Positions 1-64,000 of a DNA stretch of 64,000 bases are shown one piece after another (within the stretch, counting starts at the first letter, position 1; each line of letters begins with the position of its first letter). The notes under the pieces were generated by a model, which was not told the DNA's origin, searched no databases, and saw only the letters and a list, made by a program, of their open reading frames with translations. The translations under genes and the position numbers were made by a program. Location: contig NZ_SMKO01000001.1 of the NCBI RefSeq assembly GCF_004348685.1, positions 62,001-126,000 on the forward strand. The letters run 5' to 3'. The stretch is from Nonomuraea deserti. Its GTDB lineage: Bacteria; Actinomycetota; Actinomycetes; Streptosporangiales; Streptosporangiaceae.

Positions 1-579
1 CTGATCTACGATCTCCATACCGAACGGATAGTGGAATCTCACCTGATCACGGTCGACGTACTCGAGGAAGTCGTGGCTCAGCTAAGAGCGAACGTGTCCG
101 ATCTCGCATTTTCGGTCGAGTATGAAGCCGGTTTTGCGCACGAGTCGGATTTCCTCCTCGGCGCCCTTGACAAGGCCAAGGGGACCGCCCGCGTCGACTC
201 CCTTACCGCACGTCCGTGCGCCAAGCTGCTGGCCCTGCACCCGGGCATGGGCGCGGACGAACTCCAGGCCACCGTGCACGAGCTGGTGGGGCATCTGGTG
301 ACCGCCACCCACTCCAGCCGCAGAGGCCTGATCGAGATGAGCGCCCAAGGCGTCACGAAGGCCAGCGCCCTGGCGGCGCTGGCCGCACAGAACGAGATCA
401 AACCCGCACAGACCGTGGCGTTCGGCGACATGCCAAACGACCTGCCCATGCTGAGCTGGGCAGGCACGTCGTACGCCGTCGCGAACGCGCATCCCGCCGT
501 GCTGGCGGCGGTCGATCACGTGACCGCGACCAACGACGACGACGGCGTCGCGCAGGTGATCGAGAAGCTCTACAGGTAG
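1..579 (+). CDS. HAD-superfamily (Cof/HAD-IIB type) phosphatase, C-terminal part
   Basis: The reading frame is open from the first base, so the 5' end lies outside the window. The visible 192 residues are the C-terminal half of a Cof-like HAD hydrolase: a cap region, a conserved Lys in GVTKASAL, and the motif IV acidic cluster GDMPNDLPML that binds Mg2+. The family dephosphorylates small phosphorylated metabolites in the cytoplasm, and no substrate can be inferred here. The nucleophile motif DxD is not in the window. The gene converges on the minus-strand bpa gene and overlaps its stop by 10 bp. Confidence 0.85.
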   Translation: MIYDLHTERIVESHLITVDVLEEVVAQLRANVSDLAFSVEYEAGFAHESDFLLGALDKAKGTARVDSLTARPCAKLLALHPGMGADELQATVHELVGHLVTATHSSRRGLIEMSAQGVTKASALAALAAQNEIKPAQTVAFGDMPNDLPMLSWAGTSYAVANAHPAVLAAVDHVTATNDDDGVAQVIEKLYR

Positions 580-1088
580 GGGCCGGAACCACCGGGCGGC
601 CGCGGCTGCGGCTCCTCACCGTGCGGCACCCCGGGCAGCGCCCTGCGCATCTGCTCAAGCTGGGCACGGGCGGCCATCTGCTGCGCGAACAGCGTGGTCT
701 GGATGCCGTGGAACAACCCCTCGAGCCAGCCGACCAGCTGGGCGTGCGCGATGCGCAGCTCGGCCTCGCTCGGCGGCGTGCCGGTCTCGTCGGTGAACGG
801 GAGCGACAGGCGCTCCAGCTCGTCGACCAGCTCCGGCGCCAGGCCGTCCTCGAGCTCCTTGATGGACGACTCGTGGATCTCCTTCAACCGCTTGCGGCTG
901 GCCTCGTCGAGGGGGGCCGCGCGGACCTCCTCGAGAAGCTGCCTGATCATGCTGCCGATGCGCATCACCTTCGCGGGCTGCTCGACCAGGTTGGTGACCG
1001 ACCGATCGTCCTCGCCGCTATCGCCCTGACCTTGGAAGTCGGGGCCCACCACCACGATGTGGGGGGTGTTGTTGTCCTCAGCATTCAT
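570..1088 (-). CDS. bpa: Bacterial proteasome activator Bpa (PafE)
   Basis: A protein of 172 residues matching Bpa/PafE, the ATP-independent ring-shaped activator of the actinobacterial 20S proteasome. A helical core (about residues 30-140, rich in Leu, Glu and Arg) follows an acidic flexible N-terminus. The protein ends in Gly-Pro-Tyr-Leu, the HbYX-like tail that docks into the 20S alpha ring. Known family members open the proteasome gate for unfolded substrates independently of Pup. The ATG at 1088 gives the expected N-terminus MNAEDNN. It lies 5 bp downstream of the quinone oxidoreductase gene on the same strand, so the two are probably cotranscribed. Its 3' end overlaps the convergent HAD gene. 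Confidence 0.9.
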   Translation of the reverse strand: MNAEDNNTPHIVVVGPDFQGQGDSGEDDRSVTNLVEQPAKVMRIGSMIRQLLEEVRAAPLDEASRKRLKEIHESSIKELEDGLAPELVDELERLSLPFTDETGTPPSEAELRIAHAQLVGWLEGLFHGIQTTLFAQQMAARAQLEQMRRALPGVPHGEEPQPRPPGGSGPYL

Positions 1089-1093
1089 AACTC

Positions 1094-2050
1094 TCACCGT
1101 ACTAGCAGGATCTTGCCGACGTGCTCCCCCGAATCCAACATTCGGTGAGCTTCGGCGGCGTCCGCCATGGGCACCTCCGCGTGGACCACGGGACGCACCG
1201 CACCGGCCCCGACCAGCGGCCAGACGTTGTCGACGACGCTGCGTACGATCGCGCCCTTCTCCTCCACGGGACGCGAGCGCAGCGCCGTCGCGTGCACGGC
1301 CGCGCGCTTGGCGAGCAGGGCGCCCATGTCGAGTTCGGCCTTGCGGCCGCCCTGGAGCCCGATGATCACCAGCCGGCCGCCGGTGCGCAGCGCCTTGATG
1401 TTGCCCGCGAGGTATTTCGCGCCCATGATGTCGAGGATCACGTCGGCGCGTACTTTGTCCGCGAAGTCCTCCTCGCGATAGTTGATCACCTCGTCGGCGC
1501 CGAGCTCCTTGACCCGCTCGGCCTTCTCCGCCGAGCCGACGGTCGCGACCACGTGGGAGCCGAGCGCCTTGGCCAGCTGCACCGCGAACGTCCCGATCCC
1601 GCTCGCGCCGCCGTGCACGAGCAGCGTCTCGCCCCTGCGCAGCCGCCCGGTCATGAACACGTTGGACCAGACGGTGCAGGCCACCTCGGGCAGCCCGGCC
1701 GCCTCGCGCGGCGACACCCCGTCGGGCAGCGGCATGACCTGCTGCCAGGGCACGGCTACGCGCTCGGCGTAACCGCCGCCTCCGAGCAGCGCGCACACCG
1801 CGTCGCCGGCCTTGAACTGCTCGACGTCGGCGCCCACCTCGGCCACCACGCCCGACGCCTCCAGCCCCGGATAGGGGGACGATCCGGGCGGAGGGTCGTA
1901 GAACCCCTGACGTTGCAGGACATCGGCACGATTGACCGCCGACGCGGTCACGTCGATGAGCACGTCTCCGCGCCCTACTCCGGGATCGGGCACGTCGTGC
2001 CACTCCAGCACCTCGGGGCCGCCCGGCTCGGTGATCTCAATGGCTCGCAT
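1094..2050 (-). CDS. NAD(P)H:quinone oxidoreductase, zinc-independent MDR family
   Basis: A protein of 318 residues, the usual length of zeta-crystallin-like quinone reductases. The N-terminal GroES-like fold includes the family stretch NRADVLQRQG. A Rossmann fold follows with the nucleotide motif GGASGIGTFAVQLAKALG near residue 150. The Cys/Glu ligands of structural and catalytic zinc are absent, as expected for this subfamily. It would reduce quinones or conjugated carbonyls with NADPH. The ATG at 2050 gives the family-typical MRAIEITEPGGPEVL start. An open frame continues upstream but has no family sequence. It is the first gene of a likely two-gene unit with bpa. Confidence 0.88.
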   Translation of the reverse strand: MRAIEITEPGGPEVLEWHDVPDPGVGRGDVLIDVTASAVNRADVLQRQGFYDPPPGSSPYPGLEASGVVAEVGADVEQFKAGDAVCALLGGGGYAERVAVPWQQVMPLPDGVSPREAAGLPEVACTVWSNVFMTGRLRRGETLLVHGGASGIGTFAVQLAKALGSHVVATVGSAEKAERVKELGADEVINYREEDFADKVRADVILDIMGAKYLAGNIKALRTGGRLVIIGLQGGRKAELDMGALLAKRAAVHATALRSRPVEEKGAIVRSVVDNVWPLVGAGAVRPVVHAEVPMADAAEAHRMLDSGEHVGKILLVR

Positions 2051-2164
2051 GCGAACCACGGTAGCCGGGCAAAGAAGTTGTGGGTTGGCGGGCTGCGCAG
2101 GAGTGGGTGGCGTTAATCTGCAAGGTATTTGCTGCCCCTTTAGACCCACCCGAGGGGGAACACG

Positions 2165-4561
2165 GTGGCAAGACACGATCGAGAAGAATCTCTCGAGGAA
2201 CAGCTGGCCTGGCTCGACGCGATCAAGGAGACGGAGGAGACCCCCGTCTCTGTCAGCGCCTCGACTGCTTCTGCCGACGAGCCGGTCGCCTCGCCGTACC
2301 CCCAGGACCCGTGGCAGCTGGTGCCCCAGCAGCACGAGACGCCGACGCCGCCGCTGTTCCGCGCGGCCGTCGACTCCGTGTACGGCACGGCCGCGGCCGA
2401 GGACGTACCCGAAGGGGAGAGCGAGGCCGGGGAGTGGCTCGGCGAGGCCGGCGCCGCCAAGACGGAGGAGCCGGCGGCGCCGCCGGCGGACTACCCCTTC
2501 AACACCCCGCTGAAGCCGCTGCCGCGCCCCGACGACACCGAGACCTTCACGCTGTCGTTCGCGCCGCCGGAGACGGCCGGCAAGGACAGGACGGAGGAGC
2601 CGGCGGACGATCCGTGGCCCACGCCGACCGAGTGGCCGCCGCCCGCGGAGTCATCCGCGTCCCCGTCCCCGGCGCCGTCCACCCAGCCGTCCGCCCAGCA
2701 GGCCGAGGGATCGGCCGGGGAGGATCCGCTGGCGGACCGGCAGCCGGCCGCGGCTGAGGAGACCTCACGGTCGGAGGAGACCTCACGCGCGGAGAAGAAG
2801 GCGGAGGAGAAGGGGGAGGAGAAGCCGGCCGACGAGGAGAAGCCCGCCTGGGAGAGCACACTGCCCGGGAACGAGCCTCCGCAGTGGTCGGCCGGATCCG
2901 ATGAGACCCTTCCCGGGAACGAGGCCCCGCGGTGGACCGGCTCCGACGAGACCCTGCCGAGGAACGAGCGCCCGCGGTGGACCGACTCCGGGCCCCAGTG
3001 GGCCGGCCCCGAGCGGCGGGCCGAGCCCGAGCAGCAGCCGGAGGACGGTGCGCAGCCCGACGAGCGCTCCCCGTGGGCCGAGCCGGTCCAGGAGGACCGT
3101 CCCCGGCACCAGGACCGTCCCATGCGGCTGGAGTACTCCCAGCGCCAGGACCGCCCGCCGCACGACGACCCGCTGAGCGACAGATCCCCGCACGACGGGC
3201 CACAGCGCGACACATCCCCGCACGGCGATCCGCTACGGGACGCCCCGCTGCACGGCGGGTCCGGGTACGGCCGGTCCCAGCACAGCGGTCCCCAGCACGG
3301 CGGATCCCAGCAGAGCGAGTCCCAGAACAGCGGTCCCCAGCACAGCGGTCCCCAGTACAGCGGTTCCCAGTACAGCGGTTCCCAGTACAGCGGTCCCCAG
3401 CACAGCGGTCCCCAGCACAGCGGTCCCCAGCACGGTGGGTCGCGCCAGGAGGGTCCGTGGCACGACGCCCCCCAGCGGGAGCGTCCCGCCGAGCAGGGAG
3501 GTTCGCCGTGGGCCGACCAGCCCGAGTGGCGCCCCGCGGACCGGGACATCCCGCCGGCGCCGCCGCGCCGCCGCCCCGCCCCGGCGCCCGTCTTCAGCGC
3601 CCCGCCCAGACCTCCGGTCACCGGCAGGCCGACCGCCGAGAGCCTCGACCCGGAGTCCCTGCTCCGCGGACGGCGTAACGCTCCCTCCAAGGGGTGGCGG
3701 CGCGTGGTGTACAAGGCGTCGGGAGGCTGGATCAAGCCGGGCGAACCCCCGGAGGTGCGCCGCCGCCGCGAGCTCGTCACCAGGGCCCGCACTCCGGTGA
3801 CCGCCGGGCACCACCGCGTGGCCGTGCTGAGCCTCAAGGGCGGCGTGGGCAAGACCACGACCACGGTCGGACTGGGCGCCACCCTCGCCCAGATCCGCGG
3901 CGACCGTGTCATCGCCGTGGACGCCAACCCCGACAGGGGCACGCTCTCCGACAAGCTCGTCCTGGAGACCTCGGCGACCGTGCGTGACCTGCTCAACGAG
4001 CGCGACCAGGTCAAGCGCTACGTCGACATCAGGGCGTTCACCTCGCAGGCGCCCTCGCGGCTGGAGGTGCTCGCCTCCGACCGCGACCCGTCGGTCTCCG
4101 AGGCGTTCAGCGGCGGCGACTACCAGGCCGTCTCCCAGGTGCTGGAGAACTTCTACTCCATCTGCATCACCGACTGCGGCACCGGCCTGCTCCACTCCGC
4201 CATGGGCGGCGTGCTCGGGCTCGCCGACCAGATCGTGCTGGTCAGCTCCCCGTCCGTGGACGGCGCCAGGGCGGCGTCGGCGACGCTCGACTGGCTGGAG
4301 GCGCACCACTACGGCGATCTGGTGAAGAACGCCACCGTGGTGCTGTGCAGCGTCAGGCCGCGCTCGAAGTCGGCGGTCGACATCAAGAAGCTGGAGGCCC
4401 ATTTCGCCGCCAGGTGCCGCGCGGTGGTCCGGGTGCCGTACGACCCGCATCTAGAGGAGGGCGCGGAGATCGACCTGGACCGGCTCCAGGAGACCACCAG
4501 GGACGCCTACCTGCAGCTCGCCGCCTGCGTGGGCGACGGCTTCGCGGGTCTCCCCGAGTGA
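2165..4561 (+). CDS. ParA/MinD-like ATPase with long disordered repeat N-terminus
   Basis: A protein of 798 residues starting at GTG. About the first 490 residues are low complexity (Pro, Glu, Asp, Gln, Ser, Gly) with short Arg/Trp motifs. They include 11 five-residue units of the QHSGP type at residues 372-426 and repeated LPGNE.P.W segments near residues 230-275. The C-terminal 250 residues are a deviant-Walker-A ATPase: LKGGVGKTTTT with Lys558, then VDANPDRGTLSD and ITDCGTG. This layout resembles ParA-like ATPases associated with actinobacterial type VII secretion or polar organisation (EspI-like). No ESX genes are present here, so the role is unknown. It may form membrane- or pole-associated assemblies through the disordered part. 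Confidence 0.85.
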   Translation: MARHDREESLEEQLAWLDAIKETEETPVSVSASTASADEPVASPYPQDPWQLVPQQHETPTPPLFRAAVDSVYGTAAAEDVPEGESEAGEWLGEAGAAKTEEPAAPPADYPFNTPLKPLPRPDDTETFTLSFAPPETAGKDRTEEPADDPWPTPTEWPPPAESSASPSPAPSTQPSAQQAEGSAGEDPLADRQPAAAEETSRSEETSRAEKKAEEKGEEKPADEEKPAWESTLPGNEPPQWSAGSDETLPGNEAPRWTGSDETLPRNERPRWTDSGPQWAGPERRAEPEQQPEDGAQPDERSPWAEPVQEDRPRHQDRPMRLEYSQRQDRPPHDDPLSDRSPHDGPQRDTSPHGDPLRDAPLHGGSGYGRSQHSGPQHGGSQQSESQNSGPQHSGPQYSGSQYSGSQYSGPQHSGPQHSGPQHGGSRQEGPWHDAPQRERPAEQGGSPWADQPEWRPADRDIPPAPPRRRPAPAPVFSAPPRPPVTGRPTAESLDPESLLRGRRNAPSKGWRRVVYKASGGWIKPGEPPEVRRRRELVTRARTPVTAGHHRVAVLSLKGGVGKTTTTVGLGATLAQIRGDRVIAVDANPDRGTLSDKLVLETSATVRDLLNERDQVKRYVDIRAFTSQAPSRLEVLASDRDPSVSEAFSGGDYQAVSQVLENFYSICITDCGTGLLHSAMGGVLGLADQIVLVSSPSVDGARAASATLDWLEAHHYGDLVKNATVVLCSVRPRSKSAVDIKKLEAHFAARCRAVVRVPYDPHLEEGAEIDLDRLQETTRDAYLQLAACVGDGFAGLPE
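3278..3442 (+). repeat. 15-bp tandem repeats inside the ParA-like gene
   Basis: About eleven consecutive 15-bp units related to CAGCACAGCGGTCCC encode five-residue repeats (QHSGP, QYSGS and variants). The period is a multiple of three and no frame is broken, so the array is coding. Its copy number may vary between strains by slippage. Confidence 0.85.
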
Positions 4562-4643
4562 GGCCGCGGAGGCCGGCATAGCGAGGCCGTAAGAACGCCG
4601 GAACGCCCTGGTCTGCTGCCCTGTGCGGGCGGACAATCGCTGC

Positions 4644-4988
4644 ATGGCAGTCTCACCGGGAGGGCCAGGCTTCGCGATCTTCACCGTCTGCTGGCTCGCG
4701 TTCCAGGCGTTCGTCATGACCACGATCGGGACGAACGTCGGGGAACGGTCAGGTCCCGCGGCCGGTTTCGTGGCCTTCGCCGCGGCCGGGGTGCTCCTCG
4801 TCTCCGCCTATCTGGGCATCGTCTGGCTCGCGGGCGCGGTCATGCGAAAGAGCGGGCACAAGCAGCAGCGGCACGCCGAAGTGATGACTGAGAGCCGGGT
4901 CCGTTCGGAATTGGGATCGGCAACGGCCGCACCGCAACCGTCCACCCCCTGGAAGCGCGACGCCCATCAGTCACGCGAGACGGAATAG
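4644..4988 (+). CDS. Small membrane protein, unknown function
   Basis: A protein of 114 residues with two hydrophobic segments (about residues 10-30 and 42-65) and a polar C-terminal tail of about 45 residues. The N-terminus MAVSPGGPGFAIFTVCWLAF leads directly into the first membrane segment, which supports the ATG at 4644. An in-frame GTG at 4623 would add seven residues. I do not recognise a family. It lies between the ParA-like ATPase gene and dnaE, all on the plus strand, with 82 bp and 41 bp gaps. Confidence 0.6.
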   Translation: MAVSPGGPGFAIFTVCWLAFQAFVMTTIGTNVGERSGPAAGFVAFAAAGVLLVSAYLGIVWLAGAVMRKSGHKQQRHAEVMTESRVRSELGSATAAPQPSTPWKRDAHQSRETE

Positions 4989-5029
4989 GCTCAGGCGACA
5001 GGTCGGGCAGAAGTGAGGTCGGTGGACGG

Positions 5030-8000
5030 GTGAGCAAGTCGTTCGTGCATCTGCACGTACACACTGAGTACAGCATGCTGGACGGGGCGGCCAAGATCAA
5101 ACCGCTGTTCAAAGAGGCGGCGCGGCTTGATATGCCGGCCATCGCCATGTCGGATCACGGCAACATGTTCGGTGCGTACGAGTTCCAGAAGGTGGCGAAG
5201 GACAGCCCCGTCAAACCGATCATCGGCATCGAGGCCTACGTGGCGCCGGAGTCCCGGTTCTTCAAGAAACCGGTCTTCTGGGGTTCTCGTGCCGAGACCG
5301 GTGTCGCGGACGGCGAGGGCGGCAAGGACGTCTCCGGCGGCGGCCGGTTCACCCACATGACCATGTGGGCGAAAGACGCGGACGGGCTGCGCAACCTGTT
5401 CCGGCTGTCGTCGCTGGCGTCGGTCGAGGGTTACTACGGCAAGCCCCGCATGGACCAGGATCTGGTCGCGCAGCACGCGTCCGGGATCATCGCCACCACC
5501 GGCTGCCCGTCCGGCGCCGTACAGACGCGTTTGCGGCTCGGCCAGTACGACGAGGCCGTCAGGGTCGCCGGCGAATACCAGGAGATCTTCGGCAAGGAGA
5601 ACTACTTCCTGGAGTTGATGGACCACGGCATCGACATCGAGCGGGAGGTGCGGGCCGACCTGCTGCGGCTGGCCAAGCAGCTCGACATCCCGCTGCTGGT
5701 CACCAACGACTCCCACTACGTCACCGAGGACCAGGCCGACGCCCACGACAGCCTCCTGTGCGTCGGCGTCGGCAAGAACAAGGACGACCCGAACCGGTTC
5801 CGGTTCAACGGCTCCGGCTACTACCTCAAGCCGGCCGACGAGATGTACGCGCTGTTCCCCGAACTGCCGCAGGCGTGCGACAACACGCTGCTGGTCGCCG
5901 AGATGGTCGGCGACTACAGCGACGTGTTCGCCCAGGTGGATCGCATGCCTGACTATCCCGACGTGCCCGAGGGCGAGACGCAGGAGTCGTGGCTTCGTCA
6001 GGAGGTGGAGCGCGGCCTGGAGATGCGGTACGGCACCCCCGTCCCCGCCGAGGTGATGGAGCGGTACGAGACCGAGATGAAGGTCATCGGGCCGATGGGC
6101 TTCTCCTCCTACTTCCTCGTGGTGGCCGACATCTGCCGATACGCGCGGGACAACGGCATCCCGGTGGGTCCCGGTCGCGGCAGCGCCACCGGATCGATCG
6201 TCGCCTACGCCACGCGGATCACGGAGCTCGATCCGCTGGAGCACGGCCTGCTGTTCGAGCGGTTCCTGAATCCGGAGCGGATCAACCCGCCGGACGTCGA
6301 CCTCGACTTCGACGACCGCCACCGGGACCGGATGGTCAACTACGTCACCGACAAGTACGGCAGCGCGATGACCGCGCAGGTCAACACGTTCGGCACGATC
6401 AAGGCCAAGGCCGCCGTCAAGGACGCGTCCCGCATTCTCGGCTACCCGTTCGCCGTCGGTGACAAGATCACCAAGGCGATGCCGCCGGACGTCATGGGCA
6501 AGGGCGTCCCCCTGGCGGACATGTTCAACGAGGATCACCCGCGCTACAACGAGGGCGGTGAGATTCGCGCGCTGTACGAGAGCGACCCGGACGTGAAGAA
6601 GGTGATCGACACCGGCCGCGGCATCGAGGGACTGATCCGCGGCACCGGTGTGCACGCGGCCGCGGTCATCCTGTCGTCGGCGCCGCTGATGGACCTGATC
6701 CCCTTGCACCGGCGGGACAAAGACGGTGTGATCATCACCGGGTTCGACTACCCGTCGTGCGAAGACATGGGCCTGGTCAAGATGGACTTCCTGGGGCTGC
6801 GCAACCTGGGCATCATCGACCACGCCATCAAGATCATCGAGCAGAACCGGGGCATCACGCTCGACACCCTGACCATCCCGCTCGACGACGCGAAGACCTA
6901 CCAGCTCATGGCGCGCGGGGACACCCTGGGCGTGTTCCAGCTCGACGGCGGCCCGATGCGCCAGCTCCTGAAACTGATGGAGCCGACCCGGTTCGAGGAC
7001 ATCGCCGCCGTGCTCGCCCTGTACCGGCCGGGCCCGATGGCGGCCAACGCGCACACCAACTACGCGCACAGGAAGAACGCCCGGCAGGACATCGAGCCCA
7101 TCCACCCGGAGCTGAAGGACGCCCTGGACCCGATCCTGGGCCCGACGTTCCACCTGCTCGTCTACCAGGAGCAGATCATGGCCGTCGCGCGGGAGCTGGC
7201 CGGCTACACCCTGGGCGGCGCCGACCTGCTGCGTCGCGCCATGGGCAAGAAGAAGAAAGAGATCCTGGACGCGGAGTTCGCCAACTTCCAGAAGGGCATG
7301 CGCGCCAACGGCTACAGCGACGACGCCATCCAGGCCCTGTGGGACGTCATGCTGCCGTTCTCCGGCTACGCCTTCAACAAGTCCCACACCGCCGGGTACG
7401 GCCTGGTCGCCTACTGGACCGCGTACCTGAAGGCCAACTACCCCGCCGAGTACATGGCCGCCCTGCTGACCTCCGTGGGAGACGACAAGGACAAGGCGGC
7501 CGTCTACCTCGCCGAGTGCCGCAAAATGGGCATCCAGGTCCTGCCCCCGGACGTCAACGACAGCCAGCTCGACTTCGTCGCGGTCGGCGACACCCAGGTG
7601 CGGTTCGGCATGGGCGCGGTTCGCAACGTCGGCGAGAACGTCGTCGACGCGATCGTGAAGGCCCGTAAGGAGAAGGGCCTCTACCAGGACTTCAACGACT
7701 TCCTCGGCAAGATCCCGCTGACCGCCTGCAACAAGCGGGTCATCGAGTCGTTGATCAAGGCAGGGGCGTTCGACTCGCGCGACCACCCGCGCAAGGGCCT
7801 GCTCATGGTTCACGAACAGGCCGTCGACCAGGTCAGCGGCATCAAGAAGCAGGAGGCGCACGGCCAGGACTCACTGTTCGGCGGCCTGGCCGACGCGGGC
7901 GCCGACGAGGTGTTCACCGTCACGGTCCCCGACATGGAGTGGGACAAGAAGACGAAGCTCGACTTCGAGCGGGAGATGCTCGGCCTGTACGTCTCCGACC

Positions 8001-8581
8001 ATCCCCTGGCCGGCACCGAACGGATCCTGGCCAGGAACCGCGACACCACGATCGCCGACCTGCTCGAGTCCGGCCGCGACGACCGCGGCGACATCGCCGT
8101 GTGCGGCCTCGTCACCAAGGTGGACAAGAGAGTCAACAAGGCCGGCAATCTCTGGGCGATCGCCACGGTCGAGGACATGGACGCCGCCGTCGAGTGCCTG
8201 TTCTTCCCCAAGAGCTACGTGCTGTACGCCGACTCGCTGCGCGAGGACATCGTGGTGGCCGTCCGTGGCCAGATCAACAACCGGGACGGCGCCATCAGCA
8301 TCTTCGCGACGGATCTCACCCCGATCGACGTGTCCGGCGTCAACAGTGACGGCGCCCCGATCACCCTCCTGCTCAGGGAGGAACGCGTCACCCCGCAGTT
8401 GCTCGAAGAGCTCCGGCACGTGCTGAAGCTGCACGAGGGCAAGGTCCCGCTGCACATCAACCTGAAGCGCCCGGCCGGGAAGACCATGGTGCTGGCGGTG
8501 CCGGACTTCCCCGTCAACGCGGAGCCCAGCTTCGCCGCCGATGTGAAGGCGCTGCTGGGGCCGGAAGCAATCACGCTGTGA
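5030..8581 (+). CDS. dnaE: DNA polymerase III alpha subunit
   Basis: A protein of 1183 residues, full length for DnaE1, the replicative polymerase. The N-terminal PHP domain has intact metal-ligand motifs (HLHVHTEYS with His7, His9, His11; SDHGN). In actinobacteria this domain is known to act as the 3'-5' proofreading exonuclease. The palm carries the acidic motif PDVDLDF at residues 421-427 and KMDFLGL for the third aspartate. A helix-hairpin-helix region follows, then a clamp-binding motif QDSLF starting at Gln946, then the OB fold. The GTG at 5030 gives the conserved MSKSFVHLHVHTEYS start. The next gene starts inside its stop codon (GTGA). Confidence 0.97.
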   Translation: MSKSFVHLHVHTEYSMLDGAAKIKPLFKEAARLDMPAIAMSDHGNMFGAYEFQKVAKDSPVKPIIGIEAYVAPESRFFKKPVFWGSRAETGVADGEGGKDVSGGGRFTHMTMWAKDADGLRNLFRLSSLASVEGYYGKPRMDQDLVAQHASGIIATTGCPSGAVQTRLRLGQYDEAVRVAGEYQEIFGKENYFLELMDHGIDIEREVRADLLRLAKQLDIPLLVTNDSHYVTEDQADAHDSLLCVGVGKNKDDPNRFRFNGSGYYLKPADEMYALFPELPQACDNTLLVAEMVGDYSDVFAQVDRMPDYPDVPEGETQESWLRQEVERGLEMRYGTPVPAEVMERYETEMKVIGPMGFSSYFLVVADICRYARDNGIPVGPGRGSATGSIVAYATRITELDPLEHGLLFERFLNPERINPPDVDLDFDDRHRDRMVNYVTDKYGSAMTAQVNTFGTIKAKAAVKDASRILGYPFAVGDKITKAMPPDVMGKGVPLADMFNEDHPRYNEGGEIRALYESDPDVKKVIDTGRGIEGLIRGTGVHAAAVILSSAPLMDLIPLHRRDKDGVIITGFDYPSCEDMGLVKMDFLGLRNLGIIDHAIKIIEQNRGITLDTLTIPLDDAKTYQLMARGDTLGVFQLDGGPMRQLLKLMEPTRFEDIAAVLALYRPGPMAANAHTNYAHRKNARQDIEPIHPELKDALDPILGPTFHLLVYQEQIMAVARELAGYTLGGADLLRRAMGKKKKEILDAEFANFQKGMRANGYSDDAIQALWDVMLPFSGYAFNKSHTAGYGLVAYWTAYLKANYPAEYMAALLTSVGDDKDKAAVYLAECRKMGIQVLPPDVNDSQLDFVAVGDTQVRFGMGAVRNVGENVVDAIVKARKEKGLYQDFNDFLGKIPLTACNKRVIESLIKAGAFDSRDHPRKGLLMVHEQAVDQVSGIKKQEAHGQDSLFGGLADAGADEVFTVTVPDMEWDKKTKLDFEREMLGLYVSDHPLAGTERILARNRDTTIADLLESGRDDRGDIAVCGLVTKVDKRVNKAGNLWAIATVEDMDAAVECLFFPKSYVLYADSLREDIVVAVRGQINNRDGAISIFATDLTPIDVSGVNSDGAPITLLLREERVTPQLLEELRHVLKLHEGKVPLHINLKRPAGKTMVLAVPDFPVNAEPSFAADVKALLGPEAITL

Positions 8582-8919
8582 ACCAGCGGGTGGATGTGGT
8601 GACGTCGGCAGAGCCGCCTGTGTGCCCGCGCTGCCGCGGTGAGGCGCTGCTGTGGGCCCGGGTCCCGTACGGGTGGGCCAACAGGGAAGGCGGGCGGGTG
8701 GCTGGGCGCACGGGGGTGGTGCTGTGCCCGGCGTGCGACGCGCAGGCGCCGAACGCGGCCGCGCTGATCACCTGGTTCCATGTCCACGGCCAGGCCGACG
8801 ACGAGGACGAGGAGTTCGTGCGCCTGCTGGTGGGGTGGGCCACCAGCGTGTCCGTGCCGCCGCTGGACGAGCACGCGCCGGAGGCCGAGATCGAGCGGTG
8901 GCTGCGCGGGGACCTGTAG
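8578..8919 (+). CDS. Zinc-ribbon protein, DUF6300-like
   Basis: A protein of 113 residues translationally coupled to dnaE through a GTGA overlap. Two CxxC pairs (CPRC near residue 16 and CPAC near residue 50) should form a zinc ribbon. The rest is an acidic helical C-terminus ending in ERWLRGDL. It resembles actinobacterial DUF6300 proteins of unknown function. The overlap with dnaE suggests cotranscription but does not by itself imply a replication role. A strong hairpin follows the stop codon. Confidence 0.7.
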   Translation: MNQRVDVVTSAEPPVCPRCRGEALLWARVPYGWANREGGRVAGRTGVVLCPACDAQAPNAAALITWFHVHGQADDEDEEFVRLLVGWATSVSVPPLDEHAPEAEIERWLRGDL

Positions 8920-8929
8920 TGACACGGCT

Positions 8930-8960
8930 CGCCCCGCCGGCCGGACGACCCGGCGGGGCG
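8930..8960 (+). terminator. Hairpin after the dnaE unit
   Basis: An 11-bp perfect GC stem (8930-8940 with 8950-8960) and a 9-nt loop lie 10 bp after the zinc-ribbon gene. There is no T-tract, as is usual for actinobacterial terminators. Confidence 0.7.
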
Positions 8961-8992
8961 GCCCTCAACGGCACTTCAGCAGCTCTGAAGCG

Positions 8993-9082
8993 TGGCGGAG
9001 GGTGTGGGATTCGAACCCACGAGGCCATCGCTGACCTGGCCGCTTTCAAGGCGGCTGCACTCGTCCACTATGCGAACCCTCC
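8993..9082 (-). tRNA. tRNA-Ser(UGA)
   Basis: The minus strand folds as a class II tRNA of 90 nt with encoded CCA (8993-8995). The acceptor stem GGAGGGT pairs with ACCCTCC, the discriminator is G, and the anticodon loop CTTGAAA gives anticodon TGA. It has a long variable arm and a canonical T loop GTTCGAATCC. All of these features match serine tRNA decoding UCA. Confidence 0.95.
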
Positions 9083-9106
9083 CGTGCGGAAACCACGATA
9101 GCGGCT

Positions 9107-9460
9107 GTGGTGGCAGGGGTGTACGTTCAGGAGGTGGCGGATCTCGACGTCGAGGTGGAGCGCGGGCGGTGCCGCGCGCTGGTGCGGCTCGACGGTGACC
9201 TCGACAAGCTCACGGCGCCGCTGCTCAAGGAGTGGCTGGTCAAGCTCTACACCGAGGGCTTCGTGCAGGTCGTCATCGACACCTCCAGGCTCGAGTTCTG
9301 TGACTCCAGCGGGTTGTGGGTGCTGGTGGAGCACCGGCGCAGGGTGGCCGAGCACGCCGGGTCGTTACGGCTCGTCGGGGTGCACGGCGTGCTGCAGCGG
9401 GTGCTCGACGTGACGCGCCTCGGTGCCGCCTTCGACAGCGTCGCGTCCGCCGACTGCTGA
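9107..9460 (+). CDS. STAS-domain anti-sigma factor antagonist
   Basis: A protein of up to 117 residues that is a single STAS domain. The motif DTSRLEFCDSSGLWVLV carries the serine pair that partner-switching kinases (RsbW type) phosphorylate. It would release a sigma factor by binding its anti-sigma kinase. No kinase or sigma gene lies nearby. Several GTG codons (9107, 9119, 9134) are possible starts. The STAS fold begins near DLDVEVERG, so the exact start is uncertain. It is transcribed away from the tRNA-Ser gene. Confidence 0.85.
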   Translation: MVAGVYVQEVADLDVEVERGRCRALVRLDGDLDKLTAPLLKEWLVKLYTEGFVQVVIDTSRLEFCDSSGLWVLVEHRRRVAEHAGSLRLVGVHGVLQRVLDVTRLGAAFDSVASADC

Positions 9461-9502
9461 CCCGCCCGCACCTGCCTCGCATGCCCGGGCCACCCGCGGG
9501 CC

Positions 9503-10348
9503 CTACGCGCCGAGCTGGGCCAGCAGCCACTTCGGGCCCATGGTCTCGGCCCCCAGCGCGCCGACCCGCTCCTTCAGCTCTCGGTCGGCGGTGACGACGA
9601 CCACGCGCTCCCACGGCCTGGCCCTGCGTACGACGTCGACGATCGCGTCGTCGCCGCTGCCGGTGGCGGCGACCACCTGGATGCCCGGGACGTCCGGCGC
9701 GTTCCTCGCCGCGCCCTCGACGACGGCCACCATCCTGGGGAACCACTGGGCCAGCACCGGATGCGCCAGACGGCGCCGGGAGACGTCCTGGAGCAGGCGG
9801 GTCGCCGCGCCGAGCCGGTCGTGCCACCAGCCGTGCTCGGCCCGCGCGCCGACGATGTTGGCCACGTCGAGGACGATGATCTCGGGCTTGATCGCCGCCT
9901 GCACCTCGCCCCAGGTCGCGGCGAAGCCCGGATGGAGGTTCCTGCCGGTGACCTCGGGCAGCGGCAGCCAGCGCAGCTCGTCGCTCTCGGCGTTGGCGGG
10001 CGCCGCGGCCAGCAGCTCGGCCGACTCGGCGATCACCGTCTCGAACACCCACCCGCCGTGGTCGTCGAGGTAGACGCCCTGCACGCGGAGCGCGTCGCCG
10101 GCGAGCGCGGCCTCCTCGCGGGCCTCGCGCAGCGCGCTGGTGACGGCGTCCTCGTGGCTGTCGCGGGCTCCGCCCGGCAGGCCCCACGTGCCGCCGTGGT
10201 GGCTCCACACGGCGCGTTTCTGCATGAGCACGTGCGGGACGCCGCGGTCGTCATGGTGTACGACGAGAAGCCCCGACGCGCCGTGGATGCCCCAGTGGCG
10301 GTGCCCCAGGGCGCATTCGGTCCAGCCGTCGCCGTCTCTGGCCGTCAT
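9503..10348 (-). CDS. Nudix hydrolase fused to a NYN/PIN-like domain
   Basis: A protein of 281 residues with two domains. Residues 1-140 are a Nudix hydrolase: a complete Nudix box begins at GGARDSHEDA and contains REAREEA. Residues 150-281 begin IIVLDVANIVGARAEHGWW and contain GSGDDAIVD and VVTADRELKERV, a pattern of NYN/PIN-like nuclease folds with conserved aspartates. The protein may clean up nucleotides or capped RNA ends and also cut RNA, but that is inference. The ATG at 10348 starts MTARDGDGW. It lies 10 bp downstream of the M15 peptidase gene on the same strand. Confidence 0.8.
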   Translation of the reverse strand: MTARDGDGWTECALGHRHWGIHGASGLLVVHHDDRGVPHVLMQKRAVWSHHGGTWGLPGGARDSHEDAVTSALREAREEAALAGDALRVQGVYLDDHGGWVFETVIAESAELLAAAPANAESDELRWLPLPEVTGRNLHPGFAATWGEVQAAIKPEIIVLDVANIVGARAEHGWWHDRLGAATRLLQDVSRRRLAHPVLAQWFPRMVAVVEGAARNAPDVPGIQVVAATGSGDDAIVDVVRRARPWERVVVVTADRELKERVGALGAETMGPKWLLAQLGA

Positions 10349-10358
10349 GGCGTGATGC

Positions 10359-11096
10359 TCAGCCTCCGCCCTTGGAGAAATGCTGGTAGTCCTTGGTGCC
10401 CGACCAGTAGCCGCCCCACTCCCAGCCGACCCGGGCGAACGCCTTGACGACCTTGTCACCAGGATTTATCACACCTTTACCCTTGGTCGGGCGCTCAGTG
10501 AACTTTTTCGCATTTTGGTGTGCAGTGTTGCCACTTGCGGTGACATAGGGGTTCTCGCGGGGATTGATGTCTATCGCTTCCCCATAGGCGTGATTGGACC
10601 AGTTGCTCGATCCGGTGGCCCGGCGGCAGTTGAAGGCCGAGGTGTTGTCGGCGTCGATCGAGTCGTAGTCGTCCGCTTTGTACGCGTCGACCAGCTTCAT
10701 CTGCCGGATCGGCCAGCGCCAGTCGTACAACTTCTCGAAGACCGTCTCGATGTCGTCGGTGACCGTCTTGCGCACCACCAGCTCCCCGGTGTGCGGCTTG
10801 TCGTCGAACCCCCAGTACGTCAGCGTGACCAGCCGCAGGTCGCGGTAGGAGACCGGGCAGCCGGCCTGCCATGAGTACGGCAGCCGGTCGCGGGTGACCC
10901 GGGAGACCTTGGAGCTGAACGGCGGCGGGCCCGCCGGCTTCGACGTGGGCGTGACGGCCACGGGCCTGGGCGTCTCGTGTGCCGGATCGGACGCGGGAGG
11001 GACGGGAACGGAGGTCGTGGGCGACGCGCCCTGCTCCTGAGCTCCACACGAAACGGACGCGAGCACCACGAACGCCATGGCGGCAGTACGTTTCAT
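10359..11096 (-). CDS. M15-family peptidase, putative lipoprotein
   Basis: A protein of 245 residues with an N-terminal signal ending at a Cys (LASVSC, residues 12-17), a weak lipobox. A Pro/Thr-rich spacer of about 40 residues follows, then an M15 D,D-/L,D-peptidase domain. Zinc-binding signatures are visible: SNHAYGEAIDINP (His then Asp) and a C-terminal DYQHF, with GWEWGGYW between them. It should cleave peptidoglycan stem peptides outside the membrane. It is upstream of the Nudix-NYN gene with a 10-bp gap. Nothing else suggests a shared function. Confidence 0.85.
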   Translation of the reverse strand: MKRTAAMAFVVLASVSCGAQEQGASPTTSVPVPPASDPAHETPRPVAVTPTSKPAGPPPFSSKVSRVTRDRLPYSWQAGCPVSYRDLRLVTLTYWGFDDKPHTGELVVRKTVTDDIETVFEKLYDWRWPIRQMKLVDAYKADDYDSIDADNTSAFNCRRATGSSNWSNHAYGEAIDINPRENPYVTASGNTAHQNAKKFTERPTKGKGVINPGDKVVKAFARVGWEWGGYWSGTKDYQHFSKGGG

Positions 11097-11125
11097 CTGG
11101 CCACCATATGCGACGTCGGAGCAGG

Positions 11126-11602
11126 TCAGGGGACGACCAGCACCGTACGGCGAGCCCGTTTGGCCAGCTTGGCCGCGACCGAGCCGCCCAGGCGGGAGCG
11201 CGAGCGGCCCACCACGATGGCGTCGGCCCGGTAGGCGCCCGCCAGCGTCTCCAGCTCGCGCGCCGCGTCACCGCGCACGCTGACGAACCGCCAGGGGACG
11301 CCCGCGCCCTTCAGTTCGTCCCTGAGGTCCTCGGTCAGGTCGGCCGCCGCGTCGGGGATGACGGGCGACCCGGCGAAGAACCACAGTGACGGGCTGTAGA
11401 GCGACTCCACGAAGGCGACGACGAGCGCGGCGTCGTCTCTCCGGGCGAGCCCGGCCGCGTACGCGAGCGCGTTGCGGCTCGGGCCCGATCCGTCGTATCC
11501 CACGACGAGAAGGCCGGCGCCGTCCTTGCCGATCTCGAACCGCCCTGCGGGGAGCCGGCCTTCCAACGGCTCCCAGTGGGGGTCCGTGCCACTGCCGAAC
11601 AC
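11126..11602 (-). CDS. Universal stress protein (UspA family)
   Basis: A protein of 158 residues with a single Usp domain from about residue 30. LLVVGYDGSGPSRNAL is the first strand and loop. VVGRSRSRLGGSVAAKL matches the ATP-binding motif G-x2-G-x9-G-[ST] in modified form. The first 28 residues (MFGSGTDPHWEPLEGRLP) are an extra N-terminal segment. The start may be further in, but no better candidate with a ribosome site was seen. It is downstream of the MFS and small membrane protein genes on the same strand with a 13-bp gap. Confidence 0.85.
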   Translation of the reverse strand: MFGSGTDPHWEPLEGRLPAGRFEIGKDGAGLLVVGYDGSGPSRNALAYAAGLARRDDAALVVAFVESLYSPSLWFFAGSPVIPDAAADLTEDLRDELKGAGVPWRFVSVRGDAARELETLAGAYRADAIVVGRSRSRLGGSVAAKLAKRARRTVLVVP

Positions 11603-11615
11603 GGCTTGTCTCTCG

Positions 11616-11852
11616 TCAGGCGTCGGCGTGCTTGCCGCGGCGGGTCAGCTCGCGCAGCGCGTCGGCCGCGTAGATCACGAGGGACACGAACGAGAGCGCG
11701 GCGATCGAGCCGCCGAGCCACAGGTCGTTGACGGTCGCGTCCGCGTAGGCCGCGCCGCGTGGCTGGTAGCCGACCACGAAGGGGGCCGCGACGAGCCACA
11801 GGCCGCCGAGGAACAACAGGACGAGGGCGGATACGCCCAGCTTGGCCTTCAA
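11616..11852 (-). CDS. Small two-TM membrane protein, SPW-like
   Basis: A protein of 78 residues with two hydrophobic helices and the motif GGLWLVAAPFVVGYQPRG. It is similar to SPW-repeat membrane proteins and to the preceding gene. The start is a TTG at 11852 that overlaps the upstream stop (TTGA) and follows a GGAGGAG ribosome site at 5-nt spacing. This fixes the start despite the rare codon. It is part of the MFS operon. Function unknown. Confidence 0.7.
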   Translation of the reverse strand: MKAKLGVSALVLLFLGGLWLVAAPFVVGYQPRGAAYADATVNDLWLGGSIAALSFVSLVIYAADALRELTRRGKHADA

Positions 11853-12277
11853 CGGTTCTCCTCCACTCCCACCAGGGATCCCTTGCCGTTCGGGCGGTGG
11901 TCGCCGCTCGAACGCGGGGTGTTGGTCAAGTCCTCGCGCAACGCCTCGACGAGGGGGGCGAGCAGGGTGGCCAGCTCCGCGGACGACGCCTGCGGCGCGG
12001 GGGCGGGCACCGGCTCGGGCACCGGCTCGGGGACGCGCCGCCTCACCTCCACCAGGCCGCGCGCCACCAGGTCCGCGTGGATGGCCAGCACGAACGCGAT
12101 CGTGCCCGCCAGCCCCACGACGGCCACGCCGAGGCCGGTGAAGAACTCGGACCGGGTGGCGTCCGTCCAGTCGCCCGTCTCCGGCTGGGTGCCGAGGGCG
12201 AAAGGCGCGATCATCAGCCACAGCCCGGCCAGGGCGGCCAGGGCGGCCGTGACGGCGCCGACAAACTTGCGAATCAT
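11849..12277 (-). CDS. Two-TM membrane protein with Pro-rich tail, SPW-like
   Basis: A protein of 142 residues. The N-terminal half has two membrane helices with GLWLMIAPFALGTQPETGDW, paralogous to the next gene's GLWLVAAPFVVGYQPRG. A PVPEPVPEPVPAPAPQ linker and a helical polar C-terminus follow. Its ATG overlaps the MFS stop (ATGA) and its stop overlaps the next TTG start, so three membrane-protein genes are translationally coupled. Function unknown. It might assist the exporter or be a membrane-stress component. Confidence 0.75.
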   Translation of the reverse strand: MIRKFVGAVTAALAALAGLWLMIAPFALGTQPETGDWTDATRSEFFTGLGVAVVGLAGTIAFVLAIHADLVARGLVEVRRRVPEPVPEPVPAPAPQASSAELATLLAPLVEALREDLTNTPRSSGDHRPNGKGSLVGVEENR

Positions 12278-14082
12278 TGCGAGATTCCTCCCGTTACAAG
12301 GTCTTTCTGCGGTGGCGCGGCCTGCGCGATCAGGGCGCGTGAGGTGGGCCGCAACACGTCCTGGGCGACCGACCTGGCCCGTTCCCGCTCGGAGCGGCCG
12401 TCCGGCGGCGCCATCCTCGCGACCGCGGTGAGCAGCGCGGAGCGCTCGCCGTTCGTCCGCTCGATACGCTGGGCCACGAGCTCCAGCAGCAGCCCGGCCA
12501 GCACCAGGTCGTCCTTGCTGAGCGGCTTGGGGTCGGGCGGCGCCGCCATGGTCGACCCGCGCAGCGGCAGCTCCTTGAGGAAGATCGTGGCCACGAACCC
12601 GAGCAGGGCGATGGGCACGCCCACCATGAACACGGTTTCCAGGCCGCGCGTGAACGACTCCAGCACGATGTGTCTGATCGGCTCGGGCAGCCGCTGGATG
12701 GCGTCGGGGCTGCCGAGCTTGACCTCGGAGCCGCCGGGCAGCGCGATGTGCGCGGCCCGCAGCATCTCGGCCATCTCGTCCTTGAGCCGGTTGGTCAGGA
12801 TCGCGCCGAACGCGGCCACGCCGACTGCGCCGCCCAGCGAGCGGAAGAACGAGACACCCGACGTGGTGGAGGCCATGTCACGCGGCTCGGAGCCGTTCTG
12901 GGCGGCCAGGATCAGCATCTGCATGGACATGCCGAGCCCGGTGCCCAGCACCGCGACGTCGAACCCGATGAGCCACTCGCTGGAGTCGACGTGCAGCCTG
13001 GACAGCAGGAGCAGCCCGGCGGCCACCACCAGCAGGCCCGCGACAGGGAAGAGCTTCCACCTGCCGGTCTTGGTGACGATCTTCCCGGAGACCACGCCGG
13101 ACACGAACAGCGCAGCCACCATGGGCAGCGTCATCAGACCGGAGTCCGTCGGGCTGAGGCCCTTGACGATCTGCAGATACTGCGGCAGGTAGATCATCGC
13201 GCCGAACATCGCCATGCCCACGAAGAGCGAGGCGAGGCTGGTGAGCACGAACGTACGGTTGCGGAACAGCCGCGGCGGCAGGATGGGGTCGCGCGCGGTC
13301 CGCTCGGACAGCACGGCGAGCGCCAGCATGAGCAGGCCGATCGCGGCGAGGAAATAGGTCCAGACCGAGTTCCACTCGAACTCGTTGCCGCCGAGCGTCA
13401 GCAGCAGCATGAGCGCGCTCGCGCTGGCCGTGATGGTCGTCGCGCCCCAGATGTCGACCGAGGTCTTCCGCTTGACGACCGGAAGTTTCAGCACCTTCTG
13501 GATCACCAGGAAGGACACGATGGCGAACGGCACGACCACGTAGAAGCACCAGCGCCAGCCCAGCCAGTCGGCGTCCACGATGAACCCGCCGAGCAGCGGC
13601 CCCGCGACCGTGGAGATGCCGAAGACCGCCCCCATGTAGCCGGAGTACCGGCCGCGCTCGCGGGGCGAGACGATGTCGCCGAGGATCACCTGGGACAGCG
13701 CCGACAGGCCGCCGACACCCAGGCCCTGCACGGCCCGCGCCGCGATGAGCTGCCCCATGTCCTGGGACATCCCGGCGACGGCCGATGCGGCGACGAACAA
13801 TCCCAGCGCGGTCTGGAAGAGCAGCTTGCGCCCGAACAGGTCGGACAGTTTCCCCCACAACGGCGTGGACACCGTCATCGTCAGCATGGTCGCGCTCGCG
13901 ACCCACGAGTACTGGTCCTGACCGCCGAGTTCCCCCACGATCGTCGGCAGCGCGGTGCCCACCACGGAAGTCGAGATCATCGACGTGAGCATCGCGAGCA
14001 TCAGCCCGGACATGATCTCGAGAATTTCGCGGTGGGTGTACTGCCGCTTCGTGGAGGTCGCGGTATGTGCCTGGGCTACCAA
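12274..14082 (-). CDS. MFS drug exporter, DHA2 (EmrB/QacA) family
   Basis: A protein of 602 residues with about 14 predicted membrane segments. It has motif A (GKLSDLFGRK), motif C (GPLLGGFIVD) and a cytoplasmic C-terminal extension of about 100 residues after the last segment. The family exports hydrophobic drugs by proton antiport. The start is a TTG at 14082 with a purine-rich AAGGGGG upstream. It is divergent from a TetR regulator across 108 bp containing a near-perfect palindrome, the usual layout of a TetR-repressed efflux pump. Two coupled small membrane protein genes follow. Confidence 0.92.
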   Translation of the reverse strand: MVAQAHTATSTKRQYTHREILEIMSGLMLAMLTSMISTSVVGTALPTIVGELGGQDQYSWVASATMLTMTVSTPLWGKLSDLFGRKLLFQTALGLFVAASAVAGMSQDMGQLIAARAVQGLGVGGLSALSQVILGDIVSPRERGRYSGYMGAVFGISTVAGPLLGGFIVDADWLGWRWCFYVVVPFAIVSFLVIQKVLKLPVVKRKTSVDIWGATTITASASALMLLLTLGGNEFEWNSVWTYFLAAIGLLMLALAVLSERTARDPILPPRLFRNRTFVLTSLASLFVGMAMFGAMIYLPQYLQIVKGLSPTDSGLMTLPMVAALFVSGVVSGKIVTKTGRWKLFPVAGLLVVAAGLLLLSRLHVDSSEWLIGFDVAVLGTGLGMSMQMLILAAQNGSEPRDMASTTSGVSFFRSLGGAVGVAAFGAILTNRLKDEMAEMLRAAHIALPGGSEVKLGSPDAIQRLPEPIRHIVLESFTRGLETVFMVGVPIALLGFVATIFLKELPLRGSTMAAPPDPKPLSKDDLVLAGLLLELVAQRIERTNGERSALLTAVARMAPPDGRSERERARSVAQDVLRPTSRALIAQAAPPQKDLVTGGISQ

Positions 14083-14120
14083 GACACCACATCCCCCTTG
14101 AAAACGTCCTTACCCGGTGG

Positions 14121-14138
14121 AGTATACGCCCGTTTACT
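14121..14138. promoter_or_regulatory. Putative TetR operator
   Basis: The 18-bp AGTATACG-CC-CGTTTACT is an inverted repeat with 7 of 8 arm positions matching. It lies between the divergent MFS (14082) and TetR (14191) starts. Size and symmetry fit a TetR dimer site that could repress both genes. Confidence 0.65.
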
Positions 14139-14190
14139 AGCCGCGCGGCAAGTGGGTCGTCGCCCACGCGCCGCCGACTAGAGTTCTGGT

Positions 14191-16228
<2,038 letters not shown>

Positions 16229-16233
16229 TCGAT

Positions 16234-16258
16234 CGCCGGGCCCCGCCGGGGCCCGGCG
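16234..16258 (+). terminator. Terminator of the GH6 gene
   Basis: A perfect 11-bp GC stem (16234-16244 with 16248-16258) with a 3-nt loop lies 5 bp after the stop. Confidence 0.75.
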
Positions 16259-16321
16259 AAATATCCGCGTCCCGCACGATGTTGCACAGAGCCATCCGCA
16301 CTCCTCGAAAGGCGCGTACCC

Positions 16322-17308
16322 ATGGCTCTGCCGCTGTCCATTCTTGATCTAGCGCACATCGGCGAGGGCGAGACGGCGCGCGACAGCTTCACCGCGAGCG
16401 TGGCGCTCGCCCAGCGCGCGGAAGAGCTCGGCTACAAGCGCATCTGGTACGCCGAGCACCACAACATGCCGAGCATCGCCTCCTCGGCGACGAGCGTGCT
16501 GATCGCCCACGTCGCCGCGCACACCAGCACCATCCGCCTCGGCGCGGGCGGCGTCATGCTCCCCAACCACGCGCCGCTGACCATCGCCGAGCAGTTCGGC
16601 ACCCTGGAGACCCTCCACCCCGGGCGCATCGACCTCGGCCTCGGCCGGGCGCCGGGCAGCGACCAGCAGACCATGCGCGCCCTGCGCCGCAGCCCCGCCT
16701 CCGCCGATTCGTTCCCGCAGGACGTGCTCGAACTGCAGGGCTACCTGACGGGCGAGTCCCGCATCCCCGGCGTCGACGCCACCCCCGGCAAGGGCACCGA
16801 CGTGCCGCTCTACATCCTCGGCTCCTCCCTGTTCGGCGCCCAGCTCGCGGCGGCCCTCGGCCTGCCGTACGCGTTCGCCTCGCACTTCGCGCCCAACGCG
16901 CTGGAGGAGGCCGTGGCCGTCTACCGGCGCGACTTCAAGCCGTCCGCGCAGCTCGACCGGCCGCACGTCATCGCGGCGCTCAACGTGATCGCCGCCGAGA
17001 CGACGGAGGAGGCCGAGGAGCAGTTCCTGGCCTCCAAGCGGCTCAGGGTGACCCGGTTCCTCGGCCGGGGGCGCACGTTCACGCAGGAGGAGGCCGACAT
17101 GATCCTGGAGTCGCCGGCCGGGCAGCAGATCGTGCAGATGGCCAAATACTCCGCCGTCGGCAACCCGGCCGAGGTCGAGGCTTACGTCGCCCGCTTCGCC
17201 GAGCACGCCCGGGCCGACGAGCTGATCGTCGCCTTCGCGGCCGTCGACAGGAAGGCCTGGATGCGCTCGGCCGAGCTCCTGGCGGAGGCCCACGGCCTGC
17301 GCGCCTGA
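16322..17308 (+). CDS. LLM-class flavin-dependent oxidoreductase
   Basis: A protein of 328 residues with the bacterial luciferase-like TIM barrel, close to the YhbW-type subgroup. Features are [36 protein letters not shown], a conserved [14 protein letters not shown] and [13 protein letters not shown]. It would use FMNH2 or F420 to oxidise or reduce an unknown small molecule. The ATG at 16322 is the clear family start. It stands alone between the GH6 terminator and a convergent hypothetical gene. Confidence 0.9.
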
Positions 17309-17318
17309 GCGATCGGGG

Positions 17319-17756
17319 TCAGTCGGCGACGAGGCGCATCCTGCGGCCTTCGCGCTCGCGCTGCCGCCGCACCACGTACGTGCCCGGCGCGCACCCCGTT
17401 CCTCCATGCTCGGGGTGCAGCAGGTAGACGGTGGCCTGCGCCTGGAACATGCCGATCGCCAGCCGGTCGGAGTCCAGCACCTGGTCCGTCCACAGGCACG
17501 TGCCGGGGTCGGCGACGAGCGTGTGCGGGTTGCCGCCGGCCTCGCCGCGCAGCAGCTCGACGCCCGCCGACGGCACCGGCTCCCACCTGGCGCCGGGCCG
17601 GGCCCTGACGGAGCCGGCGACCATCGCGAGCGGGATGACGATCAGGTCGCCCTGGGCCTGGAGGCCGTCGACGACGGGGATGCGGACCGACTGCTCGAGG
17701 TGGTCGAGCACGGTGAGCCCGGTCCGCCGGGTCAGGGAAGCAAGAGTCACGTTCAT
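17319..17756 (-). CDS. Hypothetical protein downstream of a DUF6745-like gene
   Basis: A protein of 145 residues with no recognised domain. The sequence has a beta-rich middle (VVDGLQAQGDLIVIPLAMV), a hydrophilic end with RQREREGRRMR, and several Gly/His patches. Three in-frame starts exist (17765 GTG, 17762 ATG, 17756 ATG). The GAGG ribosome site is 8 nt from 17756 but only 2 nt from 17762, which favours 17756. It follows the DUF6745-like gene by 10 bp on the same strand, so the two likely form a unit. Confidence 0.6.
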   Translation of the reverse strand: MNVTLASLTRRTGLTVLDHLEQSVRIPVVDGLQAQGDLIVIPLAMVAGSVRARPGARWEPVPSAGVELLRGEAGGNPHTLVADPGTCLWTDQVLDSDRLAIGMFQAQATVYLLHPEHGGTGCAPGTYVVRRQREREGRRMRLVAD

Positions 17757-17766
17757 GGTCATCACC

Positions 17767-18837
17767 TCAGGTTCTGCGCTGGAGTCCGGAGTAGTGCTCG
17801 GCGGACAGCCCGTAGGTCCAGCCGGCGGCGGCGATCGGATCGTCGAAGGCCGGCACGGTGAGCCCGTAGCGGCGCCGGTGGCCGTCGCGTTCGACGGATC
17901 CGTTGACGGCGAGGAGCACCCTCGTTCCCCCTCGCATGTCGTAGAGCTGCAGCTCGCAGCCCGGATTGCCGGGGTCGGGCGCGGCGGCGACGAGCCGCAG
18001 CCTGGCCTTCTCGACGTACGAGGCCCAGCCCATGTGCTCGATCGCGCACCGCCTGACCTCCACGTTCGGCTCGTCCGCGATCCGCCGCACGCTCGGATCC
18101 GTGATCACCCAGGCGGGCACCGGCATGCCGTGCCAGGCGTGCAGGTCCCAGCCGTCCGCGTACCGCACGGCCGGGCCGTCCGCGCAGTGCGGCCGGACCT
18201 CGCCGTTCTCGCCCCACACCTCGGTGTGCAGGGCGACGGGACGTTCGGAGACCACGCACGTGTCCTCCCTGGGCCACCACCAGCCGCACGACGTGGTCGC
18301 GGCCGTCCACAGGTCGAGACGGCGCAGCTGCTCGCCGGTGAAGACCGCGCCGGCGGCACGGCGCAGCGCGTCGTACTCGGCGATCCAGGAGACGTACAGC
18401 GTGTCGTACCAGACGCGCCGGAGCACCGGCGACTCGTGCGCCGCGTTCAACGCCGGGACGAGGGTGCTGGTGACGGACCGCTGGAGCGGGAAGAACGTCG
18501 TACGGCGGATGACCTGGTCGAGCGGCTGCTGACGCTGTCTGGTCCGTGCGTCGAGCTCGTGGCGCAGCGTGCTCGCCAGCGTGGACAGCCGTCCGGGCAC
18601 GGGCCACTCGGCCAGGCGGTCGACGGTCTCCCAGGCGCGGGTCCCCGGCGGCACGGTCGCCAGGCCCTTGGCGGGCGACGAGACCCAGTGGAAACGGGGT
18701 GGGGGCAGGCCGATCAGGCGGTAGAGCCCTGAGATGGCGGCCTCTGCGGCCGGACGGTCGGCGGGCCGCGTCGACAACGCCCGGCCCAGCCATGTTTCGC
18801 GGATTGCGGCAGCTTCCCGCTGCACGTGGACGCTCAC
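17767..18837 (-). CDS. DUF6745-like hypothetical protein
   Basis: A protein of 356 residues. A helical N-terminal half carries WLGRALSTRPADRPAAE. The C-terminal part has SCGWWWPREDTCVVSERP and a run PHCADGPAVRYADGWDLHAWHG, which resembles DUF6745 and related GR-H-GPA beta repeats also found beside antitoxin-like leucine-rich proteins in actinobacteria. Biochemical role unknown. It is the first gene of a two-gene minus-strand unit. Confidence 0.65.
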   Translation of the reverse strand: MSVHVQREAAAIRETWLGRALSTRPADRPAAEAAISGLYRLIGLPPPRFHWVSSPAKGLATVPPGTRAWETVDRLAEWPVPGRLSTLASTLRHELDARTRQRQQPLDQVIRRTTFFPLQRSVTSTLVPALNAAHESPVLRRVWYDTLYVSWIAEYDALRRAAGAVFTGEQLRRLDLWTAATTSCGWWWPREDTCVVSERPVALHTEVWGENGEVRPHCADGPAVRYADGWDLHAWHGMPVPAWVITDPSVRRIADEPNVEVRRCAIEHMGWASYVEKARLRLVAAAPDPGNPGCELQLYDMRGGTRVLLAVNGSVERDGHRRRYGLTVPAFDDPIAAAGWTYGLSAEHYSGLQRRT

Positions 18838-18912
18838 CGGATGCGGGTGGCGTCGTCCTTTCTCACGATCATGGATGAATAGTGACAGATCGGCGTCGGC
18901 CGTGTCCAGCGG

Positions 18913-19269
18913 CTAGCGGGCCTGGCCCCGCTCCTCGGTCGTCGCGAGGGTGGAGGTGCCGCCATCGGGTAGCTCGCGGTGGGTGAAGATGTCGATCAGC
19001 GCCTGCACGGGCATGTCGGCCTCGGTGTGGTGGCGGAATCTCAGGCCGGGCTCGATGTGGTAGTGGTTGCGGCGGCCGACCCTGTTGCGCTGGATGTAGC
19101 CGGCCCCCTCCAGGTCGGAGACGATGCTCTGGGCCGCGCGCTCGGTGATGCCGATCGATGCGGCGATGTCACGGACCCGCACTTGCGGGTCGACGGCGAT
19201 CGCCAGGAGCACCCGGGCATGGTTGGTCAGGAACGTCCATGCTGTGCGACGCGTGCCCTCGTTGTCCAT
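18913..19269 (-). CDS. Winged-helix transcriptional regulator (MarR/ArsR-like)
   Basis: A protein of 118 residues, mostly one winged helix-turn-helix. AWTFLTNHARVLLAIA is helix 1, VRVRDIAASIGITERAAQSI is the HTH, and DLEGAGYIQRNRVGRRNHY is the wing. A polar tail follows. It could sense a signal as a dimer but has no obvious ligand domain. It is divergent from a STAS protein gene. Confidence 0.8.
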   Translation of the reverse strand: MDNEGTRRTAWTFLTNHARVLLAIAVDPQVRVRDIAASIGITERAAQSIVSDLEGAGYIQRNRVGRRNHYHIEPGLRFRHHTEADMPVQALIDIFTHRELPDGGTSTLATTEERGQAR

Positions 19270-19570
19270 CCCCGTGCGGCTCCTCCCGGCGTTGAGCTGA
19301 CCAGCAGTATACGGTGACCTGCAGCTCGTTGCGCGAAGTTTGATTGCCGAAAAGCTATTCCGGTATTGTTCTTACTAGTTTACCGTAGAGGTGTCCAGCC
19401 GCCCAGGTTTGGACCCCGTGAGGATCAGGGGGGATGCGATGTCGCACGCGAGGCATACCGTCAAGCCGCGACCGGCTTACGGATCGCGTCGCCCGACGAG
19501 CGCGGCTCGGCACGTGCGCCGAGACCGTCACACGACGACACCCGACACCTTGTGCGCCGACGAGGGCGAC

Positions 19571-19903
19571 ATGGTGTTGTCAGCGCCTCCGCCCACGCCG
19601 GAGCACCTGTTGTACGTGGATGACATCCTGCAGGTCACCTGCACCGTCAAAGCCGGGCCCTCCGTGATCAATCTCATCGGTGAGATCGACTCCAGCAACA
19701 GCGGAGAGGTCCTGCGCACGCTGACCGAGGCCCGCTACATCGACGATCAACTGATCATCGACGTCAGCGGCGTCACCTTCGCCGACGTGTCGGCCGTCCG
19801 GGCCCTGCAGTCCTTCGCCTCCGGCGGCTCAGCCACCATCCGCAACGCTCAGCCGCAGCTGAACCGCCTGGCGGGACTGCTCGGCCTGACCCTTTTCGAC
19901 TGA
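19571..19903 (+). CDS. STAS-domain protein, putative anti-sigma antagonist
   Basis: A protein of 110 residues from the ATG at 19571, which has GAGGG upstream at good spacing. The frame stays open 180 bp further up to 19391, but that stretch is Arg-rich and looks non-coding. The STAS fold spans about residues 20-108 with LIIDVSGVTFADVSAVRALQ, where the usual DSSG is replaced by DVSA. A serine remains for possible phosphorylation. The C-terminus (RLAGLLGLTLFD) matches the family. It may act with kinases encoded elsewhere. Confidence 0.8.
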   Translation: MVLSAPPPTPEHLLYVDDILQVTCTVKAGPSVINLIGEIDSSNSGEVLRTLTEARYIDDQLIIDVSGVTFADVSAVRALQSFASGGSATIRNAQPQLNRLAGLLGLTLFD

Positions 19904-19904
19904 C

Positions 19905-19934
19905 GACCCGCCCCCGTTCCTGCGGGGGCGGGTC
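19905..19934. terminator. Bidirectional hairpin between convergent genes
   Basis: A perfect 12-bp GC stem (19905-19916 with 19923-19934) and 6-nt loop lie between the STAS gene and the VOC gene, overlapping the latter's stop. Confidence 0.75.
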
Positions 19935-20394
19935 AGTCCAGGCAGAAGTCGTTGCCCTCGGGGTCGGTCATCACGATGAAGCCGGCGCTCATCGGGAGAT
20001 CGGGTTCGTGGCGGCGGACCCGCGTCGCGCCCAACGCGACGAGCCGGTCGCACTCGGCCTCCAGCGCCGCCATCCGCTCGTCTCCCTCCAGTCCCGGAGC
20101 CGCGCGGACGTCGAGGTGAACGCGGTTCTTGGCCACTTTGTCCTCCGGCACCCGCTGGAAGAACAGCCGCGGGCCCGGCCCGTCGGGATCCTCGACGGCC
20201 GACGCCATGTTGCGCTGGTCCTCCGGCACGCCGGCCCGCGCGAGGAAGTCGTCCCACGCGGCCAGCGGGTCGGCTCCCTCGGGCACGTCGACCCCGGGAG
20301 GGCCGGGATGGACGTAACCCAGCACGTCACGCCAGAAGGTCGACAGCGCCTTCGGGTCGTGGGCGTCGAAGGTGACCTGGATCTCGCGGCTCAT
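19933..20394 (-). CDS. VOC/glyoxalase-like protein
   Basis: A protein of 153 residues with two beta-alpha-beta-beta-beta modules of the vicinal oxygen chelate superfamily: IQVTFDAHDPKALSTFWRDV, KNRVHLDVRA, and the C-terminal VMTDPEGNDFCLD. It resembles glyoxalase-like domain proteins used in small-molecule binding or resistance. The ATG overlaps the DinB stop (ATGA), so the two are coupled. Confidence 0.85.
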   Translation of the reverse strand: MSREIQVTFDAHDPKALSTFWRDVLGYVHPGPPGVDVPEGADPLAAWDDFLARAGVPEDQRNMASAVEDPDGPGPRLFFQRVPEDKVAKNRVHLDVRAAPGLEGDERMAALEAECDRLVALGATRVRRHEPDLPMSAGFIVMTDPEGNDFCLD

Positions 20395-20978
20395 CGGGTC
20401 GCTCCGTTCGCGGTGGCCTGCGTGCGCAGGTAGAGGTCGCGCAGCAGGCAGACCTCCGACAGGTGGTGGATCAGCTCCCGGTGGATGTGCAGCACCAGGT
20501 CGGCCATGGGCGCGTCGGGGTAGGGCTCCTTGTCGCCGACCGGGACCAGGAGCCCGTCCTCGCCGAGGCCGCGCACCCCGGCCAGCCAGACGTCGAGCTG
20601 GGTCTCGAGCTGGTCGAGCGCGGTGGCCGCGCCGCCGGCGTACTCCCAGGTCTCGTACGACGCCGGCGGCGCGCCGAAGTGCGCCGCGTTGCGCATGGCG
20701 AGCACGCCGACGATGACGTGGCCGAGTCGCCAGGCGATCGTGGTGAAGGGCGCGGGGGACGGCTCGGGAAAGGCGTAGTCGATCGTGAAATTCCCGGCGC
20801 CGGCCTGCACGGGCGCCGTCGAAGTGCCGCGGGGCCGCACGCTCCAGGCGTCCGGCACCGGTGACCAGAGGTATTCGTCGTCGGTGAGGCCGTCGAATCG
20901 GGGCCTGAGGTGATGGTTCCAATGCCACTCCGCCTGCTCGCGCAGCGTGCGGTTCCAGTCGAGTGCTTCTCTGTCCAT
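20391..20978 (-). CDS. DinB-family metal-dependent protein
   Basis: A protein of 195 residues with the DinB four-helix layout. EQAEWHWNHHLRPRFDGLTD is near the N-terminus, RLGHVIVGV is in the middle, and HIHRELIHHLSEVCLLRDLY is near the C-terminus, so it has three separated His-containing helices for a metal site. Family members include thiol-dependent transferases (mycothiol or bacillithiol). In actinobacteria mycothiol is a plausible cosubstrate, by inference only. It is divergent from the WYL regulator at 21038, which probably controls it. Confidence 0.85.
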   Translation of the reverse strand: MDREALDWNRTLREQAEWHWNHHLRPRFDGLTDDEYLWSPVPDAWSVRPRGTSTAPVQAGAGNFTIDYAFPEPSPAPFTTIAWRLGHVIVGVLAMRNAAHFGAPPASYETWEYAGGAATALDQLETQLDVWLAGVRGLGEDGLLVPVGDKEPYPDAPMADLVLHIHRELIHHLSEVCLLRDLYLRTQATANGATR

Positions 20979-21037
20979 GAAGTCACTGTCCCCTCTCCAG
21001 CGGACAGGATCGGTCCGCTATCTGGCAGGGTGGACAC

Positions 21038-22021
21038 ATGGACGTGGCGAACGGTGCGGAGCGGGGGACGACCGAGCGGGTGCTCACCCTGCTCGGGCTG
21101 CTGCAGCAGCGCCAGGTCTGGACCGGCCCCGAGCTCGCCGACCGGCTGGGGGTCACGCCGCGCACCGTACGCCGTGACGTCGAGCGGCTGCGCACGCTCG
21201 GCTACCCGGTGCACGCCACCCAGGGCGTCGGCGGCGGTTACCGCCTGGGCCGCGGGCAGGACCTGCCGCCGCTCCTTCTCGACGACCAGGAGGCCATCGC
21301 CACCGCGGTCTCGCTGCTCGCCGGCGCGGGCGGCGCGGTCGCCGGCGCCGGCGACGCCGCGCTGCGGGCGCTGACCAAGCTCGACCGGGTGCTGCCCACC
21401 CGGCTGCGGCACGAGATCCGCGCCCTGTCCGGCTCGGTCGAGTCGTTCGGCGGAGGCCGCACGCCGGTCGACCCCGAGGTGCTCATGACTTTGGCCCGGG
21501 CCTGCCGCGACGAGGTCGAGGCCGGCTTCGACTACCCGTCAGGCGACGAGGTGCGACGGCGGCGGGTCGAGCCCTACCGCCTCGTCGCCTCCGACCGGCG
21601 CTGGTACCTCCTCGCCTACGACCTCGACCGCGACGGCTGGCGCAGCTTCCGCGTCGACCGGATGATCGACGTGACGGCCCGGACCTGGCGCTTCCGCCCG
21701 CGCCGGGCGCCCGACGCGGCGGCGTACGTGCAGGAAAGCGTGGCGAGCCGGGTCTACCCGCACCAGGCGCGCTTCCTCGTGCACGCCCCGGCCGGCACGG
21801 TTCGCGCGCAGGTCCCGCCGTCGGCGGCCGTGGTGCGACCGCGCGGAGCCGGGCAGTGCGAGGTGCTCAGCGGCGCCGGCAACCTCGACCTCGTGCTCAT
21901 GCACGTGCTCCTGCTGGGGCACGGCTTCGAGGTGCTCGACCCTCCGGAGCTCGGCAGGCGCTGCCGCGAGCTGGCGGAGAGGCTGCTCGCGGCAGGCACG
22001 GCCGACGCCGGACCGGTGTGA
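21038..22021 (+). CDS. WYL-domain transcriptional regulator (YafY type)
   Basis: A protein of 327 residues. The DeoR-like HTH spans about residues 12-65 (TGPELADRLGVTPRTVRRDV), with GGGYRLG beyond it. The WYL domain spans about residues 135-205 (VEPYRLVASDRRWYLLAYDL) and a WCX-like C-terminal dimer domain follows. WYL proteins sense nucleic acids or other ligands. The gene is divergent from the DinB/VOC pair across 59 bp, a common pairing. Its stop abuts the stop of the convergent AhpD-like gene with no gap. Confidence 0.92.
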   Translation: MDVANGAERGTTERVLTLLGLLQQRQVWTGPELADRLGVTPRTVRRDVERLRTLGYPVHATQGVGGGYRLGRGQDLPPLLLDDQEAIATAVSLLAGAGGAVAGAGDAALRALTKLDRVLPTRLRHEIRALSGSVESFGGGRTPVDPEVLMTLARACRDEVEAGFDYPSGDEVRRRRVEPYRLVASDRRWYLLAYDLDRDGWRSFRVDRMIDVTARTWRFRPRRAPDAAAYVQESVASRVYPHQARFLVHAPAGTVRAQVPPSAAVVRPRGAGQCEVLSGAGNLDLVLMHVLLLGHGFEVLDPPELGRRCRELAERLLAAGTADAGPV

Positions 22022-22495
22022 TCACCCCCACTGGCCGGGCTGGTAGGCGCCGGCGGGCTGCTGGGTGATGATGTTCAGCCGGTTGACGGTGTTCATGATG
22101 GCGACGAGGGACACCAGAGCGGCGAGCTGGTCCTCGTCGTAGTGCTTGGCGGCGTTCGCCCAGGCCTCGTCGGTGACGCCGCCGGCCGCGTCGGCGACGC
22201 GGGTGCCCTGCTCGGCCAGCTCCAGCGCGGCCCGCTCGGCGTCGGTGAAGACCGTCGCCTCCCGCCACGCCGCGACCAGGTTGAGGCGCACCGAGGTCTC
22301 CCCGCGGTGCGCGGCCTCCTTGGTGTGCATGTCGACGCAGACGCTGCAGCCGTTGATCTGGCTGACGCGCAGCGCCACCAGCTCCTGCGTCGTGGCGGGC
22401 AGGGGCGAATCGTTCACGACCTTGCCCGCGGAGAAGACGTACTTCGAGAACTTCGCCGCGACAGCGTTGTTGTGGTAGTCGAAACGGGTGTCCAT
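22022..22495 (-). CDS. Carboxymuconolactone decarboxylase/AhpD-like peroxidase
   Basis: A protein of 157 residues, all-helical, with the redox motif CSVCVDMH (CxxC plus nearby His) typical of AhpD-like alkylhydroperoxidases. These reduce peroxides or serve as thiol-redox partners. The length and C-terminal extension (NTVNRLNIITQQPAG) fit the subfamily. The ATG at 22495 has GGAG upstream. It stands alone with 247 bp to the divergent secreted-protein gene. Confidence 0.9.
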   Translation of the reverse strand: MDTRFDYHNNAVAAKFSKYVFSAGKVVNDSPLPATTQELVALRVSQINGCSVCVDMHTKEAAHRGETSVRLNLVAAWREATVFTDAERAALELAEQGTRVADAAGGVTDEAWANAAKHYDEDQLAALVSLVAIMNTVNRLNIITQQPAGAYQPGQWG

Positions 22496-22742
22496 GGATG
22501 ATCTCCTTGCCGGTTGTACGGTTACACCGCATCGACGACGCGGCCCGGCGAGATGTGATGTGATCCGCGTCTCCCTCATGGCGAGCCATGGCTCAGCCGC
22601 CTGACCTTTTCGCCGGCAAATTCTCCGTAGCCAGGCTTTCACGGAAACTCCGGCAGGGTCCCGGCGACGTTGTCCGCGTTTTGCGGGTGACACTAAGCTC
22701 GGCGGCGACGGTGAAATGCCTGGCCCGAAATCGGAGGCGTTA

Positions 22743-23147
22743 GTGGGATTTTTCGCGAGAAATGCGCTGCGGCTGGCGGCGGTCGTGATGGCCGGTTGCG
22801 GCGTGGTGCTGACCGGCGCCGTCAGTTCGGTGGCAGAACCACGACCTCCTTCTCAGCTCGCCCGGCTGACCGGCGCTGACCTGGGCACGGTCATCACCAT
22901 GATGCCCGGCCTCTTCTGCGGCAACCGGCTCGTCGCCTACAACTCTCCTTCGTCCAACTCGCCCACGAAGTGCGTCAACGGCGCCGAAAACAGCGGCAAC
23001 TCCACCAACAGCGGCAATTACCACAACGAAGGCGATCCCATCAACAGCGGAAACTTCGCGAACGGGAACGGCTCCACGGGCAGCAACAACGCGACCAGCA
23101 GCGGCAACGCGGCCAACGGGTCCCAGACCCACTCGGTGCGCCGATGA
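22743..23147 (+). CDS. Asn/Gly/Ser-rich secreted protein 1
   Basis: A protein of 134 residues from a GTG with ideal GGAGG spacing. The N-terminal signal sequence (FARNALRLAAVVMAGCGVVL) ends near SSVAEP. The mature part has one Cys pair region (LFCGN and KCVNG) and then repeats of NSGN/NxGN type: AENSGNSTNSGNYHNEG, PINSGNFANGNG, SSGNAANG. No family recognised. The repeat spacing suggests a beta-helix or Asn-ladder fold, by inference. Its stop overlaps a possible start of the paralogous next gene (ATGA). Confidence 0.75.
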   Translation: MGFFARNALRLAAVVMAGCGVVLTGAVSSVAEPRPPSQLARLTGADLGTVITMMPGLFCGNRLVAYNSPSSNSPTKCVNGAENSGNSTNSGNYHNEGDPINSGNFANGNGSTGSNNATSSGNAANGSQTHSVRR

Positions 23148-23488
23148 CGCACCACGCGCGGACATTCGGAAGGATGGAAAAGGTGAGCAGGGCCGGACTG
23201 CTCCTCGCCGGTTGCGGGCTGGCGGTGCTCGCGGCCGGGACACCGGCTTCTGCCGAGCACCAGGTGCTCATGGTTGATTCCGCGTATTCCGCGGCGGAGG
23301 CCGGAAACCCCCGGCCCAGGGGGAACGCCAGGAAAACGGGAAATTACTGGAGCAAGGGCCGGTCCGTCAACAGCGGCAACTTCTCCAACGTGATCGATTC
23401 GTACAGGTCCAACAATTCGCTACGCGGCAGCGCCAACAACGTCAACGGCCCGCAATGGCTCATCGTGAGATCCGGCGGAGGCAAGTGA
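23144..23488 (+). CDS. Asn/Gly/Ser-rich secreted protein 2
   Basis: A protein of 114 residues if the coupled ATG at 23144 is used. ATG 23174 and GTG 23183 (MSRAGLLLAGCGLAVLAAG) are alternatives that keep the signal peptide. The mature part repeats the theme of the previous protein: TGNYWSKGRSVNSGNFSN, NNSLRGSANNVNG. It lacks the Cys pair. The two genes look like a tandem duplication with divergence. Function unknown. Confidence 0.7.
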   Translation: MTHHARTFGRMEKVSRAGLLLAGCGLAVLAAGTPASAEHQVLMVDSAYSAAEAGNPRPRGNARKTGNYWSKGRSVNSGNFSNVIDSYRSNNSLRGSANNVNGPQWLIVRSGGGK

Positions 23489-23499
23489 GGTCGCCGCCG

Positions 23500-24468
23500 T
23501 CAACGTGGCTTGGCCCGGAACGCCCGGCGATAGGCGCCGGGCGTTGTGCCCAGGGCGTTGAGGAAGCGCCTGCGGAGGTTGGTGGCCGAGGAGAGACCGA
23601 CGCGGCGGGCGACGGCGTCCAACGGGAGGTCGGACGATTCCAGCAGGTCCTGGGCCGTGGCGATCCGCTGCGCGAGCAGCCACTGCCCCGGGCTGGTGCC
23701 GAGCTGGTCGACGAACCGCCGGGTGAGCGTACGCGTCGAGAGGCCCGCGTGCGCGGCCATGCTCTCGATGGTGACCGGTTCGCCGAGCCGTCCGGCGACC
23801 CACTCCAGCAACGGCGCGAGCGTGCCGTCGATCTGAGCGGGGTGCGGCGGCGCCGAATACTGCAACTGCCCGCCCTCGCGGTGCGGCGGCATGACCATGG
23901 TCCGTGCGATGTGCGCGGCATACCAGGCGCCCTGGTCGCTGCGTACCAGGTGCATGCACAGGTCGATGCCGGCCCCGGCGCCGGCGCTGGTCGCCACGTC
24001 GCCGTGGTCGACGTACAGCACGTCAGGGTCGAGCAGGACGCCCGGGAAGCGCCCGGCGAGCTTGTCCGCCAGTGCCCAGTGCGTGGTCGCCCGCCGCCCG
24101 TCCAGCAGACCGGCGTACGCCAGCGCGAAGGCGCCGGAGCAGATGCTGACCACCCGCGTGCCGCGGGAGTGCGCCCGGCGCAGTGCCTGGACGACCGCGG
24201 GCGAGGGCGGATCGTCGGCGGGCAGCCAGCCCGGGACGATCACGGTGTCGGCACGGTCGAGCGCGTCCAGCCCGTCGGCCACGAGCATGTCGTAGCCGGC
24301 GTGCGTCGCGACCCGGCCGGGACGCTCCGTGCACACGCTGAAGGTGTACCGCGTGGGGAGCCCTGGCCGCTCGATCCCGAACACCTGGGCCGCGCAGCCG
24401 AGCTCGAAAGGGGACTGCGGTGGGCGGATCAGTGCCGTTACCCGATGCATGGCGTGAAAGTACCGCAT
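23500..24468 (-). CDS. GlxA-type AraC regulator with DJ-1/PfpI domain
   Basis: A protein of 322 residues. The N-terminal DJ-1/PfpI-like domain (about residues 8-180) includes PFELGCAAQVFGIE and VVSICSGAFALAYAGLLDGR. The C-terminal AraC double HTH (about 225-320) includes MAAHAGLSTRTLTRRF and VARRVGLSSATNLRRRF. The ATG at 24468 has AGGAAAG at 7 nt. ATG 24450 (MHRVTALI) is also possible. It is divergent from a cupin gene, the likely target. Confidence 0.9.
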   Translation of the reverse strand: MRYFHAMHRVTALIRPPQSPFELGCAAQVFGIERPGLPTRYTFSVCTERPGRVATHAGYDMLVADGLDALDRADTVIVPGWLPADDPPSPAVVQALRRAHSRGTRVVSICSGAFALAYAGLLDGRRATTHWALADKLAGRFPGVLLDPDVLYVDHGDVATSAGAGAGIDLCMHLVRSDQGAWYAAHIARTMVMPPHREGGQLQYSAPPHPAQIDGTLAPLLEWVAGRLGEPVTIESMAAHAGLSTRTLTRRFVDQLGTSPGQWLLAQRIATAQDLLESSDLPLDAVARRVGLSSATNLRRRFLNALGTTPGAYRRAFRAKPR

Positions 24469-24520
24469 GATGTCTTTCCTGACACTCGGCGGGGGCACGG
24501 TCGGCCGCCAGGCTGGCACT

Positions 24521-24853
24521 ATGACGACAGAACAGAGCACCTCTGCCTATGTGTGGGCCGCCGTCCAGGACGCCCCGGTTCGCGAACTTTTCCCGGGCAT
24601 CCGGGCGCGGATGTTGTGGGAGGGCGACAACGGCGCGAAGGCCTGCGTGCTGGAGATGGACGCGAACACCTGCTGGCAGGGCATCGACGTCCACGAACCC
24701 GGCCCCGAGGAGGTCTTCGTGGTCTCCGGCGTCTTCAACGACGGCGACCGGGACTACCCGGCGGGCTCCTTCATCCACGCCCCCGCTGGCTCCTCGCACG
24801 TGCCGCAGACGACGACGGGCTGCACGCTGTTCCTCTTCTACCCGGAGGGCTGA
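24521..24853 (+). CDS. ChrR-like cupin protein
   Basis: A protein of 110 residues, one double-stranded beta-helix. WEGDNGAKACVLEMDAN, then HEPGPEEVFVVSGVFNDGDR and GSFIHAPAGSSHVPQ carry the His/Glu metal ligands of the two cupin motifs. It resembles the cupin domain of ChrR-type anti-sigma factors and small stand-alone enzymes. It is divergent from the GlxA-type regulator across 52 bp, so probable co-regulation. A strong hairpin follows. Confidence 0.85.
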   Translation: MTTEQSTSAYVWAAVQDAPVRELFPGIRARMLWEGDNGAKACVLEMDANTCWQGIDVHEPGPEEVFVVSGVFNDGDRDYPAGSFIHAPAGSSHVPQTTTGCTLFLFYPEG

Positions 24854-24910
24854 CCGCCGGACGGGCTCCCGGCGTCACCAGGCGCCTGCCGCTTTCTCGG
24901 ACGGCAGAAA

Positions 24911-24939
24911 GGAGCCACCCGGTGGTCCCGGGTGGCTCC
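24911..24939. terminator. Bidirectional terminator hairpin
   Basis: A perfect 12-bp stem (24911-24922 with 24928-24939) with a 5-nt loop lies between the convergent cupin and secreted-protein genes. Confidence 0.8.
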
Positions 24940-24956
24940 GGCGACGGATGTCCCGG

Positions 24957-25349
24957 TCAGAACACCGTCTCGACGTTCGCGGAACGTACCGTCCACGGCG
25001 GCCCGCACGTGCCGCGCCCGGTGAACCGGTTCCCGGCGAAGATGATCGGGCTGGCGAACTGGTAACCGTCGGAGCAGGTCACCACGACCCTGATCGCCCC
25101 GCTGAACACCGAGCAGTCGATGTCGATGTAGTACGCCGGGATGGGGATGTTGCGGGAGCACGAGTAGGTGGCGGCCAGCGACGCCGCGCCGTCCTTGCCC
25201 GGGACGTCCGGGAGGGCAGCGGTCGACTGGTCGGCGAACCCTCGTTCGGGCGCCGCGGCGGCCGAACCCGTGCGGAGCGCGACGGAGAACAGCAGTGCCG
25301 CGAGCGCGGCCAGCACGCCGATGAGCGTTCTTCTCGCATGTACAGCCAT
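24957..25349 (-). CDS. Small secreted hypothetical protein
   Basis: A protein of 130 residues with a clear signal peptide (RRTLIGVLAALAALLFSVAL, cleavage near SAAAAP). The mature part has three cysteines (YSCS, DIDCSV, VVTCSDG) and a fourth in RGTCGPPW, which could form two disulfides. I do not recognise a family. The ATG at 25349 is the only good start. It shares the terminator hairpin with the cupin gene. Confidence 0.75.
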   Translation of the reverse strand: MAVHARRTLIGVLAALAALLFSVALRTGSAAAAPERGFADQSTAALPDVPGKDGAASLAATYSCSRNIPIPAYYIDIDCSVFSGAIRVVVTCSDGYQFASPIIFAGNRFTGRGTCGPPWTVRSANVETVF

Positions 25350-25517
25350 GTGATCGAACCTCTCGCTGGATTTCCTGGCGGCCGGCCGAGCCTTGTCAGT
25401 GCTACTTTCGCCAAGCCAGGAGCGCCGGTCATCGTCACTTGCCGTAAATCTCCGCCGCGGCGGCCGGGGGACGGTTGTCACTGATGTCAAAGGGCTCCGG
25501 CACGGTGACCGGCGCGG

Positions 25518-26702
25518 TCAGGCCAGGCCGTGCTCGGTCCACGCGCCCGCCAGCATCCGCGTGACGGTGGTGCTCAGCACCCGTACGCCGTGCGTGGAGC
25601 CCGGCTCGATCCCCACCAGTTCCCGCACCCGCCGCAGCCGATAGTCCAGAGTGCGGGGATGGATGTGCAGGGATTCGGCCGTACGCAGGCGGTTCATGTC
25701 GTTGCGGTAATAGGCGTCCAGCGTGGGCACCAGTTCTGGCCCGTCGCCGAGCCGCTGCGCGGTCTCCCGCAACCACTGGTCCACCTGCGGCGTCTCCACC
25801 GCGCCCAGCTCCGCGAACACGTCGGCCACCCCGTACGACCGGCGCGGCACCCGCTCGATCGGCGCCACCCGGCTGACCTTCCGCGCCAGCGCGGCAGCCT
25901 GGACGAGCGCGCGGCGGCGCCCGTGTGCGGTGCCGACCGAGCACGGCCGCCCCACGACCTCCGCGACCGCCTGCGCCAGCGCCAACCCTGACCCCTCCGC
26001 CGCCGCCCGGTGCTCCGGCCGCGTCCCGTGATACGGCACGAGCGCCACGAACTCGTCCGGCTCCTGCCATCCGAACGGCACGCGGTGCCGCTGCAGCAGA
26101 GTGCGGACGACCTCCTCCCGGCACGCCTTCGGCGGCGCCGTGGCCACCCGGACCACCGTGACCAGGTAGTGCTCCGCCACCGGCACCCCGAGGCTGCCGG
26201 CCAGCTCGCCGGCCATGGGGTCGTCGTGCAGCACCATGGTGGCCAGCAGGTGGACGCGCGAGGCGGTCGGCAGGAAACGCTCATAGCCCCGGAGATAGCC
26301 GCGGGTGTAGACCGCCTGCGCCGCCGCGCCCTGCCGGGCCAGCCAGTCGATCATGCGCATCGTGTCGGTCAGATCGCCGGGTCCGGCCGCCTCCGAGATC
26401 TCTCGCATGGTGAAGGCCGCGTGCAGCGCGAGCGCGCCGCGCTGGCAGCCCGGAGCCACGCCCTGCATGCCGCGCTGCTCGCCGACCGACTCGATGAAGG
26501 CCAGGTCGCCCTCCAGCAGCGGCTCGCCGGAGGCGGCCAGCTCGGCCGTCCGTTGCCGTACGACGACCGCGAACTCCACCATCGACGCCCGCGCTCGCGG
26601 CTCGATCGCCTGGAAACCGGCGAGCTCGCCGACGCAGGCGTCCACCACTCTCCTCGCGTTGTCGTCGACCCGGCTTTTGAGCATGCCGAAGAGGTCGCCC
26701 AT
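25518..26702 (-). CDS. PucR/CdaR-family transcriptional regulator
   Basis: A protein of 394 residues. A long helical N-terminal region is followed by a GGDEF-like middle domain. The C-terminal PucR HTH is LDAYYRNDMNRLRTAESLHI plus HPRTLDYRLRRVRELVG. The ATG at 26702 with GGGGAG at 5 nt is chosen over earlier in-frame codons. Such regulators often activate purine, GABA or sugar-acid catabolism genes, but no such gene is adjacent. The target is unknown. Confidence 0.9.
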   Translation of the reverse strand: MGDLFGMLKSRVDDNARRVVDACVGELAGFQAIEPRARASMVEFAVVVRQRTAELAASGEPLLEGDLAFIESVGEQRGMQGVAPGCQRGALALHAAFTMREISEAAGPGDLTDTMRMIDWLARQGAAAQAVYTRGYLRGYERFLPTASRVHLLATMVLHDDPMAGELAGSLGVPVAEHYLVTVVRVATAPPKACREEVVRTLLQRHRVPFGWQEPDEFVALVPYHGTRPEHRAAAEGSGLALAQAVAEVVGRPCSVGTAHGRRRALVQAAALARKVSRVAPIERVPRRSYGVADVFAELGAVETPQVDQWLRETAQRLGDGPELVPTLDAYYRNDMNRLRTAESLHIHPRTLDYRLRRVRELVGIEPGSTHGVRVLSTTVTRMLAGAWTEHGLA

Positions 26703-27022
26703 GAATTCTCCCCGTGACGTCGCCATTGGTCTTGTCCTTCTGAAACGCGCGCCCGGTATTCGTCGGCCGGACGCTTTCGTATCAGCGGATTCTTGGAAAA
26801 CGGCGCTTGGCCAGGTGGGGATGGTGGACATCGCCATTATGGGCGTGGGGTGCGGTGAAAGTTTCATTCGGCCCGCGATTCGTGACGGCCGAAATTATTA
26901 CACACGATCACCATGCGGATGCTTTCCGCCCCGGCGGTATTCCGAAGCCCTCTATAATGATTTCCGGAGCCTTCACTCTGGGTGAGGACCCGGATTACTC
27001 CCGTACGCTTCCGGCACACGAA
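26703..27022. other. Gene-free stretch, lower GC
   Basis: The 320 bp between the PucR-type gene start and the subtilase terminator hold no convincing gene. It is visibly less GC-rich around 26860-26980 (GAAATTATTACACACG and similar). It probably contains the promoter of the PucR-type regulator on the minus strand. No clear operator or promoter consensus was recognised. Confidence 0.5.
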
Positions 27023-27054
27023 GGGGCCCGGCACGGATGGTCGTGCCGGGCCCC
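27023..27054 (-). terminator. Terminator of the subtilase gene
   Basis: A perfect 13-bp GC stem (27023-27035 with 27042-27054) with a 6-nt loop lies 11 bp beyond the subtilase stop on the minus strand. Confidence 0.8.
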
Positions 27055-27065
27055 TCGTCAGGGGT

Positions 27066-30000
27066 CTACTTCTTGAGGGTGAAGGCCGCGGTGATGGTCT
27101 GCGCGACGCGGTTGCCCGCGCGGTCCCACGCCTCGGCCCGTACGGTCACCGGACCCGTGGCGCTGCCCGGGTGCCGTACCTCGGCGGTGAACTCGCCCTT
27201 GCCGCGCGGACGCACCTTGGCCTTGGTCCAGGTGCCGCCGCCGTCGTAGCTGACCTGAAGGTCGAGCCCGGTGACCGCCGGGGCGTGGCCCTTGCCGGGC
27301 TGCCGGTCAGCGGTGACGGTGAACCGGTGTTTGCGCCCGGCGGTGACCTGGCCGGACAGGTCGAGCCCGAGGTCGTACCGCAGGAAGATCAGCGGCTCCG
27401 GGCGGCAGGGCGTTTCCGTCCGCGGGAAGTTGCCCCAGTGCTCCAGCCACGTGCCCGTGCACCGGTAGCCGTCCGTGACGCTGTCCTTCTTCGCGGTCTG
27501 CGAGTTGAAGGTCCAGGTTGTCGTGGTCTGGTCGAACTGGTGGGTGAGCCGGTACCGGCCCGGCTCCGGCGGCAGCCGGTAGCTCAGCAGGTCACCGATG
27601 TACGGGTCCGCGACCTGCGGGACCTCGGTGCCGTCCGCGCGTTCCAGCCGGACCGTCTCGTCGCCGAAGAACTGGCCGAAGTGGGTTCGCGCCTCCTGGC
27701 CGATCTGGTGCGGGTCAGGGGAGGTCGAGTAGCGCAGGCTCGGCCAGAAGAGGTCGCCCTGCCGGCATCCGCTGCACAACCCCATGTCGCTGGGAATGAA
27801 CGGCATCGGGTAGCCGTCGGGCACGGAGCCGGCCAGCGGCGGAGCGACCGCCGGGACCTTCGGCCCGTCGTCCCACGCGACCTTGGTGCGGCCCGGCCTG
27901 TCGAAGCGGTCGTAACGCAGCTGGCGCGGGGTGTTCAGGCCGGCGTCGCCGACGGCGTGCCGGACGACCGTGTCGGAGGCGACCGGGCCGAGATACTCGG
28001 TGACGCGCCACGGCGCGGGAGCGAACGGCGGCAGCGACTGCGCGCCGCGGTTGTCGGCGACGGCCGGCTCGTACGGCTTCCACGCGGAGAAGGTGATCGC
28101 CCGCCACCCGGAGCCGTGCAGCTCGTGCTCCACGGTGGCCAGCTTCCGCTTGCTGAAGTCGTAGTGCAGGCGGTCCGGGATGTGGCCCTCCTCGTGCGGC
28201 TTCAGCTGGTAGTAGTACGGGGTGCGCGGCGTGCCCTCGACGGCGATGCGCACCTCGCCGGCGGCCGCGCGGACCCGCAGCCGGTCGGCGTCGGCGAACG
28301 GAACGAACACGATCGGCAGCTCGTTGACCATGGTGCGCAGGAACGTCGCCGGTGCGACGACGCCGCTCAGCCCGGGGACGTCGCAGCTCATGTAGTGCTC
28401 GGCGGGTCCGGGATAGTCGCGGTACTCGTTCTGGCCCACGACGATGCCGGCGGCACCGGCGTCGATCAACGCCCGGAACGTCGGCTCCTCAGGCCAGCAC
28501 TGCCAGTAGAGGATGCTGTTCAGCGCGGCGGGATCGCGCCTCACCATGGCGAGCTTGCCCCTGACGTCGGCCGCCGCCAGTTCCTCGGGGGTGCCGAAGC
28601 CGACGTCGACCAGCTGCAACGTCTGCTTGGCCGAGAACATCTTCGAGGGGTCGGGCGCGTACGACTCCTCGCCAAGGCTGGCACCGAAGATCGGATACTG
28701 CGCGTCCAGCCGCTCCGGCTTCCTGCCCTGCAACGTCATCGTCAAGGTGGGAGCGACCCGGGTGGTCTGCGTGGCGAAGGTGAACTCGCCCTTGGTGACC
28801 CGCTCGGTCGGCGTCACCCAGAGGTTGTCGCGGCGGCCGTTCGTGGTCAGGGCGATGTCGCCCCAGGAGACGAAGAAGCCGCGCTTGTCGACGTCCTCGG
28901 GCACCCACCGCATGAACATCGTCGACCGGTTGTGCCCCTCGCTCGGGCGCGGCGTGTCGTAGGTGACCCGTACGGCCTCGGCGGCGTCCAGCACGACCTC
29001 GGCGTCGCTGGGGACGCTCACCTCAGGGTCGATCAACCTCGCCTCTTGGTGGGCGCCGGTGTCGTCTATCCAGGTCTCCGACAGCGGGGCGAACACGGTG
29101 TAGGTGCCGGCCGGGACCTGAACCGTCGCGCCCTTCTCCCAGTCCACCGTGGTCCTCGGGCCGCCGATCTTGATCCAGTCGCCCTGGCCTTCCGCGCCCT
29201 CGATCGGTGCGACGTACACGATGGCCGGTGTGAGGGCGTCCTTCTTCCAGCCGCGCGGGTTGTCCGAGTGGATCATGCGGACGGTGAGGTCGTGCAGCTC
29301 CGGGCCGAGGACGGCGCCGATCGGCGTGGTCAGCCGCACGGCGTCGTCGGAGGTGGCGGCCACCACGGAGCCGGTGTAGGTGGCGGGGGACAGGGCGCTG
29401 TGGTCGATCGTGAGGGTGACCTGGGCGGTGCCGCCCGCGGGGACGGTGACGTCGTTCCGGTCCAGGGCCAGCGCTCCCTCCGGCATCGGCTCGCCTCTGT
29501 CCGTACGGCCCGTCGCGGTAAGGGCCAGCGTCACCGGCTGGTCGCCGGAGTTGGTGTAGGACAGCGTCCTGGACAGGTCGCCGTCGATGGGAAACCGGTG
29601 GAAGCCGAAGTCCGCGGTGGCCTGGCCGGCCTGGACGTTCTGGCCGACCGCACGGGCGACGTCGAGCCGGCCCGCGCCCTGCTGGTACACGGTCGCCCCG
29701 ACGTCCTGGGCGCTGGCCGTGAGCGCGGTCTTGACCTGGGCGGGAGTCCAGCCGGGGTGCTGCTGCAGCAGGATGGCCGCGGCTCCCGACACGTGCGGTG
29801 TGGCCATCGACGTGCCGTTGAGCGAGGTGTAGTGGTCGTCCACCGGACTGCCCAGCGAGGTGCCGGCGGCGCGGGCCGCCACGATCGCCGCGCCGGGAGC
29901 GGTGATCTCCGGTTTGATCGCGTGGTCGCCCAGCCGGGGGCCGCGGCTGGAGAAGCCCGTGAGCTTGTCGCTCTTGTCCACCGCGCCCACGGTCAGCGCC

Positions 30001-31184
30001 GAAGTCGCCGTGCCGGGAGTCGAGATCGTGAACTCCCTGCCGGCGTTGCCCGCCGCGACCACGAACAGCGCGCCGGTGCTCTCGGTCAGGCCGTCCACCG
30101 CCTGGCTGAGCGGGTCCTTGCCGTCGGTCGGGTTGCCGCCCAGGCTCAGGGACACGATGTCGGCGTCCATCTCGCCCGCGGCCCACTCCATGCCTTCGAT
30201 CAGCGACGAGGACGTGCTCGAACCGCTGTCGCCCAGCACCTTGCCGACGATGAGGTCCGCGCCTGGGGCCACGCCCTTGCGCCTGCCGTCGGAGGCCGCG
30301 CCGCTGCCCGCGACCGTGGCGGCCACGTGCGTGCCGTGCCCGTGGCCGTCCTTGACCTCCTGGTCGGGGATGAAGCTCTTGGACGCGACGATCTTGCCCG
30401 CCACGTCCGGATGGTTCTCGTCGATGCCGGTGTCCAGCACGGCGACCTTGACGCCCTTGCCGTCCAGTCCCGCCTGCCACGCCTGCGGCGCGCCGACCTG
30501 CGGGACGCTGTCCTCCAGCGTCACCCGTACGACGGAGTCCAGCCACAGCCGCTCGACGCCGCCCTGCAGCGAGCGGGCGGCGGGCCGGTCACCGACGACC
30601 GACTTCCAGAAGTCGGCGGCCTTGGCCTTGTCCACGGTGGTCGCCGCGGCGCCGATGCTCTCCAGCGCGACGGCGTTGCCGGTCGCCGCGAGTTCACGGG
30701 GTTTGCCGCGCAGCGCGGACGGCGACTGCTCGCCGGCGTACTCGACGATCAAGGGCAGGCGCTTCGCGGCGTTGTCGGCATATCCGTTGGCCGCGAGGTA
30801 GGCGACGTTGAACAGCCCCCGGTCCACCCGGCCGGCCTGGATCTGCTCCAGCACGTCGTGGGAGACCACGTACACGGCGTCGCGCTGTCCGAAGGAGGTG
30901 TAGTGCAGGTCCGGCACCGAGCCGTCGGGCCTGGGGGCGGGGACGGCGTCGATGGAGAAGCGGCCGTCGGGGCCGGGCGTCAGGGTGACCCGGTCGCCGG
31001 TGACCAGCGTGACGGTGTACGGCCCGCCGCCCAGGCCGTCGAGGGCCAGGCCGGGCGGCGCGGCCTCAGGCGGGGCGGCAGCGGCCTGCGCCGCGCCGGA
31101 CGGCACGGCGGCGAGCGGAACGGTCAGTGAGGCGGCGGCCAGCAGGGCGAGCAGGCGATTGCGCAAGGGTCTGGCTAAGGGCAT
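27066..31184 (-). CDS. Large secreted S8 subtilisin-like protease
   Basis: A protein of 1372 residues. The signal peptide (residues 1-35) is followed by a propeptide-like region (about 50-210). The S8 catalytic domain has Asp251 (VAVLDTGIDENHP), His286 (GHGTHVAATVAG) and Ser459 (NGTSMATPHVSG). A long beta-rich C-terminal region of about 850 residues includes a segment like a PA domain (IDAGAAGIVVGQNEY). It is typical of large multi-domain extracellular subtilases of filamentous actinobacteria. The ATG at 31184 has GAGG at 4 nt. A hairpin lies in its leader and a strong terminator follows. Confidence 0.95.
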   Translation of the reverse strand: MPLARPLRNRLLALLAAASLTVPLAAVPSGAAQAAAAPPEAAPPGLALDGLGGGPYTVTLVTGDRVTLTPGPDGRFSIDAVPAPRPDGSVPDLHYTSFGQRDAVYVVSHDVLEQIQAGRVDRGLFNVAYLAANGYADNAAKRLPLIVEYAGEQSPSALRGKPRELAATGNAVALESIGAAATTVDKAKAADFWKSVVGDRPAARSLQGGVERLWLDSVVRVTLEDSVPQVGAPQAWQAGLDGKGVKVAVLDTGIDENHPDVAGKIVASKSFIPDQEVKDGHGHGTHVAATVAGSGAASDGRRKGVAPGADLIVGKVLGDSGSSTSSSLIEGMEWAAGEMDADIVSLSLGGNPTDGKDPLSQAVDGLTESTGALFVVAAGNAGREFTISTPGTATSALTVGAVDKSDKLTGFSSRGPRLGDHAIKPEITAPGAAIVAARAAGTSLGSPVDDHYTSLNGTSMATPHVSGAAAILLQQHPGWTPAQVKTALTASAQDVGATVYQQGAGRLDVARAVGQNVQAGQATADFGFHRFPIDGDLSRTLSYTNSGDQPVTLALTATGRTDRGEPMPEGALALDRNDVTVPAGGTAQVTLTIDHSALSPATYTGSVVAATSDDAVRLTTPIGAVLGPELHDLTVRMIHSDNPRGWKKDALTPAIVYVAPIEGAEGQGDWIKIGGPRTTVDWEKGATVQVPAGTYTVFAPLSETWIDDTGAHQEARLIDPEVSVPSDAEVVLDAAEAVRVTYDTPRPSEGHNRSTMFMRWVPEDVDKRGFFVSWGDIALTTNGRRDNLWVTPTERVTKGEFTFATQTTRVAPTLTMTLQGRKPERLDAQYPIFGASLGEESYAPDPSKMFSAKQTLQLVDVGFGTPEELAAADVRGKLAMVRRDPAALNSILYWQCWPEEPTFRALIDAGAAGIVVGQNEYRDYPGPAEHYMSCDVPGLSGVVAPATFLRTMVNELPIVFVPFADADRLRVRAAAGEVRIAVEGTPRTPYYYQLKPHEEGHIPDRLHYDFSKRKLATVEHELHGSGWRAITFSAWKPYEPAVADNRGAQSLPPFAPAPWRVTEYLGPVASDTVVRHAVGDAGLNTPRQLRYDRFDRPGRTKVAWDDGPKVPAVAPPLAGSVPDGYPMPFIPSDMGLCSGCRQGDLFWPSLRYSTSPDPHQIGQEARTHFGQFFGDETVRLERADGTEVPQVADPYIGDLLSYRLPPEPGRYRLTHQFDQTTTTWTFNSQTAKKDSVTDGYRCTGTWLEHWGNFPRTETPCRPEPLIFLRYDLGLDLSGQVTAGRKHRFTVTADRQPGKGHAPAVTGLDLQVSYDGGGTWTKAKVRPRGKGEFTAEVRHPGSATGPVTVRAEAWDRAGNRVAQTITAAFTLKK

Positions 31185-31198
31185 GGTTCCTCGGTTCT

Positions 31199-31219
31199 CT
31201 CCCTGGGGGGTCCAGGGAG
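31199..31219 (-). promoter_or_regulatory. Hairpin in the subtilase leader
   Basis: An 8-bp perfect stem (31199-31206 with 31212-31219, 5-nt loop) lies 15-35 bp before the subtilase start and after the small acidic ORF. It could terminate that ORF or modulate subtilase translation. Neither is shown. Confidence 0.4.
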
Positions 31220-31235
31220 CGGGGTGGTTCGGGAC

Positions 31236-31370
31236 TTAAAGCGGCACGTAGCCGTCGTCAGGAGGGGCGTCGTCCTCGGGCGTCTCCGGCTCGGCGGCAG
31301 GGGTGTCCGGCTCCGGGTCCTCGCGCGGGAGCTGATCCGAGGGTTCCGGCTCTGGCTGATCGTCGTGCAT
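31236..31370 (-). CDS. Possible 44-residue acidic small protein
   Basis: The minus strand encodes an ATG-initiated 44-residue frame. It is very rich in Asp, Glu and Pro (MHDDQPEPEPSDQLPRE ... DDAPPDDGYVPL) and has mainly G or C in third positions. No good ribosome site is visible. It lies between the LuxR gene and the subtilase gene on the same strand. It may be a real small acidic protein or a chance frame. No family recognised. Confidence 0.35.
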   Translation of the reverse strand: MHDDQPEPEPSDQLPREDPEPDTPAAEPETPEDDAPPDDGYVPL

Positions 31371-31442
31371 ACACGAGAGGATCGGCCGCGCGGCCGTACG
31401 TAGCGAGTGGGTGAATCACCCAAACAATGCGGAGGGACGACG

Positions 31443-34379
31443 TCAGAGGGGTCCGTCGCCCTGCTCGGCGGTGAGTAGCCCGGCCTCGCTCACCGCGGCG
31501 GCCAGCGCCGTACGGGAGGTCACCGACAGCTTGCGCATGGCGGTGCTGAGGTGGCGGTCGACGGTGCGCGGCGACAGGAACAGCGTCTCGGCGATCTTCC
31601 GGTTGGTCCAGCCGCGCGCCACCAGACCGGCCACCTCCAGCTCGCGCGGCGAGAGGCGGTCGCCGTAGCCGCGCCGCCCTCCGCGCCAGGCGTTCGCCAC
31701 GTCCACGCCGTGGGCGCGCAGCAGGCCGGCCACCCGGTCGGCGTCCCAGCGCGCGCCGAGGTCGCGCAACCGTGACAGCGTCTCGCCCAGCACCCGCAGG
31801 CCCTGGTCCCGCTCGCCGCCGGCGAGCAGGCAGCGGCCGCGGCGTTCCCGGGCGAGCAGCGCGTCATAGGGGCGCGGCAACGCCGCCCACGTGTCCTGCG
31901 CCTCGCCGTACAGGCCGGCCGCCCGGTGATGGTCGTTGTCGGCCTGCGCCACGACGGCCCGGCACAGGCCGAGCGAGGCGGCGGCGGCCGGCGGCACGTC
32001 TCGGCCCGCGGCCCAGCCGCCGAACCCCGCCACCAGCTCCCGGGCCTCGTCCAGGCGTCCGGCGGCGACGAGGGCGTCCAGATGCACCGGCGCCACGTCG
32101 GCCGCCCACAACCACACCTCCTTGCGGACGATCATGTCCATCACCGGTCCGGTGGCGGCCAGGGCCTCGTCGGCATCGCCCTCCGCCAGGCCGATCCGGG
32201 CCAGCGGCGCGGCCGGGATGACGAACGGGTCGGTGTTGCCCTGCCGCGACTGCCGCTCCAGCACCTCACGCAGCCGTTCCCTGGCCCGGTACGGCACCCC
32301 GCGCGCCAGGTCCAGCTCGGCCAGGACGAGCTGGGCCTCCAGCCGGTCGGACAGGTACGCCGAAGTGGACTCGGCGAGCTCGCCGGCGGTTTCCGGCAGG
32401 CGGTCCCAGGCGCCGGTGTACCAGTCGAGCCGGGCCTGGCCGATCCGCGCGCTGTTCGACAGCCGGCTGAACCCGGTGGCGTCCACCTCGCGGCGCACCT
32501 CGGCCACCCACCGTCCGGCGTCGCCGTACCGGCCCCACAGGGTGGCGAGCTGCGCGATGTTCAGCCGGCCGCGCAGCAGTTCCCGGCGTTCGGCCCGGGT
32601 CGCGGTCGTGCGCGGCATGGCCTCGGCGACCCCCCAGCCCTCCTCCTCCCCGAGCAGCAGCAGGGATGTGGCGTGGTTGGCCGCGCACAACAGCCGCTCC
32701 GCCGGATCCTCGATGCGGTCGAGCAGCGGCACCGCGCGCCTCACCCACTCCAGATGCCAGCTCGCCGGGCGGGTGCCGGCGAGGGAGATCGCCAGGTAGA
32801 GCATGGCCTGGGCGGCCAGCGCGGGCCGGTGCGCCAGGTCGGGCACGGCCGCCTCCAGAGCGGCGCTGCCGGCCGCGTACTCACCGAGGTGCATCCTGAG
32901 CCGGGCCAGGCGCAGCCGGATCTCCCCGCGCTCGTCCGCCGGAACCTCGGGATGGGCGAGCACCTCCTCCAGGGTGTCCACCACGCGGGCGCCCACCTCT
33001 CCGAGCGGGGCGACGCCGAGCGCCGCGGTCTCGCCCAGCTCTCTGGCCAGCAGAGCACGCCGCTCCGGTTCGTGCTCGGCCTGGGTCAGCAGGTCGTGCA
33101 GCATGCTGATCGCGGTGTGGTCGTCGCCGGACTCCAGGGCGAGGCGGGCGCTCGCGCGGGCGTAGTGGCACCAGGCGTCGACGTCGTTGGCCTCACGGAA
33201 ATGCCGGCTCAGCCGGACGACCGGGGGGTGCTCGGCCGCGCTCAGCGCCTCACCGGCGCGGCGGTGCAGGTGCCGCCGCATCGGCGCGGGGATCGCGTCC
33301 TCCACCGCCTTGGCGGCCAGCACGTGACGGTAGCCGAACGCGCCCCGCTCGTTCTCCCGCAGCAGCCCGGCGGCCAGCGCGCCGGCCACCCCCTCGCGTA
33401 CCGCGTCGTCGTCCAGGCCGGCCACGGCGGCGAGCAGCGTCTCATCGGCGAGTTCGCCGAGCACGGCGGCGGCCTCCAGCACCGCGCGCACCGGCGGGGA
33501 GAGCCGCTCGACCCGCTCCAGGACCGAGTCGCGCAGCGTGGGCGGCACGCGCAGTTCCTCGACCACGCGCCGCGTCCACCCGCTGCGGGAGCGCACGATG
33601 TCGCGCCGGTCGCGCAGCAGCCGTACGCACTCCTCGACGGCCAGCGGGATGCCGGCGGTGTGCTCGTGCAGGAACTCCGCGAACCGGGGGGAGACGTCGC
33701 CCGCCGCGAGCATGGAGGCCACCAGCCTGCTGGTCTCCTCGACGCCGAGCGGCTCCAGCGAGATGCGTACGGGCCGCATCCCGGCGGGCTGCCGGGAGGT
33801 CAGCCTGAGCAACGTCGAGCCGGACGGCACGTCCAGCGGCCGGTACGTGACCACGACCGAGGTCTTACGCTCGGCGTGCTCGCCCGAGGCGGATAACGTC
33901 AGCAGCCATTCCAGCGTGGCGGAGTCGGCCCAGTGGGCGTCCTCGATGACCAGTACGTCCACGCCGAGCCGCTCGACCACCTCGATCAGCGCGCGGAACA
34001 GCCGGTGCCTTACCTCCAGCGGGTCGGCGGGGGACTCCAGCGCGGGCGGCAGCTCGGCGGCCCACTCCGGGAAGATGGGCCGCAGCGCGCCACATAACGG
34101 GCTCAGCTCTATCTCCGCGACCCGTTCGCGCAGCCGCCGCAGACCGTCGACGATGGGACCGAGCGGGAACGGCTCGCGCAGCGGCGGGCAGGTGGCCGAC
34201 ACGACCAGGCGGTCGCGCATCACGGGGGAGGCCAGGCATTCCTGCACCAGGCGGGTCTTGCCGATGCCCGCTTCCCCGTCGACGAGCGCGAGCGCCGCGC
34301 CCTTGCCGAGAGCGCCGGTGAGAGCGGCCAGCGCCGCTTCCCGTCCCACGAATGCCGCCCCGGCAAAGTCACCTGGCAC
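31443..34379 (-). CDS. Large AAA/LuxR-family (LAL-type) regulator
   Basis: A protein of about 978 residues. The N-terminal P-loop ATPase has Walker A GEAGIGKTRL near residue 37 and Walker B-like VLVIEDAHWAD near 145. A long helical TPR-like middle follows. The C-terminal LuxR HTH is LSPRELEVAGLVARGWTNRK and IAETLFLSPRTVDRH. Such LAL/MalT-like activators bind a ligand through the TPR region. The GTG at 34379 has AGAGG at 8 nt. A further GTG at 34394 lacks one. The subtilase lies downstream on the same strand and is a possible target. Confidence 0.93.
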   Translation of the reverse strand: MPGDFAGAAFVGREAALAALTGALGKGAALALVDGEAGIGKTRLVQECLASPVMRDRLVVSATCPPLREPFPLGPIVDGLRRLRERVAEIELSPLCGALRPIFPEWAAELPPALESPADPLEVRHRLFRALIEVVERLGVDVLVIEDAHWADSATLEWLLTLSASGEHAERKTSVVVTYRPLDVPSGSTLLRLTSRQPAGMRPVRISLEPLGVEETSRLVASMLAAGDVSPRFAEFLHEHTAGIPLAVEECVRLLRDRRDIVRSRSGWTRRVVEELRVPPTLRDSVLERVERLSPPVRAVLEAAAVLGELADETLLAAVAGLDDDAVREGVAGALAAGLLRENERGAFGYRHVLAAKAVEDAIPAPMRRHLHRRAGEALSAAEHPPVVRLSRHFREANDVDAWCHYARASARLALESGDDHTAISMLHDLLTQAEHEPERRALLARELGETAALGVAPLGEVGARVVDTLEEVLAHPEVPADERGEIRLRLARLRMHLGEYAAGSAALEAAVPDLAHRPALAAQAMLYLAISLAGTRPASWHLEWVRRAVPLLDRIEDPAERLLCAANHATSLLLLGEEEGWGVAEAMPRTTATRAERRELLRGRLNIAQLATLWGRYGDAGRWVAEVRREVDATGFSRLSNSARIGQARLDWYTGAWDRLPETAGELAESTSAYLSDRLEAQLVLAELDLARGVPYRARERLREVLERQSRQGNTDPFVIPAAPLARIGLAEGDADEALAATGPVMDMIVRKEVWLWAADVAPVHLDALVAAGRLDEARELVAGFGGWAAGRDVPPAAAASLGLCRAVVAQADNDHHRAAGLYGEAQDTWAALPRPYDALLARERRGRCLLAGGERDQGLRVLGETLSRLRDLGARWDADRVAGLLRAHGVDVANAWRGGRRGYGDRLSPRELEVAGLVARGWTNRKIAETLFLSPRTVDRHLSTAMRKLSVTSRTALAAAVSEAGLLTAEQGDGPL

Positions 34380-34428
34380 AATCGCACCTCTCACCTGTTA
34401 TGACCCCATATACCCGATCTCCACGGTT

Positions 34429-34747
34429 GTGGCCAGTCAACGGCATCCGCTCGTCCTCGCTGACGCCACCACGGACCTCACTCGGTTCGCCGGTCACCGC
34501 ATCCCGGAACTGGACCTCGACATCGTCTCCCTCACCGAGTTCCGCGCGGCCGGCATGCCAGGGTTCGAGCGCTACGCCCTCGCCCGCGCCACGGTCGTGC
34601 TCGACCGGCTCGACGGAGACCTCGCCCGCATCCTGGCGGCCAAGGCGCGGCTCGATGCCGACGAACCGTCCCCGCCCCTTCAACAAGTACCTGGAGTGGG
34701 AGCTCCGCCGGCACCCGCTGGACGCGTGGGGCGCGATCTCGACCTGA
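34429..34747 (+). pseudogene. Remnant of a nucleotidyltransferase-like gene
   Basis: A fragment. One frame reads DIVSLTEFRAAGMPGFERYA and LARATVVLDRLDGDLARILA. A frame change near 34675 then gives PFNKYLEWELRRHPLDAW. The two blocks resemble regions that lie well apart in a family of nucleotidyltransferase-like proteins (my recollection of that family, not a search). So the central part appears deleted and the N-terminal catalytic part is missing. No start is assignable. Confidence 0.6.
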
Positions 34748-34825
34748 TGCGACCGCGATAAGCGAGGAGCCGTTCTCGTCGGCCGTGACCCGACCTTCAC
34801 TAAAAAGCGCCATTCCTGTAACCCA

Positions 34826-34841
34826 TGACGGACGTCCGTCA
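34826..34841. promoter_or_regulatory. 16-bp perfect palindrome, candidate FCD operator
   Basis: TGACGGACGTCCGTCA is a perfect inverted repeat 82 bp before the FCD regulator start. Nearby are GTCATAA direct repeats (34870-34890). Position and symmetry suggest autoregulation by the FCD dimer, but no consensus is known to me for this protein. Confidence 0.45.
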
Positions 34842-34922
34842 CATTTGACTGATGTCCCAACACGGCAAATAGTCATAAAACGGTCATAACGGACGGCTTG
34901 GTAGTGCGCCGGTGGGAGTGGT

Positions 34923-35747
34923 GTGGTGAAGGTGGAGGAACGCTCGGCTGACGCCATCCTCGAGGTGCTCGCAGGAGCGCCGGAGCCGTTGGGCGCACGG
35001 CAGGTGCTGCAGGCGCTCAAGCACGGCACCGGCCTGGACATCAGCGAGGCCACGGTCGCCCGGCGGCTGCGACTGCTGGACCGGCGCGGGTTCACCGTGG
35101 CCGCGGGCACCAAGGGCAGGATGCTCACCTCGGCCGGCCGCCAGCACGTCGCCGCCGTGTTGCGCGGGCGGACCACCGCCACCCTGTTCGCGGAAGGCAC
35201 GCAGGTACGTACGTCGGAAGGACTGATCGACCTGCTGCGCGCACGGCGGACGGTGGAGCCGGAGGCGGCCAGGGAGGCGGCGCTCCGCCCGGACAACAGG
35301 TCATCGGCGCAGGCGCTCACCCGGCTGGTCGAGCGGCACGGCAGGCATTTCGCCGACGTCCACGAAGTGCCGCGCGACATCGCGCTGACCTTCCATCGCC
35401 GGGTGGCCAGGTGTACCCGCAATCCGATCGTGAAGGCCATGCTCGACGTCGTTCTCGATCCGGCGCTCGACCGCCTGGAGGCGGCCCTGGACGTCGTGCT
35501 CGACTCGCACCGTTCCGGTGAGGTCACGGTGACCGAGCACCAGAGGATCGCCGACGCGATCGCCGCGGGCCGGGCGGACGCGGCGGAGGAGGCGATGCGC
35601 GCTCACATGGATCGATTGCTGGACGAGGCCGGCCGCTTCCTCACCGAGGAGACCGCCCCCATCGTCGAGCGGCTGCTCACCTGGGGCATGCCCGGACCTA
35701 CCGGACACGACACGCGCGGAGGGCCTGAGCCGGATGCCGATCATTGA
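34923..35747 (+). CDS. FCD-domain regulator with NrpR-like winged helix
   Basis: A protein of 274 residues. The N-terminus is a winged helix ([37 protein letters not shown]) more like NrpR-type than classical GntR HTHs. It is followed by an FCD ligand domain (about 90-255) with metal-binding His positions in [10 protein letters not shown] and in [13 protein letters not shown] domains sense small organic acids or amino-acid derivatives. The first codons are GTG GTG with GGGAG upstream. The 3' end overlaps the ABC ATPase gene by 14 bp, so it heads the transport operon and likely controls it. Confidence 0.85.
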
Positions 35748-36468
35748 GTTCACCGGCGTACAGAAGTCGTACGGCGACCTGGAGGTGCTGAACGGCATCG
35801 ACCTGTCGGTCGCCGAGGGCGAAGTGGTGGTCCTGCTCGGCCCGTCGGGATCGGGCAAGAGCACGCTGCTGCGCTGCGTCAACGCCCTGGAGGACGTCTC
35901 CGGCGGCACGATCGTGGTCAACGGCCGCGATCCGCACAGCAAGGCCACGAACCTGAACGAGCTGCGTAGCGGAGTGGGCTTCGTCTTCCAGCACTTCAAC
36001 CTCTACCCGCACATGACGGTGGCGCAGAACATCATGCTCGCGCCCGTCAGGGTGAAGAAGGTCTCCAAGGACGCGGCCCGCCGCCGAGCGATGGAACTGC
36101 TGGAACGGGTGGGGATACCGGAGAAGGCGGACAGCCTGCCCACGCAGCTGTCCGGCGGGCAGCAGCAGCGGGTGGCCATCGCCCGCGCGCTGGCCATGGA
36201 CCCCGCGATCATGTTGTTCGACGAGCCGACCAGCGCCCTGGACCCCGAGATGATCCAGGAGGTCCTGGAGGTCATGGTCGATCTGGCCGGCAGCGGGATG
36301 ACCATGGTCGTGGTCACGCACGAGATGGGTTTCGCCCGCAAGGTGGCCGACCGGGTCGTGTTCATGGACGGCGGGCGCGTCGTGGAGAGCGCCGCGCCCG
36401 ACGAGTTCTTCGCCAGCCCGTCGACCGAGAGGGCCCAGGAGTTCCTGCGCCGGGTCTCACATATCTGA
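35734..36468 (+). CDS. Polar amino-acid ABC transporter ATP-binding protein
   Basis: A protein of 244 residues, full length for GlnQ/GluA-type ATPases. It has Walker [10 protein letters not shown] (about residue 35), Q-loop [12 protein letters not shown], signature [19 protein letters not shown], Walker [15 protein letters not shown] and the switch His in [10 protein letters not shown]. It energises uptake of an amino acid or guanidino compound. It is the second gene of the 34923-39764 operon and is followed by its binding protein 19 bp later. Confidence 0.95.
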
Positions 36469-36487
36469 CAGAGAGGTGTCTGTACGG

Positions 36488-37291
36488 ATGAAAGGGGTCG
36501 TGTGCCTGGCGCTCGCGCTGCTCCTGCTCACCGCCTGCGGTGACCGCCCGAGGGCGGGGCTGTCCCCGGTGGCGGGGACCAAGGGCGGGACCGGAGTCAA
36601 CTCGATGGAGAAGATCAGGAAACGCGGGGAGATCGTGTTCGGGGTCAAGTTCGACACCCCGCCGTTCGGGTCGATCGGGCAGGGCGGGACCGAGCCGGAA
36701 GGCTTCGAGATCGACCTCGTCACGGAGGTCGCCGAGCGGCTGCGGGTCAGGCCGAAGTTCGTCGAGGTCAATCCGAAGAACCGGGTGGCCAACCTGGACA
36801 GCGGGAAGATCGACGTGATCACCGCCACCATGATCGCGACTCGGGCGCGGGACAAGGCGATCGACTTCTCCGAGCCGTACTTCGAGGACGACCAGCGCCT
36901 GATGGTGCGCGGCGACTCGAAGATCACCAGCGTCGACCAGCTCGACGGCAAGACGGTGGCGCTGGTCCAGGGCTCGACGGAGGAGAGCGTGCTGCGGGAG
37001 AAGGCGCCGGGCGCGAAGATCCTCAGCTTCCAGTCCTGGCCCACGGCGCTGCAGTCACTGCTGCGCGGCGACGCCGACGCCGTCAGCACCACGGTCGGCA
37101 TCCTCACCGGCTTGAAGTCGGCCGCCGACAAGGCGGGCGAACAGGTCAAGATCGTCAGCCCGGGGATCGCGCAGGGACCGCTCGCCATGGGGTTCCGCCA
37201 GAGTGACGCCGCCCTCCGCGACGAGGTCAACGGCGCCCTGATGGCCATGGCCGAGGACGGCACCTACAACCGCATCTACGCCAAGTGGTAG
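36488..37291 (+). CDS. Substrate-binding lipoprotein of the polar amino-acid ABC transporter
   Basis: A protein of 267 residues. The lipoprotein signal MKGVVCLALALLLLTAC has a good lipobox (LTAC). A family 3 solute-binding domain follows: GEIVFGVKFDTPPFGS, GFEIDLVTEVAERLRV, DFSEPYFEDDQRLM and the C-terminal MAEDGTYNRIYAKW. It captures the substrate outside the membrane for the two permeases downstream. The ATG at 36488 is chosen. A GTG at 36476 would add four residues. The gap to the next gene is 57 bp. Confidence 0.93.
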   Translation: MKGVVCLALALLLLTACGDRPRAGLSPVAGTKGGTGVNSMEKIRKRGEIVFGVKFDTPPFGSIGQGGTEPEGFEIDLVTEVAERLRVRPKFVEVNPKNRVANLDSGKIDVITATMIATRARDKAIDFSEPYFEDDQRLMVRGDSKITSVDQLDGKTVALVQGSTEESVLREKAPGAKILSFQSWPTALQSLLRGDADAVSTTVGILTGLKSAADKAGEQVKIVSPGIAQGPLAMGFRQSDAALRDEVNGALMAMAEDGTYNRIYAKW

Positions 37292-37348
37292 GGCAAGGTG
37301 CTGCCCGAGCCGTACACGATCCGTGTCCTTCCCGCGGGGTCCTGAGCC

Positions 37349-38104
37349 ATGTTCAACGACCTCAGCTGGTCCGTGGTGCTCGACGATCCGGGCAGGAGCT
37401 TCCTGCTCCACGGCGCGTGGGTGAGCCTCCAGCTCGCCGTGCTCGCCATCATCGGCTCCACGGTGGTGGGCACGCTGGTGGCGCTCGGCCGCGTGTCGAC
37501 GGCGCCCGCGCTCGCGCCGCTGCGCTGGCTGCTGTCCGCCTACGTCGAGTTCTTCCGTAACGTGCCGCTGCTCGTGCAGCTGGTCTTCTGGAGCTTCGGC
37601 ATGTTCAGCCTGGACCTCGTCAGGGCCGTTGCCGCGCCGCTGAACCCCGTGTACAGCAACCAGTTCCTCGCCGGGCTGCTCGGCCTGACCATCTACACCT
37701 CGGCGTACGTGGCGGAGGCCCTGCGCAGCGGAATCCAGTCGGTGCCCAGGGGACAGCTGGAGGCGGCCAGGGCCGGCGGCCTCGGCTACTGGACGGCGAT
37801 GCGCGCGGTGGTGCTGCCGCAGGCGTTCGCGCTGGCCTTCCCCGCGATCGGCAACCAGTACATCAGCGCCACCAAGAACACCTCCGTGGTCATGGCGATC
37901 GGCGTCACCGACCTGGTCTTCCAGGCCCAGCAGATCGAATCGGCCACCTTCGCCGCGTTCGAGGCCTACACCGCGGCGCTCGTCATCTTCATCGTGATCT
38001 GCCTTGCCGAGTCCGCGCTGCTGGCTCTGATCGTCCGGGGCATGCTGACCAGGATCCGGCCGGGCGCCAGGACCGCGGCACCGGCGCCGGCGTTGGAGTC
38101 GTGA
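37349..38104 (+). CDS. Polar amino-acid ABC transporter permease 1
   Basis: A protein of 251 residues with about five membrane helices of the HisM/GlnP family. EFFRNVPLLVQLVFWSFG lies before the loop, and the EAA loop is GQLEAARAGGLGYWTAMRAV followed by VLPQAF. It pairs with permease 2 to form the channel. The next gene overlaps its stop (GTGA). Confidence 0.93.
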   Translation: MFNDLSWSVVLDDPGRSFLLHGAWVSLQLAVLAIIGSTVVGTLVALGRVSTAPALAPLRWLLSAYVEFFRNVPLLVQLVFWSFGMFSLDLVRAVAAPLNPVYSNQFLAGLLGLTIYTSAYVAEALRSGIQSVPRGQLEAARAGGLGYWTAMRAVVLPQAFALAFPAIGNQYISATKNTSVVMAIGVTDLVFQAQQIESATFAAFEAYTAALVIFIVICLAESALLALIVRGMLTRIRPGARTAAPAPALES

Positions 38105-38748
38105 CCATGGGTGCGATCATCGACAACCTCCCGTTCATGCTGGCCGGGCTCTGGGAGACGGCGAAGCTGGCGGCGCTGGCCATCGTGCTCAGCTCCGTGC
38201 TCGGCGTGCTGGCGGGCGCGATGCGCTCGGCCCGCTCGCGCTTCGTCCGGTGGCCGGCGATCGGCTACATCCAGCTCATCCGCAGCGCGCCACTGATCGT
38301 TTTCATTCTCTACTGCTATTTCGTCCTGGCGGACCTCGGGTTCGACCTCACCCCCTTCTGGGCGGGCGTGGTCGCGCTGGGCGTGTTCACCAGCGCCTAT
38401 CTCGCGGAGATCGTCCACGCGGGCATCGCCTCCGTGCCGCCCGGGCAGTGGGAGGCCGCGCGCGCCTCCGGCCTGTCCCAGGCGAGCACGATGCGTGACG
38501 TGGTGCTGCCTCAGGCGCTGCGCCGCATGGCTCCGGCGTTGGTGTCCGAGTTCATCAAGCTGATCAAGGACACCTCGCTGGTCTCGATCATCGGTGTCTT
38601 CGAGTTCTTCCACCGGGTCGAGGTCACCAACTCCCGGCTGTTGACCGAGCCGTTCGCGGTGCTCGGCTTCGCCGCCGTCTGCTACTTCCTGCTCAACTAT
38701 GGCCTCAGCCGTGTCGCTCGCCGTCTCGAGCTGCGGCTGGATGCCTGA
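38101..38748 (+). CDS. Polar amino-acid ABC transporter permease 2
   Basis: A protein of 215 residues with five predicted membrane helices of the HisQ/GlnP family. IQLIRSAPLIVFILYCYF precedes the loop, and the EAA loop is GQWEAARASGLSQASTMRDV plus VLPQALRRMAP. It starts at a GTG inside the stop of permease 1, so it is translationally coupled. The ureohydrolase gene follows after 32 bp. Confidence 0.93.
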   Translation: MTMGAIIDNLPFMLAGLWETAKLAALAIVLSSVLGVLAGAMRSARSRFVRWPAIGYIQLIRSAPLIVFILYCYFVLADLGFDLTPFWAGVVALGVFTSAYLAEIVHAGIASVPPGQWEAARASGLSQASTMRDVVLPQALRRMAPALVSEFIKLIKDTSLVSIIGVFEFFHRVEVTNSRLLTEPFAVLGFAAVCYFLLNYGLSRVARRLELRLDA

Positions 38749-38780
38749 CGCATCACCTACAAGAAGGAAAATCACGCACC

Positions 38781-39764
38781 ATGTCGGATCTACGGCTCAA
38801 CCTTCCGTTCGTTGGCATCCCGACCTTCCAGCGGTCGCCCATCGTGAGCGACCTCTCCCAGCTGGATGCCGACCTGGCCATCCTGGGAGTGCCCAACGAC
38901 GAGGGCGCCCCCTGGTACCCGGGCGCGCGGATGGCACCGAGGGCGATCCGCGAGCAGTCGGTACGGTACGCCGGCTACGGCCGCATGCAGGCCAGGTCCG
39001 GATATTTCGACATCGAGGAGGACAGGCGCTTCCTCGAGTACGAAACCGCGAACCAGCGGATCGTGGACTGCGGTGACGTCGACATCATCTACTCCAACCC
39101 CGAGCAGACCTTCAAGAACATCACCCACAGCACCGCCCAGATCCTGGAGGCCGGGGCCGTCCCCATCGTGCTCGGCGGCGAGCACTCGGTCACCTACGGC
39201 GTGGTGCGGGCCTACGCGGAGCCGATCTGCGTCGTCCACTTCGACGCGCACCTCGATTACCGGCCCTTCATCCACGGGGCCCAGTACGGGAACGGCAGCC
39301 CCATGCTCAAGATCGGCAAGCTGCCGAACGTCGAGAAGATCGTCCAGATCGGCAGCCGCGGCATGCGCGCCGCCCAGGACGACCTCGCCGAGAGCCGCGC
39401 CAACGGCAACGACGTGTTCACCATGAAGGGCTTCAGGAGGGCCGGCGTCGAACACGTGCTCACGACCCTGCCCAAGGGCAGGAAGGTGTACATCAGCGTC
39501 GACATCGACGTGCTCGACATGCCGCTCGTGCCCGGATGCGCCTCCGCCGAGGCGGACGGCATGTCGTACGAGGAGCTCCGCCAGACGATCTTCGCGATCG
39601 TCCGCGAGCACGAGCTCGTCGGCTTCGACGTCGTGGAGATCAACCCGATGCTGGACGTTGCCTCCAACGTCACCTCGCAGCTCGGCGCCCAGCTGGCCAT
39701 CGAAACGATGGCCCGTGCCGTCGAGAACCCCGGCTACCTGCGACGCAAGGGCCGCCTGTCCTGA
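38781..39764 (+). CDS. Ureohydrolase (agmatinase/guanidinase family)
   Basis: A protein of 327 residues of the arginase/agmatinase superfamily. Dimanganese ligands are present in GGEHSVTYG, HFDAHLDYRP and SVDIDVLD. The loop after the last motif reads DMPLVPGCASAEADGM instead of the usual DPxxxPGTGxPxxGG, so substrate choice may differ from agmatine. The reaction is hydrolysis of a guanidino compound to urea and an amine. ATG 38781 with AAGGAA upstream. As last gene of the FCD-ABC operon it probably degrades the imported compound. Confidence 0.92.
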   Translation: MSDLRLNLPFVGIPTFQRSPIVSDLSQLDADLAILGVPNDEGAPWYPGARMAPRAIREQSVRYAGYGRMQARSGYFDIEEDRRFLEYETANQRIVDCGDVDIIYSNPEQTFKNITHSTAQILEAGAVPIVLGGEHSVTYGVVRAYAEPICVVHFDAHLDYRPFIHGAQYGNGSPMLKIGKLPNVEKIVQIGSRGMRAAQDDLAESRANGNDVFTMKGFRRAGVEHVLTTLPKGRKVYISVDIDVLDMPLVPGCASAEADGMSYEELRQTIFAIVREHELVGFDVVEINPMLDVASNVTSQLGAQLAIETMARAVENPGYLRRKGRLS

Positions 39765-39904
39765 CACCCCGCCTCCCGCGGGGACATGACCGGCGCCACG
39801 ATCACGTCCCCGCGCGGCGACCACGTGGAGGATGATGTCCCATGAGTGCATCGAGGGGTCGACCGGACACCGCGCTGACGCCTGACAGGCGTAGCGTGAC
39901 GTAC

Positions 39905-40720
39905 ATGCAAAAAGTGCATTTGAGTGGTGAGAAAGCGACGATGCTCGCCACTCTGTACGGCCGAGCCGTGGATGCCGAGTCCCCCGCCCCCATTCTGGGC
40001 GACACGATGGCGCTCCAGGCGGTACGCAACATCGACACCGACTTCACCCGAGTCGGCATGAAGCGCGGCGACGCCGTGACCGTGGCCATGCGGGCCAAAC
40101 ACCTGGACGACTGGGCGCGCGACTTCCTCGCCGAGCACCCGGCGGCGATCGTCCTGCACCTGGGGTGCGGGATGGACACCCGGGTCCACCGCGTCGATCC
40201 CGGGCCGGGCGTGCACTGGTACGACGTAGACTTCCCCGAGGTCATCGACCTGCGCGAGCGCCTCTACCCGGCACGTGACCACCACACCGTGATCCCCTCG
40301 TCGGTCACCGACCTGACCTGGCTCGACCGGGTGGAGGGCGATCTTCCCGTACTCGTCGTCGCCGAGGGCCTGACCATGTACCTCAAGGAAGGAGAAGGCC
40401 ACGCGCTGTTCCGCGCGATCACCGAGCGCTTTCCCTCCGGCAGGTTCGTCTTCGACGCGTTCAGCAGGCGCGGCATCAAATGGCAGAAGATCAACCGGGT
40501 GGTCCGGCTCGCCGGCGCGACCCTTCACTGGGGGGTGGACAGCCGTGCCGACCTCGAGGCCATCGATCCCCGGTTACGCGTCGTCACCGAGCTGAGCGCC
40601 TTCGACCTGCCGGGATACGAGAAGCTCAGACCCGGCTACCGGGCGCTGGTCGCGGTGGCGAGAGCGCTGCCGTTCATGCGCAGGATGGCCGTCTTCTACC
40701 GCCTGGACTTTCCCGCGTGA
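39905..40720 (+). CDS. LCM/Ppm1-like SAM-dependent methyltransferase
   Basis: A protein of 271 residues. It begins MQKVHLSGEKATMLATLYGR, the typical start of this family. The SAM site is IVLHLGCGMDTRVHRV, and VLVVAEGLTMYLKEGEG is the second conserved block. These enzymes resemble leucine carboxyl methyltransferases and act on natural products or small acids. An in-frame ATG at 39842 would add 21 residues and has GGAGG 10 nt away. At 39905 a TAGCGT -10-like box 7 nt upstream would allow a leaderless message. I favour 39905 on family length. Confidence 0.85.
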   Translation: MQKVHLSGEKATMLATLYGRAVDAESPAPILGDTMALQAVRNIDTDFTRVGMKRGDAVTVAMRAKHLDDWARDFLAEHPAAIVLHLGCGMDTRVHRVDPGPGVHWYDVDFPEVIDLRERLYPARDHHTVIPSSVTDLTWLDRVEGDLPVLVVAEGLTMYLKEGEGHALFRAITERFPSGRFVFDAFSRRGIKWQKINRVVRLAGATLHWGVDSRADLEAIDPRLRVVTELSAFDLPGYEKLRPGYRALVAVARALPFMRRMAVFYRLDFPA

Positions 40721-40757
40721 GGGGCGGGCCCGCGCCGGTCGCCCCTGCCGGCCGCGG

Positions 40758-41693
40758 CTAGCGCCGATATGCACCGGCCTCGGCTCCGAGGACGTTCAGA
40801 AGTGCCAGAGCCTCGGCGCCACGGGAACCCGGCGGCGCGCTGTAGATCACGAGGTGCTGGTCGCTGTCCGTGAGCAAGAGCGAGTCGCAGTCGACGGTGA
40901 TCTCCCCGACGACCGGGTGACGGAAGGTCTTCGTGAGCGTCGACGCAACCTGCACGTCGTGCCGTTCCCAGAGCCGGGCGAACTCAGGGCTGCCGTCGCG
41001 GAGCTCGTCGACGAGGCCGCTCACCGCGGGGTCGGACGGATAACGGGCGAGGGCGCGCCGGAGGCCCATGACGACGTTATGCCGGAACTCGGCGGCGTCC
41101 GAGACCCCGTACAGCGCCGTGTCGGCGCGCGTCGACGTCGTGTCGGCCCGCATCGAGGTCGTGTCGGCCCGTGCCGAGGTCGTGTCGGCACGCGCCGACG
41201 TCGTATGGGCCCGCGCCGACCTGAGGAATGCCCGGCGCGCGAGGTTGCGGTCCTCCGGAGCGAGCTGGGCGAAGTCCTCCATGAGCGCGGCCGCGAGGTC
41301 GTTCCACGCGAGCACCTCGAACGCGGCGGACGTCACGAAAGCGGCGCTCTGCGGCAGCCGTTCGAGGAGCGCGAGGATGCTCGGGCGCACGTCGCGCCGG
41401 TGCAGTCCGGACCGGTTTGGGGCGGTGCCGGCGAGGACGTGGAGGTGGTCGGACTCGGCGTCCGTGAGCAGCAGCGCGCCTGCGATCCCGGCGAGGACCT
41501 CGCCAGACGGGCGCGGCGCCCTGCCCTGCTCGAGCCGGACGTAATACTCCGTGGAGATGTGCGCGAGGACCGCCACCTCCTCGCGGCGAAGACCCGGCGT
41601 CCGGCGTCGCGAGCCCGAGGGGAGGCCGACGTCCTCCGGCCGGAGCCGCTCGCGACGGCTGCGGAGGAACGCCCCGAGTTCCTGCTTGTCCAT
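40758..41693 (-). CDS. XRE/MmyB-type transcriptional regulator with tandem repeat insert
   Basis: A protein of 311 residues. The N-terminal XRE HTH (residues 5-75) includes TPGLRREEVAVLAHISTEYY. The C-terminal MmyB ligand domain (about 100-305) includes HPVVGEITVDCDSLLLTD. MmyB domains bind fatty acids or similar ligands. Between residues 160 and 195 lies an unusual run of seven-residue repeats (ARADTTS). The ATG at 41693 matches the family start MDKQELGAFLRSRRER. It is divergent from an SDR gene, its likely target. Confidence 0.88.
   Translation of the reverse strand: MDKQELGAFLRSRRERLRPEDVGLPSGSRRRTPGLRREEVAVLAHISTEYYVRLEQGRAPRPSGEVLAGIAGALLLTDAESDHLHVLAGTAPNRSGLHRRDVRPSILALLERLPQSAAFVTSAAFEVLAWNDLAAALMEDFAQLAPEDRNLARRAFLRSARAHTTSARADTTSARADTTSMRADTTSTRADTALYGVSDAAEFRHNVVMGLRRALARYPSDPAVSGLVDELRDGSPEFARLWERHDVQVASTLTKTFRHPVVGEITVDCDSLLLTDSDQHLVIYSAPPGSRGAEALALLNVLGAEAGAYRR
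41119..41223 (-). repeat. 21-bp tandem repeats in the MmyB-type gene
   Basis: Four close and one degenerate 21-bp units (GTGTCGGCCCGTGCCGAGGT type on the plus strand) encode ARADTTS-like heptads on the minus strand. The period keeps the frame. The insert falls between the MmyB subregions. Confidence 0.85.
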
Positions 41694-41779
41694 ACCCTCA
41701 GTCTGCACGCTGCGCGGCGGCGGATCCTGGTACCGCCTGTGCCTGTATCCGGTCTGGAGGCCGGCTTGACACTGTCGGC

Positions 41780-42565
41780 ATGACCCACGACATTGACATC
41801 GCTCCCATAGGCCTGCTCACCGGCAAGGTCGTGCTCATCACCGGCGCCAGCCGCGGCATCGGCGCGGCCGGCGCCCGCCTCTTCGCACGGGAGGGCGCCG
41901 CTGTCGTGCTCGCCGCCCGCAGCACCGACGCCCTCGACCGCATCGTCACCGAGGTCCGCGCGGACGGAGGCGTCGCCGACGCCGTCGCCCTGGACCTCGC
42001 CGACCGCGCGAGCGTCCGCGCCGCCGTCGACCGCGTCGAAGAGCTGCACGGGCGGCTCGACGGAGCGTTCAACAACGGGGCGGCCATCCAGCGGCGGCCC
42101 GGCCCGCTCGACACCACGACTGACGAGGACATCGACGAGCAGTTCGCCGTGAACTTCCGCTCGCACTGGACCGCCATGACCGCCGAGGCCGCACTCATGC
42201 GACGCGACGGCGGCGGGGCGATCGTCAACACCTCCAGCATCGGCAGCCGTCGCGCGAACCCAGCCCTCCCCGCGTACGGCGCCATGAAGCGCGCGCTCAA
42301 CAGCATCACCGAGACCGCCGCGGTGAGCTGGGCCGCTGACGGCATCCGGGTGAACGGCATCACCCCCGGCGGCACCGCCACGGAGATGATGGATGCGTGG
42401 GAGGCGGCGACCCCCGGCATCATCGAGCGAGCCACAGCATCGATTCCGCTCGGCCGGATGGCCGAGCCGCGCGAGGTCGCCGAGGTGGCCGCGTGGTTGC
42501 TCAGCGACCGGGCCTCGATGGTGACCGGCGCGATCGTGCCGGTGGACGGCGGCGCCGGAGCCTGA
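41780..42565 (+). CDS. SDR-family oxidoreductase
   Basis: A protein of 261 residues, classical SDR. It has the cofactor motif TGASRGIG (about residues 21-28), NNGA in place of NNAG, the catalytic Ser in NTSSIGS, and YGAMK for Tyr and Lys. The C-terminal GAIVPVDGG is typical. It is an NAD(P)-dependent dehydrogenase or reductase of unknown substrate. It is divergent from the MmyB regulator at 40758-41693 across 86 bp. Confidence 0.92.
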   Translation: MTHDIDIAPIGLLTGKVVLITGASRGIGAAGARLFAREGAAVVLAARSTDALDRIVTEVRADGGVADAVALDLADRASVRAAVDRVEELHGRLDGAFNNGAAIQRRPGPLDTTTDEDIDEQFAVNFRSHWTAMTAEAALMRRDGGGAIVNTSSIGSRRANPALPAYGAMKRALNSITETAAVSWAADGIRVNGITPGGTATEMMDAWEAATPGIIERATASIPLGRMAEPREVAEVAAWLLSDRASMVTGAIVPVDGGAGA

Positions 42566-42612
42566 GCGGACGGCCCGGGCACGCGGTGCCGGGCCCCGCC
42601 GGGGAGCTCGGC

Positions 42613-43608
42613 TCAGTTGCCCACGCCGAGGTTGGACATGAACGCGGACGGGTACCGGTCGCCGCGGGCCGCGCTCGGTGGCACCGCCTTCTCGATCTCC
42701 GCGAGGTCGTCCGCGGTGAGGTTCAGGTCCATCGCGGGCAGCGCCTCCGCGAGCCGCTCGCGGGTGCGGGCGCCGACCAGCGGCACGATGTCCTCGCCCT
42801 GCGCGGCCACCCAGGCGATGGCCAGCTGGGCGACGCTGCAGCCCTTCGCCTCGGCGACCCGGCGCAGGGCCTCCACGAGGGCGAGGTTGTGCTCCACGTT
42901 CTCGCCGGAGAAGCGCGGGCTGAAGCCGCGGGTGTCGCCGGGGCCGGCGGCGTGGCCGGCGGTCCAGTGCCCGGAGATGAGGCCGCGGCTGAGGACGCCA
43001 TAGGCGGTCAGGCCGATGCCGAGCTCCCGCAGCGCGGGCAGGACGTCCACCTCCACCGCGCGGGAGATCAGTGAATACTCGATCTGCAGGTCGGCGATCG
43101 GGTGCACGGCGTGCGCCCGGCGGATCGTCGCCGCATCGACCTCCGACAGGCCGATGTGCCGGACGTATCCGGCCTCTACCATCTCTTTGATCGCCCCAAC
43201 CGTCTCCTCGATCGGTACCGCCGGGTCCAGCCGGGCGGGACGGTAGATGTCGATGTGGTCGGTGCCCAGCCGGGTCAGCGAGTAGGCCAGGAAGTTCTTC
43301 ACCGCCTCGGGACGGCTGTCATGCCCGCCGAACTCGTGGCCCGGCCCCCGCAGCATGCCGAACTTGACGCTCAGGTGGTAGCTGTCGCGATCCCGGCCGC
43401 GCAGCGCCTCGGCGAGCAGCAACTCGTTGTGGCCCATGGCGTAGAAGTCGCCGGTGTCGATCAGCGTGACGCCGCTCTCCAGCGCGGCGTGCACGGTGGC
43501 GATGCTCTCCGTACGGTCGGCCGCGCCGTAAGCGCCCGACATTCCCATCGCACCCAGGCCCAGCGCGGAAACGGCCGGTCCGGTACGGCCCAGTGTTCGT
43601 CGCCGCAT
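42613..43608 (-). CDS. Aldo/keto reductase
   Basis: A protein of 331 residues in the AKR TIM barrel, similar to the YajO/AKR13-type group. MRRRTLGRTGPAVSALGLGA starts it, GVTLIDTGDFYAMGHNE contains the catalytic Asp/Tyr, and VKFGMLRGPG replaces the usual KxG stretch. The C-terminus has IVPLVGARTRERLAEAL for NADPH binding. ATG 43608 with GGGAG at 7 nt. It is divergent from the second MmyB-type regulator and is its likely target. Confidence 0.92.
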   Translation of the reverse strand: MRRRTLGRTGPAVSALGLGAMGMSGAYGAADRTESIATVHAALESGVTLIDTGDFYAMGHNELLLAEALRGRDRDSYHLSVKFGMLRGPGHEFGGHDSRPEAVKNFLAYSLTRLGTDHIDIYRPARLDPAVPIEETVGAIKEMVEAGYVRHIGLSEVDAATIRRAHAVHPIADLQIEYSLISRAVEVDVLPALRELGIGLTAYGVLSRGLISGHWTAGHAAGPGDTRGFSPRFSGENVEHNLALVEALRRVAEAKGCSVAQLAIAWVAAQGEDIVPLVGARTRERLAEALPAMDLNLTADDLAEIEKAVPPSAARGDRYPSAFMSNLGVGN

Positions 43609-43737
43609 CACGTTCTCCCTCGTTGTCGATGTCGTACCCCCAACCTTGGGCCCGGGCCGGGACGCGCGGTAGCGGAGCGTTCATCCTGGGAGAGCCGCTC
43701 CCTGGCTCGGCTGACGGGCGCGAGGCAGGATGAGGTC

Positions 43738-44598
43738 ATGCAACGTGAGCAGCTCGCCGACTTCCTGCGCCGCCGCCGCGAGGCGATCCGGCCTGCGGAG
43801 GTCGGCCTCGCCGACAACCCCCGCCGCCGCACCGCCGGCCTGCGCCGGGAAGAGGTGGCGATGCTCGCCGGCATGTCGGTGGACTATGTCGTTCGCCTGG
43901 AGCAGGGCCGCAGCAGCCAGCCGTCGACCCAGCTGCTCGGCGCGCTGGCCCGGGCGTTGCGCCTGTCCGACGACGAGCGCGACCATCTGTTCCACCTGGC
44001 CGGCCACCGTCCCCCGCCCGCCGGCGGGGTGGCCCGCCCGGCCCGAGCCGGCCTGACACGCATGCTCGACCTGCTCGGCGACACCCCGGCCATGGTGCTG
44101 TCCGACCTGGGCGAGGTCCTCGCCCAGAACCGGGCGGCCGTCCTGCTGACGGGCGACCACACCGGCTTCTCCGGCGACCGGCGCCACGTCGTATACCGCT
44201 GGTTCACCGAGCCCCCCGCCCGCGCCGTCTGCCCGCCCGAGGAGCAGGAGCAACAGGCCCGTCAGCTGGTGGCCGACCTGCGTGCGGCCGCCGGCCGCCG
44301 GTCCGGCGACCCCGTGGTCGACGGGCTCGTCGACCGTCTGCAGGCCGCGAGCGCCGACTTCCGCCGGCTCTGGGCCGAGCACGAGGTGGCGGTCCGGCGT
44401 GCCGACCGCAAGACCGTGCTGCACCCGAGGGTGGGCCGGCTGACCATGGACTGCGAGACCCTGGTCGCTCCCGATCAGGGGCAGCAACTGCTGGTGCTCA
44501 CCCCGGCGGACTCTGAAACGCGCGAGCGGCTGGAACTGCTGCGGGTGCTCGGCATCGAGGAGTTCCCCACGGGGGCAACGGGCACGCCCGTACGGTGA
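43738..44598 (+). CDS. XRE/MmyB-type transcriptional regulator
   Basis: A protein of 286 residues. The HTH (residues 3-70) includes RTAGLRREEVAMLAGMSVDY. The MmyB domain (about 100-280) includes HPRVGRLTMDCETLVAPDQG. It is paralogous to the protein at 40758-41693 but lacks its repeat insert. ATG at 43738, just after GAGG. It is divergent from the aldo/keto reductase across 129 bp. Confidence 0.9.
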   Translation: MQREQLADFLRRRREAIRPAEVGLADNPRRRTAGLRREEVAMLAGMSVDYVVRLEQGRSSQPSTQLLGALARALRLSDDERDHLFHLAGHRPPPAGGVARPARAGLTRMLDLLGDTPAMVLSDLGEVLAQNRAAVLLTGDHTGFSGDRRHVVYRWFTEPPARAVCPPEEQEQQARQLVADLRAAAGRRSGDPVVDGLVDRLQAASADFRRLWAEHEVAVRRADRKTVLHPRVGRLTMDCETLVAPDQGQQLLVLTPADSETRERLELLRVLGIEEFPTGATGTPVR

Positions 44599-44643
44599 AA
44601 TGATCGGAAGTACATTCTGCATCCTGCCGATCAAGGAGCGGCC

Positions 44644-45099
44644 ATGATCACCGACCCGACGATCACCCGGATCGGCCAGGGGGTGGAGCTGCATCACCAC
44701 CAAGGCCAGCGTGAGGCCGCTCGCGACCTGTTCACACAGATCTGGGGCGACATCGGCGGCGAGCAGGGCGACCCGCTGCACATCTGCGTCCTCGCACACG
44801 CGATGGCCGACGTGCAGGACGACGTGCACCAGGAGCTGCTCTGGGACCTGCGAGCGCTCGCCGCCGCCGATCAGCTCACCGACGAGCGGGTGGCACAAGC
44901 CGGGGTGACGCTTACGGTGGCCGGCTTGTACCCGTCGCTGCACCTCAACCTGACCGAGTGCTACCGCAAGCTGGGCGATCTCGGCCGCGCCCGCGAGCAC
45001 CTCCAGCAGGCCCAGGCCACGATCGGCGCGCTCGGCGACGACGAGTACGCGCAGCTCATCAAGGGCGGCCTGGAGCGGCTGACCGAACAGCTCGGTTGA
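44644..45099 (+). CDS. TPR-like hypothetical protein
   Basis: A protein of 151 residues, helical, with a tetratricopeptide-like end (LHLNLTECYRKLGDLGRARE and HLQQAQATIGALGDD). AAGGAG at 5 nt supports the ATG at 44644. Known relatives are short cytoplasmic proteins without assigned role. It lies 45 bp after the MmyB-type regulator on the same strand. Confidence 0.75.
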   Translation: MITDPTITRIGQGVELHHHQGQREAARDLFTQIWGDIGGEQGDPLHICVLAHAMADVQDDVHQELLWDLRALAAADQLTDERVAQAGVTLTVAGLYPSLHLNLTECYRKLGDLGRAREHLQQAQATIGALGDDEYAQLIKGGLERLTEQLG

Positions 45100-45291
45100 T
45101 CCGACGTCGCCGGGGGGCCGCCCGGCGCTCGACGGTGGGGTGTCGTCGGAGGAGATGTTGCGGGCGGCACGATCCGCGAGAATGACCCGAATCGCACGGA
45201 CAGCCTCGCGCTGTGCGCGGCCGTCGAAGGAGCCCCGCGGGCGATCAGTGTTGCTCTTCACGGCCGCAACGGCAGCTGTGCCGGTTCCGGC

Positions 45292-46338
45292 TCAGGAGAA
45301 GAAGGGTCTGATCAGAGTGGCCGCGCGGACCACCGCAGCGAGGGCATCGGGATCGTCGGTGCGGTGGTAGACGTCCAGGGCCGTGTCGGCGAGCTTGATC
45401 ACGTGCTCATCCCCGTGCCGGACTGCGAGTTCGAACACCTCCTCCGCCGATCCAGGGACAGCGGGCAGATCACGGCGGGGTGCGGGCTCGGCCGGGGCGT
45501 AGGCGGCGGTCACCGCGGCGCCTGCCGCCCACGCCGCATTAAGGCTGGCGCCCCAAACATCGGCAGGCAACGCGGGTAGAGCCCGCAACACGGCCGTCGG
45601 GGCCGTCGCGGTGTGGACCAGCATGACGGGGTTGCCGTGCGCGTGAGTGACGTAACGCAGGGTCGCCGCGTCCGCAAGCCTCGTGAGGTGCGCGCGAGCT
45701 TGCTCGGCGTCGGCGGCCGGTTCGAGCGCGGCGAGCGCGGAGCCCCACCCGCTGATCCCCGCCAGCTGTTCCAGGCGATGGTTGATGCCCTTGCTCTGGT
45801 CCGGCACGCGGGGGACTCCGGCGAAGGCGCGCTCCGGTTCTGCGGTGCCGGACGGCGCGTCGAAGCCCGCGATGGCCTGCCAGCGCGCCGCCCAGTAACC
45901 GAGTGCCTGGCCCAGTTCGGCAAGACGCCTCTCGTCCTGCTGCCGCAACAACGCATGGATCGCATGCCCCGTACGAATCACTCCGTGGGTGGCTCCGGCC
46001 GCGATACCGGGCAGCAACCGTGGCCACCAGGTTTCCAGTACGGCACGCCACGGCTGCTCCCGCAACTCCCTGTCGAAGTACGTCAGCCAGTCGCCGAGAC
46101 GGTTCGGATCGCCGAGCGCCTCGCGCCAATCCTCGGCACCGATTGGCGAGATGCCGCGTGGAAGCTCGTCCAGGCGGCCGACGTATGTGTCGAGCCAACG
46201 GTGCACTTCACGGCCGTATCCGTGTCTGACCATGGATTCGACCGCCATCGGACCGTGGTTGGACAGCCATCCGTCGAACTCGGGGCCTGTCCTGTGCAGC
46301 CGCCCGTACGCTTCTTCCAAAGTCCCGCTGTCATTCAT
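45292..46338 (-). CDS. Questin oxidase-like (DUF4243) protein
   Basis: A protein of 348 residues matching the questin-oxidase-like family: EFDGWLSNHGPMAVESMVRH, HRWLDTYVGRLDELPRG, GATHGVIRTGHAIHAL, RYVTHAHGNPVMLVHTATAP and a C-terminal DPDALAAVVRAATLIRPFF. Fungal members perform Baeyer-Villiger ring opening in anthraquinone pathways. Bacterial substrates are unknown. ATG at 46338. It stands alone just outside the island scars. Confidence 0.85.
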   Translation of the reverse strand: MNDSGTLEEAYGRLHRTGPEFDGWLSNHGPMAVESMVRHGYGREVHRWLDTYVGRLDELPRGISPIGAEDWREALGDPNRLGDWLTYFDRELREQPWRAVLETWWPRLLPGIAAGATHGVIRTGHAIHALLRQQDERRLAELGQALGYWAARWQAIAGFDAPSGTAEPERAFAGVPRVPDQSKGINHRLEQLAGISGWGSALAALEPAADAEQARAHLTRLADAATLRYVTHAHGNPVMLVHTATAPTAVLRALPALPADVWGASLNAAWAAGAAVTAAYAPAEPAPRRDLPAVPGSAEEVFELAVRHGDEHVIKLADTALDVYHRTDDPDALAAVVRAATLIRPFFS

Positions 46339-46804
46339 GACAGTGGACGCTAGTGGCGATCGCCGGCACGCACCTCGGTCCCGCGAACTAGCGGCCCTAC
46401 TGCCTTGGACCTAGGCATGTCCGACCCTTTCGGCGTGCCGCAGCCAGAGCAGGCTCAGTTCTGCTGCCGGCCGGGGTACTTAGCGGTGCTGGCCGGCATC
46501 CGCCGGGAGGACAAGCGGCTGAGCCTGCGCCAGGCGCCGGACGGGGCGCCGGCGACCCTGACATGCAAGGTCGCCGGCTGCTACGTCCGGGGCGGCGTGT
46601 CGTGGACGTAGCCAGCCGCTCCTCAAGCTTGGCCAGGCGTACCAGGTCCGGCACGGGGGCGCGCAGCTCGGCCACCTCGCCGGCTGGGTCGCTGGCGGTA
46701 GATTCCGAGATTGTCCTGACCAACACGAAGGCCCGCTCCAGGTTGCGCCTGGTGGCGGGCCTTGATGCTGCGCGGCCGAGTCGCCGCATGTGGTCGCTGG
46801 GCCG
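46339..46804. other. Gene-poor stretch at the left island edge
   Basis: The 466 bp between the questin-oxidase gene and the next gene have no convincing gene. A 64-residue plus-strand frame (46417-46611, MSDPFGVPQPEQAQFCC) has no ribosome site or known family. The stretch holds the imperfect copy of the tRNA-Arg terminator region at 46710-46779. Confidence 0.5.
46710..46779 (-). repeat. Diverged copy of the tRNA-Arg 3' flank and terminator
   Basis: About 70 bp match 56074-56145. They include the hairpin arms (46728-46742 with 46748-46763) and the last bases of the tRNA 3' end (GCGCGGCCGA). The tRNA core beyond that is eroded. It is probably the oldest host-side scar of integration at tRNA-Arg(ACG). 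Confidence 0.65.
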
Positions 46805-47143
46805 TCAGCGCCTGTTCAGCCCTCGCAGCACCGGCAGCCCCGTGCCGGAGTCAAGTACGAGGCGGTCGCCGAGCGGACGGGCGAGCGTGACGGTGGTCGT
46901 CGCCGCCTTGAGAATCGCCGGGCAAGGCTCGCCAGCGATGGAGTCCTCCTCGTCTATGTCGACCACCACCAGCTGGTCGGTCTCGTAAGCGCGCGGCCCA
47001 CGAACGGTGTCGCAGGCGCCGAACCCGTAGCGGCGAAGCAGCTCGTCAGCTTTGCCAGCGACGAGGTCGAACGCCATCACCTCTTCGGTGCCTCCCGGTA
47101 TCCGCTCGGGACGGGCGGTGACGGCCGAGGGGTCGACCGCCAT
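46805..47143 (-). CDS. Hypothetical protein, island-edge gene
   Basis: A protein of 112 residues with no recognised family. AVDPSAVTARPERIPGGTEE precedes a helical segment (DLVAGKADELLRRYGFGACD), a strand run QLVVVDIDEEDSIAGEPCP and a C-terminal beta stretch. The ATG at 47143 has AGGAAGG at 6 nt, the best ribosome site in this area. It sits between the oldest scar and the integrase relic, so it may be cargo of the older element. Confidence 0.55.
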   Translation of the reverse strand: MAVDPSAVTARPERIPGGTEEVMAFDLVAGKADELLRRYGFGACDTVRGPRAYETDQLVVVDIDEEDSIAGEPCPAILKAATTTVTLARPLGDRLVLDSGTGLPVLRGLNRR

Positions 47144-47404
47144 GTGAACCTTCCTCTGCTCGACTCCCTCGACGGTGAACATCCAGGCGGGCGCCTGGAT
47201 CGTGCCGCGGCTGCTCTCCAGTGGGACCTCGCCCCGACGTCCGACGCCTCCGCTTGGCTTTCCGGCTACTGACGATCTCCCCTGGGGACGCACTCGACCA
47301 GCCCGCTCATCGGGTGCAAGGATCGACGAAGGAGGGCCGCGGCAGTACCCTACTCCGACAACGGGGACGTAGTCGCTGGTCACGGTCGCTGCTTGAAGCG
47401 TCCT

Positions 47405-47479
47405 GAGTGCGGCGAGGACCTGCGGCACGCCTGCCTCTCCACATGGCTCAACGCGGGCGTCTCGCCGAAGCAAGTCGTA
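47405..47479 (+). pseudogene. Tyrosine-recombinase box fragment (integrase relic 1)
   Basis: The frame reads EDLRHACLSTWLNAGVSPKQV, the box containing the conserved Arg of phage-type integrases (family pattern DLRHA.LSTWLNAGV). The following VAEWAGHS block and catalytic Tyr are missing. It lies about 240 bp from the tRNA-Arg scar at 47716, as an integrase next to its att site would. Confidence 0.6.
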
Positions 47480-47677
47480 TGTGAGACGACGACCACTCAA
47501 GCCCGTCGTAAACGTGTCCGGGGCAGGGAGGCGCTGATGAAGAAGTGCCTCGTGGGCCGCGATGAGATCGCCAGCTCCTACGCCCCTCCCCACACGGGAA
47601 GACATTGGGAAGGACCAGTCGGAGACCCCCGCTCAAACCGAACGCAGCCGGACACCAAGGCGCGATCGAAGACGAGA
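47480..47677. other. Gene-free stretch before the att scar
   Basis: About 200 bp without a supportable gene, ending in the terminator hairpin of the second att scar. The flank 47144-47404 upstream of the integrase relic is likewise without a supportable gene. Confidence 0.4.
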
Positions 47678-47712
47678 AAAGCCCTGGTCGTCGCGATGAT
47701 GACCAGGGCTTT
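47678..47712 (-). terminator. Terminator hairpin next to the att scar
   Basis: A perfect 12-bp stem (47678-47689 with 47701-47712) with an 11-nt loop lies immediately beyond the duplicated tRNA-Arg 3' end. It is analogous to the tRNA terminator at 56092-56127 but of different sequence. Confidence 0.75.
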
Positions 47713-47715
47713 CGC

Positions 47716-47761
47716 TGTGCGCGGCCGACAGGAGTCGAACCCGTGACCTTCTGATCCGTAG
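47716..47761 (-). repeat. attL-type duplicate of the tRNA-Arg(ACG) 3' half
   Basis: These 46 bp match 56133-56178 with one mismatch. They cover the 3' half of tRNA-Arg from the anticodon loop to the acceptor end plus five flanking bases. Homology stops sharply inside the anticodon arm. This is the displaced tRNA end left by site-specific integration. Confidence 0.9.
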
Positions 47762-48072
47762 GGAAGGGCAGATGCCTCGTCAGAGGGATCTCGCCCTGCT
47801 CAGGTGGTGGTTGCGGGTGCAGGATGATCCTTTGAGGCGGTGTTGCTGCATCGGCTGCTGTACACCACGTCCGTGGACGTGACCCCGAGGCCGACGGAAG
47901 AGGGCTCGGCGGCGATCACCCCAGCCGGCGCGAGAACCGAAGTCCGCGATCGTCACGGCCTCAGCCTGGCAGCGATAGGCGTCGTCTCAACCTCCACCGT
48001 AAAACCACATCCCGCATCTGCTGGCTCGAAACCCTGCCCTACACCAACCGAGATACTGGACTACTAGGGCCT
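47762..48072. other. Gene-free left end of the element
   Basis: About 310 bp between the att scar and the IS-end-like repeat. A 75-residue open frame (47840-48067) has no ribosome site and no recognisable sequence. I see no supportable feature. Confidence 0.45.
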
Positions 48073-48097
48073 AGTACTCCAGTGACACATAGCGATC
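48073..48097 (+). repeat. IS-end-like sequence, copy 1
   Basis: AGTACTCCAGTGACACAT followed by one variable base and GCGATC is repeated in the same orientation at 54840-54864, where it lies beside a transposase remnant. It is interpreted as an insertion-sequence end left after deletion. Confidence 0.55.
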
Positions 48098-48267
48098 TGA
48101 GCTGGGGTTTCTTTCGTTCCACAGCCCTCGTCGAGTACAGCATCTACGTCCATCCAGGCTGCCAGGCGCACGGCGTCGGCAAGGCGCTGCTGTCGGCGTT
48201 CATCGCCGGCAGCCAGGACGCGGGCGTGTGGACGATCTGGTCCATGGCCGTCCAGACCGGGTCCTAG
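48082..48267 (+). pseudogene. GNAT acetyltransferase fragment
   Basis: The frame reads ALVEYSIYVHPGCQAHGVGK and ALLSAFIAGSQDAGVWTIWS. This is the acetyl-CoA loop and following helix of phosphinothricin-type N-acetyltransferases. The N-terminal third is replaced by the IS-end-like sequence and the C-terminal part is missing. The remaining 61 residues cannot fold as a full GNAT domain. Confidence 0.7.
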
Positions 48268-48358
48268 CGTTTCGCTAGGGTTTGGTCCTTACCGATCATT
48301 GGGGCCGGTAAGGACGTCAGGGTACAGGCAGGGAGTCCCGATCATCATGAGGGGTTCG

Positions 48359-49822
48359 ATGGAGGCCACGTCGGTGCTGGCGGGGCGCTATCGGGTGGAT
48401 GCGCTGATCGGCAGGGGCGCGGTGGCCGAGGTGTGGAGCGGTCACGACTTGACGCGCGATTGGCCGGTGGCGGTCAAGCTGTTCGCTCCCCAGATGGCGG
48501 ACCCGGCGATGCGGGCGCGTTTCGCGAGCGAGGCCCGCATCGCGGCCCGCGTGGTGCACACGAACGTGGTGAGCGTGTTCGACGTGGGCGAGCATGACGG
48601 GCGCCCGTTCCTGGTCATGGAGCTGCTGTCCGGGCGGAGCCTTGCCGCCGAGATCGCCGAGCGGGGGCCGTTGCCTCCCGAGAAGGTTCGCCATCTCATG
48701 GGCCAGGCCGCCGCCGGGCTGGAGGCCGCGCACCGGGCCGACGTGGTGCACCGCGACATCAAGCCCGCCAACCTGCACCTGACCGCGGACGAGCTGCTCA
48801 AGGTGGTGGACTTCGGCATCGCCCGCCTGGCCGGAGAGGAGATGAGCAGGCTGACCGCGGCCGGCACCGTGGTCGGCACCGCCGCCTATCTGTCGCCCGA
48901 GCAGATCCTGGGGCACGGCGGCGATGCCGGCGCGGACCTGTACGCGCTCGGCTGCGTGTGCTACGAGCTGCTGTGCGGGCGGCCCCCGTTCGTGGGCGTC
49001 CCAACCGAGCTGATTTACCAGCATCTCAACCAACCACCGGCGCCGCCACGATCGCTACGGCCGGGGATTCCCGCCGACCTGGAGGCTCTGGTGCTGGCGA
49101 TGCTGGCCAAAGAGCCCGCCGCTCGCCCTGCGAGCGCGGCACAGGTACGGCACGCCCTTCTCTCCATGGGCTCACGGCGCGCACCGGGCGGCACCGCCGT
49201 GCTCGAGGTGCCGGGTCCGGACACCTGGTCTGGACACGACTCGCCCCGTCGGTGGTCCGCTCCGCGCCTCTACCTGGCCTCCGCCGCCTTCGCCGCGCTG
49301 GCCGGCGTCCTGGCACTCACGATCCTGACCGACTCGGCCCGCCAAGCCGCCGGCCCGGCGCCCTCCGCGCTCACGGCATCCCCGGTCACCGCGGCCTCGT
49401 CCGCGCTCGGCATGTCCCCGTCCGCCACGCCCACCAGCCCACGGCCGTCGTCCACGGCGCGACCTGCCGCATCAGAGGCGCTGGCCTGGCTCGCAGCCTT
49501 GGACCGGGCGCTCGCCGCCCACCAGCGGCAGGGCGGCATCGCTCCCGGCGTGGCCCGCGAGCTCCGGACCCGCATTGCAGAGGCGCGCGAGAAGCTCAAC
49601 GAGGGCAAGATCGGCGAGGCGCGCAGTCGAGTTATGGATCTCGGGACGACGCTCAAGAAGGCGCGCAGAGAAGGCAGACTCGCCGATGGTCCTTTGGTCA
49701 CGTTCCTGGCCCGCTCCGGCATGCCTCTCCCGCCAATCGACCAACAGCCCGATCATGGCCCTCCCGGCAAAGGTAAACACAAGGGGCACAAAGGGCATAA
49801 AAGTTACAAAAGACACAAATAG
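48359..49822 (+). CDS. Membrane Ser/Thr protein kinase (Hanks type)
   Basis: A protein of 487 residues. The kinase domain (about 8-260) has all key motifs: LIGRGAVAEVW, VAVKLF for Lys, VVHRDIKPANLHL, VDFGIARLAG and GTAAYLSPEQ. One membrane helix (LYLASAAFAALAGVLALTIL, about 305-325) is followed by a Ser/Thr/Pro-rich linker and a coiled-coil-like outer part. It ends in an unusual Lys/His/Gly tail (GKGKHKGHKGHKSYKRHK). The last 60 bp are much more AT-rich than the rest. ATG 48359 has GAGGGG upstream. ATG 48347 is an alternative. Confidence 0.92.
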   Translation: MEATSVLAGRYRVDALIGRGAVAEVWSGHDLTRDWPVAVKLFAPQMADPAMRARFASEARIAARVVHTNVVSVFDVGEHDGRPFLVMELLSGRSLAAEIAERGPLPPEKVRHLMGQAAAGLEAAHRADVVHRDIKPANLHLTADELLKVVDFGIARLAGEEMSRLTAAGTVVGTAAYLSPEQILGHGGDAGADLYALGCVCYELLCGRPPFVGVPTELIYQHLNQPPAPPRSLRPGIPADLEALVLAMLAKEPAARPASAAQVRHALLSMGSRRAPGGTAVLEVPGPDTWSGHDSPRRWSAPRLYLASAAFAALAGVLALTILTDSARQAAGPAPSALTASPVTAASSALGMSPSATPTSPRPSSTARPAASEALAWLAALDRALAAHQRQGGIAPGVARELRTRIAEAREKLNEGKIGEARSRVMDLGTTLKKARREGRLADGPLVTFLARSGMPLPPIDQQPDHGPPGKGKHKGHKGHKSYKRHK

Positions 49823-49969
49823 CGCCACCCTTACACCGCTACGGTGACCGACTGGCATGGCCGGCAGGTAAGCGCCCGTCCCATTGCCGCGCTGACGATC
49901 ATTGGAGCGAGTACCCGAGCAACAGATGGATGGCCCCACGCCGTTCGACGTGGAGCCATCCCGGCCCTG

Positions 49970-50186
49970 TTACCTGAAGCGCCGCAGCCGCAGGCTGTTG
50001 CTGACCACGAACACGCTGGAGAACGCCATCGCCGCCCCTGCGATCATCGGGTTAGAGCAAGCCGAACGCCGCCAGCGGCAGGGCGGCCACGTTGTAGGCC
50101 AAGGCCCAGAACAGATTGCCCTTGATCGTGCCGAGCGTCCTACGGGACAGCCGGATGGCGTCGGCAGCTACCCGCAGGCCGAGATC
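49970..50186 (-). pseudogene. C-terminal remnant of a heavy-metal P-type ATPase
   Basis: The minus strand reads [20 protein letters not shown] and [20 protein letters not shown], then a premature TAA (50052-50054). One base further the frame resumes [20 protein letters not shown]. This is the end of a CopA/ZntA-like ATPase with a one-base insertion. All N-terminal and catalytic parts are missing. Confidence 0.8.
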
Positions 50187-50395
50187 GGCGAGCGCCTGGG
50201 GAGCGTACGCCTGCGGGCCAGGCGAGGAGGGTCGTGACGGCAGGGGCGTCGAGGACGGGGACGGCGGCGTGTTCCGGCCATTGCCATGCGCGGCTGCAAG
50301 CGGGGATGACCAGGAGCGTACGCCCGAGAGCGACGAGTTGGGCCAGCTGGGACTGGCTGTGGACCTCCGGCCCCGGGCCGGGCGGGTAGGTGTCG

Positions 50396-50605
50396 TCATG
50401 GCGTTGCCGCGGGCGATGTCATGATCTCAGCGCTGTCGAGACCGGTCATCACGTCGAACGGGGTATGCATGATCGCCATGTCGGCGCGGCCGTCGCGCAG
50501 GAGTCTGCGCTGCTCGCCGACCTCGCACAGCACCACGTCGATCTCCGCGGCGCCGGGCCGTGCGGCGTAGGAGTCGAGCAGCTCTTTCAACAACGCGGCG
50601 GCACG
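50396..50605 (-). pseudogene. LysR-type regulator fragment
   Basis: The frame reads LLKELLDSYAARPGAAEIDV and CEVGEQRRLLRDGRADMAIM, part of a LysR substrate-binding domain. The HTH and the rest of the effector domain are absent. It abuts a broken aldo/keto reductase gene in divergent orientation, so a former regulator-target pair has decayed. Confidence 0.65.
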
Positions 50606-50620
50606 TGGCCCCCGGGCGAC

Positions 50621-51176
50621 ATGACCGTCACGCGCTTCGGCTACGGTGCCATGCAGCTCGCCAGGCCCGGGGTGATGGGTCCGCCCGCGGATCACGACGG
50701 TGCCCTCGCCGTCCTCCGCGAGCCGTCGACCTTGGGATCACGCACATCGACACCGCCGACGCGTACGGCCCCCGCGTCACCAACGAGCTCATTCGCGAAG
50801 CGCTGCACCCTTATCCCAGCTCGCTGCACGTGCTCACGAAAGTCGGCGCGGTCCGTGACGAGCAGGGCGGATGGCCGCCGGCCCGCGAGCCCGACCAACT
50901 GCGCCACGCGATCGACGAGAACCTCGAAGGCCTCGGGCTCGACACGCTGGACCTGGTCCACCTGCGCCTCGGCAACGCCGAGGGGCCCCGGGCGGGTCGC
51001 TTGCCCGTGCCTTCGAGACGCTGGTCGAGCTGCAGCAGCAGGGCATGATCCGGCATCTCGGCGTCAGCAACGCGACAGCGGAGCAGGTCACGGAGGCCCA
51101 GGCGATCGCGCCGATCGTAAGCGTGCAGGACATGTACAACCTCGCCCACCGCGAGAAGGGCAACGGCGAGGCCTGA
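50621..51176 (+). pseudogene. Aldo/keto reductase pseudogene
   Basis: It begins MTVTRFGYGAMQLARPGVMG. After a frameshift near 50725 it continues ITHIDTADAYGPRVTNELIR and VLTKVGAVRDEQGGWPPARE. After a second shift near 50990 it reads ARAFETLVELQQQGMIRHLG and VSNATAEQVTEAQAIAPIVS, then stops. The C-terminal third is missing. The catalytic Asp/Tyr and Lys motifs are visible across the broken frames. Confidence 0.8.
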
Positions 51177-51245
51177 TATCGCAGCGGCTCCGGAGCGAAG
51201 CACCCCTGGCTCCTGCCGTGCGAGCTGCCGCTCCGAAAAGAAAAA

Positions 51246-51270
51246 GGCCACTTCCCTGAGGGAAGTGGCC
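51246..51270 (-). terminator. Canonical intrinsic terminator with T-tract
   Basis: A perfect 11-bp stem (51246-51256 with 51260-51270) with a 3-nt loop is followed on the minus strand by TTTTTCTTTTC. It lies 5 bp beyond the stop of the small secreted protein. A T-tract this clear is uncommon in this genome. Confidence 0.88.
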
Positions 51271-51275
51271 CTCAC

Positions 51276-51512
51276 TTACGGCCGCGCGAGAGCATACATC
51301 TTCGTGCCACCGACTGTGACCACCGTGCAGTAGTACTCGGGGCCTGCGGAGTTGGCGGCGGCATTGCAGGACTTCGCACCTGCGGTGGTGTACGGGTACC
51401 ACCGGACGATCACCTCCGCGGAGGCCGGCGCCGGAACGAGGACGGCGACCATCGCGGCGGTGGTGACGGCGGCCGACATGCCCAGCGAGAGACGCCTCAC
51501 GACAGTCTTCAT
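51276..51512 (-). CDS. Small secreted peptide, unknown
   Basis: A protein of 78 residues. The signal peptide (MKTVVRRLSLGMSAAVTTAA, cleavage after PASA) leaves a mature peptide of about 46 residues with two cysteines (KSCNAA and YYCTVV) that could pair. The ATG at 51512 has AAAGGAA upstream at 7-9 nt. No family recognised. It has its own strong terminator and appears intact inside an otherwise decaying island. Confidence 0.75.
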   Translation of the reverse strand: MKTVVRRLSLGMSAAVTTAAMVAVLVPAPASAEVIVRWYPYTTAGAKSCNAAANSAGPEYYCTVVTVGGTKMYALARP

Positions 51513-51695
51513 ACGGCGTTCCTTTCGATTCTTGGAGCCTCTCCGGAAAGAAGAAGCGCCCATTTCCTGCGGCTCCGTTAACGGAATTTCGGTCTGATCT
51601 TATGAAGAGCACGCCTGATTTCCGCCTGTTTTCCGCAGGCCGCTGACCTACCATGCGACCTTCAGGCAACGGGGCCTCGGCCATAGACTCTTACG

Positions 51696-54530
51696 GTGTC
51701 AGGAGGTGGGACGGGCCGGGAGCCGCAGGTGGGGAGGCAGGACCCCAGGGCGCCGGCGTTCCTGTTCCGCCTCCTCGGGCCCGTCGAGCTGGAGGCGGGC
51801 GCCGGGCGGGTCACCTTCCGCGGCAAGCAGGCGGCCCTGCTCACGGCACTGCTGCTGCAGGCCGGGCGGGTGATCTCGACGCAGCGCCTGGCGGAGGCAG
51901 TCTGGGACGAGGCGCTGCCCCGCGACCCGGCCTCCCGGATCAGGATGTTGATCTCCGAGGTACGCCGCGCCTGCGCCGCCCTGGGCGTCGATGTGATCGG
52001 TACGCAGCGGCCGGGCTACATGTTACGGCTGGGCGCCGGCCGGCTCGACCTCGCCTGCTTCCAGTCACAGGTGTCGCTGGCCCGGGAGGCGATGGCCGGG
52101 GGTCGGTTCGAGGAGGCGCTCGCCCTTTATGACGAGGCGCTGAGCTGGTGGCAGGGTCCGCCGCTGGGCGGACTCAGTGGCTCGTTCGCCGAGGCGCAGA
52201 CCGAGTGGCTGGGCGGGCTGCGGCTCGACGCCCTGGAGGAGCGGCAGTCGGTGCTGCTGGAGCTGGGCAGGGACACCGAGGTCGTCACGGAGGCGCGCGC
52301 GCTGGCCGCCGAGGCCCCGCTCAGGGAACGCCCGCACGGGCAGCTCATGTGGGCGCTGCACCGCAGTGGGCGGCGCGGCGAGGCGCTGGAGGTCTACCGA
52401 CAGTTCCGCACCCGGTTGGTCGAGGAACTGGGCCTGGAGCCCAGTGACGAGCTGCAGCAGGTGCAGCGGCAGATCCTGCGGTCCGACGCGGCCCCGCCAC
52501 GGCGGCAGGACGGGCCGGCGCCGGAGACGTCCCTGCCCGTGCCCGGTCAGCTTCCAGCCGCGCCCGCCGCGTTCACCCACAGGAGCCGCGAGCTGCGCGA
52601 GCTGGACCACGTGGCCTGCGGAGCCGACAGCGTGGGCGTGGCCGTGATCAGCGGGCCCGGCGGCATCGGCAAGACCTGGCTGGCGCTGCACTGGGCGCAC
52701 ACCCGTCGCGACCGTTACCCCGATGGTCAGCTGTACGTGAACCTGCGCGGTTTCGGCAACGTCGAGGAGCAGCTGTCCCCGAGCACCGTACTGCGCCATT
52801 TCCTGACGGCGCTGGGCGTGCCGCCCACAATGATCCCCGCGGACCAGGAGGCGCAGGCAGCGCTGTACCGGTCGGTGCTGGCCGAGCGCCGGCTGCTGGT
52901 CGTCCTGGACAACGCCAGGGACAGCGCCCAGGTGACACCGCTCATCCCCGGTAGGCCGGGCTGCACGGTGCTGGTGACCAGCCGCAACCGGCTGGTGAGC
53001 CTGCACGCCACTCACTCGGCCCGCCTGCTGGAGGTGGGCGCCTTCTCCGATGAGGAGGCCTACCGGATGCTCTCCCACCACGTCGGCCCGCAGACGCTGG
53101 CCGCCGACCCCGCCTCCACCGCCGTGCTGCTGGAGCACAGCGGCGGCCTGCCGCTGGCGTTGGGGGTGCTGGCCGCCCGCGCCAGCGCGCAGCCCGCCTT
53201 TCCCCTGGCCGTGCTCGCCCAGGAACTCCGCGATCCGGCCACCAGGCTCGACGCGTTGCAGACCGACGACCTGGGCGCGGGCCTGCGCGCGGTGTTCGCC
53301 TCTTCGTACGCGGCACTGGACGTGCGGGCCGCCCGGCTGTTCCTGCTGTTGGGGACGGCCCCCGGCCCGGGGATCGGCCTGCCGGGGGCGGCCGCGCTCG
53401 CCGGGCTGCCGAGCGCCGAGACCCGCGCGCTGCTGTCCATGCTGGAGACCGCCAACCTGGTCAGACAGCTCTCCCCCGGCCGGTACTGGATGCACGACCT
53501 CGTCCGGCTCTACGCCGCCGAGCGGACCGAGGCCGACCTGCCGTCGGAGACGCGGGACCAGGCCCTGGGGCGCCTGGTCGAGACCTACACGGCCATGGCC
53601 CGGGCCGCGGACCGGATGCTCTTCCCGCACCGTCCGGCCATCGCGGCTCCTCCCGCGGCGGTGAACGTGCCGGCTTTCGAGGACGCCGCCGCCGCGCTGG
53701 CCTGGTTCGAGACCGAGCTGCCGTGCCTGCTGGCCGCGCAGCTCCTGGCCCTGATGCTGGGCCTGGACGTGGCAGTCTGGCAACTCGCCTGGGGCATGAA
53801 CACCTTTCTGCTGCGCCGCTTTCACAACCGCGAGCGGCTCGCCGCCTGGCAGCTCGCGCTGACGGCGGCGGAACGCCTGGACGATCCGCACACCACCGCC
53901 GTCGTCCTCTGGCACACGGGGTACGCCCACGCGGCGCGCGACCGGATCGACGAGGCGGTCGACCACCTGGAGCGGGCGCTGGAGCTGTTCGAACAGGCCG
54001 GGGACCGGCTCCTGCTGGCCCAGGTACACCACACGATGGGCTGGATGTGGAGCGTACGCGGGCAGCCGCGACGTGGGCTGGGCCACGCACAAACCGCGCT
54101 GCGGCTCCAGCGCGAGGCCGGTGATCCCATCTGGGAGGCAAATGCTCTCGGCGCCGTGGGCTGGATCCGCCTGCAACTCGGCGAGCACGAGGCGGCCCGC
54201 GACGCTTGCGAGCAGGCCCTGACGATCTTCCGCCGGCACCGGGACCGCGACGGCGAGGCGGCCACGCTCGACAGTCTGGGCAAGCTCGCCTTCGACCGGG
54301 GCGACCACGAGCGCGCGCTGGAGTACTACGGGCAGTGCCTCGACCTGCGTAAGGCCACCGGCAACACCTTCCAGAGCGCCGACACGCTGGTATGCCTAGG
54401 CGACGTGCATCAGGCCCTCGGCGACGACGCCGAGGCGCGGGCCGCCTGGCGCGACGCGCTGTGCCTGTACGACTCCCACCATCGCCGGGCCGACAGCGAG
54501 CGGGTGCGGGAGCGGCTGGCGAACGCGTGA
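51696..54530 (+). CDS. SARP/AfsR-type regulator with NB-ARC and TPR domains
   Basis: A protein of 944 residues. The N-terminal OmpR-like DNA-binding domain (about 22-110) includes GKQAALLTALLLQAGRVIST. The bacterial transcriptional activation domain spans about 115-265. The NB-ARC ATPase (about 290-560) has Walker A GPGGIGKTWLAL and VVLDNARDSAQV. C-terminal TPRs (about 720-935) include ALEYYGQCLDLRKATGNTFQ. AfsR-like proteins activate secondary-metabolite genes in response to phosphorylation or ligand. No biosynthetic cluster is present here, but a Ser/Thr kinase gene lies 1.9 kb upstream in the same element. Confidence 0.93.
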   Translation: MSGGGTGREPQVGRQDPRAPAFLFRLLGPVELEAGAGRVTFRGKQAALLTALLLQAGRVISTQRLAEAVWDEALPRDPASRIRMLISEVRRACAALGVDVIGTQRPGYMLRLGAGRLDLACFQSQVSLAREAMAGGRFEEALALYDEALSWWQGPPLGGLSGSFAEAQTEWLGGLRLDALEERQSVLLELGRDTEVVTEARALAAEAPLRERPHGQLMWALHRSGRRGEALEVYRQFRTRLVEELGLEPSDELQQVQRQILRSDAAPPRRQDGPAPETSLPVPGQLPAAPAAFTHRSRELRELDHVACGADSVGVAVISGPGGIGKTWLALHWAHTRRDRYPDGQLYVNLRGFGNVEEQLSPSTVLRHFLTALGVPPTMIPADQEAQAALYRSVLAERRLLVVLDNARDSAQVTPLIPGRPGCTVLVTSRNRLVSLHATHSARLLEVGAFSDEEAYRMLSHHVGPQTLAADPASTAVLLEHSGGLPLALGVLAARASAQPAFPLAVLAQELRDPATRLDALQTDDLGAGLRAVFASSYAALDVRAARLFLLLGTAPGPGIGLPGAAALAGLPSAETRALLSMLETANLVRQLSPGRYWMHDLVRLYAAERTEADLPSETRDQALGRLVETYTAMARAADRMLFPHRPAIAAPPAAVNVPAFEDAAAALAWFETELPCLLAAQLLALMLGLDVAVWQLAWGMNTFLLRRFHNRERLAAWQLALTAAERLDDPHTTAVVLWHTGYAHAARDRIDEAVDHLERALELFEQAGDRLLLAQVHHTMGWMWSVRGQPRRGLGHAQTALRLQREAGDPIWEANALGAVGWIRLQLGEHEAARDACEQALTIFRRHRDRDGEAATLDSLGKLAFDRGDHERALEYYGQCLDLRKATGNTFQSADTLVCLGDVHQALGDDAEARAAWRDALCLYDSHHRRADSERVRERLANA

Positions 54531-54553
54531 GGCCTAAGGATCAGCAGGGTGTC

Positions 54554-54839
54554 ATGAAGATCTCGCTCCCCGGCTGCGACGGCCAGGCCATCGGCGTCTA
54601 TCACGCGGTCCACCAGCTCGGCCTGCGCGTCCCTGACGGTCCCAGTGTGATCGGCTTCGACGACATGCCTTCCGCACGGTGGGCCATCCCGCCGCTGACC
54701 ACCATCCGCCTGCCCCTGGCCGAGATGGCCGCGTCGGCCACCTCGATGGTGCTGAAGCTAGCCGACGTCGAACGGCTGCCGCAGAACCGCGTCGAACTCG
54801 CCGCCGAGCTCGTCGTACGCGAGAGCACCGCGCCCGCCC
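54554..54839 (+). pseudogene. C-terminal fragment of a LacI-family regulator
   Basis: The frame reads DGQAIGVYHAVHQLGLRVPD, SVIGFDDMPSARWAIPPLTT and NRVELAAELVVRESTAP, the end of a LacI ligand-binding domain. The HTH and most of the sensor are missing. The 3' end is cut by the IS-end-like sequence at 54840. It cannot be a functional repressor. Confidence 0.8.
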
Positions 54840-55032
54840 AGTACTCCAGTGACACATCGCGATCATGGATCGGATCTGCGCTGGTAACGGCAGTGCCGAG
54901 CCATGGCTTGGTGGCGTCGGCGCCAGTGTGACCAGCGCAGAACGTCCGTGATGGAGCGGTGCCGGATCAGCACGAGGGCGGCGAGCAGCCGGCAGATCTC
55001 GGGCAGGGTCAACCACCGCGTCAGCGATCCAG
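54840..55032 (-). mobile_element. IS remnant: transposase C-terminus and IS end
   Basis: The minus strand reads SLTRWLTLPEICRLLAALVL and LRWSHWRRRHQAMARHCRYQ ending at 54863, the C-terminal tail common to a group of actinobacterial DDE transposases (probably IS701-like). It is followed by the IS-end-like sequence at 54840-54864. The catalytic part of the transposase is gone. Confidence 0.65.
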
Positions 55033-55043
55033 AAACCGCGACC

Positions 55044-55268
55044 ATGACCCTCGGCGACCTCGACCCGCCCGCGCTCGTCTCCGCGCGGGCCATCGCCGCC
55101 GAGACACCCGGCGTCGCGATCGTCGCCGGACAGGACGGCCAGTGGTATCGCGCCCGCTCCTTCTACGTCACCGAAACCACCGCCGACCACGCCGCCCGCA
55201 CCCACGACCACCTCACCCCCGCCTGGGACGAGATCACCGCCCACGTGCCGGATCCCGTCAACGCCTAA
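55044..55268 (+). CDS. Small hypothetical protein beside the IS remnant
   Basis: A 74-residue frame from ATG 55044: MTLGDLDPPALVSARAIAAE, then GVAIVAGQDGQWYRARSFYV and HLTPAWDEITAHVPDP. Codon use and composition look coding. It starts where the transposase homology ends, so the true N-terminus may have been lost. I do not recognise the family. Confidence 0.45.
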   Translation: MTLGDLDPPALVSARAIAAETPGVAIVAGQDGQWYRARSFYVTETTADHAARTHDHLTPAWDEITAHVPDPVNA

Positions 55269-55404
55269 TGGGAGCTACCGGCTCTGCTGTTGGGGCAGAC
55301 TCGGTGCCTGGTAGCCGCTGGTGAATGAGTACTCCCGACGCCTGGATCTCGAGTCCTAGGGTCAGATCGTGCCCTCACCAGTAGGCCAGGGGCCTTGATC
55401 GCTG

Positions 55405-56049
55405 ATGGATGCTCCTATGTCGTGTCAAGCGACTGCTAGAAGATCGTTTCCGCGGGCTGTCGGGCTGGTCAGGACCCAGGCCGTCAGGGCGTCCACGATC
55501 ACGAAGCTGTACCGGGACCTCATGGCCGGCGGCGGGAAGAACGGCCGGCCGCTTTCCTCACGGACGGTCGACTACGTCCATGCCATCCTCCGCAAGGCAT
55601 TCCGCGACGCGGTGAACGTCGACGAGTTGTTGTCGTCCAGCCCGGTCGACAAGGCCAAGCGTCCCCGCCGCGAGATCAGGGAGCCGGGCACCGTTTGGAC
55701 CACGGACCAGCTCAAGGCATTCCTCCGCTACTCCCGCGATCACCGTCTCTGGCCCTTCTTCCACCTGGCGGCCTACACCGGTGCACGTCGTGGCGAGCTC
55801 CTGATCAAGCGCTACAACGAGACCTACCCGGACCACCCGCTACCGCATGCCCGGCTCCACGATCTGAGGCACATCCATGCGACCACGCTTCTCCTGGCCG
55901 GTGTGCCGGTCCACGTCGTAGCGGCCCGCCTCGGCCACGCCGACCCCTCGATCACCCTGAGGGTCTACGCCCAAGTGATCCGCGCGGCGGGAGCCTCGGC
56001 CGCGGAGGTCTTCGCGAAGTCGATCAACGACCAGAAAGGCTGGTGTTAG
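55405..56049 (+). pseudogene. Tyrosine recombinase (integrase) with internal deletion
   Basis: A 214-residue frame. The core-binding part (LSSRTVDYVHAILRKAFRDA) and the first catalytic Arg in AAYTGARRGELL are present. Box II (HDLRHIHATTLLLAGVPVHV, then RLGH) and the catalytic Tyr in LRVYAQV are also present. Only about 25 residues separate the first Arg box from box II instead of the usual 70-100, and the N-terminal arm-binding domain is missing. It ends 83 bp from tRNA-Arg(ACG), the expected int-att position. Confidence 0.75.
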
Positions 56050-56073
56050 CAACCCTGTTAGCAAGATCGCGAA

Positions 56074-56132
56074 ATTGTCCTGACAAACACGAAGGCCCGC
56101 TCCAGGATGTCCCTGGTGGCGGGCCTTTCGAC
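56074..56132 (-). terminator. tRNA-Arg terminator, element-derived flank
   Basis: Interrupted hairpin arms AAGGCCCGC-T-CCAGG (56092-56106) and the complementary 56112-56127 lie just beyond the tRNA 3' end. The same flank recurs, diverged, at 46710-46779. Confidence 0.7.
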
Positions 56133-56178
56133 TGTGCGCGGCCGACAGGAGTCGAACCCGTAACCTTCTGATCCGTAG
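56133..56178 (-). repeat. attR-type tRNA-side copy of the 46-bp repeat
   Basis: The 3' half of the intact tRNA-Arg(ACG) gene plus five flanking bases, repeated at 47716-47761 with one mismatch. Confidence 0.9.
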
Positions 56179-56209
56179 TCAGATGCTCTATCCATTGAGC
56201 TACGGCCGC
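56137..56209 (-). tRNA. tRNA-Arg(ACG)
   Basis: 73 nt on the minus strand including the discriminator G, without encoded CCA. The acceptor stem is GCGGCCG with CGGCCGC. The anticodon stem TCTGA/TCAGA encloses CTACGGA, giving anticodon ACG. The T loop is GTTCGACTCC. It was rebuilt by the integrated element, and its displaced 3' half lies at 47.7 kb. Confidence 0.95.
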
Positions 56210-56265
56210 TTGTTGCTAGACCAGCATAGCGGGTTCTTGGGGGTGCCTCGAACCACATCTCGCAA

Positions 56266-56811
56266 TCATGAGCTCGCCGGCTCCGCCTTGCGGGGCCACA
56301 GCGTGTAGCTGAGCGGCCAGAGCGCGGCTATCAGCGGTATCTTGAACAGACCTCCCATGAAAGCGACCAGGGCCTCCGTACGCGCCGGGTCGTCGACGAG
56401 CCACACCAGGCCGAGCAGCACGACGCAGGCGATCCCGTACGCCAGGACGATGCGCAGCCATATCGCCCATTCGTAACGGGCTCTGGCCATGCCTCCTGCC
56501 GGCGGTTTCCAGGGTGGTGGGCCGTCGGCGAAGCGGTGGTGGAAGTGGGCGTCCGCCCAGCGGATGGTGCGGTGGCCGAAGACGATCGAGTAGGCCAGGT
56601 ACGCCGCCGCCAGCCCGTGCCGGAAGTCGCCCGTGGCGCCGCCGCGCATGTCGATGACGGCCGCCGCCAGGAGGATCACGTCCAGGAGGGGGACGGCGAG
56701 CAGGAGGGCGGTGCTCAGCGTGCGGCGGTTCCAGAGGTAGCGGGAGGCCAGTCCGAGGGCCAGCAGGATCCAGAAGCCGATTTCGCAGCCGATGAGGATG
56801 GCGACAATCAC
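56266..56811 (-). CDS. Conserved integral membrane protein
   Basis: A protein of 181 residues from a GTG at 56811 (MIVAILIGCEIGFWILLALG). About five membrane segments. Conserved blocks are VPLLDVILLAAAVIDMRGG and VFGHRTIRWADAHFHHRFAD, which I recall from unnamed actinobacterial membrane proteins. Function unknown. An in-frame ATG at 56892 would add 27 non-conserved residues. It is divergent from the sensor kinase gene. Confidence 0.75.
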   Translation of the reverse strand: MIVAILIGCEIGFWILLALGLASRYLWNRRTLSTALLLAVPLLDVILLAAAVIDMRGGATGDFRHGLAAAYLAYSIVFGHRTIRWADAHFHHRFADGPPPWKPPAGGMARARYEWAIWLRIVLAYGIACVVLLGLVWLVDDPARTEALVAFMGGLFKIPLIAALWPLSYTLWPRKAEPASS

Positions 56812-56945
56812 GTGTTCCAGTGTCCGGCGGGGTGCGGGCCGGCACATCGTCAGCGAAAACGAGCTTGTGGATACATCGAAGGGTGTATCCACAGGCGGTC
56901 GCGTAGCAGGAGGGAACCGGGTCCGGAGGGTGGTGGGATGAGGAT

Positions 56946-58082
56946 ATGAAACGGGTGGCGTTGGGTGCCGGGCTCGCGTTCGCGACGGGGCTGGTGCTGA
57001 TCGCGGGCGGGGCGCACTTCCAGCGTGGCCTGCCCGAATGGTGGCTCGCCGGGCCGCTGGCGTTGACCTGCGCGGCAGTGCTGGTGCGGCGGCGGGCGCC
57101 GCGGCTGTGCCTGGGTCTGGGGGTGGCGGGCATCGCGGCCGACGTGGCGGTGGGGCCGTCGCTGGGCACGATTCTCGTCTTCACCGACAACCTGTACGCC
57201 GCGGCGCTCTACGGGCCGGCCAGGCTGGCCCGGTGGCTGCTGGGCATCAGCGCGGTGCTGGCGGTCGTCGTGGGGGCGGTGACGGGCTTCGTCGAAGGTG
57301 ACTGGCTGGTGCCGGCCGTCATGGGCATCCAGGCCGGGCTCGTGCTGGTCACTCCCGTCCTCACCGCGATGGTGGTGCGGGAGCAGCGGGATCGGGCAGT
57401 GGCCGAGCGGGAGCGGGCCGAGCAGGTGGCGCATCTCGCCGAGCTCGATCGGCAGGCGGCGGTGGCGGCCGAACGCACCCGGATGGCTCGCGAGCTGCAC
57501 GACATGATCGCCAACCATTTCAGCGCCATCGCCATCCAGTCCACGGCCGCGCTCTCGCGCAAGGACCTCGATCGGGCGACGGTGCGGAAAATCATGGAGT
57601 CCGTACGGGAGAACAGCCTGCAGGGCATGGCCGAGATGCGGGCGATGATCGGGCTGCTGCGGCACGAGGGCGATGATGCGGAGGAGGTGACCCGGCCGCG
57701 GCTGGCCGATGCGGAGAGCCTGGTCGACAGGGCCAGGCGGGCGGGCATGGAGGCGGAGTTCCGGGTCGAGGGCGAGCCGCGCGAGGTGCCGGCGGCCGTC
57801 GATCTGGCCGGCTACCGCATCCTGCAGGAGGCGCTGACCAACGCGCTCAAGCACGGCGACTCGCTGGTGGAGGTGGTCGTGTCCTACGGCCCCGAGCAGG
57901 TGACGTTGACGGTCGACAACCCGGTCCAGGGGAGCGACGCGCGGCTGCCGGGGGCCGGGGCGGGGCTGATCGGGATGCGGGAGCGGGCGTCCCTGGTGGA
58001 GGGCTCCTTCGAGGCGGGTCCCCAGGGGGACGGATGGCGGGTGGCCGCGGTGCTCCCCGCGGCTCCCGGTGAGAAGTCGTGA
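56946..58082 (+). CDS. NarL-type sensor histidine kinase
   Basis: A protein of 378 residues. Four to five membrane helices (residues 5-140) are followed by a coiled coil (REQRDRAVAERERAEQVAHL). The HisKA_3 box ARELHDMIANHFSAIAIQ contains the phospho-His. The HATPase domain has LQEALTNALKHG and GAGAGLIGMRERASLV. It senses an unknown envelope signal and phosphorylates the response regulator encoded 28 bp downstream. A run of membrane and lipid-type genes on the same strand follows. Confidence 0.93.
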   Translation: MKRVALGAGLAFATGLVLIAGGAHFQRGLPEWWLAGPLALTCAAVLVRRRAPRLCLGLGVAGIAADVAVGPSLGTILVFTDNLYAAALYGPARLARWLLGISAVLAVVVGAVTGFVEGDWLVPAVMGIQAGLVLVTPVLTAMVVREQRDRAVAERERAEQVAHLAELDRQAAVAAERTRMARELHDMIANHFSAIAIQSTAALSRKDLDRATVRKIMESVRENSLQGMAEMRAMIGLLRHEGDDAEEVTRPRLADAESLVDRARRAGMEAEFRVEGEPREVPAAVDLAGYRILQEALTNALKHGDSLVEVVVSYGPEQVTLTVDNPVQGSDARLPGAGAGLIGMRERASLVEGSFEAGPQGDGWRVAAVLPAAPGEKS

Positions 58083-58110
58083 ATGAAGGTGACGTGGTGG
58101 AGGTGCATGG

Positions 58111-58740
58111 GTGAGCATCAGGGTGCTGGTGGCCGACGATCATGCGGCGGTCAGGGCCGGGATCGTGCTGATCCTCGACGGCGTGGACGACATCGAGGTG
58201 GTCGGTGAGGCGGCCGACGGGGAGCAGGCCGTGGCGATGGCCAGGGAGTTGCGTCCGCACGTGGTGTTGATGGACGTACGCATGCCCCGGCTCGACGGCA
58301 TCTCCGCCGCCAGGGAACTGTCGGGGGTGTGTGATGTGCTGATCCTGACGACGTTCGATGTGGACGAGTACGTTTTCGGGGCGCTGCGGGCCGGGGCTGC
58401 CGGCTTCCTGCTGAAGAACACCGACGCCGATGCGCTGGTCGAGGCGGTCCGGCTGGTGGCGCGGGGCGACGGGCTCATCTCGCCCGGTGTCACGCGGAGA
58501 TTGATCGCCGCTTTCGCGGAGCAAGCGCCGCGCAGGGAGCCGCGTCCCGGCCCGGAGGGTCTGACGCCGCGGGAGCGGGAGGTGCTGGCCTGCATCGGGC
58601 GGGGCCTGTCCAACGCCGAGATCGCCAGAGAGCTCGACATGGCGGAGGCCACGACGAAGACGCACGTCAGCCGGGTGCTGAACAAACTGGGCCTGAAGAG
58701 TCGCGTGCAGGCGGCGATTTATTACTCAGAGGGGGCATAA
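58111..58740 (+). CDS. NarL/LuxR-type response regulator
   Basis: A protein of 209 residues. The receiver domain (1-115) has acidic pocket ADDHAAVR, phospho-acceptor Asp in VVLMDVRMPRLDG, Thr in LILTTFDVDEY and Lys in FLLKNTD. The LuxR HTH (about 148-205) is LTPREREVLACIGRGLSNAE and IARELDMAEATTKTHVSRVL. The GTG at 58111 has GGAGG at 7 nt. It is partner of the preceding kinase. The next gene starts 7 bp after its stop, so it may control its own downstream genes. Confidence 0.94.
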   Translation: MSIRVLVADDHAAVRAGIVLILDGVDDIEVVGEAADGEQAVAMARELRPHVVLMDVRMPRLDGISAARELSGVCDVLILTTFDVDEYVFGALRAGAAGFLLKNTDADALVEAVRLVARGDGLISPGVTRRLIAAFAEQAPRREPRPGPEGLTPREREVLACIGRGLSNAEIARELDMAEATTKTHVSRVLNKLGLKSRVQAAIYYSEGA

Positions 58741-58747
58741 AGCGTGG

Positions 58748-59116
58748 ATGACCACGCCTCCGCCGACCGGGCCGCCGACCGGGCCGCCCTCCGGGCCGCC
58801 GTCTGGGCCGCCGTCCGGGCCGCCGCCTCCTCGCCGGACCGGGCTGGTCGTGGGGCTGGCGTTCGCCGGGGTGTTCGGCTATCTGCTCGTCAACGTGGCC
58901 GTGGGGTTGGTCGCCGTGTCCGTGGGGTCGACGGCGGCCTTCGGGGTCGCGGCGGGAGTCCTTGCGGTGGTGGGTCTCGGGCTGGGCACCGCATTCGTGC
59001 TGCTGCGCAAGCCGTGGTCGCGAGGGCTGGGGCTGGGGTTGATGATCGGGTGGGCGCTGGCGTCGATCGTGTCGGCCGGTTACTGTACGGGGCTCAATCC
59101 CGAGTTGTACGCGTAG
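58748..59116 (+). CDS. Pro/Gly-rich two-to-three-TM protein 1
   Basis: A protein of 122 residues. The N-terminal 30 residues are repeats of GPPSGPP type. Three hydrophobic segments follow, ending with GLGLGLMIGWALASIVSAGY and CTGLNPELYA. The C-terminal block is shared with the next protein, so they are paralogs. No known function. It starts 7 bp after the response regulator stop. Confidence 0.75.
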   Translation: MTTPPPTGPPTGPPSGPPSGPPSGPPPPRRTGLVVGLAFAGVFGYLLVNVAVGLVAVSVGSTAAFGVAAGVLAVVGLGLGTAFVLLRKPWSRGLGLGLMIGWALASIVSAGYCTGLNPELYA

Positions 59117-59146
59117 GCGGCGCCTGTTGGCCAATGTCAACCGGTT

Positions 59147-59173
59147 CCTCCTAGTCTGATCCCGACTAGGAGG
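59147..59173 (+). promoter_or_regulatory. Hairpin covering the ribosome site of the next gene
   Basis: A perfect 10-bp stem (59147-59156 with 59164-59173, 7-nt loop) whose 3' arm contains AGGAGG, the ribosome site 9 nt before GTG 59183. It could block translation until opened, or act as a dyad operator. Confidence 0.6.
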
Positions 59174-59182
59174 TGAGCGTCA

Positions 59183-59797
59183 GTGGGGACGCCGGGTGAT
59201 GAGGGGCCGGAGCAGGGGTGGGTACCACCGCAGGGGCCTCCGTCTCAGGGGCCTCCATCTGAGGGGTCTTCGCCTCAAGGGCCAACCTCTCATGGGCCTC
59301 CGCCCCAAGGACCTCCCTCTCAAGGGAGCCCGTCCCAAGGGCCACCGCCGTACGGATCGTCGCCATACGGACCACCGCCTGAAGGCCCACCCCAAGGCCC
59401 ACCTCAAGGCTCGTACCAAGGGCCGCCCCAAGGACAACCGCCCTACCAGCACCTCCCGTACGGCCCTCCGCCGCCGCCCCCGTCGGGAGGCGCCTCCGCC
59501 GGTGTGCTGATCGCGTTCATGTTCGTCGGCCTGACCGTCTACAGCGTCATCAACGCGGTCCTCGGGTTCGCCGTCTTCTTGGCCGCCATGGAAGCCGACG
59601 GTGGCTCCACCCCGTACGTGATCGTCGGCGCGGCCGTGCTCGCCCTGGTCGGATTGGGTGCGGGCATCGGGTTGTGCCTGGTCCGCGGCAAGGTCTGGGC
59701 GAGAGGCACCGGCCTCGGGCTGATGATCGGGTGGGCGCTCTGGTCGATCCTGACCGCCGGCATCTGCACGGGGCTCAACCCCAGCGTGTACGGCTGA
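59183..59797 (+). CDS. Pro/Gly/Gln-rich three-TM protein 2
   Basis: A protein of 204 residues. The first 100 residues are QGPPSQGPP-type repeats (many Pro, Gly, Gln, Tyr), probably disordered. Three membrane segments then end in GTGLGLMIGWALWSILTAGI and CTGLNPSVYG, matching the preceding paralog. Function unknown. The cytoplasmic Pro-rich tail may be a scaffold. The next gene starts 3 bp after its stop. Confidence 0.75.
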   Translation: MGTPGDEGPEQGWVPPQGPPSQGPPSEGSSPQGPTSHGPPPQGPPSQGSPSQGPPPYGSSPYGPPPEGPPQGPPQGSYQGPPQGQPPYQHLPYGPPPPPPSGGASAGVLIAFMFVGLTVYSVINAVLGFAVFLAAMEADGGSTPYVIVGAAVLALVGLGAGIGLCLVRGKVWARGTGLGLMIGWALWSILTAGICTGLNPSVYG

Positions 59798-59800
59798 AGC

Positions 59801-60532
59801 ATGCCTTATCACGAGATCTTCGTCGGCCTCGGCGTCCTGGTGGCCTCCGCGGTCTTCGTGTGGGAGGCGAGAAGGCGTGGGGCGTTCAACGAGCAGTCGT
59901 TGATCGCTGTCGCCGGGGCTCTGGTGGGCGGCGCCATCGGGATGCGCCTGGCGGGCTGGCTGGAGACGCTCGACCTCGAGGACCTCTGGCTGTACGGTTC
60001 CCGCAGCGTTCTCGGCGGCCTGACGGGCGCGTACGTGGGCGTCCTGGTGGCCAAGAAGCTCATCGGTTACAAGGAGCGCACCGGTGACCTGTTCGCCCCG
60101 GCGGTGGCGCTGGGGATGGCGGTCGGTCGGATCGGCTGTCATCTGACGGAGGCTCCGGGCCGGCCGACCGATCTGCCGTGGGGCGTGCACGCCCCGCCGA
60201 CCACCCCTGAGTGTCCCGGCTGTCTCACCGGCCAGGCGATGCACCCGTCGTTCGTCTACGAGATCGTCTTCCAGCTCGCCGCGTTCGCCGTGCTGCTCTG
60301 GGCCCGCAGGCGGCTGGCCCGGCCGGGGGAGTTGTTCACCCTCTACGTCGCCGCGTACGCCGTCTTCCGTTTCCTCGTCGAGTTCACCAGGGCCAACGAG
60401 ACGGTCTGGCTGGATCTGACCAGGCCGCAGTGGTTCCTGGTCCCGGGCGTGCTGCTGTTGTCCCTCAGGCTCGGGTACGGCTGGCGGCGCGGCTACTACG
60501 ATTCCCTCTTCGAACGGAAGGTCCTGCCATGA
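59801..60532 (+). CDS. Lgt-fold membrane protein lacking canonical catalytic residues
   Basis: A protein of 243 residues with about seven membrane segments, aligning with prolipoprotein diacylglyceryl transferase. The Lgt signature appears as GRIGCHLTEAPGR (Arg110, Glu117) with Cys113 in place of the essential Asn. The HGG motif reads VLGGLTG with Leu71 in place of His. The C-terminal HPSFVYEIVFQLAAFAVLL and FRFLVEFTR (Arg190, Glu194, Arg197) are retained. So the lipid-binding frame is kept but the lipoprotein-transfer site is altered. It may act on phosphatidylglycerol or diacylglycerol for a different acceptor. Its stop overlaps the radical-SAM start (ATGA). Confidence 0.85.
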   Translation: MPYHEIFVGLGVLVASAVFVWEARRRGAFNEQSLIAVAGALVGGAIGMRLAGWLETLDLEDLWLYGSRSVLGGLTGAYVGVLVAKKLIGYKERTGDLFAPAVALGMAVGRIGCHLTEAPGRPTDLPWGVHAPPTTPECPGCLTGQAMHPSFVYEIVFQLAAFAVLLWARRRLARPGELFTLYVAAYAVFRFLVEFTRANETVWLDLTRPQWFLVPGVLLLSLRLGYGWRRGYYDSLFERKVLP

Positions 60533-62073
60533 GCACAGGGATGGGGCTGCGGGGCGACCGCATTCTCAGGTACGTCAATGCGTTCTGCCCGAGTTGTCAC
60601 GGCCGCGACCTCGATCGGGTGGAGCGGCTGAGCGGCTATCTGGCCGAGCGTGACGGCAAGGTCTGGCTGGAACGCGGATGCCGCGAACACGGATTTATCC
60701 GGACTCTGTACGACGAAGACCCGGAAATCTTGGCGTACCTCGAAGAATGGACCGCTCCCACCAAGCAGCACATGCCGGATGTGTCGGGGAACTTTCGTCA
60801 GGTCCCCGAGGCGTACCTCCACGGCCTCCCCGAGATGCAGACCCAGCACACCTGCATCCTCCTCGAAGACATCGCGGAAGCCTGCAACCTGCGCTGTCCC
60901 ACCTGCTTCGCCGACAGCTCGCCCGACCTGACCGGCATCGTCCCCGTCCCCGACATCCTCGCGAACGTCGACCAGCGCCTCGGGCGCGAGAACGGCAAGC
61001 TCGACGTCCTCATGCTGAGCGGCGGCGAGCCGACCCTCCACCCCGAGCTCGGCACCCTCCTGGCCGAGCTGGTCGACCGCCCGGTCACCCGCATCCTGAT
61101 CAACACCAACGGCGTCCTCGTCGCCAGGGACGACGCCCTGCTCGACCTGCTCGCCGAGCACAGGGAGCGCGTCGAGGTCTACCTCCAGTACGACGGCTCG
61201 GCCGAGGCCTCGAAACACCACAGGGGCGGCGACCTCACCCGCATCAAGGCGCAGGCCCTCCAGCGCCTGTCCGAACGCGAGATCTTCACCACCCTCGTCA
61301 TGACGGCCGCGCTCGGCGTCAACGACGGCGAGATCGGCGACGTCGTACGCCTGGCCCTCGACACCCCGTACGTCGGAGGCGTGTCACTGCAGCCCCAGTT
61401 CGGCTCCGGCAGGTCGGGCACCATCGACCCGGACGACCGGCTCACCCACACCGGCGTGCTCAGCCGCCTGGGCCCGCAGACCGGCGGCCTGGTCACCTGG
61501 CGCGACCTGACCGCGCTGCCCTGTTCACACCCGCACTGCTGCTCGGTCGGCTACCTCATCCGCGACGACGCCCGCGAGTGGCGCTCGCTGACGGCGCTGA
61601 TGGGTCACGACCGGCTCAAGGAGAACCTCGGCCTGGTCTCCAACCGCATCGCCGACACCGAGATCCCGCGCGAGCTGCGGCTGGCCGTACAGGAGTCCCT
61701 GCTCGGACTGCTGTCGGAGCAGTCGTCGCTCTCGCACCCGCAGATCGGCGACCTGTGGCGCGACATCTGCGAGAACTGCGACCTCGGCGTCTCCACCCTC
61801 CTCACCCTGGCGTCGTCGGCACTGCCGGGCCGGCGCAGGAAGTTGCGCAGGATGATGGGGGAGCGGATCGTGCGCATCACCGTCAAACCGTTCATGGACA
61901 TCTCGACCATGATCGAGGAGCGGCTCACGCAGTGCTGCGTGCACGTGGGGACGCGTGCCGAGCAGGACCAGTGCGCGCCGTTCTGCGCCGTGCAGGCCTG
62001 GCCGCAGTTGTCGCGGCAGCGGTTGTCCGCGGTGGCCGCGCGGCCCAGCGTCCCGTTCGAGGTGGTGTCGTGA
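60529..62073 (+). CDS. Radical SAM protein, Tes/MJ0619-like
   Basis: A protein of 514 residues. An N-terminal Cys motif is CPSCHGRDLDRVERLSGYLA. The radical SAM cluster EACNLRCPTCF has Cys119, Cys123 and Cys126, followed by MLSGGEPTLHPEL. The C-terminal half has more Cys groups for auxiliary clusters: CSHPHCCSVGY, ICENCDLG, then ITVKPFMDISTMIEER and QCCVHVG with CAPFCAVQ. This layout resembles tetraether synthase (Tes) and bacterial membrane-spanning-lipid synthases that couple alkyl chains. It overlaps genes on both sides (ATGA and GTGA), so it acts with the Lgt-fold protein. Confidence 0.88.
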   Translation: MSTGMGLRGDRILRYVNAFCPSCHGRDLDRVERLSGYLAERDGKVWLERGCREHGFIRTLYDEDPEILAYLEEWTAPTKQHMPDVSGNFRQVPEAYLHGLPEMQTQHTCILLEDIAEACNLRCPTCFADSSPDLTGIVPVPDILANVDQRLGRENGKLDVLMLSGGEPTLHPELGTLLAELVDRPVTRILINTNGVLVARDDALLDLLAEHRERVEVYLQYDGSAEASKHHRGGDLTRIKAQALQRLSEREIFTTLVMTAALGVNDGEIGDVVRLALDTPYVGGVSLQPQFGSGRSGTIDPDDRLTHTGVLSRLGPQTGGLVTWRDLTALPCSHPHCCSVGYLIRDDAREWRSLTALMGHDRLKENLGLVSNRIADTEIPRELRLAVQESLLGLLSEQSSLSHPQIGDLWRDICENCDLGVSTLLTLASSALPGRRRKLRRMMGERIVRITVKPFMDISTMIEERLTQCCVHVGTRAEQDQCAPFCAVQAWPQLSRQRLSAVAARPSVPFEVVS

Positions 62074-62306
62074 ACAAGGAGCCGTACGATCCGCTGCGGT
62101 TGTGCGTGTACGCGACCGTGGCGCTGCTGGCCTGGCTGCTCGGGCCGTGGGCGGTGCTCGGGTTCGCGGTGCTGGGGTTCGCCGGTTACTGGAGGGCGCG
62201 GCGAGCCGGGCTGACCCGGAGCAAGTGCCTGCTCAGGGACACCCGGCTCGTGCTGGCCTACCTCGCCCTCATCGGCGTGGCGGCACTCGCGGCGATCATC
62301 CTCTGA
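62070..62306 (+). CDS. Small membrane protein of the radical-SAM operon
   Basis: A protein of 78 residues starting at GTG inside the radical-SAM stop (GTGA). Two or three membrane segments (CVYATVALLAWLLGPWAVLG and VLAYLALIGVAALAAIIL) flank a basic loop RARRAGLTRSKCLLRDTR. Probably an accessory or anchoring subunit. I do not recognise a family. Confidence 0.7.
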   Translation: MNKEPYDPLRLCVYATVALLAWLLGPWAVLGFAVLGFAGYWRARRAGLTRSKCLLRDTRLVLAYLALIGVAALAAIIL

Positions 62307-62308
62307 CG

Positions 62309-62767
62309 CTATTGGGCGGGTACGTACAGGCTGAGGGTCTCGGCGACGCAGGCCGGGCGCTTCTCGCCCTCGATCTCGATCGTCATCTTCAGGTTGGACA
62401 GGTAGCCGGCCGGCGTGCCCTTGACGTCGGTGAGCTCGCCGGTGGCCCTGATGCGCGCGCCGACGAGCACCGGCCTGGGGAAGCGGACCTTGTTGAGGCC
62501 GTAGTTGACGCCCATGGCGATGCCCTCGACCTTGACCATCTCGAACATGAACGACGGGAGCAGCGACAGGCTCAGGTAGCCGTGGGCGATCGTGCCGCCG
62601 AACGGGCCCTCCTTGGCGCGCTCCACGTCCACGTGGATCCACTGGTGGTCATGGGTGGCGTCGGCGAAGAGGTTGACCTGGTCCTGGGTCACCGTCTGCC
62701 ACTCGGTCGGGCCGAAGGTCTCGCCGACGGCCGCCTTGAGCTCCTGTACATTCGCGAAGGTCCGCAT
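62309..62767 (-). CDS. MaoC-like (R)-specific enoyl-CoA hydratase/dehydratase
   Basis: A protein of 152 residues, a single hotdog domain. The hydratase signature is FADATHDHQWIHVDVERAKE with Asp and His, then FGGTIAHGYLSLSLLP. It would hydrate or dehydrate acyl-CoA or acyl-ACP thioesters. ATG at 62767. It converges on the lipid-type operon with only 2 bp between the stops. Confidence 0.92.
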   Translation of the reverse strand: MRTFANVQELKAAVGETFGPTEWQTVTQDQVNLFADATHDHQWIHVDVERAKEGPFGGTIAHGYLSLSLLPSFMFEMVKVEGIAMGVNYGLNKVRFPRPVLVGARIRATGELTDVKGTPAGYLSNLKMTIEIEGEKRPACVAETLSLYVPAQ

Positions 62768-63041
62768 GGTCCCGAACGCTATTGCGCGGGTGGCGCGGCT
62801 GCCAAGTTCGCCGCCTTCAGCGGGACACGTCGAGCTGTTGCGAAGATCTTTACTCGAAACCATCGCATAGATGTTCGAGTCCGCGCTACAGTCTTAGGTA
62901 CCGCAATCGAACAAGGGTTCGGCCTGGTGAGAGGGGGTGTGTCCGATGACGGTGCTCGCGCTGGCCCCTGTCCGGACACGCCGTAGCACTTTCTTCCCAA
63001 ATCTAAGACGGCCGCTATATCCGGCAATAGAGTCCGAGAGC
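62768..63041. other. Intergenic region with SOS-box-like element
   Basis: 274 bp between the divergent MaoC-like and AAA genes. It holds the LexA-like palindrome at 62907 and a TGTCCGGACA palindrome at 62969-62978. The AAA frame is open back to at least 62946 (ATG), but the conserved N-terminus begins at 63042. I see nothing else. Confidence 0.5.
62907..62922. promoter_or_regulatory. SOS-box-like palindrome (LexA site)
   Basis: TCGAAC-AAGG-GTTCGG matches the actinobacterial LexA consensus TCGAAC(N4)GTTCGA at 11 of the 12 fixed positions. It lies 120 bp before the AAA ATPase start and 140 bp before the divergent MaoC-like start. Either gene could be under SOS control. Confidence 0.6.
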
Positions 63042-64000
63042 GTGGACCCTGTGCGCAACCCCTATGCCCCCGGCGCCGGGCAGCGTCCGCCGGAGCTCGC
63101 CGGGCGCGATCGAGAGCTGCAGCAGTTCGAGGTCGTGCTGGAGCGAGTCGCCCGTGGGCGGCCCGAGCGCAGCATGGTCGTCACCGGCCTGCGGGGGGTC
63201 GGCAAGACCGTTCTGCTCAACACGTTCAAGTCCATGGCCATGCAGCGGTTGTGGGGCACGGGCAAGATCGAGGCCCGGCCCGACCAGTCGATCAGGCGGC
63301 CGGTCGCGGCCGCCCTGCACATGGCGATCCGCGAGCTGGCTCCGCGTCACCGCGCGCCCGAGCGCATCGAGGAGTTCCTCGGGGTGCTCAAGGCGTTCGC
63401 CATGCGCGATCCGGCCGCGGCCAAAGGCACCTCTCACTGGTCGCCCGGCATCGAGGTGCCCGCCAGCCGCGGGCGCGCCGACTCCGGCGACCTGGAGATC
63501 GACCTCACCGAGCTGTTCGTCGACGCCGCCGGCGTGGCCACCGACCTGGCGGTGGGCATCGCGCTGTTCATCGACGAGATGCAGGACGTGCAGCCCGCCG
63601 ACGTCTCCGCGCTCTGCGCCGCCTGCCACGAGCTGTCGCAGTCGGGCGGGCCGCTGATCGTGGTGGGCGCCGGGCTGCCGCACCTGCCGAGCGTGCTGTC
63701 GGCCAGCAAGAGCTATTCCGAGCGGCTCTTCCGCTACGCGCGCATCGACAAGCTCGACCGCGACGCCGCCGACATGGCGCTGATCCTGCCGGCGCGCGAG
63801 GAAGAGGTGGAGTTCACCCAGGAGGCGCTCGACGCCCTCTACGAAGCCGCCGACGGTTATCCCTACTTCGTCCAGGCCTACGGCAAGGTCGCCTGGGATC
63901 TCGCGCCGCGCAGCCCGATCACCATCGAAGACGTCAAGGTCTCCGCTCCGGAGGCCGAGGAGGAGCTCGCCGTCGGGTTCTTCGGCAGCCGCTACGAGCG
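63042..64000 (+). CDS. AAA ATPase, 5' part (runs past the window end)
   Basis: 319 residues are visible and the frame is open at the window end. It starts MDPVRNPYAPGAGQRPPELA, a conserved actinobacterial N-terminus. The P-loop is GLRGVGKTVLL (about residue 47) and Walker B is ALFIDEMQDV (about 180). A further helical part follows. These stand-alone AAA proteins resemble Cdc6/Orc- or STAND-like ATPases of unknown role. GTG 63042 is chosen on conservation. An in-frame ATG at 62946 is less likely. Confidence 0.85.
   Translation, partial: MDPVRNPYAPGAGQRPPELAGRDRELQQFEVVLERVARGRPERSMVVTGLRGVGKTVLLNTFKSMAMQRLWGTGKIEARPDQSIRRPVAAALHMAIRELAPRHRAPERIEEFLGVLKAFAMRDPAAAKGTSHWSPGIEVPASRGRADSGDLEIDLTELFVDAAGVATDLAVGIALFIDEMQDVQPADVSALCAACHELSQSGGPLIVVGAGLPHLPSVLSASKSYSERLFRYARIDKLDRDAADMALILPAREEEVEFTQEALDALYEAADGYPYFVQAYGKVAWDLAPRSPITIEDVKVSAPEAEEELAVGFFGSRYE

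Follow-up and report, generated by a model that had tools for sequence, protein, structure and literature searches.

The described enzymes that most resemble those of the locus analyzed here are the diacylglyceryl transferase Lgt, whose chemistry and topology are treated in PMC8689077 and PMC13251419, and the tetraether lipid synthase Tes, or GDGT-MAS (MJ0619; PDB 7TOL and 7TOM; NCBIfam NF045702), which according to PMC9433317 binds two lipids and couples their tails. The canonical lipobox is given in PMC8689077 as [LV][ASTVI][GAS]C, and six residues of the Escherichia coli enzyme (PDB 5AZB/5AZC), namely, Y26, H103, R143, N146, G154, and R239, are listed in PMC13251419 as absolutely required. 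Bacterial Tes homologues are presented in PMC9433317 and PMC8941075 as having no known product, and PMC13251419 puts the number of genomes with two lgt copies at about 1,300. Full-text searches of open-access PMC articles returned no description of a cassette that combines Lgt with a radical SAM enzyme.

The window (64,000 nucleotides of Nonomuraea deserti contig NZ_SMKO01000001.1) contains an operon of seven genes, all on the plus strand, the last four of which are closely packed or overlapping. An earlier note on this DNA had listed a sensor kinase, a response regulator, two paralogous Pro-rich membrane proteins, an Lgt-fold protein, a radical SAM protein, and a small membrane protein on the plus strand, and all were found, as follows.

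56867 to 56892, no strand: perfect palindrome, GTGGATACA-N8-TGTATCCAC, a candidate operator 5' of the kinase gene
56946 to 58082, plus strand: sensor histidine kinase, NarL family (HisKA_3 over cut-off at 53.7 bits, E 3e-14)
58111 to 58740, plus strand: response regulator, NarL/LuxR type (Response_reg and GerE by Pfam)
58748 to 59116, plus strand: TM1, a Pro-rich tail and three helices; candidate diacylglyceryl acceptor, Cys113 codon at 59084 to 59086
59147 to 59173, plus strand: hairpin in the gap between TM1 and TM2, its 3' arm including the TM2 Shine-Dalgarno sequence
59183 to 59797, plus strand: TM2, a TM1 paralog with a longer Pro-rich tail and a GTG start; candidate acceptor, Cys195 codon at 59765 to 59767
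59801 to 60532, plus strand: LGT paralog, 243 amino acids (PF01790 at 110.3 bits, cut-off 24.9)
60529 to 62073, plus strand: predicted Tes-fold radical SAM protein (rSAM), 514 amino acids (Radical_SAM PF04055, with an N-terminal Zn_ribbon_HMPTM)
62070 to 62306, plus strand: STM, a small hydrophobic membrane protein with two conserved Cys residues (LCV... and SKC.LRDTRLV)

No Pfam family reaches its cut-off with TM1, TM2, or STM, and the kinase HATPase_c score of 22.8 lies slightly below the Pfam cut-off of 26.4. The N terminus of the kinase, judged by eye, has hydrophobic segments. The gaps are 28 bp between kinase and regulator, 7 bp between regulator and TM1, 66 bp between TM1 and TM2, and 3 bp between TM2 and LGT, followed by 4-bp overlaps at LGT/rSAM (ATGA) and rSAM/STM (GTGA); the 3- and 7-bp gaps and both overlaps had been described correctly, but the 66-bp gap, taken before as the only larger one, is accompanied by the 28 bp after the kinase. 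The hairpin previously placed in the 66-bp gap is real, with perfect 10-bp arms (59147 to 59156 and 59164 to 59173) and the AGGAGG of TM2 in the 3' arm. Its folding energy of -20.4 kcal/mol was matched by 25 of 200 shuffles, and a near-identical inverted repeat lies 5' of the TM genes in 3 of 34 loci examined (Nonomuraea L033, L036, and L044).

The conserved unit consists of the LGT paralog and the rSAM of predicted Tes fold, joined in most cases by STM and by one or two TM proteins. LGT adjoins rSAM in 86 of 88 cassette loci, both exceptions being at contig edges, and among 396 Mycobacterium genomes rSAM occurs in 96, the cassette LGT in 100, and both in 96, no more than about 1 kb apart in 95; among 296 genomes of the phylum, the two are present in the same 6. 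These counts, which retain L057 and L058 (both of a single organism) and L059 (filed under Nocardia but probably a contig of Nonomuraea) in the 88-locus cassette and TM sets, answer the test of neighborhood conservation in relatives that had been set beforehand, and the pairing of an Lgt-fold protein with a Tes-like radical SAM protein is genuine. The gene set is conserved far outside this genome, more than chance would allow. The cassette is a discrete entity that has spread horizontally among many actinobacteria: it reaches beyond the class, two mycobacterial plasmids carry it, and a comparable LGT-rSAM pair is found on a Bacteroidota plasmid. LGT, rSAM, and STM stand without an adjoining TM gene in family f58 (L129 and L132) and in two divergent Mycobacterium genomes (G361 and G659), and an alignment search of three f58 genomes found no TM elsewhere. 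The most conserved member is rSAM, with 70 to 81% identity to the Mycobacterium copies, and among the 45 widest neighbor families listed, no further one is as widespread as LGT, rSAM, STM, and TM. We consider it almost certain that the cassette is one functional unit; the linkage of LGT and rSAM is well supported, while the chemistry of the cassette is what we infer. A partial, distant match in G241 shows 46% identity over 129 residues.

The two-component pair is a local accessory that lies outside the conserved cassette and, in the loci that we studied, was found only in Nonomuraea and Thermoactinospora. Of the 80 named loci, 26 have a strong kinase match (at least 58% identity), 25 of them from Nonomuraea and one from Thermoactinospora, and the one remaining match within these 80 is 33% identical. 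We therefore abandoned the whole operon, two-component pair included, as the conserved unit, a strong kinase match being absent from the other named loci; the linkage that the earlier note had made part of the system is a local attachment. Of the 26 named loci that have a kinase match, 19 contain the palindrome core GGATACA..TGTATCC, which at L051 lies between divergently oriented kinase and TM genes; the core was found nowhere in 838,688 bp of scanned non-Nonomuraea loci.

The LGT paralog matches 5AZB with an E value of 6.2e-13, and PF01790 covers most of its length. Aligned residues that it keeps (E. coli numbering) are R143, G145, G154, Y235, R239, E243, and R246; three of the six required residues, R143, G154, and R239, are thus retained, and the other three are changed. 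Across 23 of 23 cassette copies, Y26H, H103L, and N146C are constant, as are R143, Y235, R239, E243, and R246, including in copies from outside the class. Unlike E. coli Lgt, the paralog fails the TIGR00544 equivalog model (78 bits; cut-off, 118.9), falls in a separate clade (support of 100/98), and has an added Cys pair (CPGC here) found in most cassette copies (19/23 and 20/23). This genome also holds a second LGT-family gene of the canonical type. Y26H and N146C recur in MSMEG_5408, the second Lgt homologue of Mycobacterium smegmatis (PMC13251419), and Cys at position N146 is shared by 12 of the 23 other Lgt-family proteins in the comparison. According to PMC13251419, the N146C Lgt of Leptospira interrogans restores E. 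coli morphology and, poorly, viability.

The predicted model of rSAM (pLDDT, 76.0; pTM, 0.83) aligns to Tes 7TOL/7TOM with a Z score of 43.9 (rmsd, 3.3; 437 residues; Foldseek E, 1.7e-29), and the next structural neighbor has a Z score of 18.5; judged from this model, rSAM shares the whole-chain fold of Tes. Of its three cysteine sets, the rubredoxin-like C20/C23/C51/H54 aligns with Tes ligands C9, C12, C33, and H36 and is invariant in a 29-row alignment, and the radical SAM set C119/C123/C126 (CxxxCxxC) and the four C-terminal cysteines C337/C469/C470/C486 are likewise common to both. In contrast, of the Tes [Fe4S4]N ligands (C73, C77, C80, and a His), the three cysteines have no Cys counterpart in rSAM, where H107 and C109 lie nearby, and Lys453 and Val473 align with Tes Met439 and Tyr459; these last differences are weak evidence against a Tes-type enzyme because Tes mutants M439A, Y459F, and Y459L are reported to be still active (PMC9433317).

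The sequence models place rSAM apart from both named families. It scores 145.3 bits against the Tes model NF045702 (cut-off, 450) and 189 bits against the TrsS (seleno)protein model NF045646, its best NCBIfam match (cut-off, 490), failing both, and the rSAM proteins of L132, L133, and L148 reach 184 to 195 bits against the latter. TrsS-like outgroups L135, L136, and L144, the first two of which have Q106, H107, and C109 in common with rSAM, themselves reach only 314 to 336 bits against the TrsS model and 303 to 324 bits against that of Tes; since these relatives match the Tes family model as well, having the fold does not by itself determine which reaction is catalyzed. Most TrsS-like loci have an adjoining methyltransferase gene (8 by Pfam and 4 annotated), a partnership that we apply as a working criterion derived from the outgroup loci, whereas in cassette loci read gene by gene no methyltransferase stands beside rSAM, which is followed by STM or unrelated genes. 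In the rSAM phylogeny, the cassette clade is separate, with support of 100/100 when two viral fragments (L161 and L164) and two long rows (L141 and L142) are excluded and of 60/78 when they are included. A clade uniting Tes and the cassette was not rejected by the AU test (P = 0.196), and the placement of the Persicobacter rSAM is tentative (support of 65/46). Six weak viral matches have 23 to 31% identity, and two of them fall far off in the tree that includes them.

The identification of rSAM as Tes or TrsS was rejected on the curated cut-offs, the ligands, and the tree. Selenocysteine at an in-frame TGA was likewise discarded, TGA being an ordinary stop in the two genomes checked (G361 and G659). 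The earlier note had said that the lack of a conserved neighborhood, or a placement of rSAM among peptide- or tRNA-modifying enzymes, would speak against it; the neighborhood is conserved, and the whole-chain fold of the model together with Tes and TrsS as best sequence families sets rSAM outside such enzymes. Its overall reading thus survives in the Lgt/Tes-like pairing, the conservation, and the placement of rSAM and falls away in the two-component unit and in rSAM as Tes: the joining of lipid tails is an analogy, with the Tes ligand set and curated cut-off both failed. A response of the pathway to an envelope signal, also proposed there, is conjectural.

The TM1 model (AlphaFold; pLDDT, 88.8) has helices at residues 31 to 59, 62 to 85, and 89 to 115, the last containing Cys113. 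Selecting ORFs in the 88 loci solely by the Gly/Trp part of the C-terminal end, with Cys not required, results in 102 TM-like ORFs, of which 97 show G-x-C eight residues downstream of GW, 4 have VGC, and 1 is a chance ORF (earlier sets of 130 starts and 128 sequences include alternative starts and correspond to 87 distinct genes). All 101 TM genes encode a Cys where the last helix is predicted to reach its outer end, and position -1 is in most cases occupied by F, I, Y, L, or W. The tails here, SAGYC and TAGIC, have Gly at -2 and a variable -1 and fail the lipobox, and the four VGC ends, all in second TM copies, come near to it: VVGC in L081 fits, and IVGC in L082, L084, and L086 fits except for Ile at -3. 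All 18 rows of predicted topology have a positively charged loop ahead of the last helix, so that this helix is predicted to run from inside to outside and to bear the Cys at its outer end in the manner of a lipoprotein signal peptide, a likeness that is new here. The conserved Cys of these proteins, for which the earlier note had offered no explanation, is the best clue to the target of the LGT paralog, and a second TM copy, present in 20 of the 88 loci, suits a role as substrate.

Apart from the two operon copies, this genome has no TM relative better than E 0.01, and a fold search with the TM1 model gave no match at E <0.001. Divergent proteins in the TM slot (L147, L148, and L133) and the third gene of the Persicobacter locus also encode a Cys near the C terminus after a hydrophobic helix, a signature present in 3 of 582 membrane-protein genes unmatched by the TM profile, including the L133 slot protein. 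The Persicobacter protein resembles TM in layout only (DUF4190 at E 0.02, below cut-off) and has no relative in the plasmid collection.

The pathway probably acts on a lipid or a lipid-modified protein. The mechanism that we put forward, with somewhat less than even confidence, is that the LGT paralog lipidates the TM Cys and rSAM acts on lipid tails. The paralog, with its proposed phospholipid headgroup-binding arginines intact, would transfer diacylglyceryl to the C-terminal Cys, and the last TM helix, entering from the cytoplasm after its positive loop, would be a C-terminal version of the lipoprotein signal peptide. A cytosolic, membrane-associated rSAM, perhaps docked via STM, would then apply 5'-deoxyadenosyl-radical chemistry to acyl tails, either on the donor lipid or on the lipidated protein, functionalizing or coupling unactivated carbons in a Tes-like manner, and the product would be a specialized membrane lipid, protein-bound or protein-organized. 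That the TM Cys is the acceptor comes close to an even prospect, a grading that we raised slightly because of the lipobox-like VGC in second TM copies, and action of rSAM on lipid tails seems to us nearly balanced as well. Against the mechanism stand the usual G-x-C of TM, which is no canonical lipobox; the Leu at H103, the proposed Lgt base; the TM-less cassettes; and an rSAM without the [Fe4S4]N cysteines.

Those same TM-less cassettes, in which LGT and rSAM appear as the minimal set, would fit a pathway on free lipids, with rSAM modifying or coupling phospholipid tails, LGT moving diacylglyceryl to a small-molecule or lipid acceptor, and TM and STM being structural or regulatory. Tes itself is described as working on free phospholipids (PMC9433317), and the most conserved member, rSAM, contains a conserved run of basic residues, LPGRRRKLRR, through which it might bind anionic lipid. 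This account, which we judge rather unlikely, leaves the conservation of the TM Cys and the TM doubling unexplained, and with no further neighbor family as recurrent as the four members, no lipid-acceptor gene is in sight.

The substitutions in LGT suit a different proposal, in which a degenerate LGT serves as lipid-binding scaffold or presenter while rSAM carries out an unrelated reaction such as methylation. Low Lgt activity is presumed in PMC13251419 for the similarly changed MSMEG_5408, and most TrsS-like relatives adjoin a methyltransferase gene; the five residues aligned in every cassette copy, the frequency of Cys at N146 elsewhere, the partly working L. interrogans enzyme, and the lack of a methyltransferase directly after cassette rSAM in loci read gene by gene make it improbable. 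Quite improbable, too, is that rSAM modifies the C-terminal segment of TM as a membrane-bound, RiPP-like precursor that LGT lipidates or merely binds: the conserved end behind a variable Pro-rich tail does resemble a precursor core, and SuiB and SkfB, two peptide maturases, come among the structures next in similarity, but such maturases lie far below Tes (Z of 16.0 to 17.6, with about half the aligned residues), Pfam results include no leader-binding (RRE) domain, the Cys is predicted to lie on the outer face, remote from a cytosolic rSAM, and several cassettes lack TM.

Returning to lipidation of the TM Cys, its boldest form would be a dedicated route unlike Lgt-LspA-Lnt, with diacylglycerol on a C-terminal Cys and rSAM functionalizing or cross-linking the tails into an anchor of coupled, possibly membrane-spanning lipid. 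We regard this as very doubtful; if true, it would give actinobacteria, many mycobacteria among them, a protein lipid anchor modified by a radical SAM enzyme, for which we know no precedent. Two puzzles, the Tes homologues of bacteria and the extra Lgt copies, appear as a single system in one actinobacterial lineage, where a variant of Lgt is found almost always together with a Tes-fold enzyme that is itself a variant, with a candidate acceptor adjoining. Since the cassette is carried by Mycobacterium (96 of 396 sampled genomes), plasmids, and culturable Nonomuraea, its product can be sought directly. In two genomes whose porins are 98 to 99% identical to MspA, some 75 kb separate the cassette from a further porin copy, and MSMEG_5408 is presumably the cassette LGT.

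The operon lies entirely on the plus strand and encodes, in order, a sensor kinase, a response regulator, two Pro-rich three-helix membrane proteins (TM1 and TM2), an Lgt paralog (LGT), a Tes-fold radical SAM protein (rSAM), and a small membrane protein (STM). The tight gene spacings described in an earlier note stand for the operon generally; that between kinase and regulator does not, being 28 bp. The same note's pairing of an Lgt-fold with a Tes-like protein, proposed from this stretch alone, holds across genomes. Among 396 Mycobacterium genomes (thresholds of E 1e-100 for rSAM and 1e-50 for LGT), rSAM occurs in 96 and LGT in 100, and all 96 rSAM-bearing genomes carry LGT on the same contig, about 1 kb or less away in 95; the exception (genome G628) has 112 kb from LGT to TM and rSAM. 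LGT without rSAM is found in G340, G420 (where the copy is broken), G470, and G669. In a phylum-wide sample of 296 genomes, the six with LGT and the six with rSAM are the identical set, and after those six the LGT matches fall from E 1.7e-50 to 1.5e-28. Full rSAM is present in 23 of 41 relatives, with LGT at every one of these loci; 20 of these 23 belong to the 25 genomes of the window genus, the other five of which lack it or have a remnant. The closest rSAM with a species name, from N. longispora, is 95% identical to that of the window, which places the window in Nonomuraea.

In G628 (loci L198 and L199), the TM frame adjoining rSAM seems cut inside the Pro-rich tail, part of the sequence being masked, and G669 (L200) has LGT with no TM or rSAM within 10 kb; this site has likely undergone large insertions or losses.

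A scan of genomes with species names gave 348 encoding stretches, from which the best 80 loci, in Nonomuraea, other Streptosporangiaceae, Mycobacteriaceae, and Nocardia, were retained for building profiles; together with 20 from further genomes, they make up the 100 loci examined. Cassette rSAM is present in 88 and only distant relatives in 12. LGT lies just upstream of rSAM in 86 of the 88 cassette loci; in the two without it (L070 and L131), the contig extends for just 446 and 2 more bases. Profile searches detected TM in 81/88 and STM in 65/88. The gene order is TM(-TM)-LGT-rSAM-STM in Nonomuraea and Thermoactinospora, LGT-TM(-TM)-rSAM(-STM) at most other loci, and LGT-rSAM(-STM) in family f58. 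When neighborhoods were compared all against all, LGT and rSAM recurred across 16 taxon groups, against 13 for STM and 12 for TM; a family judged MarR-like by eye, mostly located far from the cassette, came next with 10, and the remaining families among the matches listed reached at most 8, those with 6 or 8 all within Streptosporangiaceae. Because the cassette families recur in more taxon groups than flanking families do, the cassette, excluding its flanks, is the mobile unit. It is also plasmid borne, in M. branderi (pJCM12687) and M. avium (pS2b); one of the 396 genomes above, G446, has it at coordinates identical to those on the M. branderi plasmid, which identifies the sampled genus as Mycobacterium. 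Nonomuraea gerenzanensis likewise carries the cassette.

Three individual loci merit mention. In the window genus, L029 (G006) has the kinase and regulator followed directly by an rSAM tail and part of STM, which is what a deletion has left of the cassette. L059, a contig of 3.8 kb filed under Nocardia aurea, has a Nonomuraea-type cassette with an rSAM sharing 87% identity with that of the window; this contig is a probable contaminant. The rSAM of the f44 cassette at L133 (7002-8846, minus strand) is interrupted, between the radical SAM core and the C-terminal part, by an insert of about 70 residues.

Evidence from outside the phylum consists of one case, plasmid pPP1 of Persicobacter psychrovividus (Bacteroidota), in which a gene of the LGT family (84.9 bits) and one for a Tes/TrsS-type rSAM overlap; the latter in turn shares an ATGA overlap with a third gene, downstream, for a 59-residue membrane protein ending in GTGICGSLLS. 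No relative of this membrane protein was found in the plasmid collection searched. Against the same collection, the Persicobacter LGT matches cassette LGTs at E 2e-22 to 8e-19 and other Lgts at 3e-7 or worse, and in the LGT tree it groups with the cassette copies (100/99) on a long branch. The Persicobacter rSAM retains CPYDCGLCPDH, a motif lost in the actinobacterial clade, and takes no firmly supported place in the rSAM tree.

The best curated families for the window rSAM are TrsS (189 bits; cutoff, 490) and Tes (145 bits; cutoff, 450), both under cutoff; apart from a Tes intein variant (62 bits), the next families score below 40 bits and are mostly peptide or cofactor maturases. Its structural model (pLDDT 76.0, pTM 0.83; weak at residues 368 to 380 and 110 to 135, the latter including the radical SAM cysteines) matches Tes with a Z score of 43.9 over 437 residues, the next entry scoring 18.5. 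Like Tes, with ligands as given in PMC9433317, rSAM retains the rubredoxin-type set (C20, C23, C51, and H54) and the CxxxCxxC motif; unlike Tes, it lacks the three [Fe4S4]N cysteines and has Lys453 and Val473 in place of Met439 and Tyr459. Its C337, C469, C470, and C486 align with Tes cysteines that we infer to bind [Fe4S4]C. Cassette rSAMs are monophyletic (100/100 with four fragment or long rows dropped; 60/78 with them included), and LGT has no match in the sequence covered at the 12 loci of distant relatives from actinobacteria.

Among 16 outgroup loci with such distant relatives, a methyltransferase gene adjoins rSAM in 8 by Pfam, 4 by annotation, and 2 by eye (L142 and L143); none was seen beside rSAM at L141, and L146 is interrupted by the contig end. 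The TrsS-like rSAM genes with this neighbor by Pfam or annotation come from actinobacteria and haloarchaea (L135 to L140, L144, L145, L159, and L187 to L189), and the pairing is a putative second Tes-like system.

At E 0.001, the window genome contains two members of the LGT family: the operon copy and another on contig 36 (220 bits). Cassette LGTs form a clade (100/98) separate from 23 other Lgt-family proteins, and all 23 cassette copies aligned to E. coli Lgt retain G142, R143, G145, G154, Y235, R239, E243, and R246 and carry Y26H, H103L, and N146C, the last also found in 12 of the 23 other proteins. Two Mycobacterium genomes whose porins are 98 to 99% identical to MspA have LGT-TM-rSAM-STM, and a further porin copy lies about 75 kb away from their rSAM; by locus numbers, their cassette LGT may correspond to MSMEG_5408, a fit that is no proof of identity. 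According to PMC13251419, MSMEG_5408 carries Y26H and N146C, and its activity is presumed low.

TM proteins have a Pro-rich variable tail, three predicted helices, and a conserved C-terminal end; in the window genome, TM1 has no relative better than E 0.01 except TM2. Picking ORFs by the Gly/Trp part only, with Cys ignored, gave 102 in the 88 loci, one of which (the third at L081) is a chance ORF, and the C-terminal Cys is present in 101/101 TM genes; 20 loci have two TM genes. In 97 ORFs, G-x-C sits eight residues past GW, nearly always followed by TG, and the second copies of L081, L082, L084, and L086 have VVGC or IVGC several residues beyond that position, near the canonical lipobox and much nearer than the usual G-x-C. 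Because the loop preceding the last helix is net positive (18/18 rows), the positive-inside rule predicts that the Cys is outside. Slot proteins at L147, L148, and L133 also have Cys right after a C-terminal hydrophobic helix; the first two are divergent yet recognizable as TM (L148 counts among the 97 as well), and the third is a DUF2510 protein, one of only 3 among 582 other neighborhood membrane-protein genes with this signature.

According to PMC8689077 and PMC13251419, Lgt takes diacylglycerol from phosphatidylglycerol and transfers it to a Cys located where a helix running from inside to outside has its outer end. Like a lipoprotein substrate of Lgt, TM has such a predicted geometry, at its C terminus, and adjoins an LGT paralog that retains the headgroup residues. 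By this analogy, the simplest reading is that TM would be the acceptor of diacylglycerol: LGT would attach it to the C-terminal Cys, and the target of rSAM would be either the donor lipid or TM once lipidated. The main rival reading makes the product a free lipid, and some cassettes offer no TM: the f58 cassettes have no TM-like protein nearby, nor elsewhere in three genomes by alignment search, and none lies beside the cassettes of G361 and G659. The single solved member of the Tes fold binds phospholipids and couples their tails (PMC9433317). Since some lineages keep LGT and rSAM but have no TM, a lipid rather than the TM peptide appears the more likely rSAM substrate. The cassette's protein families are already known; for the combination of Lgt and rSAM, we found no description in the open-access literature searched.

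Upstream of the operon are the following:

55405-56049, ORF resembling a tyrosine recombinase by eye (HDLRH...TLLLAGVPVHVVAARLGHA)

56136-56209, tRNA-Arg, beside which this ORF ends

56867-56892, perfect palindrome, preceding the start of the kinase gene by 54 bp

The palindrome is present in 19 of 26 kinase-bearing loci with species names, and the TM2 ribosome-binding site lies inside a hairpin whose folding energy is ordinary for its composition; palindrome and hairpin suggest control of the cassette in Nonomuraea. The recombinase-like ORF and tRNA-Arg just upstream of the operon form a pattern like that of an element integrated at a tRNA.
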